From positions 1 to 45,866 of the forward strand of contig CACGIE010000008.1 of the NCBI GenBank assembly GCA_902573015.1: a stretch of DNA of 45,866 nucleotides, given 5' to 3'. The translations under genes were made by a program, and so were the position numbers. Shown here piece by piece: positions 1-45,866 of this stretch. This stretch comes from an uncultured Candidatus Poseidoniales archaeon. Lineage in GTDB: Archaea > Thermoplasmatota > Poseidoniia > Poseidoniales > Thalassarchaeaceae. Positions within the stretch are counted from its first letter, which is position 1. Each line of letters begins with the position of its first letter. The notes beneath the pieces were generated by a model. The model searched no databases, was not told where the DNA came from, and saw only the letters and a program-made list of their open reading frames with translations.

Positions 1-3000
1 AACAATCAGAATCTCAGCCGGTGAGTAGTTGGGTAGTGTAGGTCCGTCCTGGTTATTCCCCCTATCCCACTGAACTAGGACAGTACCGTTGACCAGGTCG
101 ATTAGGGTAAGGCCAAAGTCCCCTCCTGCCCACATTGTACCCTCCTCCCTTCCCTCTATCAGAACTGTAACATCGTCATCGTCTAGTATTCCTTGGGATC
201 CGTCCCAAGAGGATAACCAGTTTCCAGATGTTAGATTGAAGCGAGCTATCCCTAGATTCTCAAAGCCGAGGTAAAGAGTGTCGAGGTACTTGTGGACTCT
301 AGCCCTCTCGGTATCGTCTCCTGCCGTCCAAACCTCAACTACTGTCCCATTTGAGGTGTTGATTACTGCGGCACCCTCGGTTGTTCCGGCGTAGAGTAGG
401 TCGGGACCAATCGGATCAACGGCAATTACGAAGCGAGAAGGCATGCCATCCCCTCCCCCTCCACCACCGCCATTTCCTCCAGAGGTCCAGCAGTCCTCGA
501 GTGTGAACTGCGATTGGGGGTTGTTTGGATCAGGCCAGTTCCACATACAGGCCCCTCTGTTGGTTCCAGCATAGACTCCGTTGGCATCGCTGGAAACATC
601 GTAGAACTCGAAGGGATCGTTGTTCCACCCAGGAATACTGGTAGGAAGCAGTTGCCAGTTGGAGCCGTCCCACCTTGCCAAGCCTCCGTTGGAGTTGGCA
701 CCGGTGTTCTGTACCTCTGAGCCAACCAACAGGCCACCAAAGAAGTCCAAAGCCAGAGTGTTCACATCTTCATCCGGAATTCCATTTGGGTCGTCCGGAG
801 TCCACAGGTCTACTATATCGCTAGTCAGCCTGTCAATCAGGAGTACCCCTAGTCCTGGAAGGCCTAGGTAAATCACCTCTCCATCGACTGCAACGGGAGC
901 CGTGTCTAGATTGTCCACACCGAGAGATTGCCAAGAGCCGATTATTTCGGGAGTGCTTAGATCGATTCTCATCACTCCAGCATCCTCTGTAGCGATGTAT
1001 GCGATTCCGAATCTGGTGGCGATGTCCCTGATTCTGTCAGAGTCGAGTCCATCAGACTCGGAGAATGTCCCGATTACGTTGTTCGAATCGGTAGAGTAGA
1101 GGGAGATTCCTGCGTCTGAGTGTCCGATAACTAGAGTTGCAGTATTGGAGTCGAAAGCCAGACTGGTGATCGATTCCGAGTTGGTTCCCTGGATTTTTCC
1201 GAAGTGGGACCCATCTACGTTGCTGAGTCTGTGGACTCCACTACCAGAGGTTCCAATCCAGACCCAACCGTCTTCGTCTTGTTCTATGGAAGTGATTGAA
1301 ACCTCTCCAGATTCTATCGAAGGGATGCTGTCAGAGATATCCAATGGCTCCTTCCAGAGGTTGTCTCTCTTGTCCATCATGTCAATGGTCGTTCCAGAGG
1401 CAATCCAGAACTCGCCTGCTTCTCCGTCATCTATTATCGCTGTGATCTGAGCATCCTCGATTGAAGGGCTACTAACTAGCGGGAAGGATCCGTCTGAGGC
1501 ATCTCCTAGGATTCTTCCCATCGTTCCCGAGGAGTCGCCGATTATTGCCAAAGAGTCCGATGGGGAACGAGATTGTCCTCCTGGCCAAGGACTGATACTG
1601 TTTCCGGATCCTGAGAGGCCCAAATCGGACAGGGGGATTTCGCTGCTGAAGAGCAAGACATCGGTATCGTATGTCTGGACCTGCTGCTCTCCCAGAATGT
1701 ACAGCCATCCCGGAGTGACAGCCAGACCGACTGTGATATCAGAAGATAGCCAATTAGACGAAGTCCAGGATGGAACCCAGGACTCAGACGAGATGTCGAA
1801 CCTGTCTATGCCAGAGTCAGATGTTGCTATGTAAAGAATGTCATCGGAAACTGCGATGTCTGCGATCGAATTCCCGGAGAGTAGGTTGGAATCGTCCCAA
1901 ACCACGTTTCTCTCGATTACTATTGACGTTGGATCATCCGATGAGACGTTGTACTCTATCAACCTGATGCCATGGTCCTCTGTTGCCAAGAACAGATTCC
2001 TGCCATCGATGTACAATTCCAATGGAGTTTCTTCCTGGAAAGTAGAGCAGAAATCTAGAGACTTCCAGAGAGATCCCTTGGCGGGCATCAGGTAGTGGAT
2101 AGAGCACTCGGATGCTCCCCACAATACTCCGAATATATCCGTTGCCAACGAAAGAATTGAATTCGTCATTGATGAGTTGATTTCTTCGGGGAAGTCTGAA
2201 ACATAATCTGAGTCGGATAGTCTCATGGCAGTTACGTTCCCTCCTTCGACACCAATGTAGAGCATGTCCCTGTTCGGATCCGTGGCAATAGATCTCCCGG
2301 ATATATCTGGAATTATGTCAATGATGCGCTTGTTTGCGTTGTCATCTAACACCAGCAGATCATCGTCGACCAGAATGTATAGCCTTCCATCGAATGGGTT
2401 GTATGCACTACCATGGATTGAGACCTCTATGGGACTGAATGATAGCTTTGGATCAACGGGGCGGAGGGCCTGAATAACCAAGTCTGTGATTTCAATTCCG
2501 GTTGGAATCTGCCAGGATGCGTCACTGATTGTGTTTGGCTTTAGGGATGAGTCGAGAATGCCGTCCACAAGACTTGGTGAGTTGTCTGAGAAGACGTTCT
2601 GCCTCCCTAGATCACCGCGTCCGCTCCAGTCCAAAACACTTGACTGGGTATCCATAACTGCAATCTGAGGTTGGTTCACCCAATATCCATCGCTCCCGTT
2701 AACGGCCACTTCGAAAGTCAGGTTGTCAATCACAGCACCGGGTGGGAACTCCATGAAAAAATCAGAAAGTGCGGGAGTCCCATTGTCAGGGTCTGATCCG
2801 GTAGCATCTAGAACAATCCAACCAGTGTCATTACTACCATTTACCCCCCATGATTTGCTAGAGATATAGTTAGTATCTATGTAGTCTGATTCCGTCATTT
2901 CCAAGTCTGATGTAGGTGGATGATTTGCACCCCATGGGAGTAAAATCATCAGAGCAACCATGACAATTGCCTTGGCTCTCTCACCGGTTGTCTTGCCACT

Positions 3001-3009
3001 AGCGTACAT
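1..3009 (-). CDS. Large secreted beta-propeller protein (C-terminus truncated by window edge)
   Basis: Open frame on the minus strand from ATG (CAT at 3007-3009) to base 1 with no stop. N-terminus MYASGKTTGERAKAIVMVALMILLPWGANHPP resembles a signal peptide. Many blade-like repeats (e.g. NSIADIAVSDDILYIATSDSGIDRFDISSESW, ITSIEQDEDGWVWIGTSGSGVHRL) resemble two-component-regulator-propeller/PQQ-like repeats. Not in the ORF track because it runs off the edge. Confidence 0.85.
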   Translation of the reverse strand, partial: MYASGKTTGERAKAIVMVALMILLPWGANHPPTSDLEMTESDYIDTNYISSKSWGVNGSNDTGWIVLDATGSDPDNGTPALSDFFMEFPPGAVIDNLTFEVAVNGSDGYWVNQPQIAVMDTQSSVLDWSGRGDLGRQNVFSDNSPSLVDGILDSSLKPNTISDASWQIPTGIEITDLVIQALRPVDPKLSFSPIEVSIHGSAYNPFDGRLYILVDDDLLVLDDNANKRIIDIIPDISGRSIATDPNRDMLYIGVEGGNVTAMRLSDSDYVSDFPEEINSSMTNSILSLATDIFGVLWGASECSIHYLMPAKGSLWKSLDFCSTFQEETPLELYIDGRNLFLATEDHGIRLIEYNVSSDDPTSIVIERNVVWDDSNLLSGNSIADIAVSDDILYIATSDSGIDRFDISSESWVPSWTSSNWLSSDITVGLAVTPGWLYILGEQQVQTYDTDVLLFSSEIPLSDLGLSGSGNSISPWPGGQSRSPSDSLAIIGDSSGTMGRILGDASDGSFPLVSSPSIEDAQITAIIDDGEAGEFWIASGTTIDMMDKRDNLWKEPLDISDSIPSIESGEVSITSIEQDEDGWVWIGTSGSGVHRLSNVDGSHFGKIQGTNSESITSLAFDSNTATLVIGHSDAGISLYSTDSNNVIGTFSESDGLDSDRIRDIATRFGIAYIATEDAGVMRIDLSTPEIIGSWQSLGVDNLDTAPVAVDGEVIYLGLPGLGVLLIDRLTSDIVDLWTPDDPNGIPDEDVNTLALDFFGGLLVGSEVQNTGANSNGGLARWDGSNWQLLPTSIPGWNNDPFEFYDVSSDANGVYAGTNRGACMWNWPDPNNPQSQFTLEDCWTSGGNGGGGGGGDGMPSRFVIAVDPIGPDLLYAGTTEGAAVINTSNGTVVEVWTAGDDTERARVHKYLDTLYLGFENLGIARFNLTSGNWLSSWDGSQGILDDDDVTVLIEGREEGTMWAGGDFGLTLIDLVNGTVLVQWDRGNNQDGPTLPNYSPAEILIV

Positions 3010-3116
3010 GGAACAAAGCGAGTGCCTCGTTGTGCAATTTATGAAGGGTAGGGGTAGTCGTCCGCGACTTGCTCATCATCTGAAAAAATGCTAGATGTAA
3101 AAAAAACCGTAAACAA

Positions 3117-3129
3117 GGCCATATTGGCC
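3117..3129. promoter_or_regulatory. Inverted repeat GGCCA-TAT-TGGCC upstream of maeB
   Basis: 5-bp arms with 3-nt spacer in the divergent intergenic region between the propeller gene and maeB; possible operator only. Confidence 0.25.
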
Positions 3130-3199
3130 GATAATCATACGATAATGAATAGGATAGCATCAAAGGAGATGGTTGTTCCGAGAAATCCGAGGTGACACT

Positions 3200-5488
3200 G
3201 TGAGCAATGACCAGTTGCGCGAAGACGCATTGGAATACCACTCTTCCGAGCCAAGAGGGAAGGTCACAGTGGTCCCAACAAAGCCACACGGTACACAGAG
3301 GGAGCTCTCTCTTGCTTACTCTCCTGGTGTGGCATATCCCTGTGAAGAGATTAGGGATAACCCCGCAGAGGCATACAAGTACACGTCAAAGGGTAATCTG
3401 GTGGCCGTTATCAGTAACGGCACTGCAGTTCTCGGGCTGGGAGATATTGGTCCCCTGGCTAGCAAGCCAGTAATGGAGGGTAAGGGGCTTCTGTTCAAGG
3501 CATTCGCAGATATCGACGTTTTCGACATAGAGGTAGATAGAACCGATGTGGATGGATTCGTTGAAGCGGTCAAGGCAATAGCACCTACCTTTGGAGGCAT
3601 AAATCTCGAGGATATTGGGGCACCTGAATGCTTCGAGATTGAAAGAAGACTTGTGGAAGAGTTGGACATTCCGGTAATGCACGATGATCAACATGGAACC
3701 GCAATTATCTCTGGAGCAGCCTTACTGAACGGACTCGAAGTCGTTGAAAAGGAGATTGGGGAAGTTAGCGTGGTAATACTCGGGGCCGGGGCCTCTGCCA
3801 TCTCATGCGCGAAGCATTACCGTAGGCTGGGAGTGAAGCCGGAGAATATGACGATGGTCGACTCAAAGGGGATTGTAACATCCAAGAGGATGGAGAATGG
3901 TGAATTGAACGAGTACAAGTCTGAGTTTGCCAGGGATGTACCTGAAGGTGGAATCCGTGAAGCCTTGGATGGAGCAGATGTTTTCCTCGGACTATCCAAA
4001 GGAGGATTGGTGTCTCCTGATATGATCAAAAGTATGAGAGAAAGACCCTTGATTTTCGCACTGGCCAATCCTGATCCAGAGATTACCCCCGAGCAAGTAT
4101 CTAGCGTAAGGGATGATGCCATAGTTGCAACTGGAAGATCCGACTATCCTAACCAGATTAACAACGTTCTTGGGTTCCCATACATCTTCAGAGGGGCCTT
4201 GGATGTTCGAGCTAGCGAAATAACTGAGGGAATGAAGATGGCAGCGACCAAGGCGCTTGCTCAACTTGCCAAGGAGCCTGTGCCAGATGACGTTTCATCG
4301 GCGTATGAGGGTGAGCAGATGTCATTCGGGCCTGACTACTTGATTCCCAAGCCTTTCGATGCGAGGGTACTGATTTGGGAAGCGAGCGCAGTGGCTGAAG
4401 CAGCTGTAACAGAGGGAGTTTCCGGAGTTTCTGCTGACGAGTTCGACTTAGACTCGTACAGAGAGAAGTTGGAGTCCCGACTAGGACTTACTAGATCAAT
4501 AATGAGGAGGGTCATTAACCAAGCTAAGAGGGATAAGAAGAGGATTGTTTTCTGCGAGGGAGAGGACCCCACTATTGTAAAGGCGGCATCTCAGTGCATT
4601 TCAGAAGGGATTTGCGAGCCAATTCTTCTAGGGCAGAAGAAGAGAATTGAAGCAGTGAAGGAAGAACTAGGACTGAGTTTTGATTGTGAAATGATTGATG
4701 TCAGATACGATGAGAGGAGGAGAGGTAGTTACGCTGACGAACTGCATCAGCAAAGGGGCAGGAGGGGATTGACGAGAGAGGATGCAATTAGACAGTTGAA
4801 GTCAACCACATTCTTCGCTCCGATGATGGTCAGAATGGGCGATGCCGACGGTTATCTTGGTGGTATTTCTCACCAATACCCGGATATAGTGAAGCCTTGC
4901 TTGCAGGTAATCGGACCTGATCCGAATTCTCACAGAATAGTGGGGATGTACATGATGACTGTGAATGGTCAGTTGATGTTCATCGGAGATGCAACGATCA
5001 ATATTTATCCAGATGCTAGAACTTTGGCAGAGATAGCTGTTCAGACGGCTAAAGTTGCAAAGAGGTTCGGAGTGAAGCCGAAGGTTGCAATGCTTTCCTT
5101 CTCGAATTTCGGGACATCTGCGGAAATGAGGACAGACAGGATAGAAGAGGCAATTGAGATAGTTAGGGAAATCGAGCCTGATTTGGTGATTGACGGTCCC
5201 ATGCAGGCAGACACTGCCCTGATTCCCGATATACAACAAGACTACCCATTCATGTCATTCAACGGCCCGGCCAATGTTCTAATTTGTCCTAATCTCGCTT
5301 CCGCCAACATTGCCTACAAGTTACTTCAGAGAGTAGCAGGTGCCGAGATGACCGGCCCCATATTGGAGGGCCTCTCTAGGCCTGCTCACGTCCTTCAGCG
5401 TAGAGACAGTACGAGAGACGTGGTCCATATGGCAGCGATTTGTGCGGTGGATGCTCAGAGAGCGGCTAGCCAGAGGCTAATCGATTAG
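3200..5488 (+). CDS. maeB: NADP-dependent malic enzyme with C-terminal phosphotransacetylase-like domain (MaeB type)
   Basis: [72 protein letters not shown]-terminal half resembles phosphotransacetylase ([29 protein letters not shown]). GTG start at 3200 preceded by GAGGTGA; the track start (TTG 3173) is probably too early. Confidence 0.93.
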
Positions 5489-7050
5489 AAGACTGGTTTT
5501 GGACCAGCATCTATTACTTCCTCCGAGCAACCATCTGCATACTGTTGGAAGTTCTCAATGAACATCTGAGCGAGAAGGTTAGCCACGTTGTCGTACCTAG
5601 TCTCATCTTCCCATGTTTCTCTGGGCTGAAGGATACTGTCTGGTACTCCCTCGCAGGTAGTAGGAATCTCAAACCCGAATCGCTCGTCTTTTACGAAAAC
5701 GACATTGTCAAGATTTCCATTGATTGCTGCATTGAGAAGATTTCTGGTCCAGCTAATCTTGATTCGGCTACTTGCATCTGCCCCACCAGCAATCCACCCG
5801 GTGTTAATCAGCCAGCACTTTGCATCGTTCTCACGGATCTTCTTGGAAAGCAAATCTGCGTATATGCTCGGATGCCTCGGCATAAATGGTGCCCCAAAGC
5901 AAGTCGAGAACGTGGCCTGGGGTTCAGTAACTCCCATCTCGGTACCAGCAACCTTAGCAGTATATCCCGACATGAAGTGATATGCGGCTTGTTCGGGAGT
6001 TAATCTCGAAAGCGGAGGGAGAACGCCGAAGGCATCACAAGTTAGGAACACCACATTGTTCGGGTTACCGGACATCGAATCCGGAGTACGATTTTCTATG
6101 AATTCGATTGGATACGATCCTCTAGTGTTCTGAGTTAGAGAGCCGTTGTCGAAGTCAGGAGAGCCATCTGCATTCAATACCACATTCTCTAGAATTGATC
6201 CGGGCATCTTTGTTGTTGCGTATATCGCCGGTTCGTCCTCCTCAGAGAGGCGGATTAGCTTAGCATAGCACCCTCCCTCGAAATTGAAAACCCCGTTGTC
6301 TGACCAGCCATGCTCATCATCTCCAACAAGTGCTCTGTTGGGATCTGCGGATAGTGTCGTTTTACCAGTACCGGAAAGCCCGAAGAAGAGAGCTGCGTTC
6401 TCCCCGTCTGTATTGGCAGAACAATGCATTGGAAGAAGGCCCTTAGAAGGTAAAATATGATTCATTATTGTGAAAATAGCCTTCTTAATCTCGCCAGCAT
6501 AGTGAGTCCCGCCGATTATCACCATTCCTCTGTCAAGAGCAATTATTACGAAGACGTCGGAGTTCACTCCATCGCTCATACTGGACTTCATCTCTGGAAC
6601 ATGGAGAATCGTGAACTCTGGAATGTGGGATGAGGTCTCCTCTTCCGTAACTCGAACGAACATATTGTGCATGAATGCTGCATGCCATGCCTTCTCAGTC
6701 ACTAGCCTAACTGGCATCCTGTAGTCCTTGTCAGCTCCGCAGAAGGCGTCCTTGACGAATACATTCTCTACCGAATTGAGGTGTTCTTGAACCTTGACTA
6801 ATAGTCTGTCGAAGACCGCCGGAGCCGTGGGTCTATTGACCTCCCCCCACCAGACCTCCTCTGCCATTCCAGCCTCATCAACGATGAATCTGTCATTTGG
6901 AGAACGTCCTGTTCTCTCCCCAGTAACTGCAAGTAATACAGAGTCTGATGTGAGTTTGGCCTCGTTCAACTCAACAGCCATTTGGTGGAGCTCTTCAGAA
7001 CTCATATTCCAGTGAACGTTTCCACTGGGTTCCAAACCATGCTGTGACAA
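5485..7050 (-). CDS. pckA: Phosphoenolpyruvate carboxykinase (ATP)
   Basis: TGERTGRSPNDRFIVDE, GGTHYAGEIKKAIFTIMN, FFGLSGTGKTTLSADPNRALVGDDEHGW, FEGGCYAKLI, GYTAKVAGTE: classic ATP-PEPCK motifs. Confidence 0.97.
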   Translation of the reverse strand: MSQHGLEPSGNVHWNMSSEELHQMAVELNEAKLTSDSVLLAVTGERTGRSPNDRFIVDEAGMAEEVWWGEVNRPTAPAVFDRLLVKVQEHLNSVENVFVKDAFCGADKDYRMPVRLVTEKAWHAAFMHNMFVRVTEEETSSHIPEFTILHVPEMKSSMSDGVNSDVFVIIALDRGMVIIGGTHYAGEIKKAIFTIMNHILPSKGLLPMHCSANTDGENAALFFGLSGTGKTTLSADPNRALVGDDEHGWSDNGVFNFEGGCYAKLIRLSEEDEPAIYATTKMPGSILENVVLNADGSPDFDNGSLTQNTRGSYPIEFIENRTPDSMSGNPNNVVFLTCDAFGVLPPLSRLTPEQAAYHFMSGYTAKVAGTEMGVTEPQATFSTCFGAPFMPRHPSIYADLLSKKIRENDAKCWLINTGWIAGGADASSRIKISWTRNLLNAAINGNLDNVVFVKDERFGFEIPTTCEGVPDSILQPRETWEDETRYDNVANLLAQMFIENFQQYADGCSEEVIDAGPKPVF

Positions 7051-7203
7051 TTCGACAGCCCTACTTTGAGAGGAACTCTGAATCGCAACTCCCCCAATCT
7101 AGCCCGAGAGGGAACAAGACTTCAAGCGTTACGGCTCGAAAAATTAATTCTTCATTTCAATAGTGTTGGTTTATTGACCCATTAGGGGATGTGATTATGC
7201 AAT

Positions 7204-10200
7204 ATGCCCCCTGTTAGGGGGCCAATGGGAGACGATGAGTCACCAGACAAGGTCATCCGAGAAAGGGAGTTCAGGCTTCCATCAGGAATCGACATAGGAA
7301 ATCTGAATGTATCTGAAGATGTCGATGATTCGAAGAAGGCTCAGAAGCAGGACGATGCGATAGGGGACTTATTCGATCCATTCGCCGGGCTAGATGCAGA
7401 TTCACCGGGAACGGTAAGCAGAGACGGCGGTGTTTCTTCCCCGCCAGAGAGAGATATTGTCTCTCAGCTATCAACGGAGGGCGAACAGAAGGTAAATTGG
7501 ATTCTGATGGTGTCGATGATCGTAATTTACAGCGCTATTAGCATACAGATTGGCAGAGTTTTTGAAGCTCAGGTTGGGACAATTCTACTCTTATTTCTTG
7601 CTTTTTTTGGTTTTGGCCTAGGTGAATTGTGGGTTCCCAAGGAGAGGCTTAGCCTACTTGGAATAACCTGGGTGATTATCTCGATGAAGGTCCTCTACGG
7701 ACTTGCAATAGAGTTGAGGAACTGGGGAGTTATCGAGGATGATCTTTTGCTCGGCATTGTATTGTTACTACTTGTACTGGTCAATGTCTTGGTAGCCTAT
7801 AGACACAATCATGATGCAATAGCTGCTCAATCGACGCTGGTCCTTCTTGCAATTGGATCTACTGCAGGGACAGAATTCGGGGAGTTAGGGGTGGCAGTCA
7901 TGATCCTCATTGCAACTATTATTCTACATGGGATTGCAATAAACAGGGGATCTGGGAACCTGGCCTCCCTCGGAATTGCGTCATCTAATCTATGGATTGG
8001 GATGCACGCTATAACGCCGCAATTTTCTGCCGGACCTCTGCAGGTCTTGCCTATTGAGGAGCCATTGCTATTGTTCCTGCTTCTAATGTTAGTCACCTCA
8101 ATGAACGCTTACATGGCAACTGTCTTCTCAAAGAATGAGAACTGGTTCTCCAAGGGATTCGAAACTTTGGGTCTTGGAAAACCAGGACTATGGGGGGTCT
8201 CTATTTCGCTGGGCATGGTTGGAGCTGTTCTAGCTGTCGCATCAAATCGTGAGGACATAGGGTACGCTCTCGGAATGGTGACCTTCCTTGGAGGAGCATT
8301 TGGTGGTTCATACCTTGTTGTTAGAGGGGTTCAGTCACGTAGGGTATCTCAACCACTCCTGATTACTGCTACAATTCTCACCCTAGTATTGTTGAACGGT
8401 GACTATGTTGACGCTTCTCTCGGAGTGTCATCTTACCATATCTTCACGGCTATTGGAGCAATAGTAACTATTTCCATTATCTTAAGAGATCAGAGTAGCG
8501 TCTCAGACAGAGTCCTATGGGTTGGATCTGTTGCCGTGTTAGCAATACTAGTCCTCCTAGTTCCTACTGGCAGTAAATCCGATGGAGACGGTGGATTCGC
8601 CCTTTTGGGAATACTATCGCTACTTCACATTGGAACAGCGGTTCTGGCGGTTAGAAGAAATTCTCCCTCCTTGACAGGAGTTACTGTAATTCTTCCATGG
8701 TCGTGGATCGTAATAGAGAAAATTATCGAAGAGACAGTGCGAACGATAATGATCGCTAACGAGATGAATGAGTACAATGGAATGATTCACTTCGAACCTC
8801 TGCCCCTAGCGATTTATCTTTCTCTTTCATCGGTACTCCTGTTCTTGGTAAACTCAAAGATGGGCGATAGCGGAGTAAATCTTGCATCTAGATTGATGGG
8901 GAATACTGAAATCTCTGCTTCAGTAAGAGATTCTGGGTTGCTGAATCTATGGAGTATTGGTCTGTGGTTACCAATGCTGACAATCGTCATTATAGCTCAG
9001 TTTGATGACTTCAATACGTTTTCTCTGATTTCTCTACTAGCACTAATTTCCGCCTTGCACATCCTGAGTTTTGCTCTGGAACTGAGGAATAACAGTGAAG
9101 AGGGAATTATCTGGATTGTCGCAATTACTTATCTGATAATCCAATGGAGGCATGGTCTTGATGAGGCGATATTTGTTCTGATGTGCCTATCTATCTCCTC
9201 AATATTGTACCTCGGAAAAGATACGTCATACGGCTTAGGGATTGGAATGGTCGCCGTTCCAATGCTTGTTTTCTGGACAGGGAGGGATCCTTCTAGGGAA
9301 TTATCCTCTCCAAAATGGATCTCTGATTTGGACTCGGGAGTCTTCTTTGGTATCTTGTTCGATACCGAGATGTTGGCTGTAGCCTGTACAATTGTGGTTC
9401 TATCTGTCTATTTACCTAGAGCTGAACATATGGAAAATATGCTTAGACCTGCTTGCTCAGCACTTATTCTAGTAGTGATCTCGAGTATTCTGTCTCTAGA
9501 GTCCGACAACTCTCTCCTTCAGGTTTCATCGGCGATGGTTTTCGTTTTTACTTCGTTTTGGCTTATCTCTAGAGGGGAGATTAGATCGGAACTGAAGACC
9601 ATTGCCAAGAGAGAGGCGGTAATCAGCTTGGTCTCTGAGGGTGGTCTTTCCCCCGGCTTAGGGTCATTGTCCTCCTACAGTCCCAAGGTGGCTGAGATGG
9701 AGCAGCTACGAAAGAGCAGGAGGGAGTTGTCAGATACAGAGGACATGTCAGAGCTGCTTTCCTCTGAGATCACTCATACCCCTGTTATTGGAATGGTCAT
9801 TCTCATGATAGTATTACTATCAGGGATTCTAAGTTCTGCTGTACTCGGAATGGGACCTCTGATACTAGTCTGCACAGGTGTTTTCTGCTGTGTAATGGTA
9901 TTCCTAATCAAAAAGAGAACCAAGGGACTGGAGTTGGATTTACCGCACATCCTGGGTATGGAGATGCCAGTCGCACTCTCAGTGACTGGAGTGTGTTTGA
10001 TTTTACTATCTGCACACGTTTTCCCACCGGGAAGTAGTCCTAGGCTACTTCTGGATATGGCCGTCGCATGCTCGTTAATTCTTGTTTTGTTGATGGTTTC
10101 ACTGCTGGAACACAAGAATCTGATTGACAGGATATCTATCGCTATCGACTGGTTTGTTATCCCGCTGTTGCTGACCCGTCTTATTGGAGGGGCATTGGTT

Positions 10201-10953
10201 GGAGCCCTGCCTCTGCCGTTCACTGTAGAGCCTTTCGATGGAGATAATCTGGAGTGGACTATGCCGTGGTTACTTCTAGAGTCGATTCTTGTTTTGTGTG
10301 TTATTCTGGGTTTCTGGATCGAGGGGAAAAGGAGTAATGTTAGTAGCCGTGAAGTGGATGGCTTCGGTTCTGGAGTCCGAAGTCTAGCGATTGTAATGAT
10401 GTCATTTGGGCCTGCTGGGATTCTTGCAGCTACTAGCTCTGCTGTACAGAGTGTTAGAACCTCAAGGCCATCCGAACTAGGGATTGCACTCCCCAGTGGA
10501 GTCCTAGCTATTTTTGCGCTATCCAGATGGAACGAAAGTCTACTCGATTGGTTTGGAGAGATTATGCTAATATCCGGAATAGTTGTAATGATTGGATGTG
10601 CACTTACTGTCGTATTGAGACTACCCAAATGGACATTCACTCTGGCCGCTAACGGCCATATTTTCGTTATCTCTGGCTCGATTGTAATTGGAATAGTCGG
10701 GGACTTTAGTCTGCCGGTTCTAATGATTGTGATGTCCACTGAGATTTGGATTATCGGAATCCTACAACTGAGAAAGGGATTCAGAATCTGGGGTCTCGCA
10801 GATCTCGTTGCTGCCATCCTATGCTTCCTTGTATTCGCATCTGGAGATATTGGACAGAGTGAAATATTGCTTGGAATGACCGTTCTAGCAGCGGAGCTGG
10901 GGATAGTGGCCTGGCTGGGACTAGTCAATCAAGATGAATTGCTCAAGGACTAA
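7204..10953 (+). CDS. Giant polytopic membrane protein of unknown function
   Basis: 1249 aa; acidic soluble N-terminus followed by very many hydrophobic segments, with one central charged loop (AKREAVISLVSEGG...MEQLRKSRRELSDTEDMSELLSS). Alternative ATG at 7225. Confidence 0.85.
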   Translation: MPPVRGPMGDDESPDKVIREREFRLPSGIDIGNLNVSEDVDDSKKAQKQDDAIGDLFDPFAGLDADSPGTVSRDGGVSSPPERDIVSQLSTEGEQKVNWILMVSMIVIYSAISIQIGRVFEAQVGTILLLFLAFFGFGLGELWVPKERLSLLGITWVIISMKVLYGLAIELRNWGVIEDDLLLGIVLLLLVLVNVLVAYRHNHDAIAAQSTLVLLAIGSTAGTEFGELGVAVMILIATIILHGIAINRGSGNLASLGIASSNLWIGMHAITPQFSAGPLQVLPIEEPLLLFLLLMLVTSMNAYMATVFSKNENWFSKGFETLGLGKPGLWGVSISLGMVGAVLAVASNREDIGYALGMVTFLGGAFGGSYLVVRGVQSRRVSQPLLITATILTLVLLNGDYVDASLGVSSYHIFTAIGAIVTISIILRDQSSVSDRVLWVGSVAVLAILVLLVPTGSKSDGDGGFALLGILSLLHIGTAVLAVRRNSPSLTGVTVILPWSWIVIEKIIEETVRTIMIANEMNEYNGMIHFEPLPLAIYLSLSSVLLFLVNSKMGDSGVNLASRLMGNTEISASVRDSGLLNLWSIGLWLPMLTIVIIAQFDDFNTFSLISLLALISALHILSFALELRNNSEEGIIWIVAITYLIIQWRHGLDEAIFVLMCLSISSILYLGKDTSYGLGIGMVAVPMLVFWTGRDPSRELSSPKWISDLDSGVFFGILFDTEMLAVACTIVVLSVYLPRAEHMENMLRPACSALILVVISSILSLESDNSLLQVSSAMVFVFTSFWLISRGEIRSELKTIAKREAVISLVSEGGLSPGLGSLSSYSPKVAEMEQLRKSRRELSDTEDMSELLSSEITHTPVIGMVILMIVLLSGILSSAVLGMGPLILVCTGVFCCVMVFLIKKRTKGLELDLPHILGMEMPVALSVTGVCLILLSAHVFPPGSSPRLLLDMAVACSLILVLLMVSLLEHKNLIDRISIAIDWFVIPLLLTRLIGGALVGALPLPFTVEPFDGDNLEWTMPWLLLESILVLCVILGFWIEGKRSNVSSREVDGFGSGVRSLAIVMMSFGPAGILAATSSAVQSVRTSRPSELGIALPSGVLAIFALSRWNESLLDWFGEIMLISGIVVMIGCALTVVLRLPKWTFTLAANGHIFVISGSIVIGIVGDFSLPVLMIVMSTEIWIIGILQLRKGFRIWGLADLVAAILCFLVFASGDIGQSEILLGMTVLAAELGIVAWLGLVNQDELLKD

Positions 10954-10999
10954 TCCGGAAGTGCCAACGTTGATGACATACTGGCAATTCTAACCACTC

Positions 11000-11959
11000 G
11001 TGACGAGGTCGTGGATATCTGATACTCCTGATGAGGTTGAGCACCCTCCAATCCCTCTGGGACTCAATAAAATGGCTGTTCCCAGAGTCACCATAGTTCT
11101 CTCTATAATCACCGGAATAGGCCTGTTATTGAGTTCGGTCTGGGTGGGAATTTCTGCAATCGGTTTCCTTGACGAAATAGACACCGTTTTCGGAACAACA
11201 GATATTGACGCCCTTAACGAAGACGGCCGGTGGCTCTGGGAAGTTGGGTTGCTCTTCGACACATGCTCTCCTAGAGAAGATGACTGGGAGTGGCCTCATG
11301 GATCTCTATCAGAGCAGGAAGGTGTATTCCTACTACCTGGAGAGGTTAGATGCGACTGGACGCACCAGGGCAATGGAGACTCGGCCAGTGTGGTCGTCTA
11401 CAATAGAGCGAACCAGACCCTCAATCTTGTATTGGAGATAGCCGGAGGAGGAGTTGTTTTCGCCTCAAATAACGAGCCTTACATAATAGTAAACGATCTA
11501 GCGGGAAATGATAGCACTATGATGGAGGTGAATTTGATTGAGGATATCTCAGAGAGAGAGATTAGCATTACTGCCACCCATATTTCGAACCTAGAAGCCC
11601 AAGTTAGGTTAGATGTGAATATCATCCATCTAGAAAATAGAGATGTTCACATACAGAATGGGGATCCTTTTGCTGTACAATATACTGTATGGGATGCTGA
11701 TTCAGAGGAAGAGTTGGATAGCGGCGACTGGAGTGATTCGGCCGGTGAAGGATGCAATTGGTCCATCGAGGGTTTTTGTTGGTCTGCGATCGGACTGGAC
11801 ATTGACAACGATAGAGGGCTGATCCCAGGAATCAATAGCGGAACGACTCATACGACCCTTCTACCCCCTGATATTGCTTATGGCAACAGCGATGGGCATC
11901 AGCTTCAGGAAAAATGGCTGAGGTTCGAGTTGACCCTGAGAAGTGCCCCGATATCATAG
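11000..11959 (+). CDS. Membrane-anchored extracytoplasmic protein of unknown function
   Basis: 319 aa, GTG start, single N-terminal hydrophobic segment (VTIVLSIITGIGLLLSSVWVGISAIGF) then a soluble acidic domain; 46 nt downstream of the giant membrane protein. Confidence 0.7.
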   Translation: MTRSWISDTPDEVEHPPIPLGLNKMAVPRVTIVLSIITGIGLLLSSVWVGISAIGFLDEIDTVFGTTDIDALNEDGRWLWEVGLLFDTCSPREDDWEWPHGSLSEQEGVFLLPGEVRCDWTHQGNGDSASVVVYNRANQTLNLVLEIAGGGVVFASNNEPYIIVNDLAGNDSTMMEVNLIEDISEREISITATHISNLEAQVRLDVNIIHLENRDVHIQNGDPFAVQYTVWDADSEEELDSGDWSDSAGEGCNWSIEGFCWSAIGLDIDNDRGLIPGINSGTTHTTLLPPDIAYGNSDGHQLQEKWLRFELTLRSAPIS

Positions 11960-12004
11960 TGAGTTCCACGAAAGAGACTTGACTAAGTTCCAACGGGAAC
12001 GACT

Positions 12005-13306
12005 GTGGAAGAAGGGGAGCATACTGCAATAGTTCCTTCGAAGAGGCTGGTTACTAATGCAAAGAGGAAGAGTGAACCAAAGTCCTCCAGGAAGGGAGAG
12101 CCTTCTTTCTTCATGAGCGAGGGTATGAAGAGGTTGTCCACCCCATGGTCAGTAGCCTCGATTAGAGCAAGACAGATTGATCCTATGGCGCTTCCTGCTG
12201 GTATTATCCTAGATGCGGCTGCTGGTTCAGGAATCCAACTTATCGCCTTTTCAAAAATTCTCAAACGTCCTGCACTTGGTGTGGAGATAGATCAGGATGT
12301 AGCCAAACTCTGTGCCGCAAATATGTATCTCAATTCGGAGGGAGATGTCCAACGTTCTCTCGACAGAGTCTTGGTAGGAGATGGTTGTTCTGCTGAATCT
12401 GCAGTTTCAACATACTGGTCTAGTCTGAGAGAAGCGGGAATTAGGGCTCATCCCCCTGTCGCAATGCTGCATATTGATCCGGCCAGACCTAGAGATGCTC
12501 AAAATCATAGTCTAGATGAGATGGAACCTGACATTAAATCGGTTCTGAAGGGTTGGAGTAGTCATCTACAAACTGGACCAAAAGGCCCTGCGGTATTGTT
12601 AGATCTTTCTCCAAGACTTGACTCAGTACAACGTGCAATGATCGACGGCATTCTTGAGACGACTTTCCCTGGTGCTTCGTGGACTTGGGAATGGCTAAGC
12701 AGAGGCGGCGGTAGAGTAGATAGACTCTCAGTTTGGGTAGGGTCCCTCTCATCTGACAGTCCGAACAGATGCATAAGAGTAGGAAGGAAGAGGGTCATTT
12801 CAAGCATCGAAGGAAGAGGCTCTGGGGCTAATTCCACATCATTCGGGAGTGTAATGGAAATTCCACGAGGTGCATATCTAACAATTGTGGATCCAGTACT
12901 AATCGAGAGTGGTCTTCAGAGTTCATGGCACGACAAGGCAATTACGAGTGGGACCGGTTCGTCTTGGGTTAGAACCGAAGGGAGGAGGCCGTTGCTCATA
13001 CATACTGACGAAATATCTGATGATGATGATGTGAGGGGCTTTGTAGTGGCGACCGGTCGGATTGTGCAGCACAGGTTGTCCCCCCCAGAGTTGAATACTA
13101 TCGATCAGGTTGCATCTTCTGTGGTAAGGAAGGGGATATCCAATATCACCCTTAGATGCAATCTGGATCCAGAGATTCATCCTACGCTTCAGAGGAGGAT
13201 AACTCGGGAGCTAAAGGGGTCAGAAGGCACCAAGGGTTTCATGGTAGACATGGAGATAGAAAGACCTTCGGGGGCTCAGAAGCTATACGTAGTCTGCAAG
13301 GAGTAG
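12005..13306 (+). CDS. Class I SAM-dependent methyltransferase, possibly with a THUMP-like C-terminal domain
   Basis: LDAAAGSGIQLIAFSKILKRPALGVEIDQDVAKLCAANM (SAM-binding motif I/II) and MLHIDPARPRDAQ. C-terminal domain assignment is weaker. Confidence 0.75.
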   Translation: MEEGEHTAIVPSKRLVTNAKRKSEPKSSRKGEPSFFMSEGMKRLSTPWSVASIRARQIDPMALPAGIILDAAAGSGIQLIAFSKILKRPALGVEIDQDVAKLCAANMYLNSEGDVQRSLDRVLVGDGCSAESAVSTYWSSLREAGIRAHPPVAMLHIDPARPRDAQNHSLDEMEPDIKSVLKGWSSHLQTGPKGPAVLLDLSPRLDSVQRAMIDGILETTFPGASWTWEWLSRGGGRVDRLSVWVGSLSSDSPNRCIRVGRKRVISSIEGRGSGANSTSFGSVMEIPRGAYLTIVDPVLIESGLQSSWHDKAITSGTGSSWVRTEGRRPLLIHTDEISDDDDVRGFVVATGRIVQHRLSPPELNTIDQVASSVVRKGISNITLRCNLDPEIHPTLQRRITRELKGSEGTKGFMVDMEIERPSGAQKLYVVCKE

Positions 13307-13364
13307 TCATTCCACCAAAAAATCGCCCTCCAATCGGTTCAAATAGGGACTGTAGGTCGCGAAG

Positions 13365-13874
13365 ATGCCCAAAAGGCCACCGAAAGGTGAACACGGGGGA
13401 ACCGTAATGCCAAAAGTAGACGAAGCGGAACTAGGAGACGACTTCTCATATATCGTCAGAATAGCCGATACTGACATCGACGGGTTGAAGCCAATCACAT
13501 ACGGATTAACATCAGTCAAGGGCATAGGAATCAGGACATCGATGATGATCTGCAAGATGTCCGGAATTGACGGTACCAGGCTAGGAGGACACCTATCTTC
13601 TGATGAGCAGGACCTGCTCAGAAGCGCTATCGACGAATATGCGACCAACGTTCCTTGGTGGATGGTTAACCGGCAGAGGGATTTAGAATCAAATGAAGAT
13701 GCCCACATTATTGCCAATGAGGTAGGGATGACCAAGGATGATGATGTGGCGAGGTTAGCAGAAATCAAGACTTTCCGTGGAATGAGGCACAGGAGTGGAC
13801 ACAAGGTGAGGGGGCAGAGGCTCCGGTCAAACGGCCGGAGAGGGTCTGCACTCGGCGTCCAGAGGAAGAAGTGA
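13365..13874 (+). CDS. rps13: 30S ribosomal protein S13 (uS13)
   Basis: FSYIVRIADTDIDGLKPITYGLTSVKGIGIRTSMMIC and C-terminal FRGMRHRSGHKVRGQRLRSNGRRGSALGVQRKK. Start may be 13365 or the ATG at 13407. Confidence 0.95.
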   Translation: MPKRPPKGEHGGTVMPKVDEAELGDDFSYIVRIADTDIDGLKPITYGLTSVKGIGIRTSMMICKMSGIDGTRLGGHLSSDEQDLLRSAIDEYATNVPWWMVNRQRDLESNEDAHIIANEVGMTKDDDVARLAEIKTFRGMRHRSGHKVRGQRLRSNGRRGSALGVQRKK

Positions 13875-13883
13875 GGTTAGACA

Positions 13884-14486
13884 ATGGGCGAACCAAAATT
13901 CTCCAGGCCTAGAACACAGACTCCCACGCACCCCTGGAAGCAGGCTAGGATTGACGAAGAGCACGATCTCAAGGAAAGGTACGGTCTGAAGAAAGTCGGT
14001 GGTATGAGAGAAATATGGAGAGAGAAATCCGCACTTAGAAGACATCGGAATCAGGCGATGAAATTGATAGGAAGGGTCGACTCAACTGAAGGCCACTATG
14101 CCAAGGAAAAAGAGCAATTGCTGAATTCGCTAACAAAGAAAGGGCTCCTACAAACCGGTGCAGACGTTGGAGACGTTCTCGAGATTAACGTTGAACACAT
14201 GCTATCCAGGAGGCTACAGTCAGTAGTATACTACAAGGGATTGGCCCCGTCTATGAGAGCTGCAAGGAACCTAATCGTACACGGACACATCTGCATCGGT
14301 GACCAGAGAATGACTGTGCCAGGGTATCATGTTCTGAAGGAGGAAGAGGATTCTCTACAATATAGCGAAAACTCTCCTTTCGTTGACCCCGAACATCCAT
14401 TCAGGAAGGAGTTGGAGACTCTCAGGTACCAAGAAGACGATGAAGAGGAATTGGAAGAAGATTCCGCAGAAGGGGAGGAGTCATGA
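13884..14486 (+). CDS. rps4: 30S ribosomal protein S4 (uS4)
   Basis: HPWKQARIDEEHDLKERYGLKKVGGMREIWREKSALRRHRNQAMKLIG; S4 domain RRLQSVVYYKGLAPSMRAARNLIVHGHICIGDQRMTVPGYHV. Confidence 0.96.
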   Translation: MGEPKFSRPRTQTPTHPWKQARIDEEHDLKERYGLKKVGGMREIWREKSALRRHRNQAMKLIGRVDSTEGHYAKEKEQLLNSLTKKGLLQTGADVGDVLEINVEHMLSRRLQSVVYYKGLAPSMRAARNLIVHGHICIGDQRMTVPGYHVLKEEEDSLQYSENSPFVDPEHPFRKELETLRYQEDDEEELEEDSAEGEES

Positions 14487-14866
14487 TGGGTCACAAAGCT
14501 ATTCTGCACATCTACAGTACTTTCAACAATGTTCTGATTACTGCTACCGATCTAACTGGTGCAGAGACGGTCTGCAAGGTGTCAGGAGGAATGGTGACTA
14601 AGGGTGGAAGCGACTCTGGTGGGCAGTTTGCTGCTACAAGGGCTGCTGAGAAAATTGCCGAAATGCTTGCTGAGAAGGATTTTGATCAAGTTATTGTGAA
14701 ATACAGAGGAGCCGGGGGCAACAGATCGAACAGCGCTCCCGGAGCAACCGCCGCGATTAGAGCGCTTACTCGTGCTGGTGTCAGGATAACGAGGATTGAG
14801 GACGTGACTCCAATGCCAACTGATGGAACCAAGAGCAAGGGCGGAAGAAGAGGCAGAAGAGTTTGA
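14483..14866 (+). CDS. rps11: 30S ribosomal protein S11 (uS11)
   Basis: AILHIYSTFNNVLITATDLTGAETV...GGQFAATRAAEKIAE...TRAGVRITRIEDVTPMPTDGTKSKGGRRGRRV; ATGA overlap with rps4. Confidence 0.96.
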   Translation: MMGHKAILHIYSTFNNVLITATDLTGAETVCKVSGGMVTKGGSDSGGQFAATRAAEKIAEMLAEKDFDQVIVKYRGAGGNRSNSAPGATAAIRALTRAGVRITRIEDVTPMPTDGTKSKGGRRGRRV

Positions 14867-14880
14867 ATTGGAGTGATAAA

Positions 14881-15768
14881 ATGGTAAAGACCAAGATACT
14901 GAAAGAAGAGGACAACAAAATACAGGTACTTCTGTCTAAGACAGACAGGAGCTTCGCCAATGCGCTCAGGAGGTCACTAATGTCAGATACTCCAAAGATG
15001 GCTATTGACAGCGTTAGATTCCAGCTCGGTACAAAGGAGCAAGATGAGGAGATATGGGAGACTACCGGACCCATTCCCGACGAAATGGTCGCTCAGAGAC
15101 TTGCTATGATTCCTATTCCTACCGTGCATGACAAGTTCTACTTCCAAGATGAGTGCCCTAATTGCAAGGATCTTGTTGAGGCCGACAGGGGCTGCCTAGA
15201 ATGTCAGATGATTTACACATGTGTGGTCTTCGGAACTGAGGAAGGACGTTGGGTTACTGCAGGCGATATGAAGTATCTTGGAGAGGAAGCTCTTGAGATT
15301 CCAGACGAGTTCAAGAGCATACCAATTACCAAACTAATGAAGGGGCAAATGATAGAATTCTATGCGACTGCCATCATGGGCCGAGGAAGAGATCATACAA
15401 AGTGGTCCCCAGTATGTGGTGTTACTTTCCACCCCAGAAGGATTGGGGTGCTGAACAACAAAACCAAGGCAAAGATTCTCTGGGACATGGACCTAGAAAT
15501 CTCAGCCAAGGATTTCAACAAGGATGGAAAGTTGGAAGACGTTGACAAGGTTGCCATTCTTTCTGATGAGTTGAATCACGTAGGAGAGGGGACAGAGGCA
15601 TCAAGGACATTCAAAGATGCAATTTCTCTCGAAGAGGTCTCAGGAGAATTTATTCTATCGTTTGAGACAGATGGTTCAATGAGTCCAAAAACTGCTTTCA
15701 TGAAGGCAGTCGAGGAGCTTGCAGGAAGGTTTGGATCTCTTGAGAAGGACCTTACAAGTTCTCTGTGA
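14881..15768 (+). CDS. rpo3: DNA-directed RNA polymerase subunit D (Rpo3)
   Basis: FANALRRSLMSDTPKMAIDSVRF, MVAQRLAMIPI and a Cys-rich insertion DECPNCKDLVEADRGCLECQMIYTC. ATG at 14881 follows GGAG; the track start at 14863 is upstream. Confidence 0.95.
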   Translation: MVKTKILKEEDNKIQVLLSKTDRSFANALRRSLMSDTPKMAIDSVRFQLGTKEQDEEIWETTGPIPDEMVAQRLAMIPIPTVHDKFYFQDECPNCKDLVEADRGCLECQMIYTCVVFGTEEGRWVTAGDMKYLGEEALEIPDEFKSIPITKLMKGQMIEFYATAIMGRGRDHTKWSPVCGVTFHPRRIGVLNNKTKAKILWDMDLEISAKDFNKDGKLEDVDKVAILSDELNHVGEGTEASRTFKDAISLEEVSGEFILSFETDGSMSPKTAFMKAVEELAGRFGSLEKDLTSSL

Positions 15769-15807
15769 ATTACAATGATTCATTACCATCTTGCTGGATG
15801 AGTTACC

Positions 15808-16785
15808 ATGTCTATAGTTCTGGGCAGGGGCCAATGCGGGGCGCACATCACTCTTCTTTTCACGATTGATGATTCAAGTGAAGATCCGGTGTATCAAGGA
15901 AGCAGAGGTGCGGGTATTTGCCTCAAGGACGGAGTAGAGGCAATAGCGAAAGGAGAGAATGGCTCCGGAGAGATGATTGTCAGATTCAAGAATGGAGAAT
16001 ACGACTCAAGAATGTATCAAGACGTACTGTCGGAGTTAGCTGAGGAGATTCCTGAGATAGGAGATTTTGATTGGGAGCTGGACATCAAAATGTCCTTGCC
16101 GACCTCTCAGGGTTTCGGAATGTCGGCTTCGGGTGCAGTGGCATCATCGATGGCTATTCAGAGAGCAATCGGAATCCCCCACGAAGAGTGTGTGAGGAGA
16201 TCTTTTCTCGTTGCCCACGTTGTTGAAAGAAAGCGATCTAGCGGTTTAGGTGACACGACTGCTCTTTCCTCAGGAGGAGTGGAGAGAAGGATTGCTTCCG
16301 GTTCCCCATTTTCTGGTTCTCTTTTGGATAGTGGACCAGGAGTATCCCAGGGTTGGTCTGTAGAAATCCCGATTCTAATTTCTTGGAAAGAAAAGACGGG
16401 AAGGCACACCTCAAGTTACATCGATAATGAGGATTGGAGAAGGAAAATTTGCCTGGCAGGGGAACATGCAATGGAGAGAATCGCTAAAGGAGAATGGAAG
16501 GAGCACAGGTGGTCGGAGCTTATTGAGGAATCACTGAGATTCGCATCTGATAGCGGTCTTGAGAAGGATGCATCGAGATCGGAAATTATCGAGTCTGTGA
16601 AAAAGGCGATAGATAGTTCAGAATTCTCTGAAAGTTTGTCTGCTATGCTTTGTATGTTGGGCGAGAGTGTAGTAATTGTACCAAAGGACCCACATGCGCA
16701 AGAAGATTGGATCTACAAGATTTCTGAGGAATTGGAGGGTTACGGACTCTCTTCATTCTCCAGTAGAGTAGGAGAATTACGATAG
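15808..16785 (+). CDS. Pantoate kinase (archaeal PoK, GHMP kinase family)
   Basis: GQCGAHITLLFTI, YQGSRGAGICL, LPTSQGFGMSASGAVASSMAI, SSGLGDTTALSSGGVERR: archaeal pantoate kinase signature arrangement. Confidence 0.85.
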   Translation: MSIVLGRGQCGAHITLLFTIDDSSEDPVYQGSRGAGICLKDGVEAIAKGENGSGEMIVRFKNGEYDSRMYQDVLSELAEEIPEIGDFDWELDIKMSLPTSQGFGMSASGAVASSMAIQRAIGIPHEECVRRSFLVAHVVERKRSSGLGDTTALSSGGVERRIASGSPFSGSLLDSGPGVSQGWSVEIPILISWKEKTGRHTSSYIDNEDWRRKICLAGEHAMERIAKGEWKEHRWSELIEESLRFASDSGLEKDASRSEIIESVKKAIDSSEFSESLSAMLCMLGESVVIVPKDPHAQEDWIYKISEELEGYGLSSFSSRVGELR

Positions 16786-16788
16786 AGG

Positions 16789-17868
16789 CTAAGACTTAGA
16801 GTTCTCATGGAAGTCCTCCAGTGGCTTTAGATCCAAAGGACTGGAGTCGAGCTTGATCGCCCCTCTTAGCCTTAGTCCATCGCAGAAGCCATGTCGATAA
16901 ACTAGGGCTCCATGCCCATACTCGGATACATACCTGTCTACCTGCTTCTGGGTTTTCTTCTTTGGAAACTTTAGATCGGCCCCGAAGAAGTGCTTAGCGT
17001 CTATCCAGGCACATGGAATCCCATTTATTCTGACATCATCGATCAGAAGTAGGTCTGGAGTGATGATTGCTCTACCTTCCTCTTTCGTCTGTTCCCTGAG
17101 TAGTTCCTCTTGACGTCTGAATCGTATCCCCAAAGAGGAGAAGTGGTCACATAGTATCTCTTCGAAAACCTCGGCTGCATTCTGAGTCTCGGTCTGGTTG
17201 ACCGAGCTAACTCGGTCAACTGACTCAGCGAGTTCGAATTGCTCTCTGTCTCTCTGGTTTAATTTGGAGGGATTCTTGTTTAGTGTGTCCTTAATCCTAG
17301 TCTTGGTCCAGCCTCGTCCGGTTAGTATGGCCCTGAATGTGTTAACTGGTGGTGCATCAAACCTCTTGGAGAGAGCAATCACGCTTTCTCCTGAATCATA
17401 CCTCCTGCTGAGCTCATTCGACCTACGCATCAATTTTGAGTGAGAGTAAACGCTCTTCTCCTGATTTAGTGCCGCTCTGAGGGAAAGGGCCTGTTCCAAT
17501 GAGATTGGTAGACCATCCAGATCCGAAGCAATTTCCTGAACTCTCTCCTCCGGAAGAAAGCCAAATTCGCCCGGGATACAGGCAATCTTCCCTGCTCTAT
17601 TCTGTACCTCCCTAGAAACCGCATTCGTGTTCCATCTGATTTCTATCTTCCTTGGGGGTGGATCAATTTCGGTTGGTATTCCCATCGGTCTGGGATTCAG
17701 GTCAAACCTGGACAGTGCTCTTTCGATGTCCTCTGTTTTGGCGCCCCTGCCCTTATCCTTGGAGGGTTGGTTCCCCTTCCTCGGTCTTCGGCGGCGGCCC
17801 CGACGTCCTCGACGCCGCTTGGCACTCCCGTCTTCACTCAATGGTGCCTCCAGATGTTGGAGCCCCAT
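16789..17868 (-). CDS. CDIN1/C15orf41-like TPD-motif nuclease (PD-(D/E)XK-like) with HTH region and Arg/Lys-rich N-terminus
   Basis: C-terminal ITPDLLLIDDVRINGIPCAWIDAKHFFGADLKF...KQVDRYVSEYGHGALVYRHGFCDGLRLRGAIKLDSSP matches the TPD-x(n)-WI(D/E)(A/S)K-xxFG pattern of human C15orf41/CDIN1; basic tract KRRRGRRGRRRRPRKGNQ near the N-terminus. Confidence 0.75.
   Translation of the reverse strand: MGLQHLEAPLSEDGSAKRRRGRRGRRRRPRKGNQPSKDKGRGAKTEDIERALSRFDLNPRPMGIPTEIDPPPRKIEIRWNTNAVSREVQNRAGKIACIPGEFGFLPEERVQEIASDLDGLPISLEQALSLRAALNQEKSVYSHSKLMRRSNELSRRYDSGESVIALSKRFDAPPVNTFRAILTGRGWTKTRIKDTLNKNPSKLNQRDREQFELAESVDRVSSVNQTETQNAAEVFEEILCDHFSSLGIRFRRQEELLREQTKEEGRAIITPDLLLIDDVRINGIPCAWIDAKHFFGADLKFPKKKTQKQVDRYVSEYGHGALVYRHGFCDGLRLRGAIKLDSSPLDLKPLEDFHENSKS
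17197..17220. repeat. Perfect inverted repeat GTTGACCGAG-CTAA-CTCGGTCAAC inside the CDIN1-like gene
   Basis: 10-bp perfect arms, 4-nt loop, read directly. Confidence 0.9.
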
Positions 17869-17886
17869 GAACCCACCTGTCAGAGA

Positions 17887-18231
17887 CTACTTTCTCATTC
17901 TTGCATAAGCATCGTAGAAGAAGTCCCGAATTGGCCAAGGTACGAGAAACATTGTTGATGCTAAAGACCATGGAAATGCCAGTTGTCTGCATACTCTCCA
18001 AATTGCAGCGCTCTTAGGGAACCATCTCCCGTCATTGGAAATCAGGAAAATAGAATCCAGTCCCTCCATTTCCTTTGGGATGTCTAGTAAAATCTCCTTT
18101 CCTTGTTCGCTGTTCTGGCCTACTAATTTTACTCTCGAATCCGGGTCTCTCTTCTGGATGAAATCTGCCCATCTGGTACATTTACCGCATTGGTCGTCGA
18201 AAAGGACGGTGATAGCAGATTTTGCAGCCAT
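17887..18231 (-). CDS. DCC-family (DUF393) thiol-disulfide oxidoreductase-like protein
   Basis: VLFDDQCGKCTRWADFIQKRD near the N-terminus and a KSAAIWRVCRQL motif typical of DUF393/YuxK. Confidence 0.8.
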   Translation of the reverse strand: MAAKSAITVLFDDQCGKCTRWADFIQKRDPDSRVKLVGQNSEQGKEILLDIPKEMEGLDSIFLISNDGRWFPKSAAIWRVCRQLAFPWSLASTMFLVPWPIRDFFYDAYARMRK

Positions 18232-18238
18232 GATTCAC

Positions 18239-21094
18239 CTACAGGAAAGCAATTCCGGGTTCTAACGGGAAGGAAATTCTTGCCTTCCCCCCGACGTCTT
18301 CTCCTTCTCCTACCCTGTAGGCTTCGACATTCTCGACTCCTAGGGCTGATGCAATGAAAGCTGAGTTAGCCGAGATTATACCTAGTTCATCGATTCCCTC
18401 TGATAGCAGATACCTGGATCCATCTGACCAAGTGTAGATTTTTCCTCTAGTCTTCTTGCCTCCAACTGTAATTGAGTTCCACGTATGAAAAACCTCCCCC
18501 CTTGTTGACTCTTCATTGAATATTTCCAGAGATTTGACATGCTCCTGACCGTTTTCTTTGAAGTCAAACTCAGAGAAATGAAGTTTGATAGCCTCCGATG
18601 CTAGATCTGATTTCCAGATTGGAGACGTCTGTATGACTACTCTGGAAATCGGTTTCTTGGAGTGTCTCTCTGCCAGAGTCCTGAGATTCCTCGCACTGGA
18701 TATGATGTTCTTCACGTATTCCTCTTCGGCCAAGATGTGCAAGTCATCTGATTCGATGCTGAGAGTAGGAATCTCAAGTGCTGCAAGGAGGTCTTTTCCA
18801 CCGAACTTATTCCAGAATTCCTCTGCAATGTGAGGTGTTGCGGGGGCGAGCATTGGAATCCATCCCTCTAGGAATTTCATTGCAGTAGTTCTATCCAGGC
18901 CCCCTCTTCGAAGGTACCAATTCCAATCCGATAGCATTTCGAAGTGGCTTATCATCACCCCCTCCCTTAGACTGACGTCGGACATTGCTTTGATCCATCT
19001 ACTCTGACTCGCTCTCATTCTCGATAACAGCCATCCATCAATTTTCGAAGGAGCATCCGATAGTACCATTGCTTCATCGATGGCGTCGAAAAGAGAGTTG
19101 ATTTGGCGATGGTTAGCTTCCAAGGCGCTATCAGACCAGTCCATTCCTGCCTCAGGATTAGCACCGAATAGAATGAACAGCCTTACCGTATCAGCTCCGA
19201 ATCTGGAAATCATCTCTTCGGGGCTAACGGTGTTTCCAAGAGATTTGCTCATTTTTGCTGATCTGCTGGAAAGTTCTTTTCCGCAGGTTGGGCAAGCTGA
19301 TTCGAAGTAGTCAACATGGTACTCAGAATTGCAATCGGAGCAGTAAGGGGCAGGAGCATTGAGCATGCCCTGACAGACCAGCCTTCCGAATGGTTCCCCG
19401 ACCTCGTTCATCCCAGCATCTCTGGTGAATTTTGTGAAGAATCTAGCATAGAGTAGATGCATGACGGCGTGTTCTATCCCCCCTATGTACAGGTCAACTC
19501 CGCCATCCATCCAATAATCTACAGCAGAGCGATTGAACGGGGAGTCGTCGTTGTTTGCATCGCAAAATCTCATGAAATACCATGATGAGTCGTAGAATGT
19601 GTCCATTGTATCTGTCTCTCGCCTTGCCTCACTTCCGCATTTAGGACAAATGGTTTGCACAAAGCTATGATGCGACTCGAGAGGATTGCCACTTTGGTCT
19701 TCGGTGAACACTACGTCTAGGGGTAGCTCAACCGGAAGATCTTCCCGAGGTACGGGGACAATTCCGCATGAGTTGCAATGAATCATGGGGATAGGGGTCC
19801 CCCAGAATCTCTGTCTGCTCAGTAGCCAATCCTTCAGACGATACTCAACTTTGCCATGTCCTGCTTGCTTGTCTTCTAGAGCGGAAATTACGGCACTCTT
19901 TGCTTCATCTCCGGAGAGTCCGTCAAAACCGTCTACTGGAGAGTTGATCATTGGGCCGTATCCTTCGAATGCCCGATTCATTGGTTCGTTGGTGTCGCCA
20001 CCCTGGTTTTCTTCGAGTACCCTCCTTATCTCAAGATCGTACTCGGTTGCGAAATCGAAGTCTCTTTGATCGTGCCCCGGGACTGCCATCACCGCACCTG
20101 TTCCATAAGTAGAGACCACGAAATTACCAGCGTATATTGGAACCCTCTCATCGTTCAGTGGATTGATTGCATACCTCCCTAGGAAGACACCCTTCTTCTC
20201 CTTCAGCATGTTTACTCTCTCGAACTCAGACATTCGTGAGCATTCTTCTTTGAGGGCTCTCCATCCTTCTTCCCACTCACTACCTGAGCACAATTCTTCA
20301 CACAAAGGATGCTCTGGCGACAAAGTGAGGAAAGTTACTCCGAAAATGGTGTCAGGCCTGGTAGTAAATGCTCCAATTACTGATGAAGAGTCGACCACTT
20401 GGAATTCGATATGTGCTCCATTGGAGCGCCCAATCCAGTTCCTCTGCATAGCCTTAACATTCTCGGGGAACGAGATGTTTTCTAGTTCATCGAGCAACTC
20501 GTCGGAGTACTCGGTCATCCTTACGAACCACTGTGCCATGTCTCTCTGGACTACTTCCAATCCGCATCTCCAGCATCTATTGTTTCTTACCTGTTCGTTA
20601 GCCAGAACGGTATCACAGTCAATGCACCAGTTTACTGGAGCCGACTTCCGCTCAATCAGACCCATCTCATTGAGGATTAGGAACATCTCCTGGTTCCAAC
20701 GGTAGTAATCCACATCCGATGTCGCCAAGAATCTCCTCCAATCGTATGAGTAGCCCATCCTTTCTTGGTCGGAACGAATGCTAGAGATGTTGCTATGTGT
20801 GACATCATGAGGATGTCCGCCTTCTTTCTTGGCGGCGTTCTCCGCTGGCATTCCGAATGAGTCATACCCCATCGGGTAGAGTACGTTCTTTCCCATTAAT
20901 CTCTGGAAGCGTGCCATCGCATCGCCGATAGAGTAGTTCCTGACATGGCCCATATGCATGTGTCCAGATGGATATGGGAACATCTCAAGGCAGTAGAACT
21001 TGGGTTTAGAGTCATCAATATCAGCCTCGAATACTCTGTCTTCGGACCATTTCTTCTGCCATCTGGATTCGATCTCTTGGGCGTCGTATGGCAT
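18239..21094 (-). CDS. leuS: Leucyl-tRNA synthetase, bacterial type
   Basis: FPYPSGHMHMGHVRNYSIGDAMARF (HIGH region), editing domain TTRPDTIFGVTFLTLSPEHPL, AKMSKSLGNTVSPEEMISRFGADTVRLFILF. MPYDAQEIESRWQKKW is the likely N-terminus (track start 21133). Confidence 0.96.
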   Translation of the reverse strand: MPYDAQEIESRWQKKWSEDRVFEADIDDSKPKFYCLEMFPYPSGHMHMGHVRNYSIGDAMARFQRLMGKNVLYPMGYDSFGMPAENAAKKEGGHPHDVTHSNISSIRSDQERMGYSYDWRRFLATSDVDYYRWNQEMFLILNEMGLIERKSAPVNWCIDCDTVLANEQVRNNRCWRCGLEVVQRDMAQWFVRMTEYSDELLDELENISFPENVKAMQRNWIGRSNGAHIEFQVVDSSSVIGAFTTRPDTIFGVTFLTLSPEHPLCEELCSGSEWEEGWRALKEECSRMSEFERVNMLKEKKGVFLGRYAINPLNDERVPIYAGNFVVSTYGTGAVMAVPGHDQRDFDFATEYDLEIRRVLEENQGGDTNEPMNRAFEGYGPMINSPVDGFDGLSGDEAKSAVISALEDKQAGHGKVEYRLKDWLLSRQRFWGTPIPMIHCNSCGIVPVPREDLPVELPLDVVFTEDQSGNPLESHHSFVQTICPKCGSEARRETDTMDTFYDSSWYFMRFCDANNDDSPFNRSAVDYWMDGGVDLYIGGIEHAVMHLLYARFFTKFTRDAGMNEVGEPFGRLVCQGMLNAPAPYCSDCNSEYHVDYFESACPTCGKELSSRSAKMSKSLGNTVSPEEMISRFGADTVRLFILFGANPEAGMDWSDSALEANHRQINSLFDAIDEAMVLSDAPSKIDGWLLSRMRASQSRWIKAMSDVSLREGVMISHFEMLSDWNWYLRRGGLDRTTAMKFLEGWIPMLAPATPHIAEEFWNKFGGKDLLAALEIPTLSIESDDLHILAEEEYVKNIISSARNLRTLAERHSKKPISRVVIQTSPIWKSDLASEAIKLHFSEFDFKENGQEHVKSLEIFNEESTRGEVFHTWNSITVGGKKTRGKIYTWSDGSRYLLSEGIDELGIISANSAFIASALGVENVEAYRVGEGEDVGGKARISFPLEPGIAFL

Positions 21095-21167
21095 TTGCTC
21101 AAACTTAGCGCTTAGTATCGCTTGTATATGCATTACGACTTTGTCCTATGTCTTACTCGCAAGGTTC

Positions 21168-21875
21168 ATGCTGTCCGAGGGAGAGTTTCATACTTCGATT
21201 TGGGAAGATGGAGTAGAAGTCTGGGTAACCCAAATGGGCAACCTGATGAACATGAATACTGCCTTCGTAGACCGAGCCAATGAAATTGTCGCAATCGTTG
21301 ATCCATTCGACGCCGAGAAGTGGTGCTCTAAGTTAGAAGAAGAAGGGCTCCGACCTACACACCTCCTGTATACGCATACTCATCGAGACCATGCAGCAGG
21401 ATTTCCAGGAATGATCGATAGATTCCCTGATCTTGAGGTCTGGGGGCATGAAGATGCAAGAGTGCCTAGCCTATTGGGGAATATTGTATTCAGAAAGGTG
21501 GACTTCACCAATACTTGGGATTGCGAACCCGGGGAAAGTGAGGATTGGTCTGCAGGATTGATTGAGATTACTGTTACTCACTCACCCGGTCATGCACCTG
21601 GTCACGTCACCTTCCACGGACATGGAGTCTACCATGCTGGTGATCTTCTCTTCGTCAGGAGCGCTGGGAGGGTGGATCTTCCCGGGGGAGATCCGCAAGC
21701 ACAGCAGAGGAGCTTGATTAGAGCCAAGCAGATTCTTAGTAGTCTACCTCCGGATTGGAGATTGATTCCAGGACACAGATATGATAATTTCAAGGGCGAG
21801 GTACCAGACTGGATTAGTCTAGAAGATGCACTGAAGCATAACTACTTCCTTTCCAATATTACTATGATTGAATGA
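21168..21875 (+). CDS. Metallo-beta-lactamase-fold hydrolase (glyoxalase II-like)
   Basis: THTHRDHAAG, HSPGHAPGHVTF, YHAGDLLF, LIPGHRYD. ATG at 21168; the track start 21000 lies inside leuS antisense. Confidence 0.88.
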   Translation: MLSEGEFHTSIWEDGVEVWVTQMGNLMNMNTAFVDRANEIVAIVDPFDAEKWCSKLEEEGLRPTHLLYTHTHRDHAAGFPGMIDRFPDLEVWGHEDARVPSLLGNIVFRKVDFTNTWDCEPGESEDWSAGLIEITVTHSPGHAPGHVTFHGHGVYHAGDLLFVRSAGRVDLPGGDPQAQQRSLIRAKQILSSLPPDWRLIPGHRYDNFKGEVPDWISLEDALKHNYFLSNITMIE

Positions 21876-21876
21876 G

Positions 21877-22371
21877 TTATCTGCCGAGCATCCTTCGAAC
21901 TTGGGTGCTTTCTTGATCCAAAGAAGGTGTTTCTTCCTCCCTAATCTTCTTCAGGGCGTTCAGAGGAATCCAAGCATCAGGAACTAGTCGCCAAGGAGTA
22001 ACTCGTGCCATTATCCCCAGCAGAATCTGACTTCCTGGAATCATGAAAACTCTCAGAGGAGGCACTACCAAACTCAAAGCAGCCAAGTCGTCTCTAGCCT
22101 GAATTCTCTCCTTTCTACTGACCCTTCTCCCAATCAGTATGTTGGCCAATGTTACTGATGTCTTTTGGAAATGCTCAGCCCCTATTCTAGAAGCATCCCA
22201 AGCCTTCTCCAATCCCTCCCCCCACTTGCGTGGCTCCTTTGCTACTTCTCTGATTTCGTTCTGAGATTTATCCGGGAGTCTACGATAGGCTAACGAAGCT
22301 CCCGTGATGACCCATGGAACCCATCTAAACGTGAATCTGACAGCGTTTGAGACTCTACCCAATGTAATCAC
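21877..22371 (-). CDS. Small protein, possible LETM1-like domain
   Basis: RKERIQARDDLAALSLVVPPLRVFMIPGSQILLGIMARVTPWRLVPDAW resembles the membrane-proximal LETM1 segment; ATGA-type overlap with aceE. Confidence 0.4.
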   Translation of the reverse strand: MITLGRVSNAVRFTFRWVPWVITGASLAYRRLPDKSQNEIREVAKEPRKWGEGLEKAWDASRIGAEHFQKTSVTLANILIGRRVSRKERIQARDDLAALSLVVPPLRVFMIPGSQILLGIMARVTPWRLVPDAWIPLNALKKIREEETPSLDQESTQVRRMLGR

Positions 22372-25028
22372 TCAGTCTTGTCTATTCTCTCTTTGTTTAG
22401 ATTCCTCTTTTCCAATTCTTTCTCTACCGTGCCAGAAGGTAATGTTCCTTCCTGCTCCAATGCCGATATCGCTGCAACAACAATGCTGTTTGTATCTATT
22501 TCGAAAAACGAACGAAGGGCTTCTCGTGTGTCGGATCTTCCGAACCCATCTGTTCCGAGTACAATGTATCTGCCTCCTGTCCATCTCTGAATCATCTCAG
22601 GGACGGAGCAGATGTAGTCGGAAGTAGCGACTGTGGGCGTTTCGTCTCCAAAACATCTTGAGACGTATGGTTCGTCGGAAATTTCAGGATTCAGGCGTCT
22701 TGATCTTTCATGCTCAAGACCTTCCCTACGAAGTTCCCCATAGGAGGTAACGGACCAAACCTCTGATGATATCCCGTGTTCACTGAGTAGTTCCGAGGCT
22801 GCCTCCCTAACGTTCCTCAGAATTGGGCCGGATCCGAGTAGCCTAATCTTTTTTCTTCCCCCTCCCACTTCTTCTATTTTGTACGCTCCCCTAACGATAC
22901 CATCATCCACGTCAGGTGGCTTTGGCATCTGCTGCTGATTCTCGTTGTAAAGCATCACATAGTGGAAGACATCAAGATTCTGGCCCCACATCTCATCTAT
23001 TCCATGTCTGATGATAGCGGCTAGCTCGTAGGCATATGCAGGATCCCATGCTCGACAGTGAGGAACTGCCGAGGCCATCAGTAGACTGTGTCCATCCTGA
23101 TGTTGTAGACCCTCTCCGTTAAGCGTGGTCCGCCCTGCTGTCGCGCCCATCAGAAAGCCGCGCGCGCGAGCATCTGCAGCACTCCAAATCTGATCCCCTA
23201 CCCTCTGAAATCCGAACATTGAGTAGAAGGTGTAGAAAGGCATGGTAGCAGAGTTTGCACTAGAATACGAAGTAGCACTTGATATCCATGAGGCAATGGC
23301 TCCTGCCTCCGAAATTCCTTCCTGAAGGACCTGCCCTGATTGCGACTCCTTGTAGTTTAGGAGCATCTTATGATCCACTGGAGTGTACTTCTGGCCTCTA
23401 GAAGCGAAGATCTCAAACTCGCTGAATAGTGGATCCATTCCGAAAGTTCTGCCTTCATCGGGGATGATGGGCACGACTCTGGAGCCTATCTCTGATTTCA
23501 TCAGATTTCTTAGCAGGCGAACGAAAGCCATGGTTGTAGAAACCTCTTGACCTTCTGGGGTACCCTGGTCGAATGCTGAATATGTGTCTTGTCCGGGAAG
23601 GTCGAAGTTAATTTTCGAGGGTTTTCTTGAGGGTAGATATCCACCGAGTTCGGTTCTTCTTTTGGTCAGATACTTGATCTCATCCGAGTCTTCTTCTAGT
23701 GCGATGAAGGGATTTTCTTCTAGTCTGGAATCCTCGATATCAATCTCCAGAGCATCACGGTAAGCTTTCAGGTCGTCGATAGTCATCTTCTTCTTCTGGT
23801 GAGTTGAGTTCCTTCCCTCGAAAGAGTCGATTCCCCAGCCTTTCACTGTATGTGCCAAAATTACAGCTGGACCCTTTGCAGAAATAGCTGATTTGTATGC
23901 AGAATACACCTTTACTGGATCGTGACCTCCTCTGGTAAGACCTTCTATCTCAGAATCAGAAATTGAGGTTCCTAGGGCCTTCAGAGACTCGCTTCCAGAG
24001 AACATCTCTTCTCGGAAATCGTCGATTGATAGAGTGCTGAGTCGTTGCCAGTCCCCATCGACGATACCCTCCATCTTCTCCAGAAGCTCTCCTTTTGTGT
24101 CTCTTTGGAATACTCTGTCCCATCCTGACCCCCAAATTAGCTTGATTACTGTCCATCCTGCTCCTCGATAGAGACCCTCTAATTCCTGGATGATGCTGGA
24201 ATTCCCCCTAACAGGACCGTCTAGCCTCTGTAAATTGCAATTTACTACTACGATTAGATTGTCCAACTGTTCCCTACCGGCTACTGCTATGGAAGCTATT
24301 GACTCTGGTTCGTCCATCTCTCCGTCTCCTAAGAAGGCGAAAACTCGACTCTCCGATGTATCTGCAATTCCTCTTTGGTCGAGATACTTCCAGAATCTCG
24401 CCTGCATTACGGCACCAAGTGGCCCTAAACCCATCGAAACGGTAGGATACTCCCAGAATTCTGGCATTAGTCGTGGATGGGGGTATGAAGACAGCCCCTC
24501 CACGAAGGCCTCCTGCCTGAAGTTTGAAACCTGATCTGTGGAAATTCTCCCTTCTAGGAATGCTCGAGCATAAATTCCTGGACTGGCGTGTCCCTGGATG
24601 AACAAGGCGTCTCCAATGCCATTGAGATCCTTTCCCCTGAATACATGATTGAATCCGACTTCGTACAAAGTCGAGCTTGAGGCGTAAGTGGAAATATGCC
24701 CGCCTATCCCGTCCATTCTCCTGTTTGCATCTGAGACCATAGCGGCTGCATTCCAGAGTACGTGATTCTGGATCTTCTTCTCCAATGTTAGGTTCCCAGG
24801 ATATGGAGGCTGCTGCTCAATGGAAATTGAGTTTAGATACGGGGTTCTGGATGACGAAATGTCAATCCCCAAGGAAGACGCTTCTGACATTATCTCCTGT
24901 AGGAGTAGTCGTGCCCTTGACGTGCCCTGTGACGATGCTAGGGTCCTCAAGGATTCCAGCCATTCATCCGTCTCCTCTGGGTCCGTATCGGGAAGAGTCT
25001 GTCGGGGTTCTGGGGGGGGGCATGGCAA
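22368..25028 (-). CDS. aceE: Pyruvate dehydrogenase E1 component, homodimeric (AceE type)
   Basis: TPYLNSISIEQQPPYPGNL, FIQGHASPGIYARAFLEGR, SSYPHPRLMPEFWEYPTVSMGLGPLGAV, AFLGDGEMDEPES, VVVNCNLQRLDGPVRGN, GGHDPVKVYSAY: extensive similarity to E. coli AceE. Confidence 0.96.
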   Translation of the reverse strand: MPCPPPEPRQTLPDTDPEETDEWLESLRTLASSQGTSRARLLLQEIMSEASSLGIDISSSRTPYLNSISIEQQPPYPGNLTLEKKIQNHVLWNAAAMVSDANRRMDGIGGHISTYASSSTLYEVGFNHVFRGKDLNGIGDALFIQGHASPGIYARAFLEGRISTDQVSNFRQEAFVEGLSSYPHPRLMPEFWEYPTVSMGLGPLGAVMQARFWKYLDQRGIADTSESRVFAFLGDGEMDEPESIASIAVAGREQLDNLIVVVNCNLQRLDGPVRGNSSIIQELEGLYRGAGWTVIKLIWGSGWDRVFQRDTKGELLEKMEGIVDGDWQRLSTLSIDDFREEMFSGSESLKALGTSISDSEIEGLTRGGHDPVKVYSAYKSAISAKGPAVILAHTVKGWGIDSFEGRNSTHQKKKMTIDDLKAYRDALEIDIEDSRLEENPFIALEEDSDEIKYLTKRRTELGGYLPSRKPSKINFDLPGQDTYSAFDQGTPEGQEVSTTMAFVRLLRNLMKSEIGSRVVPIIPDEGRTFGMDPLFSEFEIFASRGQKYTPVDHKMLLNYKESQSGQVLQEGISEAGAIASWISSATSYSSANSATMPFYTFYSMFGFQRVGDQIWSAADARARGFLMGATAGRTTLNGEGLQHQDGHSLLMASAVPHCRAWDPAYAYELAAIIRHGIDEMWGQNLDVFHYVMLYNENQQQMPKPPDVDDGIVRGAYKIEEVGGGRKKIRLLGSGPILRNVREAASELLSEHGISSEVWSVTSYGELRREGLEHERSRRLNPEISDEPYVSRCFGDETPTVATSDYICSVPEMIQRWTGGRYIVLGTDGFGRSDTREALRSFFEIDTNSIVVAAISALEQEGTLPSGTVEKELEKRNLNKERIDKTE

Positions 25029-25096
25029 TCACTGCCCTGTTGGGCAGAATCACCAGTCATGGGGTGTTTTTTGAATGGGTCGACGGTTGTGTCTGC

Positions 25097-25708
25097 CTAT
25101 GAAGGGGATATTCCGGGTCCCAACCCTATCAAATGACACTCATGCATTGTCCTGATTCCAGCAACAGTGATCGGGGAGTCTCCCGATACGCATCTCTCTC
25201 CTTTCCATTTCCTAACGGTTCTAATTACTGTCTTTGAACCGGCTGTATTGTTGGGGTCAACCTTGACTTCTACAATCATTTCACCGACCTGTCCTAACCA
25301 ACCTAGAACTGAGTCTATACTTCGTCTGGCGTATCCGTGTCTCTGTTCCGAGCTCCTTACCCAGTATCCCAAATTCCAAGTCGCCCTCTCAGATCTAGTA
25401 ACCCTATCAAAGCCGACTAATCCGATGACATAACCATCCCATGGACGTATCATCACCCAGTGATGAAGTAGACCCGATCTTCCCTTCCTCTCAGTGTCTC
25501 TGATGAAATCCTCAATCTGGGGTCTTATTTCCTTATCAGGATTAATCCACGGCATTGCCCTCATCACATCTGGCCATGTCTCCTCGAATGCTTCGACTAT
25601 TTCTGCTATGTGAGACTTTGAAGCTGGCCTCAGAACCAGCCCCTCATCGACTCGTATGGTGGAAGTGGCTCGCCTCTGCATCATTCTCGGGGAGGGGTCC
25701 CCCCGCAT
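25097..25708 (-). CDS. GNAT-family (RimJ/RimL-like) N-acetyltransferase
   Basis: VIGLVGFDRVTRSERATWNLGYWVRSSEQRHGYARRSIDSVLGWL...VEVKVDPNNTAGSKTVIR. Confidence 0.82.
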   Translation of the reverse strand: MRGDPSPRMMQRRATSTIRVDEGLVLRPASKSHIAEIVEAFEETWPDVMRAMPWINPDKEIRPQIEDFIRDTERKGRSGLLHHWVMIRPWDGYVIGLVGFDRVTRSERATWNLGYWVRSSEQRHGYARRSIDSVLGWLGQVGEMIVEVKVDPNNTAGSKTVIRTVRKWKGERCVSGDSPITVAGIRTMHECHLIGLGPGISPS

Positions 25709-25730
25709 CAGTTCTGCGTCGACATCTAGG

Positions 25731-26837
25731 TTATGAAATCAGTTTCTCCCTTGCTCGTACTAGGTCTGGGTCATCTGGATGTAGTTTTATCGCAGATTCC
25801 ACCATCCTCCTCGCATCTGAATTCCTACCAATCGACATTAGTAGCCTTCCTACTGAATACACCAATGAGGTCCTGTTCCCTAGATGAGGACCTACTTCAT
25901 CCAATAGTACTGTGGCTTCGGCTGTATTCTGCTCCTTTGCTGATCTAATTGCAGATTGCAATTGCTTGATTATTTCTGCTGCGGGCCATTCTTCTTGTTG
26001 CTGCCAAGGCCAAAAAGTAGGAGTCGCTTCAAAGTGCTCATTTGGTCCTGGAGACTTTTCTTGTATAGGGAAGACTGGAGCCGAGGGTAACTTTGGTATT
26101 ATTTCTGGGGAGGATTCGACTCTGTCCTCTTGTACAGGATGAGAGGTAATTTTAGGGACTGAAAATGAAGGTGCATGGGGAATTTGCGAGAGAGTATCCA
26201 CTTCCGTGGATTCCTTCGAAAATGCTGCTTCGAATTCGTCAATCTTACCATCCCCATCGAAGTCTTCTGACTCCAATTGTGGTTGGTTGGAAAGCGGTAT
26301 CCCACTCTCCTCGGCATCAATTAATTCACTTGGAGGTGAAGGTTGTACGAACTTTGGGGTTTCAGAGTTTGGTTGAATTAATTCGATTTGTCTCTGATCA
26401 ATAATTTCCTCTTCCTCTGGTAAATCCTTTGGAACCTCGAACTTCTGGACAAATTGTGGGATGTCATCTGCAGTCAGTTCGTATTCCTCATCGATATCTT
26501 CCTCTGAAGAAACCATGGAGTCGAAGTCTGGCTTTCTATCGAGTACGATTTCTTCTCCCTTCCCGTATTGTGACACTTCAACTGTTAAGTCTTCTAATGC
26601 GAATGAAGGAGGCATGTTTTCTTCCTCTTCCTCATGTTCAATCTCGGTCAAAAGTTGGTCTAGAAGATCTGTAGATTCGTCCTCTCCTAGTCCAGAATTC
26701 TGCTGGAAAGAAGGTCGATCAATCTGATAGTAACATCTCGTACAAATCTTCGTTCCCTCTTGGTTTGCGTGCTGACAAGATGGGCAAACTACGCCCTTAG
26801 AATTTGAATTGCTCCATGACTTGAATCTGTCAAACAC
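25731..26837 (-). CDS. Acidic zinc-ribbon protein with a single EF-hand-like loop and TPR-like C-terminus
   Basis: CPSCQHANQEGTKICTRC zinc ribbon; DFDGDGKIDEFE matches the 12-residue EF-hand loop; long Glu/Pro-rich middle; C-terminal helical repeat. Confidence 0.7.
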   Translation of the reverse strand: MFDRFKSWSNSNSKGVVCPSCQHANQEGTKICTRCYYQIDRPSFQQNSGLGEDESTDLLDQLLTEIEHEEEEENMPPSFALEDLTVEVSQYGKGEEIVLDRKPDFDSMVSSEEDIDEEYELTADDIPQFVQKFEVPKDLPEEEEIIDQRQIELIQPNSETPKFVQPSPPSELIDAEESGIPLSNQPQLESEDFDGDGKIDEFEAAFSKESTEVDTLSQIPHAPSFSVPKITSHPVQEDRVESSPEIIPKLPSAPVFPIQEKSPGPNEHFEATPTFWPWQQQEEWPAAEIIKQLQSAIRSAKEQNTAEATVLLDEVGPHLGNRTSLVYSVGRLLMSIGRNSDARRMVESAIKLHPDDPDLVRAREKLIS

Positions 26838-26964
26838 CAGTCCCGTCCCCCCTGGATGTTTCTTTCGAATACTTCGAGCGTTTAACTCTCACTGGAAATG
26901 GATTGATTATTGAGTCAGAGACTCTTCAAGTAACCGTGATAGGGACTGGAGGTGACGGTAGGTC

Positions 26965-28893
26965 GTGACAGGTTATGAGAAGGATATCGCTAGTCGCTTC
27001 CAGAGGAGCCAGGACCACCATGAAGCCTATCTTCGTCTGATCAGATGGGAATTAGAAGACGAGTTAGCAATGACTGAAGAGAGATTGAGGAATTGGTCGG
27101 ATAAGAAGCTCGAGGCAAATGGAATTGCGCTTTTTGGTTTGAGCGCTAAGACTGACGGTTGGTTATTCGGCCAACGAGTGATAAGATTTCGAAGAGGAGC
27201 GAGGAGGGGTCTGGGTTCTCATAGATTCAGGCAGGGCGACATCGTCATGCTTAGTAGGAGCAATCCATTGACTGAAAAACCCATAGAGGCGGTAGTCAGC
27301 AATAGAAGTCGAGACTCGATTAGAGTGGTCCTACCCGAGGCTCCTAAGGGACTTAGAAAAGGAACGTGGAGGATTGATAGAGGGGCCAATCGAGTTGCAT
27401 TCGACAGAATGAGAGATGCGTTGAATTCAATTTTCGAAGAGGATGGAGGTGCTCCACTAAGGGAGCTTCTACTTGGGCTTGTTCACAATCCAGAAGCTAC
27501 CGCTTCTCTAATTCCTGAGATGAAAGGGGCAAAAGAGGTCAGGGTTCCACTTCCGAGTGACCTTAACAAATCCCAGAGGGAGGCTACCAAGATGGGAATC
27601 AGCAGGAGATTGACTTTGATTCAGGGTCCTCCGGGTACAGGAAAGACCCATACTGCGGTAAGAATACTGGAGAACTGGGCGATTCAAGATACTGGTACCG
27701 TTCTAGCTGTAGCCGATTCTAATGTTGCTGTCGATAACCTGCTAGAGGGTCTGCTTGAAAGAGGAATCAGGACTGTAAGGCTCGGACAACCAGTGAAGGT
27801 TAGAGAAAACCTGAGAGAAGCCACAATGGATGCCAGAATGGAGAGTCACGAGCTTAACAGGGACTTGATTGAGGAGATTGAGAGGAATGAAAAGCTATCC
27901 CGCAGGATAAAGGGGATGCGAGGAGGGAAAGAGAAAGGACTTGCACATAGGGACTTGAGTCGAGGGTGGAAGGAGGTAAGGAGGCTTGAAAGACAGATTA
28001 GAGATGATATTCTAGATAGAGCTCAGGTTCTATGTTGTACATGCATAGGTTCCGGGCATGATCTGCTAGACGGGAGGAGATTTTCTAGAGTTCTTATCGA
28101 CGAGGCAACTCAGGCGACGGAGCCAGCATCATTGGTTCCCCTGGTTAAGGGATCTAGACAGATTGTCCTTGTCGGAGACCATAGACAACTGCCTCCTACC
28201 GTCATTTCACATCGAGCAGAGAAAGGTGGTTTGGATAGGTCGCTATTCGAACGCCTAGTTGACATGGGCATCACTCCGCTCATGCTTACCACCCAATACA
28301 GGATGCATCCTTCAATTTCTGATTTCCCTAACAAGAGGTTCTACGATGGGAAACTCGAGGACGGAGTGGATAAATCGGATCGAGAGGCTCCTGCAGGTAT
28401 GCTCTGGCCTGATTGGGATGCTCCTCTAGCATTCCTACCGGTCGAGGGTGATGAGTTACTATCTCCAGACGGAGCCTCGAAGGAGAACTCTGTGGAGGCT
28501 TCGTGGGTCGTGAAGATATTGATGGGACTAATCGAAGAGGGTGGACTAGAATTCTCGGACATTGGGATAGTTACCCCATATGCCGGCCAAGTACGGGCGA
28601 TAAGGGACATGATTCCTGAGTCAATGCAGGATGTTGAGGTCAGGACGGTGGATGGGTACCAAGGAAGGGAGAAGGACGTGATCATCTTCTCCAGTGTAAG
28701 ATCTAACCCCGATGGAAACGTAGGTTTCCTCTCAGATGGTAGAAGATTGAACGTAGCACTAACCAGATCTAGGAGAGGCCTCATAGTGGTAGGTAACCCT
28801 GAAACTCTCAGACATGACGATAATTGGAGAGCCTGGATTGATCACATCAGGAGTAGCAAACTTGAGGCATGGCATCTCTTGGGTACAGCGTGA
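26965..28893 (+). CDS. Superfamily 1 helicase, UPF1/IGHMBP2 (DNA2/NAM7) family
   Basis: LIQGPPGTGKTHTAVRIL, VLIDEATQATEPASLVPL, LVGDHRQLPPTV, TTQYRMHPSI, TVDGYQGREKDVIIFSSVRSN, RRLNVALTRSRRGLIVVGN. Confidence 0.95.
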   Translation: MTGYEKDIASRFQRSQDHHEAYLRLIRWELEDELAMTEERLRNWSDKKLEANGIALFGLSAKTDGWLFGQRVIRFRRGARRGLGSHRFRQGDIVMLSRSNPLTEKPIEAVVSNRSRDSIRVVLPEAPKGLRKGTWRIDRGANRVAFDRMRDALNSIFEEDGGAPLRELLLGLVHNPEATASLIPEMKGAKEVRVPLPSDLNKSQREATKMGISRRLTLIQGPPGTGKTHTAVRILENWAIQDTGTVLAVADSNVAVDNLLEGLLERGIRTVRLGQPVKVRENLREATMDARMESHELNRDLIEEIERNEKLSRRIKGMRGGKEKGLAHRDLSRGWKEVRRLERQIRDDILDRAQVLCCTCIGSGHDLLDGRRFSRVLIDEATQATEPASLVPLVKGSRQIVLVGDHRQLPPTVISHRAEKGGLDRSLFERLVDMGITPLMLTTQYRMHPSISDFPNKRFYDGKLEDGVDKSDREAPAGMLWPDWDAPLAFLPVEGDELLSPDGASKENSVEASWVVKILMGLIEEGGLEFSDIGIVTPYAGQVRAIRDMIPESMQDVEVRTVDGYQGREKDVIIFSSVRSNPDGNVGFLSDGRRLNVALTRSRRGLIVVGNPETLRHDDNWRAWIDHIRSSKLEAWHLLGTA

Positions 28894-28896
28894 GGC

Positions 28897-29475
28897 GTGA
28901 CAATGGGCGATCATGACTCCCCCATCTCCATACACGGAGGGGGGACTCTAGCCAAGGCCATTGTTTCCCAGGAACAAGGGCACTGGTCGGTCCCAGATGG
29001 TACGATCCTTTCCTCGGGATCAAAGAGGCTCGTAGCCTTCGTGATTGACGTAGTTATCGTTGTCTCGATTCTAAATTTGAGTACTAGAGGGATGATCGCA
29101 AACGCATTGAATATCTCCCTATGGACTTCCTCTGATTTCCACTATGCTGTTGCTTTCGCTGCCATTTTTCTTACCACTCACTGGCTGTACTGGAGATTGA
29201 CAGGTTTAGCATTCTCCAGGTCTCTTGGTCAAAAAGTACTGGGAATTGCCATAGTAATGGAAGATGGGAGTAAAGTGGAAAGCAGTATTTGGGATAGGAG
29301 AGCCTTTGCGAAGTTGCTCTACCTACTTCCAGTTGTAAATCTGTACTTCGGTGTTTACGAATTAGCGAGGATTTCTCAGAGGCATACCCATCAATCAAAT
29401 CTCGATCTAAGTGTAGGTACAATCGTCGCACATTCTGAGTCGCTTCCTCCAGCGAGTAGGAAGAATATCAGGTAG
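28897..29475 (+). CDS. RDD-family membrane protein
   Basis: SKRLVAFVIDVVIVVSILN ... SRSLGQKVLGIAIVMEDGSK. Confidence 0.8.
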   Translation: MTMGDHDSPISIHGGGTLAKAIVSQEQGHWSVPDGTILSSGSKRLVAFVIDVVIVVSILNLSTRGMIANALNISLWTSSDFHYAVAFAAIFLTTHWLYWRLTGLAFSRSLGQKVLGIAIVMEDGSKVESSIWDRRAFAKLLYLLPVVNLYFGVYELARISQRHTHQSNLDLSVGTIVAHSESLPPASRKNIR

Positions 29476-29483
29476 GTGTAGAC

Positions 29484-30086
29484 TTGGAAGAAGCCATCGA
29501 ATGGGCTCTTTCGGGAGGTTGTATCGTTTATCCTACCTCTACTCTGCCTGCACTGGGTTGTATCCCAGATTCAAATGCTTTAGACAGACTTTACAGCATA
29601 AAGGGAAGAAATAGCGGAGCTCCTGTGAGTCTCGGTGTTGTGAGTCTGAGTCAGGCTAGTGAGATTGTTCATGTTCCTGATGACGTAAACGAAATTCTTG
29701 ATGTGTTTCCAGAAGGATCTCTGACTATAATACTTAGAGCAAAGAATGAGATGGACTCCAGACTCGGAGGGAACAAGGTAGCCGTTAGAGTGGTTTCGAA
29801 CAGAATGGCCAAGGAGTTACTTAGTAAGACGGGCCCGCTGACAGCGACGAGTGCAAATATTTCTGGACAGGAGCCGTTGTTAGATTGTGTAGAAGCCGCA
29901 GAGTCTCTTCGAAGGACCGACGAATCAATTATCGGAGTCGATGGCGTCTGTGAAGGAGGTTCACCCAGTACTTTGATAGCATGGCATACGGTCTGCGAAT
30001 CACCTGAGTCGTTGAGTATTGAGGTAATCAGAGAAGGGAAGGTAAGTTCGGAGGAAGTTTTGTCATGGTGGAAGAGCAGGATCTGA
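29484..30086 (+). CDS. Threonylcarbamoyl-AMP synthase (Sua5/YrdC/TsaC family)
   Basis: GGCIVYPTSTLPALGCIPDSNALDRLYSIKGRNSGAPVSL, LTATSANISGQ; TTG start with upstream GGTG. Confidence 0.88.
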   Translation: MEEAIEWALSGGCIVYPTSTLPALGCIPDSNALDRLYSIKGRNSGAPVSLGVVSLSQASEIVHVPDDVNEILDVFPEGSLTIILRAKNEMDSRLGGNKVAVRVVSNRMAKELLSKTGPLTATSANISGQEPLLDCVEAAESLRRTDESIIGVDGVCEGGSPSTLIAWHTVCESPESLSIEVIREGKVSSEEVLSWWKSRI

Positions 30087-31078
30087 AACAATGGCGAGAT
30101 GCCGGTCACGTAGCCAGAAGGACCCTTGAAGGAATAAAGGGAGAGATTGTAGAAGGAAAGGAGTGGTCAGAAGTAATAGATTCAGCAGAGAGGTTCATCA
30201 GAAGGCACGGAGGTAAGGCTGCATTCCCTGTGACTATATCTGTTAACGAAATGGCCGCACATTACACTTCCAACACAGAGCTGACTCCTCCTGAGGGTTT
30301 CGATGGAGAGATGATCTTCCAGAAAGGGGACTTGGTCAAGCTAGATGTTGGCGTCCACATCAAAGGGGCCCTGGGAGACAATGCTCTCACAGTAGAAGTG
30401 GGGAATGGGGGAGAGCATACTGAGCAGATCAGAGCAGCGAGAGAGGCACGAGATGCGGCTATCGAAAAGATGCACCCAGGAACTCCATGGCATGTGGTTG
30501 GAGAGGCGGCACAACAAGCATCGATAGATGCTGGCTTTGAACCAATTAGGAATCTTAGCGGTCACAAGATGGAAAGATGGAATCTGCACTCTGGGGTTTC
30601 AATACCTATGTTCGCATGTGGTCCTAACAATCCTGGTTACAAAGGAGAGGTTGAGGCAGGGGGAGTATATGCTATTGAGCCATTCAATACCACAGGAAAA
30701 AATGGGATGATTGAGAATGTCCCTCCCTCTGATTCATCCAATATCCTGAGAGTGACCGGAGATGTGAAGATTAGGAAGGCCCTATCCAAGGGTAAATTGA
30801 AACCACTAGGCGCTACTATGGCAAGATATATCGAAGAGAGATACAACACCCTACCTTTCGCAGAGAGATGGGCATTCCCTCTGCTTAGCAAACCCTTCCC
30901 AGAGGAGGACGAAGAGTCCCTGAGAAGGAAATGGAGGGCTCTGATCAAGAAGTTGACATCGATAAGGTTCCTAGAGGTCTACAGCGCACTCAGGGATGTC
31001 GATAAGGGAGTTGTGGGGCAATTCGAGCATACAGTATTCGTCACAGAGGGCGGTCCAGAGATTTTGACAGTGGAGTAA
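30065..31078 (+). CDS. map: Methionine aminopeptidase, type II
   Basis: FPVTISVNEMAAHYTSNTEL, GDLVKLDVGVHIKGALGDNALTVEV, NLSGHKMERWNLHSG, YAIEPFNTTG; overlaps the tsaC-like gene by 22 nt. Confidence 0.93.
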   Translation: MVEEQDLKQWRDAGHVARRTLEGIKGEIVEGKEWSEVIDSAERFIRRHGGKAAFPVTISVNEMAAHYTSNTELTPPEGFDGEMIFQKGDLVKLDVGVHIKGALGDNALTVEVGNGGEHTEQIRAAREARDAAIEKMHPGTPWHVVGEAAQQASIDAGFEPIRNLSGHKMERWNLHSGVSIPMFACGPNNPGYKGEVEAGGVYAIEPFNTTGKNGMIENVPPSDSSNILRVTGDVKIRKALSKGKLKPLGATMARYIEERYNTLPFAERWAFPLLSKPFPEEDEESLRRKWRALIKKLTSIRFLEVYSALRDVDKGVVGQFEHTVFVTEGGPEILTVE

Positions 31079-31154
31079 ATAGATATTTTTTGTGGAATTT
31101 TAGCTAGATTTTCTCCCTTTCCTCACAACGATTAACTATTGCCTCCTGCCTGCC

Positions 31155-31271
31155 ATGACCGTACAGGACGAAAGGTTCTCGCTGAGTGCATCCCATCCCC
31201 TCGCATTTATCTCTCTCCTGTACACCTTTTGGTTGGTTAGCGGACTGCTTAAAATTGGCGGAAATCTGTAA
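31155..31271 (+). CDS. Candidate 38-aa single-pass membrane microprotein
   Basis: ATG...TAA encoding MTVQDERFSLSASHPLAFISLLYTFWLVSGLLKIGGNL in the map/EamA intergenic space; below the ORF-track length cutoff. Confidence 0.35.
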   Translation: MTVQDERFSLSASHPLAFISLLYTFWLVSGLLKIGGNL

Positions 31272-31274
31272 GTT

Positions 31275-32210
31275 CTAATCGATATTATCTTTCCCGATTT
31301 GAGACTCCCCAAACAAAGTCACAGTGATTATAGCTGAGAAAATGAGGGTCATCCCAACTATCTGCTGTAACGAAGGCTGCTCGGAAAGAAGGATTACACC
31401 CCAGACTATTGTGAGAACCGGTTGTAATAGAACCGCGAAGGAGGTATGTGCAGCTGGAAGGCGAGGGAGGGCGAATGTAATCGCGATCCACCCAATTACT
31501 TGACATGATATGGCTAATAGGAATAGCCACCCATGACCGGGCCAGTTCATTGTGAAGTCTATTGGTTCGATATCCAATCTTTCCAAGGGAGCGATTCCAA
31601 CCAGAAGAAGCCCGATTGCTGCTCCTATGGTAGCATCGAATTGGAGATTCGCGGAGGGGGCTTGGATTCTATTTGAGTACCTGTATAGAATCAGGAAAGA
31701 AGAGTAGAAGATTGCTGCGACAATTCCTCCTATGACTCCCTTAAATGGATCTTCCCCATAAGGTTCATCATCCCAGATACCAGCTATGAAAACGAGTCCG
31801 ATCATTACCATCGGCAATGCCAGGAGTATCATCCGATTTGGCCTCTCACCGAATAGCCACCAACTAACTAATGTGACAATAATTACCTGAGAGTTTCCAA
31901 TCAATGTTGCTATTCCACTTCCAATGTAGTCAATGGCACTGTGATATCCTGCGAAGTCAATGGCTAGAAGGATTCCAGCGGCAAAGGTGAGCATCCTGCT
32001 GTTGAAGGATCTCTTGTCTTCCCTATTCAAATACCAAACTAGGATGAGCAGGATTGGGATTGCGTAAACCATTCTGAAGAAGGCCCCGGTAATCGGTGTT
32101 GTTTCGGATTGAATGTAGAGCAGCGGGGCAAAGGAGAGTAGGGAAGCGCCTGCAAGAGCTATCAGCATAATGCGCCGGTCATCTGCCGGCGCCGTCATCG
32201 GCCCCCTCAC
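31275..32210 (-). CDS. EamA/DMT-superfamily transporter
   Basis: About 10 hydrophobic segments; IDYIGSGIATLIGNSQVIIVTLVSWWLFGERPNRMILLALPMVMIGLV and LPAAHTSFAVLLQPVLTIVWGVILLSEQPSLQQIVGMTLI. Confidence 0.88.
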   Translation of the reverse strand: MRGPMTAPADDRRIMLIALAGASLLSFAPLLYIQSETTPITGAFFRMVYAIPILLILVWYLNREDKRSFNSRMLTFAAGILLAIDFAGYHSAIDYIGSGIATLIGNSQVIIVTLVSWWLFGERPNRMILLALPMVMIGLVFIAGIWDDEPYGEDPFKGVIGGIVAAIFYSSFLILYRYSNRIQAPSANLQFDATIGAAIGLLLVGIAPLERLDIEPIDFTMNWPGHGWLFLLAISCQVIGWIAITFALPRLPAAHTSFAVLLQPVLTIVWGVILLSEQPSLQQIVGMTLIFSAIITVTLFGESQIGKDNID

Positions 32211-32563
32211 TCCGATGCATTACTTTCATCGTTGAGCATGTTCTGAAGATCTCCTGATTCATACAGCTCTAGGGCGATATCGGACCCTCCGATCAATTCT
32301 CCATTGATGAAGACTTGAGGAATGGTGGGGAAATCTGACCACTCCTTCAGCGCTGGTCTTGCTCTAGGATCCGAGAGGACGTTGACACTAGCAAATGTCT
32401 CCATCCCAAGTTCATTTGCTACCATGCTGATCACTTGGGCCCCTCTTGCTGAGAATCCACATTGTGGTTGGTCGGGTGTGCCCTTCATAAAAATCACAAT
32501 TTTATTTTCATCAACAACTTTTTGCAGCTCTTCGGGTGTCCAGTCAAAACTCATTTCAATCAC
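32207..32563 (-). CDS. CGFS-type monothiol glutaredoxin
   Basis: VIFMKGTPDQPQCGFSARGAQVI, DFPTIPQVFINGELIGGSDI. Confidence 0.94.
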   Translation of the reverse strand: MIEMSFDWTPEELQKVVDENKIVIFMKGTPDQPQCGFSARGAQVISMVANELGMETFASVNVLSDPRARPALKEWSDFPTIPQVFINGELIGGSDIALELYESGDLQNMLNDESNASE

Positions 32564-32901
32564 TCCTTCCTTGGTCTTCTGATATGTACCCCAAAGAACT
32601 CTGTCTCTTGACCATGTGGGTCGAAGGCTGTCTTAGAATTCTTCTCTGCTTGTTTTGGAGTCATACATTTTAGATCTAGAGCATGCACAGTGTTGTCGGA
32701 GATAAACGGCTTGAAATGGTTGAGAATTGGCTTCTGTCTTTGAAGCGGCATCACACCCTCAAAGCTCTGGGAAATAACTCTGACATGGAAGTGGTCGCCT
32801 GTTCCATGTAAATCCGATACTTCAACCTCGGCGTCGGGAACTATCTTGAGAATTTCGTTTGTCATCCAATCGGAGGTTACCATGGCAGTGAAAGGAGGCA
32901 T
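32560..32901 (-). CDS. BolA-family protein
   Basis: VEVSDLHGTGDHFHVRVISQSFEGVMPLQRQKPILNHFKPFISDNTVHALDLKCMTP; 4-nt overlap with the glutaredoxin gene. Confidence 0.88.
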   Translation of the reverse strand: MPPFTAMVTSDWMTNEILKIVPDAEVEVSDLHGTGDHFHVRVISQSFEGVMPLQRQKPILNHFKPFISDNTVHALDLKCMTPKQAEKNSKTAFDPHGQETEFFGVHIRRPRKE

Positions 32902-32913
32902 TCCGATATTAAA

Positions 32914-33594
32914 CTAAGTTTCCATGGCACTGGTTATTGATTCTAAATTCTCAGATATGGTTCCCTTATTGTTAATCAGTCCTGATCCGACCACTGCAAT
33001 ATCGACTCCCCAGTCTGCTACCAGTTTTGCATTGTGATACTTGATTCCGCCGTCGATCATCAGTTTCGTTTTCCTTCCGCCATTTTCAATCTGCATATCT
33101 ATTTCTTTACGAAGAATCCTTACCTTTTCCTCTACTTCTGGGATGAAAGACTGGCCTCCCTTTCCCGGGACTACGGACATGACTAGAACTAGGTCTAAAT
33201 CGTTCAGGATAGGCAGGGCGTCCTCCACAGGAGTGTCAGGGTTTAGAACACAACCGGATAGGATACTGGAATTGTTGAGGCTTGAGATTAACCCCGGAAA
33301 GTCTTCTACAGCCTCAATATGAGCGATTACCATGTTCACTCCTGCATCTGCATATTGCTCCCATGTCTCTTCTGCATTGTTAATCATCAGATGACAGTCG
33401 ATGAAAACCTCCGGCCCCACTCTTTCCCTTACTGACCTGATTAGTGCTGGTCCAAATGTGATTGTCCGGTTTACGACCCAATTACCATCCATTACGTCCA
33501 TGTGTAACCAATCTATTCCAGCATCGATGGCTTCATCCAGGGTTTCGCCTAATCTGCAGAAGTCTGCAGTAAGTATACTAGGTGTAATCTGCAT
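32914..33594 (-). CDS. rpe: Ribulose-phosphate 3-epimerase
   Basis: ITPSILTADFCRLGETL, WLHMDVMDGNWV, FIDCHLMI, VMSVVPGKGGQSFIPEVEEKV, MIDGGIK. Likely start MQITPSIL at 33594. Confidence 0.94.
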   Translation of the reverse strand: MQITPSILTADFCRLGETLDEAIDAGIDWLHMDVMDGNWVVNRTITFGPALIRSVRERVGPEVFIDCHLMINNAEETWEQYADAGVNMVIAHIEAVEDFPGLISSLNNSSILSGCVLNPDTPVEDALPILNDLDLVLVMSVVPGKGGQSFIPEVEEKVRILRKEIDMQIENGGRKTKLMIDGGIKYHNAKLVADWGVDIAVVGSGLINNKGTISENLESITSAMET

Positions 33595-33695
33595 ATTTCC
33601 TGTCAAACGGGAAGGGGGGATGGTTCTCAATACCTTCTAAGAATGTCTCAACCCCAACACACATGTTGATAGGATGGAATTGATTAGGAATAGCA

Positions 33696-34016
33696 ATGGG
33701 CAAGGTTGTTGATACAGGTGATGCAGACTTTGACGTGATGACAAAGAGTGACGAGTGGGTGCTTGCAGATTTCTGGGCTCCATGGTGTGGACCCTGTAGG
33801 ATGGTGGGACCAGTGCTATCACAGATTGCAGATGAGAGGGAGATTACTATTGCAAAGGTGAATACTGATGTTAATCCACTTACCTCCGGAAGATTTGGAA
33901 TTAGAGGGATACCCGCCCTGATTCTATTTAGGAACGGAGAGGTAGTCGACAGGATGACGGGTGCAATGCCAAAGCAAAGTATGGACTCGTGGTTAGACAG
34001 GCATATGAGTTCCTAG
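33696..34016 (+). CDS. Thioredoxin
   Basis: [44 protein letters not shown]. Confidence 0.96.
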
Positions 34017-35608
34017 TTCTCACTTCTATTCAGTCTGTCCAATCTTTCTTGGAAGGGCTTTCCAACTTCTCTCAATAGCCTGGCTCGTAGAGCTTCGTGT
34101 AACCACATCCCCTCTTCTAATTCTAACATCAAAGCTCTCTCGATTAGTTGTTCGGGAGGGTTTCCGTCTACTCCAGCGGCCTTGGCTAGTTTTTCCCATG
34201 GTACTGGCCTATCAGAGGTAGCCAAAATGGATAGGATTTCCCTGTGTGGTTTTGGAAGAACATTGAGAATCTCTTCATCCAGGAACCTGAGCCAGTCTTC
34301 ATGCATTGTCTGTCCGTACATCTCGAGCAATTCTACGGCTAGGGGATGACCCCCCGTCACTCTATGGATCTCAGAAGCATGAACGTTCTCGGGTATGTTG
34401 ATTTGTTCTATCCATGATTCTATCTCCTCTTGTTTCAAGCCTGATAAGGCCATTTCTGATACCTTATCCAAGGTATGCACATATCTACGATCGTAGAATG
34501 CCAAATTCGTCCGGGAAATCATCAATAGTCTCAGATTGGTATTTTCGGCTATCTGGAGAAGTGCCCCGAAGAGATAGTCTCCCTGACTACCAATATTGTG
34601 AACGTCATCCAGAATTACCACGGTTTCGATTCCTTGATTATATTCAATCAATGAGTCCTCATCTAGAAGATGGGCAGTTAGACGGCGTCTGAAGGAGTCG
34701 ATTTCCAATCTAGCTGCTGGCTTGTAGGGGAGGGTATCTAGGACGTTGTACGGATCTTCGGATTCATCTCTGATGCCTATTCGATGTAGGAGACTGGTTG
34801 CGATACCCAAGGAGGAATCCCAAGGCTGACATGGATAGTACATCGTATTTAATTCGCTAGAATTGGCCATTAACTCTGAAATCCAGTGAGAGACTAGAGT
34901 GGTCTTACCGCATCCGGCTATCCCAGAAAGAGCGAGGAGCGGTTTTCCTGACTGATACCAGTTATCAAGACTGGTAATCTCTTCCTTTCTTCCATGTACT
35001 ATGCGGGTCTTCGGTGGAGCGGTATTGTATGTTGAATGAGCACCAGCGAGGAGTGAAATCGATCCTGGTTTCGATTCTGCAGTGCCTCCAGCCACGAGGG
35101 CCCCAAAACGAATATCACCGAAATTTAGTACTCCCTCATGTTGTGCATGCATCAAAATCTGCAATAGACTTAGGCCGGCCTGGAGTTTATTCGCAGCCTC
35201 ATCTGCTCGTATTTCTAGTACCTCACCCTCTTTCGATCTAATCAGTACTAAAATGGAACGAAGTTCAGAAATCCTCTCTCTTGCGGTTTCTCTACCTTCA
35301 TCGGTTAGTTGCCATGTCTTTTGTCTTCGGTTGTCTCCTCTGACTGATCTGCTGTGTTGCGAAATAAGTCCCTGAGAGTTTAGTTGCCTCATTGCTCTGG
35401 AGACATTGGGAGGATGCAAGGCGCAAGATTCTGCTATCCCAGAGCGAGTTACATCTGAGGTGACTATGAAGTGGTCTGCTTGGAAGTCCTGCTCCCAGAG
35501 ATGTAGAATTATCCGATCAGGAACCGGGACATTGGGGCTTGAATTATGGCGTGCCACGGAATTGACGGTAGGGGAATGTAGCATCAAGGTTAGGGACTTG
35601 TAATTCAA
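34013..35608 (-). CDS. Winged-helix + STAND/AAA-type NTPase (putative signal-responsive regulator)
   Basis: N-terminal MarR-like wHTH ([55 protein letters not shown]), Walker [17 protein letters not shown], Walker [15 protein letters not shown]-terminal winged-helix-like segment. Confidence 0.82.
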
Positions 35609-37461
35609 TCGTTTTCAATGATGCAAAACGGATATTCTGATTGCATAGGCGGTAAAAACAGTTGATTGCAGTCTCTAACAACAGAAGACAGGCTCAGTAT
35701 GCTTCCTACACCCATGCTTACTGAAACTGGCATCATTGAAATCGGGCTAGGAATGTAGTCTTCGCCTGTCTGAGAAATTATTAGCTGTATTCCATCCCCC
35801 TCTGGGACAATTACATCCATCCCGAAGAACTCCATTTTAGCAATCACTGTAGAGCCCGGCGAGAGTACCTCTCCTTCTTTACCTCCATCATGAAATCGCA
35901 AATCCATCACAGCATGACCGAGGTGCATGCCGTTACTTGATTGAACCATCTCAACGAATAGATGGCCGCTAGTGGAAAGTTGAGAAATTGTAGCTTCAAC
36001 ATGGAAGGTTGGCGTCCCTACTATCCTGGTTTCTTCCTCGAATTCTGGGCATTCTACTGTAAGACTCGAGGTTGTGGTGATAGTGTCACTACCTCCAATA
36101 ATCGAGCAGTAGTCCATGTCCATATCTATCCAGTGTATATCATCTGGAGGGTATGAAGGCTCAACACGCCAACCTCCCATATTGTCCTGGACCTCGGCTA
36201 TCAGTCTAGGTTCTGGGCCTTTGTCCATCAGGTAGAAGTTGAACCACTCAAGTAGGTCATCTGCCCAGTCCCATCTTAGTGTGTAGGGGAAAGCCTCTGC
36301 CCCCCTGCCAGAATTCAGATTCTCATGTCCCGATCTTCTATCGGGATAGTCGTGACCCCATTGTCCGTATAGCCCCTTAACTTCGAATCCTGCATCAATC
36401 ATGATATTATGCACAGGAAATGCCATGTGTGGGTCTACATTCCAATCTTGCAATCCATGAATGATGTAGACAGAGCCGTTATAGTTCTGAATTGCCCTAG
36501 TTAGGAAGTGTCTTTCCTCCCAGTAATCGCTTCCTATCCAAGCGAGGTTGTCCCCAGTGAGGTAGGCTCCAACGCCCGCGTAGTATCCCTCCATGTATCC
36601 TTCACACGCATTCTGTGCGTCCTCTAGATTGCCATCGAGACCGAAGCTTCCATACACCCCATTGTGCATTATCGCACCTCTTGCCTCCATGCTTCCGTTT
36701 CTCCACATTAAATCATGCATACCAATAAGACCTGACATTGGGACAATCGTCTTGAGATGAGGAGAACCCATCGCAGCAGCTTCCCATGGTGTTGAGCCGT
36801 CGTATGATTTCCCGATTGCTCCAACATTTCCATTGGAAAATGGTGCCTTGCCAAGGTACTCGATGGCTGCATGAATGCCCAACTGTTCATCGAGACCCAT
36901 GAGGTCCATGCAATGATTAGATTCCCCGGTTCCGAAAACGCTAACCTGTGCTACTCCGAAACCATGAGGTACAAAGTTCTCAATAAGGAACCTCCCTAGT
37001 CTGTCTGCAGGAGTTAATGCGTCTACATCGCCATCATCATAGTATGGGCCTATTTCGGTAATAATCGGTACCCTGCAATCTTCTGGGATCTCAGAAGAGT
37101 CCATATCACATCCTTCTATGATTGGGAGCCAGAGGCCTAGGTGGACTTCAGCCCCTCCTAATGCTCCAGCACCGCCGTCTGAAACAGTAATTTCAGGAAC
37201 TGGGACAAAAATCGATCTTACGGTATCGATAGGGTATGATCCATTAGATGATACTCTACTGAAGACATCATCGTCTCTGTAAATCAGATTCGAACGATCC
37301 TCCACTCTAGGAAGCCAGTGTTCTTCATCTACGTCCATAGATTCGGTAGAACCGTCTCCCATGCATCCTGAAAAAACTGGTGCCAGCAAGAGTAAGGCCG
37401 CTAGATAGGTTCGATGAACTACACACCGGTCCACTAATTGCACGATTGGGCGGGTCTGCAT
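35605..37461 (-). CDS. Lipoprotein of the CocE/NonD (X-Pro dipeptidyl-peptidase S15) hydrolase family
   Basis: Lipobox-like LLLAPVFSGC; nucleophile region NVGAIGKSYDGSTPWEAAAMGSPHLKTIVPMSG; YIIHGLQDWNVDPHMAF; GQWGHDYP. Confidence 0.87.
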   Translation of the reverse strand: MQTRPIVQLVDRCVVHRTYLAALLLLAPVFSGCMGDGSTESMDVDEEHWLPRVEDRSNLIYRDDDVFSRVSSNGSYPIDTVRSIFVPVPEITVSDGGAGALGGAEVHLGLWLPIIEGCDMDSSEIPEDCRVPIITEIGPYYDDGDVDALTPADRLGRFLIENFVPHGFGVAQVSVFGTGESNHCMDLMGLDEQLGIHAAIEYLGKAPFSNGNVGAIGKSYDGSTPWEAAAMGSPHLKTIVPMSGLIGMHDLMWRNGSMEARGAIMHNGVYGSFGLDGNLEDAQNACEGYMEGYYAGVGAYLTGDNLAWIGSDYWEERHFLTRAIQNYNGSVYIIHGLQDWNVDPHMAFPVHNIMIDAGFEVKGLYGQWGHDYPDRRSGHENLNSGRGAEAFPYTLRWDWADDLLEWFNFYLMDKGPEPRLIAEVQDNMGGWRVEPSYPPDDIHWIDMDMDYCSIIGGSDTITTTSSLTVECPEFEEETRIVGTPTFHVEATISQLSTSGHLFVEMVQSSNGMHLGHAVMDLRFHDGGKEGEVLSPGSTVIAKMEFFGMDVIVPEGDGIQLIISQTGEDYIPSPISMMPVSVSMGVGSILSLSSVVRDCNQLFLPPMQSEYPFCIIEND

Positions 37462-37493
37462 GAATATTAGGGATTAATGCGGGGTGTTTCCGG

Positions 37494-37916
37494 CTATTCT
37501 TTCATCATCATCCTAAGTTCCTCTACTGAGCGTTGTTCGTCGAAGTAGACTACTTCTAGGGAGTCATAAAGCTCGGAGTCCCCCAGTTCCTCTACCAAAG
37601 GCAAAATCCTGCCATAAACTTCCGCTGCTGCCTTTTCTGTTTGGTACGCCTCTTCGAGTATTTCCTTGTAATTTGAAGTATGAACTATCGGAGATGGGTC
37701 TCTCTCAGTTATGGCAGTTCCATCCAGTTTTACGATAGCGGAGCGAACTGTGGCAGCGTGAATCACAGATTCGTTGACTTCATTACTGAAGTGAGCGGAT
37801 AGGTGGAGCCTGTGAATCCCTGACACGTATGCAGAATAGTGAGCATACATTGCTATTGCTCTTAGTTCCCAAGATAAAGCTTGATTTAGCGCTTCGACTA
37901 GTTGACTGTTCGACAT
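37494..37916 (-). CDS. Ferritin-like / bacterioferritin-like protein
   Basis: NQALSWELRAIAMYAHYSAYVSG...HFSNEVNESVIHAATVRSAIVKLDG...EKAAAEVYGRILPL: four-helix ferritin-like pattern. Confidence 0.72.
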   Translation of the reverse strand: MSNSQLVEALNQALSWELRAIAMYAHYSAYVSGIHRLHLSAHFSNEVNESVIHAATVRSAIVKLDGTAITERDPSPIVHTSNYKEILEEAYQTEKAAAEVYGRILPLVEELGDSELYDSLEVVYFDEQRSVEELRMMMKE

Positions 37917-38019
37917 ATCTCTCTCGATACTCTACTTGTGGCGAGTGCTATCAATTCTCGCTTTTGACTAGAGTTTTTTCGGCCGCAACATATGTGTCTG
38001 TGTCCTGACTCGAGTAGAC

Positions 38020-39522
38020 GTGAGTGCATACGAAGAATTACTGACGAGGCTGAAAGATATCGACTTGATTAGACAGATAGGGAGCCTATTGAGTTGGGAT
38101 CAGGAGGTGCTGATGCCTCCAAAGGCGGCTCCTCTAAGGGCAGAGCAACTTGCTTGGATTTCGAAGACTGCCCATGAGAGGCTAACTGACACCAGAATAG
38201 GAGAAATATTGGATGAGATTGAGTCCAATGATGATATGGATGCGATTACATCGGCGAATATCAGGCTTGCGAAGGAGGCTTTTGACAGGGCAACGAAGTT
38301 GCCTACAGAGTTCGTTGAAGAGATGGCGAAGCATCGTTCCAAGGCTCTGATTTCTTGGACTGAGGCAAGGGAGAAGGACGATTTCTCAATTTTCCGTGAT
38401 GACCTCGAAATAGCGATTGGGCATGCAAGGATGAAGGCCGATTTCTTCGGATATGATGGTCTGAGATACGATGCCCTGCTCGATCTTTACGAAAGCGGTC
38501 TAACCGTGGAAAGACTCGACCCCCTGTTCTCGGGTCTTAGAGAAAATGTGGCACCCCTGATTAAGGAAGTAGTGGGAAGAGACGAAGGGCCAGATCTCTC
38601 ATGGGTTACAGAAAGCACATGGAGTCAGAAAGCACAGGAAGAGTTGAGTCAAAGTGTTTCTGAGGCAATAGGTTTCGACTTTGAGGCAGGAAGGAGGGAC
38701 CTGTCCACTCACCCCTTCTGTGGGGGGCCTAATCCCGACGATGTGAGGTGGACAACTCGCTATAGTGAAGAAGAGCCGTTCGGATCGCTGTTTGGTTCGA
38801 TGCATGAAACAGGTCACGGCACGTACGAACAGGGTAGACCTAGGGATTTGGACTTCCAACCAGCAGGAAAGGCAAACGGTCTTGGGATTCACGAGAGTCA
38901 AAGTCGCCTCTGGGAGAATCAGGTAGGAAGATCCAGGGAATTTTGTGAATGGTCCATCCCATTGTGGAGGAAGTTCTTCCCAGAAAATATGGATGGAGTC
39001 AGCGCAGAGCAACTGTGGCAGGCAGTTAATTTGGTGAAGCCTGGGTTAATCAGAGTAGATGCTGATGAAGCCACATACAATCTACACATCATGATCAGGT
39101 ATGAGATCGAAAAGCAACTTATTGCTGGTGAAATAGATGTAGATGATCTTCCTGATGCTTGGGACGAAATGTACCATGAATACTTGGGAATTAGATCTCC
39201 TAACCGTACATTGGGGGTGCTTCAGGATATTCACTGGTCAATGGGTGCAATCGGCTACTTCCCAACGTACACTCTCGGGAATCTGTACGCTGCTCAACTG
39301 CTCGAGTCAGCTAGAAAAGATCTCCCAGAACACGATGCTCAGATTAGGGAGGGAGACTTCTCCCCACTACTGAAATGGATGAGGGATAATGTCCACTCAA
39401 GGGGGAGCGTGCTAGAGCCAGCGGAACTAATCAAGGAAGCAACTGGACAGGACCCATCCCCTGATGCTTTCATTAGATATCTTAGTTCAAAGGTTGAGAG
39501 ACTTTACGGAGTTAGTGCTTAG
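38020..39522 (+). CDS. M32-family metallocarboxypeptidase
   Basis: HETGHGTYEQG zinc motif, LLSWDQEVLMPPKAAPLRAEQLA, GIHESQSRLWENQVGRS; GTG start. Confidence 0.95.
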   Translation: MSAYEELLTRLKDIDLIRQIGSLLSWDQEVLMPPKAAPLRAEQLAWISKTAHERLTDTRIGEILDEIESNDDMDAITSANIRLAKEAFDRATKLPTEFVEEMAKHRSKALISWTEAREKDDFSIFRDDLEIAIGHARMKADFFGYDGLRYDALLDLYESGLTVERLDPLFSGLRENVAPLIKEVVGRDEGPDLSWVTESTWSQKAQEELSQSVSEAIGFDFEAGRRDLSTHPFCGGPNPDDVRWTTRYSEEEPFGSLFGSMHETGHGTYEQGRPRDLDFQPAGKANGLGIHESQSRLWENQVGRSREFCEWSIPLWRKFFPENMDGVSAEQLWQAVNLVKPGLIRVDADEATYNLHIMIRYEIEKQLIAGEIDVDDLPDAWDEMYHEYLGIRSPNRTLGVLQDIHWSMGAIGYFPTYTLGNLYAAQLLESARKDLPEHDAQIREGDFSPLLKWMRDNVHSRGSVLEPAELIKEATGQDPSPDAFIRYLSSKVERLYGVSA

Positions 39523-39538
39523 AAGAGCAGGGGTGCAC

Positions 39539-40624
39539 ATGACAGTATCCAGTCTGACTGACTACTCCTCCTTAGTCAGAGAGATTGGAGGGGAGTGTGC
39601 CTTCGTCAGAGTTTCAGGAGAATTACTTGTATCGGGTTCCAAATCAGGAGAGGTTGCTTGCTGGGATTTGAACAGCGGTAAAGAGATGTGGAAATCCAGG
39701 TTCGAGGGTCCTTGTTCCAATGCGGATTCCAACAAAGATTTCCTATTCTTCACAGAGTCAGATAGAGTTCATGCAATTATGTTGTCCTCTGGAGATGAGG
39801 CTTGGTGCGTGGAACTGGAGGGTTCGAGCGATCTTGTTAGAGTTTCATCAGAATGCGTTTGGGTGACTTCGTCAGTTTACAACTTCGAGATTCAGGACTA
39901 TTCAGAGGGTTCGGTATGGAAAATTGACTATTCGGGAAAAGTTAGGTGGAGGGGGGACACGATAGGGAGAGCCTGGTCTCTTTCTGATTTTCAAGGACAA
40001 GCAATCATGGGACTTAGTAGGCCTAAGTGTGGATATGCCATTGCATCCGAAACAGGAGTTGAATATCTTGAGTTGGAAGAAAATAATCCGATAACTGCTG
40101 GATGTAAATTAGATGGAGGAGGGATAGTTTTCGGGCATAGCAATGGATCAGTGACTGAGATAAATGGAGGAGTCTCCTCTACGGTTAGCATAGGAGACTC
40201 CGCTATCCGCACAATGGATTGCGGAAGTAGTTGGGTTGCAGGGCTCGATTCTGGAGTCGTTTCAACGGGCGAATCCCTAGGATCTTGGAAGATAGAGTCT
40301 TTGGAATCCGTTGATGTAGTTTCATTCGGCCCTTCGTTAGACGATGTCGCAGGCATATGGTACTCGTCTTGGAACGGCAAAGGAGGAATTTTCCTAGTCG
40401 ACTCTTTAACTGGGAGTCTGCAACTCGAGCTATCTCACGGATCTAGAATAGTAGCCTGTTTCGCTACTGAGCATACGATTTGCTTTGGAGATATTAGCGG
40501 ATGCATACACGTAATCGAGAAGGAGGTTCTCCGACGTCGTTTCGGAAGGCTCCCAGAAAGAGATATCGAATCTGAAAGAGAATCGGAGCTTAGGAAGAAA
40601 ATACGTGCACTGCGAGGTTCCTAA
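39539..40624 (+). CDS. Cytoplasmic PQQ/WD-like beta-propeller protein
   Basis: ELLVSGSKSGEVACWDLNSGKEMWKSRFEG, SDRVHAIMLSSGDEAWCVEL repeats; no signal peptide; charged C-terminal tail. Start ATG 39539; the track start 39464 overlaps the M32 gene. Confidence 0.75.
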   Translation: MTVSSLTDYSSLVREIGGECAFVRVSGELLVSGSKSGEVACWDLNSGKEMWKSRFEGPCSNADSNKDFLFFTESDRVHAIMLSSGDEAWCVELEGSSDLVRVSSECVWVTSSVYNFEIQDYSEGSVWKIDYSGKVRWRGDTIGRAWSLSDFQGQAIMGLSRPKCGYAIASETGVEYLELEENNPITAGCKLDGGGIVFGHSNGSVTEINGGVSSTVSIGDSAIRTMDCGSSWVAGLDSGVVSTGESLGSWKIESLESVDVVSFGPSLDDVAGIWYSSWNGKGGIFLVDSLTGSLQLELSHGSRIVACFATEHTICFGDISGCIHVIEKEVLRRRFGRLPERDIESERESELRKKIRALRGS

Positions 40625-40683
40625 TTTGCAGTGGAAAAACACTCCCAAATACCCCTATTTCCAGTGAACTGCTCCAATATAGA

Positions 40684-40697
40684 CGAAATGTTTATGA
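40684..40697 (+). promoter_or_regulatory. Archaeal BRE/TATA-like promoter for the structured RNA
   Basis: cgaaatgTTTATg: BRE-like CGAAA followed by a TTTAT core about 26 nt upstream of the first predicted helix at ~40720. Confidence 0.55.
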
Positions 40698-40717
40698 GCC
40701 ACCCATTACCCTGTGTT

Positions 40718-41285
40718 TTTTGCCGCTCCGGGGGAGTGGTGTGAGGGCGCTTCGGCGCGACTCGCGGGCCACAAAAACCGAGCCCCGAAACCGGGGCGGT
40801 AGAACCGAAATCCGAAAGGAAATCGGGGAAAGGCTGGAGCGTCTGTGGACGCAAAGGCCGCGGCGAATAAATCGGACGAACTGGAGGCAACGAAAGGGAG
40901 AGCGAGATAGGAGCTGAAGAGATACACATGCGTAGGGGGAAGAAAATGAACCTGGGTCATGTAGGTGGGGAACGAGGCAGAGATAACTGGACGCAAGGAA
41001 GGGGAAGGAAACCAAGGGAAACACCAGGCAACAAGGGCGGGGAGACCCGTGGAGAAGCCAGTATCGAGACGTGAAAGGAAAATCGGAGACGAAATACCAG
41101 AAGCGGATGCGGCGAATGAAAGGGAGATCTATCATTAGTCGGAAAATGACAAAGGAAGAGCATGAAGTTCCGGAGTCGTCTACCCGGGGGAACCCGGGCC
41201 TTCGGGCCCGGGGTATACCCGGACCCTGCGGAGTTAACAGGGGGGGAAGCTCCCCCATGTGCTGAACCCCCTGTTGCTCCCACCT
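40718..41285 (+). ncRNA. Large structured non-coding RNA, family not assigned
   Basis: About 705-nt gap between convergent genes. GC-rich helices with A-rich loops. Plus-strand tetraloops: C(UUCG)G at 40751-40754 and 41201-41204, CC(GAAA)GG at ~40814-40817, CGGG(GAGA)CCCG at ~41042-41045. Hairpin GCCCCG-AAAC-CGGGGC. Closing helices GCCGC 40722-40726/GCGGC 40860-40864, UCCGG 41169-41173/CCGGA 41219-41223 and AGGUGGG 40963-40969/CCCACCU 41279-41285. No convincing ORF. Boundaries approximate. Confidence 0.75.
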
Positions 41286-41328
41286 GAAATCGGCCCAGAA
41301 ATTTTCTGAAGATTAGTGGAACTATTTC

Positions 41329-42930
41329 TTATTCGCTTGGACCAGTCATATCACCAGGTCTGACCCATTCTTCGAACTCCTCCTCATTCACCAGATCCAG
41401 TTCGATAGCACTTTGCCTAAGAGTAAGTCCTTTCTCATGGGCATTCTTAGCAATCTTAGCTGCATTGTCGTATCCAATGTACGGATTCAGGGCTGTGACT
41501 AGCATCAATGAGTTCTCGAGGTGCTCGGTAATCTTTGCTTCGTTTGCTCTGAGTCCGAGTATGCAATTTTCAGAGAAAGATACACAGCTATCTGATAGGA
41601 GCCTTGTGCTATGCAGGAGATTATGGATCATCATCGGCTTGAAGACGTTCAGTTCGAAGTTTCCCTGGCTTCCACCGATGGAGATAGCAACATGATTCCC
41701 CATTACCTGGCAACAGACCATAGTCATGGCTTCAGACTGTGTTGGATTGACCTTGCCGGGCATTATACTAGAGCCAGGTTCGTTCGCGGGCAGGGAGAGT
41801 TCTCCAAAACCACACCGGGGTCCGGATCCAAGCCATCTCACATCATTGGCTATCTTCATCAACGAGGCTGAAAGTGTATTCAGAGCGCCCGAAGCCGCTA
41901 CTATGGCATCGTGAGCTGCTAATTGTGCAAACTTATTCTCTGCACTGATGAAGGGTAGACCTGTCTTTTGTGAAATCTTATCAGCGACTATTTCTGCGAA
42001 TTCGGGATGAGCATTGAGGCCGGTTCCAACTGCAGTCCCTCCCAGTGCTAGTTCGTACAAATCGTTCAGAGCCGTTTGAATCCTAATCAAGTCGGCATCC
42101 AACATCGACACGTAAGCACCAAACTCCTGTCCAAGTGTTAGTGGAACGGCATCCATGAGGTGGGTTCTACCAATCTTGACTATGTCAGAGAACTCTTCCT
42201 CCTTCTCCGTTAGAGAATGTCGAAGTTTCAGTACTGATGGAATTAGCCGATGTTGTATTTCCTCGGCTGCAGCGATGTGCATTGCAGTTGGAAACGTATC
42301 ATTACTAGACTGCGCGCGGTTTACATGATCATTAGGGTGTACCGGAGACTTACTGCCCAGCTTTCCTCCAGAGATCTCAATTGCCCTATTCGCAACAACC
42401 TCGTTTGCGTTCATGTTCGTCTGAGTCCCAGAGCCCGTCTGCCAAATCCTCAGAGGGAAGTGGGAGTCTAGATTCCCTGAAATCACCTCTTCGCATGTTT
42501 CCGAGATCAGTTTTCCAATGTCATCTTCCAATACTCCAAGTTTGACATTTGTCTCTGCTGCTGCCTGCTTTAGGATTCCAAATGCACGAATCACAGATCT
42601 GGGCATTCTATCTTCTCCTATATCGAAGTTGATCAGAGACCTTGCTGTCTGTGCCCCATAGTATCTATCAGCAGGAACTTCTATGTCTCCCATTGTATCA
42701 GTCTCAACTCTCACTTTGAGATTGGTCTTGTGAGGTTTCCGAGGCTCTATCTCTTCAGAGGTGAGCCTGTTGACAACGGCTCCAGAAAGGGAGTTTTCAA
42801 TCATCTTGGAAATAGTGGCAGATCTTCCTTCCCCTCTACCCTTACCAACCCTAGCGTCCAATCTTCTAGCAATATCCTCTGGAATACTGACTGAAATTAT
42901 TCTACGATCACCGACACGATGCTTCGCCAT
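41329..42930 (-). CDS. fumC: Class II fumarate hydratase with N-terminal ribbon-helix-helix domain
   Basis: N-terminus [41 protein letters not shown] (RHH/CopG-like); then [74 protein letters not shown] (fumarase signature). Confidence 0.93.
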
Positions 42931-42938
42931 GTTAATTG

Positions 42939-42958
42939 TATTAATAACTTATTAATAA
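42939..42958. promoter_or_regulatory. Tandem palindromic repeats TATTAATAA-ct-TATTAATAA upstream of fumC
   Basis: Two identical 9-mers with 11-bp periodicity, 9 nt upstream of the fumC start, adjacent to a TATA-like ATATATTTA (minus strand). Confidence 0.6.
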
Positions 42959-42981
42959 ATATATTTACCACAGTCTAATCC

Positions 42982-43464
42982 TCATACTCTCTCTACACTG
43001 ATTATCTTCTGTGGGGACAACGGTCTATCTCCGGGACGAGTCTCCGTGGACTCGATCTTTCTTACGACTTCCATCCCCTTAGAAACTTCGCCGAATACAG
43101 CGTGGTTTCCATCGAGCCATGGAGTGGGTACCGTGGTAAGAAAGAATTGGGAACCCCCCGTATTTGGTCCTGCGTTCGCCATTGAGAATATGCCGGGCTT
43201 ATCGTGTTTCTTCGCCAATGCAGATGTCTCACAAGGTATTTTCCAGCCGGGACCTCCGGTACCGGCCCTCCCATTGTTTGCATCGCTGGAATGTGGGCAT
43301 CCTCCTTGGATCATGAAATCCTTGATTACTCTATGGAAGTGTAAACCATCATAGAAGCCATCGTCTACTAGTTTTAGGAAGTTGTTTGTTGTCTCTGGGC
43401 ATTCCTCGGTGTACAATTGAATGTCTATCTCTCCTGCACTCGTTGTCATCCTTACGTATGTCAT
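42982..43464 (-). CDS. Cyclophilin-type peptidyl-prolyl cis-trans isomerase
   Basis: GEIDIQLYTEECPETTNNFLKLVDDGFYDGLHFHRVIKDFMIQGG, GIFSMANAGPNTGGSQFFLTTVPTPWLDGNHAVFGEV. Confidence 0.96.
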   Translation of the reverse strand: MTYVRMTTSAGEIDIQLYTEECPETTNNFLKLVDDGFYDGLHFHRVIKDFMIQGGCPHSSDANNGRAGTGGPGWKIPCETSALAKKHDKPGIFSMANAGPNTGGSQFFLTTVPTPWLDGNHAVFGEVSKGMEVVRKIESTETRPGDRPLSPQKIISVERV

Positions 43465-43509
43465 ATTGCATATGTAGGAAAACAGGTTCAATATGGTATT
43501 GTATTGCGG

Positions 43510-43908
43510 CTATGCAACTATTGAGCCCGGCAGAGTTCCTTCTGAGACCTCCAACAGTCTGACTGTACCATCTGCATCTAGGGCACCCAAGACGAGGAAT
43601 TGGGAAACGAAGCCCGTGGGCAGTGTCTTCTCTCCTAGGTTGATAGCGCCTACTACCATCCTTCCAATTAATTCCGAACGGGAGTAGTTGGTAATCTGAG
43701 CTGAGCTCCATAGCCTTCCAACTATTGGTCCAAAATCAACTCTAATCTTGTAAGATGGCTTTCTCATCTCTGGGAATTCCTGAACATCATCAATTATTCC
43801 GGCTCTCATATCTAGGGAAAGAAATTCTCCAATTCCGATATACTCCTTTCTCTCAAGTTTGGAAGGGTTGTATGGCAGATTTTCTGGATCAATATCGTGC
43901 TGTCCCAT
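43510..43908 (-). CDS. CsaA-like tRNA-binding-domain (OB-fold) protein
   Basis: LDMRAGIIDDVQEFPEMRKPSYKIRVDFG, SSAQITNYSRSELIGRMVVGAINL, LVLGALD. Confidence 0.85.
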   Translation of the reverse strand: MGQHDIDPENLPYNPSKLERKEYIGIGEFLSLDMRAGIIDDVQEFPEMRKPSYKIRVDFGPIVGRLWSSAQITNYSRSELIGRMVVGAINLGEKTLPTGFVSQFLVLGALDADGTVRLLEVSEGTLPGSIVA

Positions 43909-43912
43909 CTCT

Positions 43913-44497
43913 TCAACTCGCGATTTCGGACTTGAAGGTGAGGGGAATCAATCTTATTCCAGCCTCCTCAAAGGCTTCCAATCCTCCCTCTTGCCTATCT
44001 AGAATAGTGATACAACAGACCACATCACAACCCATCTGATTGAGCATACTTGCCGCCTTCAAAGCGGAGCCCCCGGTAGTTGTGACGTCCTCAAGAAGAA
44101 CTACCCTATTCCCCGGCTGTAAACTAGATCCTTCTATCCCAGGTGGGTTTCCGGTCTTTCTCCCACCCCTACCCTTCGGTTCCTTCCTAACAATAAAACC
44201 TCTCAATGAGGACCCCTTTTCTGCCTTAGCGATTGAAATTCCGGTTAATGGTACAGCTCCTAACTCAAGGCCTCCAACTGCATCTACCTCTCCGATCTTC
44301 TTGATTTGATCATGAATTAGGACTCCAAGAAGATGAGCGCATTCCGGATCCATCATGACAGGTTTCATGTCAAAGAAGTGCTTACTCTTTCTTCCACTGG
44401 CTAATGTGAAGTTCTCTTCCTCGGAGAAAAGATAAGCAAGATCGCGTATTCTGTCAATTAGTATTTCTCGAGCCTGTTCCACTGATGTTGAGGTCAT
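43913..44497 (-). CDS. pyrE: Orotate phosphoribosyltransferase
   Basis: FTLASGRKSKHFFDMKPVMMDPE, VGGLELGAVPL, VVLLEDVTTTGGSALKAA (PRPP motif). Confidence 0.94.
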   Translation of the reverse strand: MTSTSVEQAREILIDRIRDLAYLFSEEENFTLASGRKSKHFFDMKPVMMDPECAHLLGVLIHDQIKKIGEVDAVGGLELGAVPLTGISIAKAEKGSSLRGFIVRKEPKGRGGRKTGNPPGIEGSSLQPGNRVVLLEDVTTTGGSALKAASMLNQMGCDVVCCITILDRQEGGLEAFEEAGIRLIPLTFKSEIAS

Positions 44498-44625
44498 CCT
44501 ACCTGTTCTGGCCTAGACGTAATGTGATGAAGATTGCCTTCGTTGAGGTGGATTTAGAGCAAGATGACGGTGAATGTTCTTGGACGGTCTCTTCGGAGTG
44601 GGTAGTGCTGTTGCGAGGGGAAGGC

Positions 44626-45866
44626 ATGTCCAAAAACATCAGATCCGAGGAAATAGATGTGAAGAGGCTCGAGATTGAGCGTTCTGATTATTACGAATCT
44701 CTGGATAAGGAAATAGAGAAAGCGTATACAATCGCAACGGAGGCAAAAAAGAAGGGTCTGGACTTTTCTGAGTCGGTTGAGATACCTAGAGCCTCGGATT
44801 TGGCTAGTAGAACCGAGAAGCTCCTTGAAGACCCGTACCTCTATGTTGATCCGGATAAGAGGAGTAAGCCGCCGCTAAAAATTGAGGGGCATCTGAGGGA
44901 ATTGCTGCATAATCACGACAGGGAAAGTGCTGCAATCATGATTGCGATTCATGTTACAAAGGAGATGCATTCTGCAACTGGTGACAGAAGGAGAGCAATT
45001 GATTCCGGATTAAGAGTGGGGTTGGCAGTCCTTACTGAGGCTGTCCTAGTGGCCCCATTGGATGGTATAGGGGAAGTCAGAATAATGAGTAACTCGGATG
45101 GATCTGAGTTTCTTTCAATCGATTTCTGTGGCCCCATAAGGGCTGCAGGAGGTACTGCTCAGGCTCTAGGTGTACTGATTGGTGACATTCTGAGAAGGGA
45201 GATAGGAGTGGGAAGGTACATCCCATCTGTTCCCGAAGTAGAGAGGGTCAAAGAGGAGTTCGGACTTTATCGTGCGAATCTCCAGTTTAAACCAGAACCA
45301 GAAGAGACGGATCTAATTGTCAACGAATGCCCTGTAATGATCAACGGCGAAGAGACAGAGAGAATGGAGTGTGCGGGTTACAAGGAAGTTCGGAACATAG
45401 TGAATGACAATGGTTCTTTCAGAACCAGAGTAAGGGGAGGGGTTATGCTAGTAATCGCAGAGGGTCTATGCCTCAAGGCTCCGAAAATCCGTAGTCATAC
45501 TGAGAGATTGAGGGTTCCTGGGTGGGATTTCATTTCTAAATTCGCTGACAAGAAGAAGGGTGGAGAGTCGGAAACTACCGAATTGAAGAGCAGGGTTCTG
45601 GAAAAAGAAGGGCGATACATGGAAGACGTGATTGCGGGTAGACCTGTTTTCGGAGAGCCGCGAGAACCCGGGGGCTTTAGGCTAAGATATGGTAGGAGTA
45701 GGGCTACTGGACTTGCAGCGGCTGGTCTAAACCCGATTACAATGGAAGCATTAGGAGGATTCCTATCAGTAGGGACTCAGATGAAGATCGAGGGGCCCGG
45801 GAAGGCCTGTGCAGTTACACCATGTGTGGATATTGACGGTCCAACCGTTCTACTTAGCAACGGGGA
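44626..45866 (+). CDS. polC: DNA polymerase D (Pol II) large subunit DP2, truncated by window edge
   Basis: Open frame to window end: AYTIATEAKKKGLDFSESVEIPRASDLASRTEKLL, FCGPIRAAGGTAQALGVLIGDILRREIGVGRYIPSVPEVERVKEE, GGFRLRYGRSRATGLAAAGLNP. ATG at 44626 preceded by GAGGGGAAGG; an in-frame ATG also exists at 44527. Not in the ORF track (no stop in window). Confidence 0.95.
   Translation, partial: MSKNIRSEEIDVKRLEIERSDYYESLDKEIEKAYTIATEAKKKGLDFSESVEIPRASDLASRTEKLLEDPYLYVDPDKRSKPPLKIEGHLRELLHNHDRESAAIMIAIHVTKEMHSATGDRRRAIDSGLRVGLAVLTEAVLVAPLDGIGEVRIMSNSDGSEFLSIDFCGPIRAAGGTAQALGVLIGDILRREIGVGRYIPSVPEVERVKEEFGLYRANLQFKPEPEETDLIVNECPVMINGEETERMECAGYKEVRNIVNDNGSFRTRVRGGVMLVIAEGLCLKAPKIRSHTERLRVPGWDFISKFADKKKGGESETTELKSRVLEKEGRYMEDVIAGRPVFGEPREPGGFRLRYGRSRATGLAAAGLNPITMEALGGFLSVGTQMKIEGPGKACAVTPCVDIDGPTVLLSNG

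Follow-up and report, generated by a model that had tools for sequence, protein, structure and literature searches.

A fumarase gene, fumC, lies near one end of the stretch of DNA analysed here (the window; 45,866 nucleotides from an uncultured Candidatus Poseidoniales archaeon), and its protein of 533 amino acids begins with a domain resembling the ribbon-helix-helix (RHH) domains of DNA-binding regulators. Short symmetric repeats stand directly before the gene, and the question that this locus raises is whether they are an operator through which the enzyme could control its own synthesis, as the initial annotation proposed, or simply part of an A+T-rich archaeal promoter. The nature of the N-terminal domain, the conservation of the repeats in related genomes, their position relative to other genes, and their association with the domain each bear on the answer, and are considered in turn. 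Coordinates of the features are collected in Table 1.

Table 1. Features of fumC and of the DNA before it, in window coordinates
Feature	Position	Strand	Basis
fumC, N-terminal RHH-like domain fused to class II fumarase, 533 aa	41329..42930	-	
Residues 1-48, RHH-like domain	42787..42930	-	RHH_1 in 26/30 members; NikR and EndoAI antitoxin among best PDB matches
Residues 49-72, poorly conserved linker	42715..42786	-	Alignment of members
Residues 73-530, fumarase C	41341..42714	-	fumC_II equivalog and intact signature
Operator-like element, TATTAATAA-G-TTATTAATA, perfect 9-1-9 inverted repeat	42939..42957	-	Conserved, exclusive to fumC
Promoter-distal half-site TTTATTAATAA, also likely TATA box	42949..42959	-	Position conserved in fusion promoters
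ATG-proximal half-site TTATTAATA, not accounted for by a TATA box	42939..42947	-	Footprint, scoring
Central base, G, C or T depending on species	42948..42948	-	0.58 bit in genus (24 species)

The fumarase and its N-terminal domain

The catalytic part of the protein is a class II fumarase, matching the fumC_II equivalog at 773 bits against a cut-off of 664.75 and containing the 10-residue catalytic signature. Preceding it, and separated from it by a variable linker, is a strongly conserved N-terminal domain with the consensus MAKHRaGDRRIISISIPEdLAkkLDrrVGKGRxxGRSATIxxmIxxsL, in which R36 and S37 are invariant and S13 and S15, in the strand, nearly so. Scores of the family members against the RHH_1 profile are weak (best E 6e-5), and the window protein itself, at E 0.006 and 16.9 bits, falls under the Pfam cut-off of 20.5. 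The top PDB sequence matches of the domain are the RHH regulators NikR and EndoAI (E 0.01-0.1), and its strand-helix-helix layout, with a conserved (G/N)RS at the start of helix 2, is that of RHH proteins. On the strength of the profile matches, the RHH regulators at the head of the PDB matches, and this layout, residues 1-48 are likely an RHH domain. A structure model of the domain alone, of medium confidence (pLDDT 74, pTM 0.46), contains helices at residues 18-28 and 36-48, with the strand present as short bridges only. Foldseek with this modelled monomer gave no confident PDB fold match; RHH domains are not stable as monomers, and the missing match therefore tells little.

As judged from its sequence, the protein thus joins a DNA-binding-type domain to an enzyme, as would be expected of an autoregulatory enzyme. 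A domain-profile search of 293 genomes of the phylum found the full fusion only in Poseidoniales, with only weak matches, in short frames, elsewhere. An RHH extension in bacterial fumarases was considered and rejected, the alignments reaching residues 25-36 being upstream noise (stops or unrelated sequence). These archaeal genomes also encode a second RHH-like protein, mostly of about 125-140 aa in the relatives, which is the size of NikR; its frame in the window's own genome (G000:C1:100616-100765) has a TAG inside the match.

The repeat element and its footprint in Poseidoniales

Two copies of TATTAATAA are found on the plus strand, at 42939-42947 and 42950-42958, with the 11-bp spacing that the initial annotation had reported. 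Its description of near-perfect palindromes is likewise borne out, since the second copy is perfect as TTATTAATAA (42949-42958) and the first, GTATTAATAA, has one mismatch; ATATATTTA is located at 42959-42967. Beyond that reading, there is an inverted symmetry between the two copies, which together make a perfect 9-1-9 repeat, the sole perfect 9-(0 to 2)-9 inverted repeat of the window; it spans -27 to -9 relative to the fumC ATG and ends 8 nt before it. Each of the arms is itself close to a palindrome, so the inverted repeat doubles as a direct repeat, in which the hexamer ATTAAT stands twice at 11-bp spacing with AAGTT as the 5-bp linker; such a pair of short symmetric half-sites, spaced by roughly one helical turn, is the arrangement looked for in an RHH operator.

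Coding-strand (minus) sequence before the gene reads ...TAAATATATTTATTAATAAGTTATTAATACAATTAAC-ATG, with the distal half-site at -29 to -19. As the host is an archaeon of the order Candidatus Poseidoniales (marine Group II), close to Candidatus Thalassarchaeum and with its nearest named homologues in marine group II and Thalassarchaeaceae genomes, a promoter of the TATA/BRE type is expected, and TTTATTAA at -29 to -22 is likely the TATA box of a predicted leaderless transcript. The repeats had been described as lying between a TATA-like element and the fumC start; the location stands, but the distal half is itself the likely TATA box.

Within the window, such repeats are not greatly improbable. 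Simulated windows are expected to contain 0.57 perfect 9-(0 to 2)-9 repeats, and for the 51 bp of A+T-rich intergenic DNA before fumC (42931-42981), taken at the dinucleotide content of that DNA, the probability of one is about 0.01; the decamer, at no more than one mismatch, is found twice in the window against 0.98 expected, and 27 of 100 shuffles also reach two. The window sequence by itself is weak evidence for the repeat, suggestive only and compatible with chance.

Upstream regions of fumC from 147 related Poseidoniales genomes were therefore of more use than the single locus, and footprinting of the relatives that keep the fusion was also the check for which the initial annotation had called, a lack of conserved spaced repeats being the outcome that would count against it. 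In all 93 fusion promoters examined (93/93), TTTATTAA or TTTAATAA, at 7 or more of 8 bases, starts -32 to -28 from the ATG, the place of a TATA box for a leaderless transcript, and most of them have another ATTAAT-like half 11 bp further on (10 bp in g6). Spaced repeats are kept at this fixed distance in most fusion-bearing species, representing 15 genera, and the expected conservation is thus present; it is incomplete, however, in that a second half at 10-11 bp is not clearly recognizable in g2, g3, most of g5, g14, g20, and parts of g10 and g13. Over the 24 species of the genus, the site appears as about 21 columns of mostly ~1.5-2 bits each, with a central base that is free to vary and flanks mostly below 0.9. 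Genus-weighted over the 15 genera, the distal half retains ~1.0-2.0 bits, against 0.1-0.9 for the proximal half, which has therefore been lost or changed in part of the lineages; 22 of 91 fusion-bearing species score <10/12, the proximal half being weak or missing there though the domain looks intact. Only the proximal half is independent evidence, the distal half being also the TATA box. No covariance was seen between recognition residues and site sequence, as positions 11, 13 and 15 (I, S/T, S) hardly vary.

By eye, a second TTTAATAA-, TTAATAAC- or GTTATTAATC-like element appears to be present some 20-21 bp away from the first in the g14 promoters (L077, L078, L080, L087) and in L272 and L273. 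Such a spacing corresponds to two helical turns, not one, and the RHH domain of this lineage has diverged.

Position at fumC and association with the domain

Searches of whole genomes place the site at fumC. With one mismatch or none, TTTATTAATAAVTWATTAA was found in 50 of the 147 genomes, all matches listed being directly upstream of fumC, and its reversed-pattern control gave about 14 matches in the same search. In the genus, 21 of the 24 occurrences of the 11-mer TTTATTAATAA in 28 genomes are at fumC, and TTTATTAA has no other occurrence in the window. A search of the organism's own genome for further copies, also suggested at the outset, returned no other site within 3 mismatches in the assembly, which is 63% complete, and a regulon was rejected on finding no second target there. 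(An over-strict first pattern had given no match in this genome at all.) The looser ATTAATN{4,5}ATTAAT matches a single site in this genome; it matches a few more in other genomes, where the spacers are unrelated. Chance, allowed for in the initial annotation on account of the AT-rich DNA, can account for the window alone, and is ruled out by the cross-species conservation together with the exclusive position at fumC.

Outside fumC, TTTATTAATAA occurs just 3 times in the 28 congeners versus about 28 times for the reversed control, a hint of avoidance at other genomic positions.

It was further found that the site follows the domain. A site score of at least 11/12 is reached by 62 of 91 fumC genes with the domain versus 0 of 34 without it, the latter being drawn from g7, g12, g13, g15-17, g19 and g21 and searched over a longer upstream stretch (Fisher 2e-13, kinship ignored). 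On a tree of 74 FumC catalytic domains the domain state changes 7 times, at least 5 of them by supported branches, and of the independent pairs, 4 have the site on the side with the domain, 0 have it on the side without, and 1 is a tie (sign test p 0.125, too few events). The tree-aware test is underpowered and points the same way as the other tests. By these comparisons the gene has a dedicated site in its own promoter, tied to the presence of the domain, as would be expected of an autoregulatory enzyme, the exceptions being the species without a clear proximal half.

Other conserved stretches, GTGCGAACTGTGAAGAAGTTCAGCCCC-AAGGG or GGGAAAGGGACATGGAC, stand just before the ATG of domain-less fumC genes (L094-L118 in g12, L091, L109, L110, L113, L128 and L285-L289), and these may be a different control element or leader.

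Operator reading, rival explanations and known systems

Taken together with its presence at fumC only and its absence where the domain is lacking, the autoregulatory RHH architecture first suggested for this locus is supported by the sequence tests, and there is a good probability that the element before fumC is the operator of RHH-FumC. Repression is proposed since the site shares positions with the TATA box and with the DNA leading up to the start, and the RHH-fumarase probably represses its own gene. For DNA binding, repression, the tetramer geometry and any ligand control, we infer the following arrangement. Class II fumarase is a tetramer, and an RHH-FumC tetramer would carry four N-terminal RHH domains that could pair into two RHH dimers, as many as the two half-sites require. 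These would occupy the neighbouring ATTAAT half-sites, at a distance of one helical turn, and insert their beta-sheets into the major groove; the near-invariant basic arm MAKHRxGDRR could contact the A+T-rich minor groove as well. The occupied site would cover the TATA box with its distal half and the stretch up to the transcription start with its proximal half, and the bound enzyme would exclude TBP/TFB or RNA polymerase, such that fumC would be repressed when fumarase is plentiful. Fumarate or malate might modulate repression, as proline does for PutA, although ligand control is a guess. The reading in full, of a substrate-sensing, self-repressing fumarase with two RHH dimers on an operator that is present in one copy and covers the TATA box, and a circuit repeatedly lost (or gained) with the domain, is put forward only tentatively.

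An account in terms of the core promoter only, with TTTATTAA as the TATA box, the rest as A+T-rich melting DNA, and the repeats as a by-product of strong promoter constraint, draws on the presence of the distal half at -32 to -28 in all fusion promoters, even where the proximal half is lost, and on an A+T content that makes short repeats likely. Generic promoter sequence should, however, recur at other genes, and the 19-mer is nowhere else in the 147 genomes among the matches listed, the 11-mer is almost nowhere else, and TTTATTAA is present once in the window; the proximal half, moreover, is kept to the base at the 11-bp (or 10-bp) phase around a free central base, and we regard this account as unlikely. 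A terminator of the upstream PPIase was also considered and rejected, as the spacing between site and fumC ATG is preserved whereas the sequence preceding the site diverges.

That a separate transcription factor acts in trans on fumC through the site appears quite improbable, even though the symmetry of a site does not reveal which protein binds it and the other small RHH proteins (~125-140 aa) of these genomes could be candidates, because the site is found only where fumC bears the domain and is absent in domain-less sisters, for which a factor in trans gives no reason, and because a regulator with a single genomic target is most simply that target itself. Hitch-hiking, in which the RHH domain and the promoter arrived in one fusion event and were co-inherited with no regulatory tie, could draw on the different construction of the upstream regions of domain-less fumC genes, as promoter and domain may have been transferred in one piece. 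It is very improbable given that the site hardly varies between flanks that have become close to random, and is therefore under selection, and that G112 (L127), with a strongly diverged domain among domain-less g15 genomes, also carries the site as TTTATTAATAATGAATAATA.

For the operator reading, the nearest known arrangement is that of trifunctional PutA of the E. coli/Salmonella type, which likewise has an N-terminal RHH domain on a catabolic enzyme and the autorepression, through sites at its own gene, that is predicted for RHH-FumC. PutA combines the RHH domain with proline dehydrogenase and P5C dehydrogenase and is an autogenous repressor (PMC5293562). RHH-FumC would differ in its enzyme, the unrelated fumarase, in its archaeal TATA/TBP promoter, and in having one short site over the TATA box; it is expected to be a tetramer by itself, whereas in PutA the RHH domain holds together a dimer, and PutA switches from DNA to membrane by proline and flavin redox state, unlike the reading proposed for RHH-FumC. 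NikR, the best PDB sequence match of the FumC domain, also has an RHH domain joined to a tetramer-making domain, but with a nickel-binding domain in place of the enzyme and with longer, split operators. Among stand-alone RHH proteins, the auto-repressor AmrZ binds as a dimer of dimers on two half-sites with a 5-bp linker (PMC3325190). The operators of AmrZ, Arc and CopG resemble the fumC site, known from sequence, in half-sites about 11 bp apart, a 5-bp linker, and location in the protein's own promoter; the three are stand-alone repressors, and the AmrZ half-site is GGC in contrast to the A+T-only ATTAAT at fumC. CdrS is an archaeal RHH_1-type regulator as well, but is a stand-alone 55-aa protein controlling ftsZ2 (PMC7439475).

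A literature search joining 'ribbon-helix-helix' with 'fumarase', largely of sources other than subscription journals, found no report. To our knowledge, PutA is the main known example of a self-repressing enzyme with an RHH domain fused to it. Poseidoniales have no cultured member and little is known of their gene regulation; the fumarase version, if true, would be a second, unrelated case of such an enzyme, confined among the sampled genomes to this marine archaeal order.
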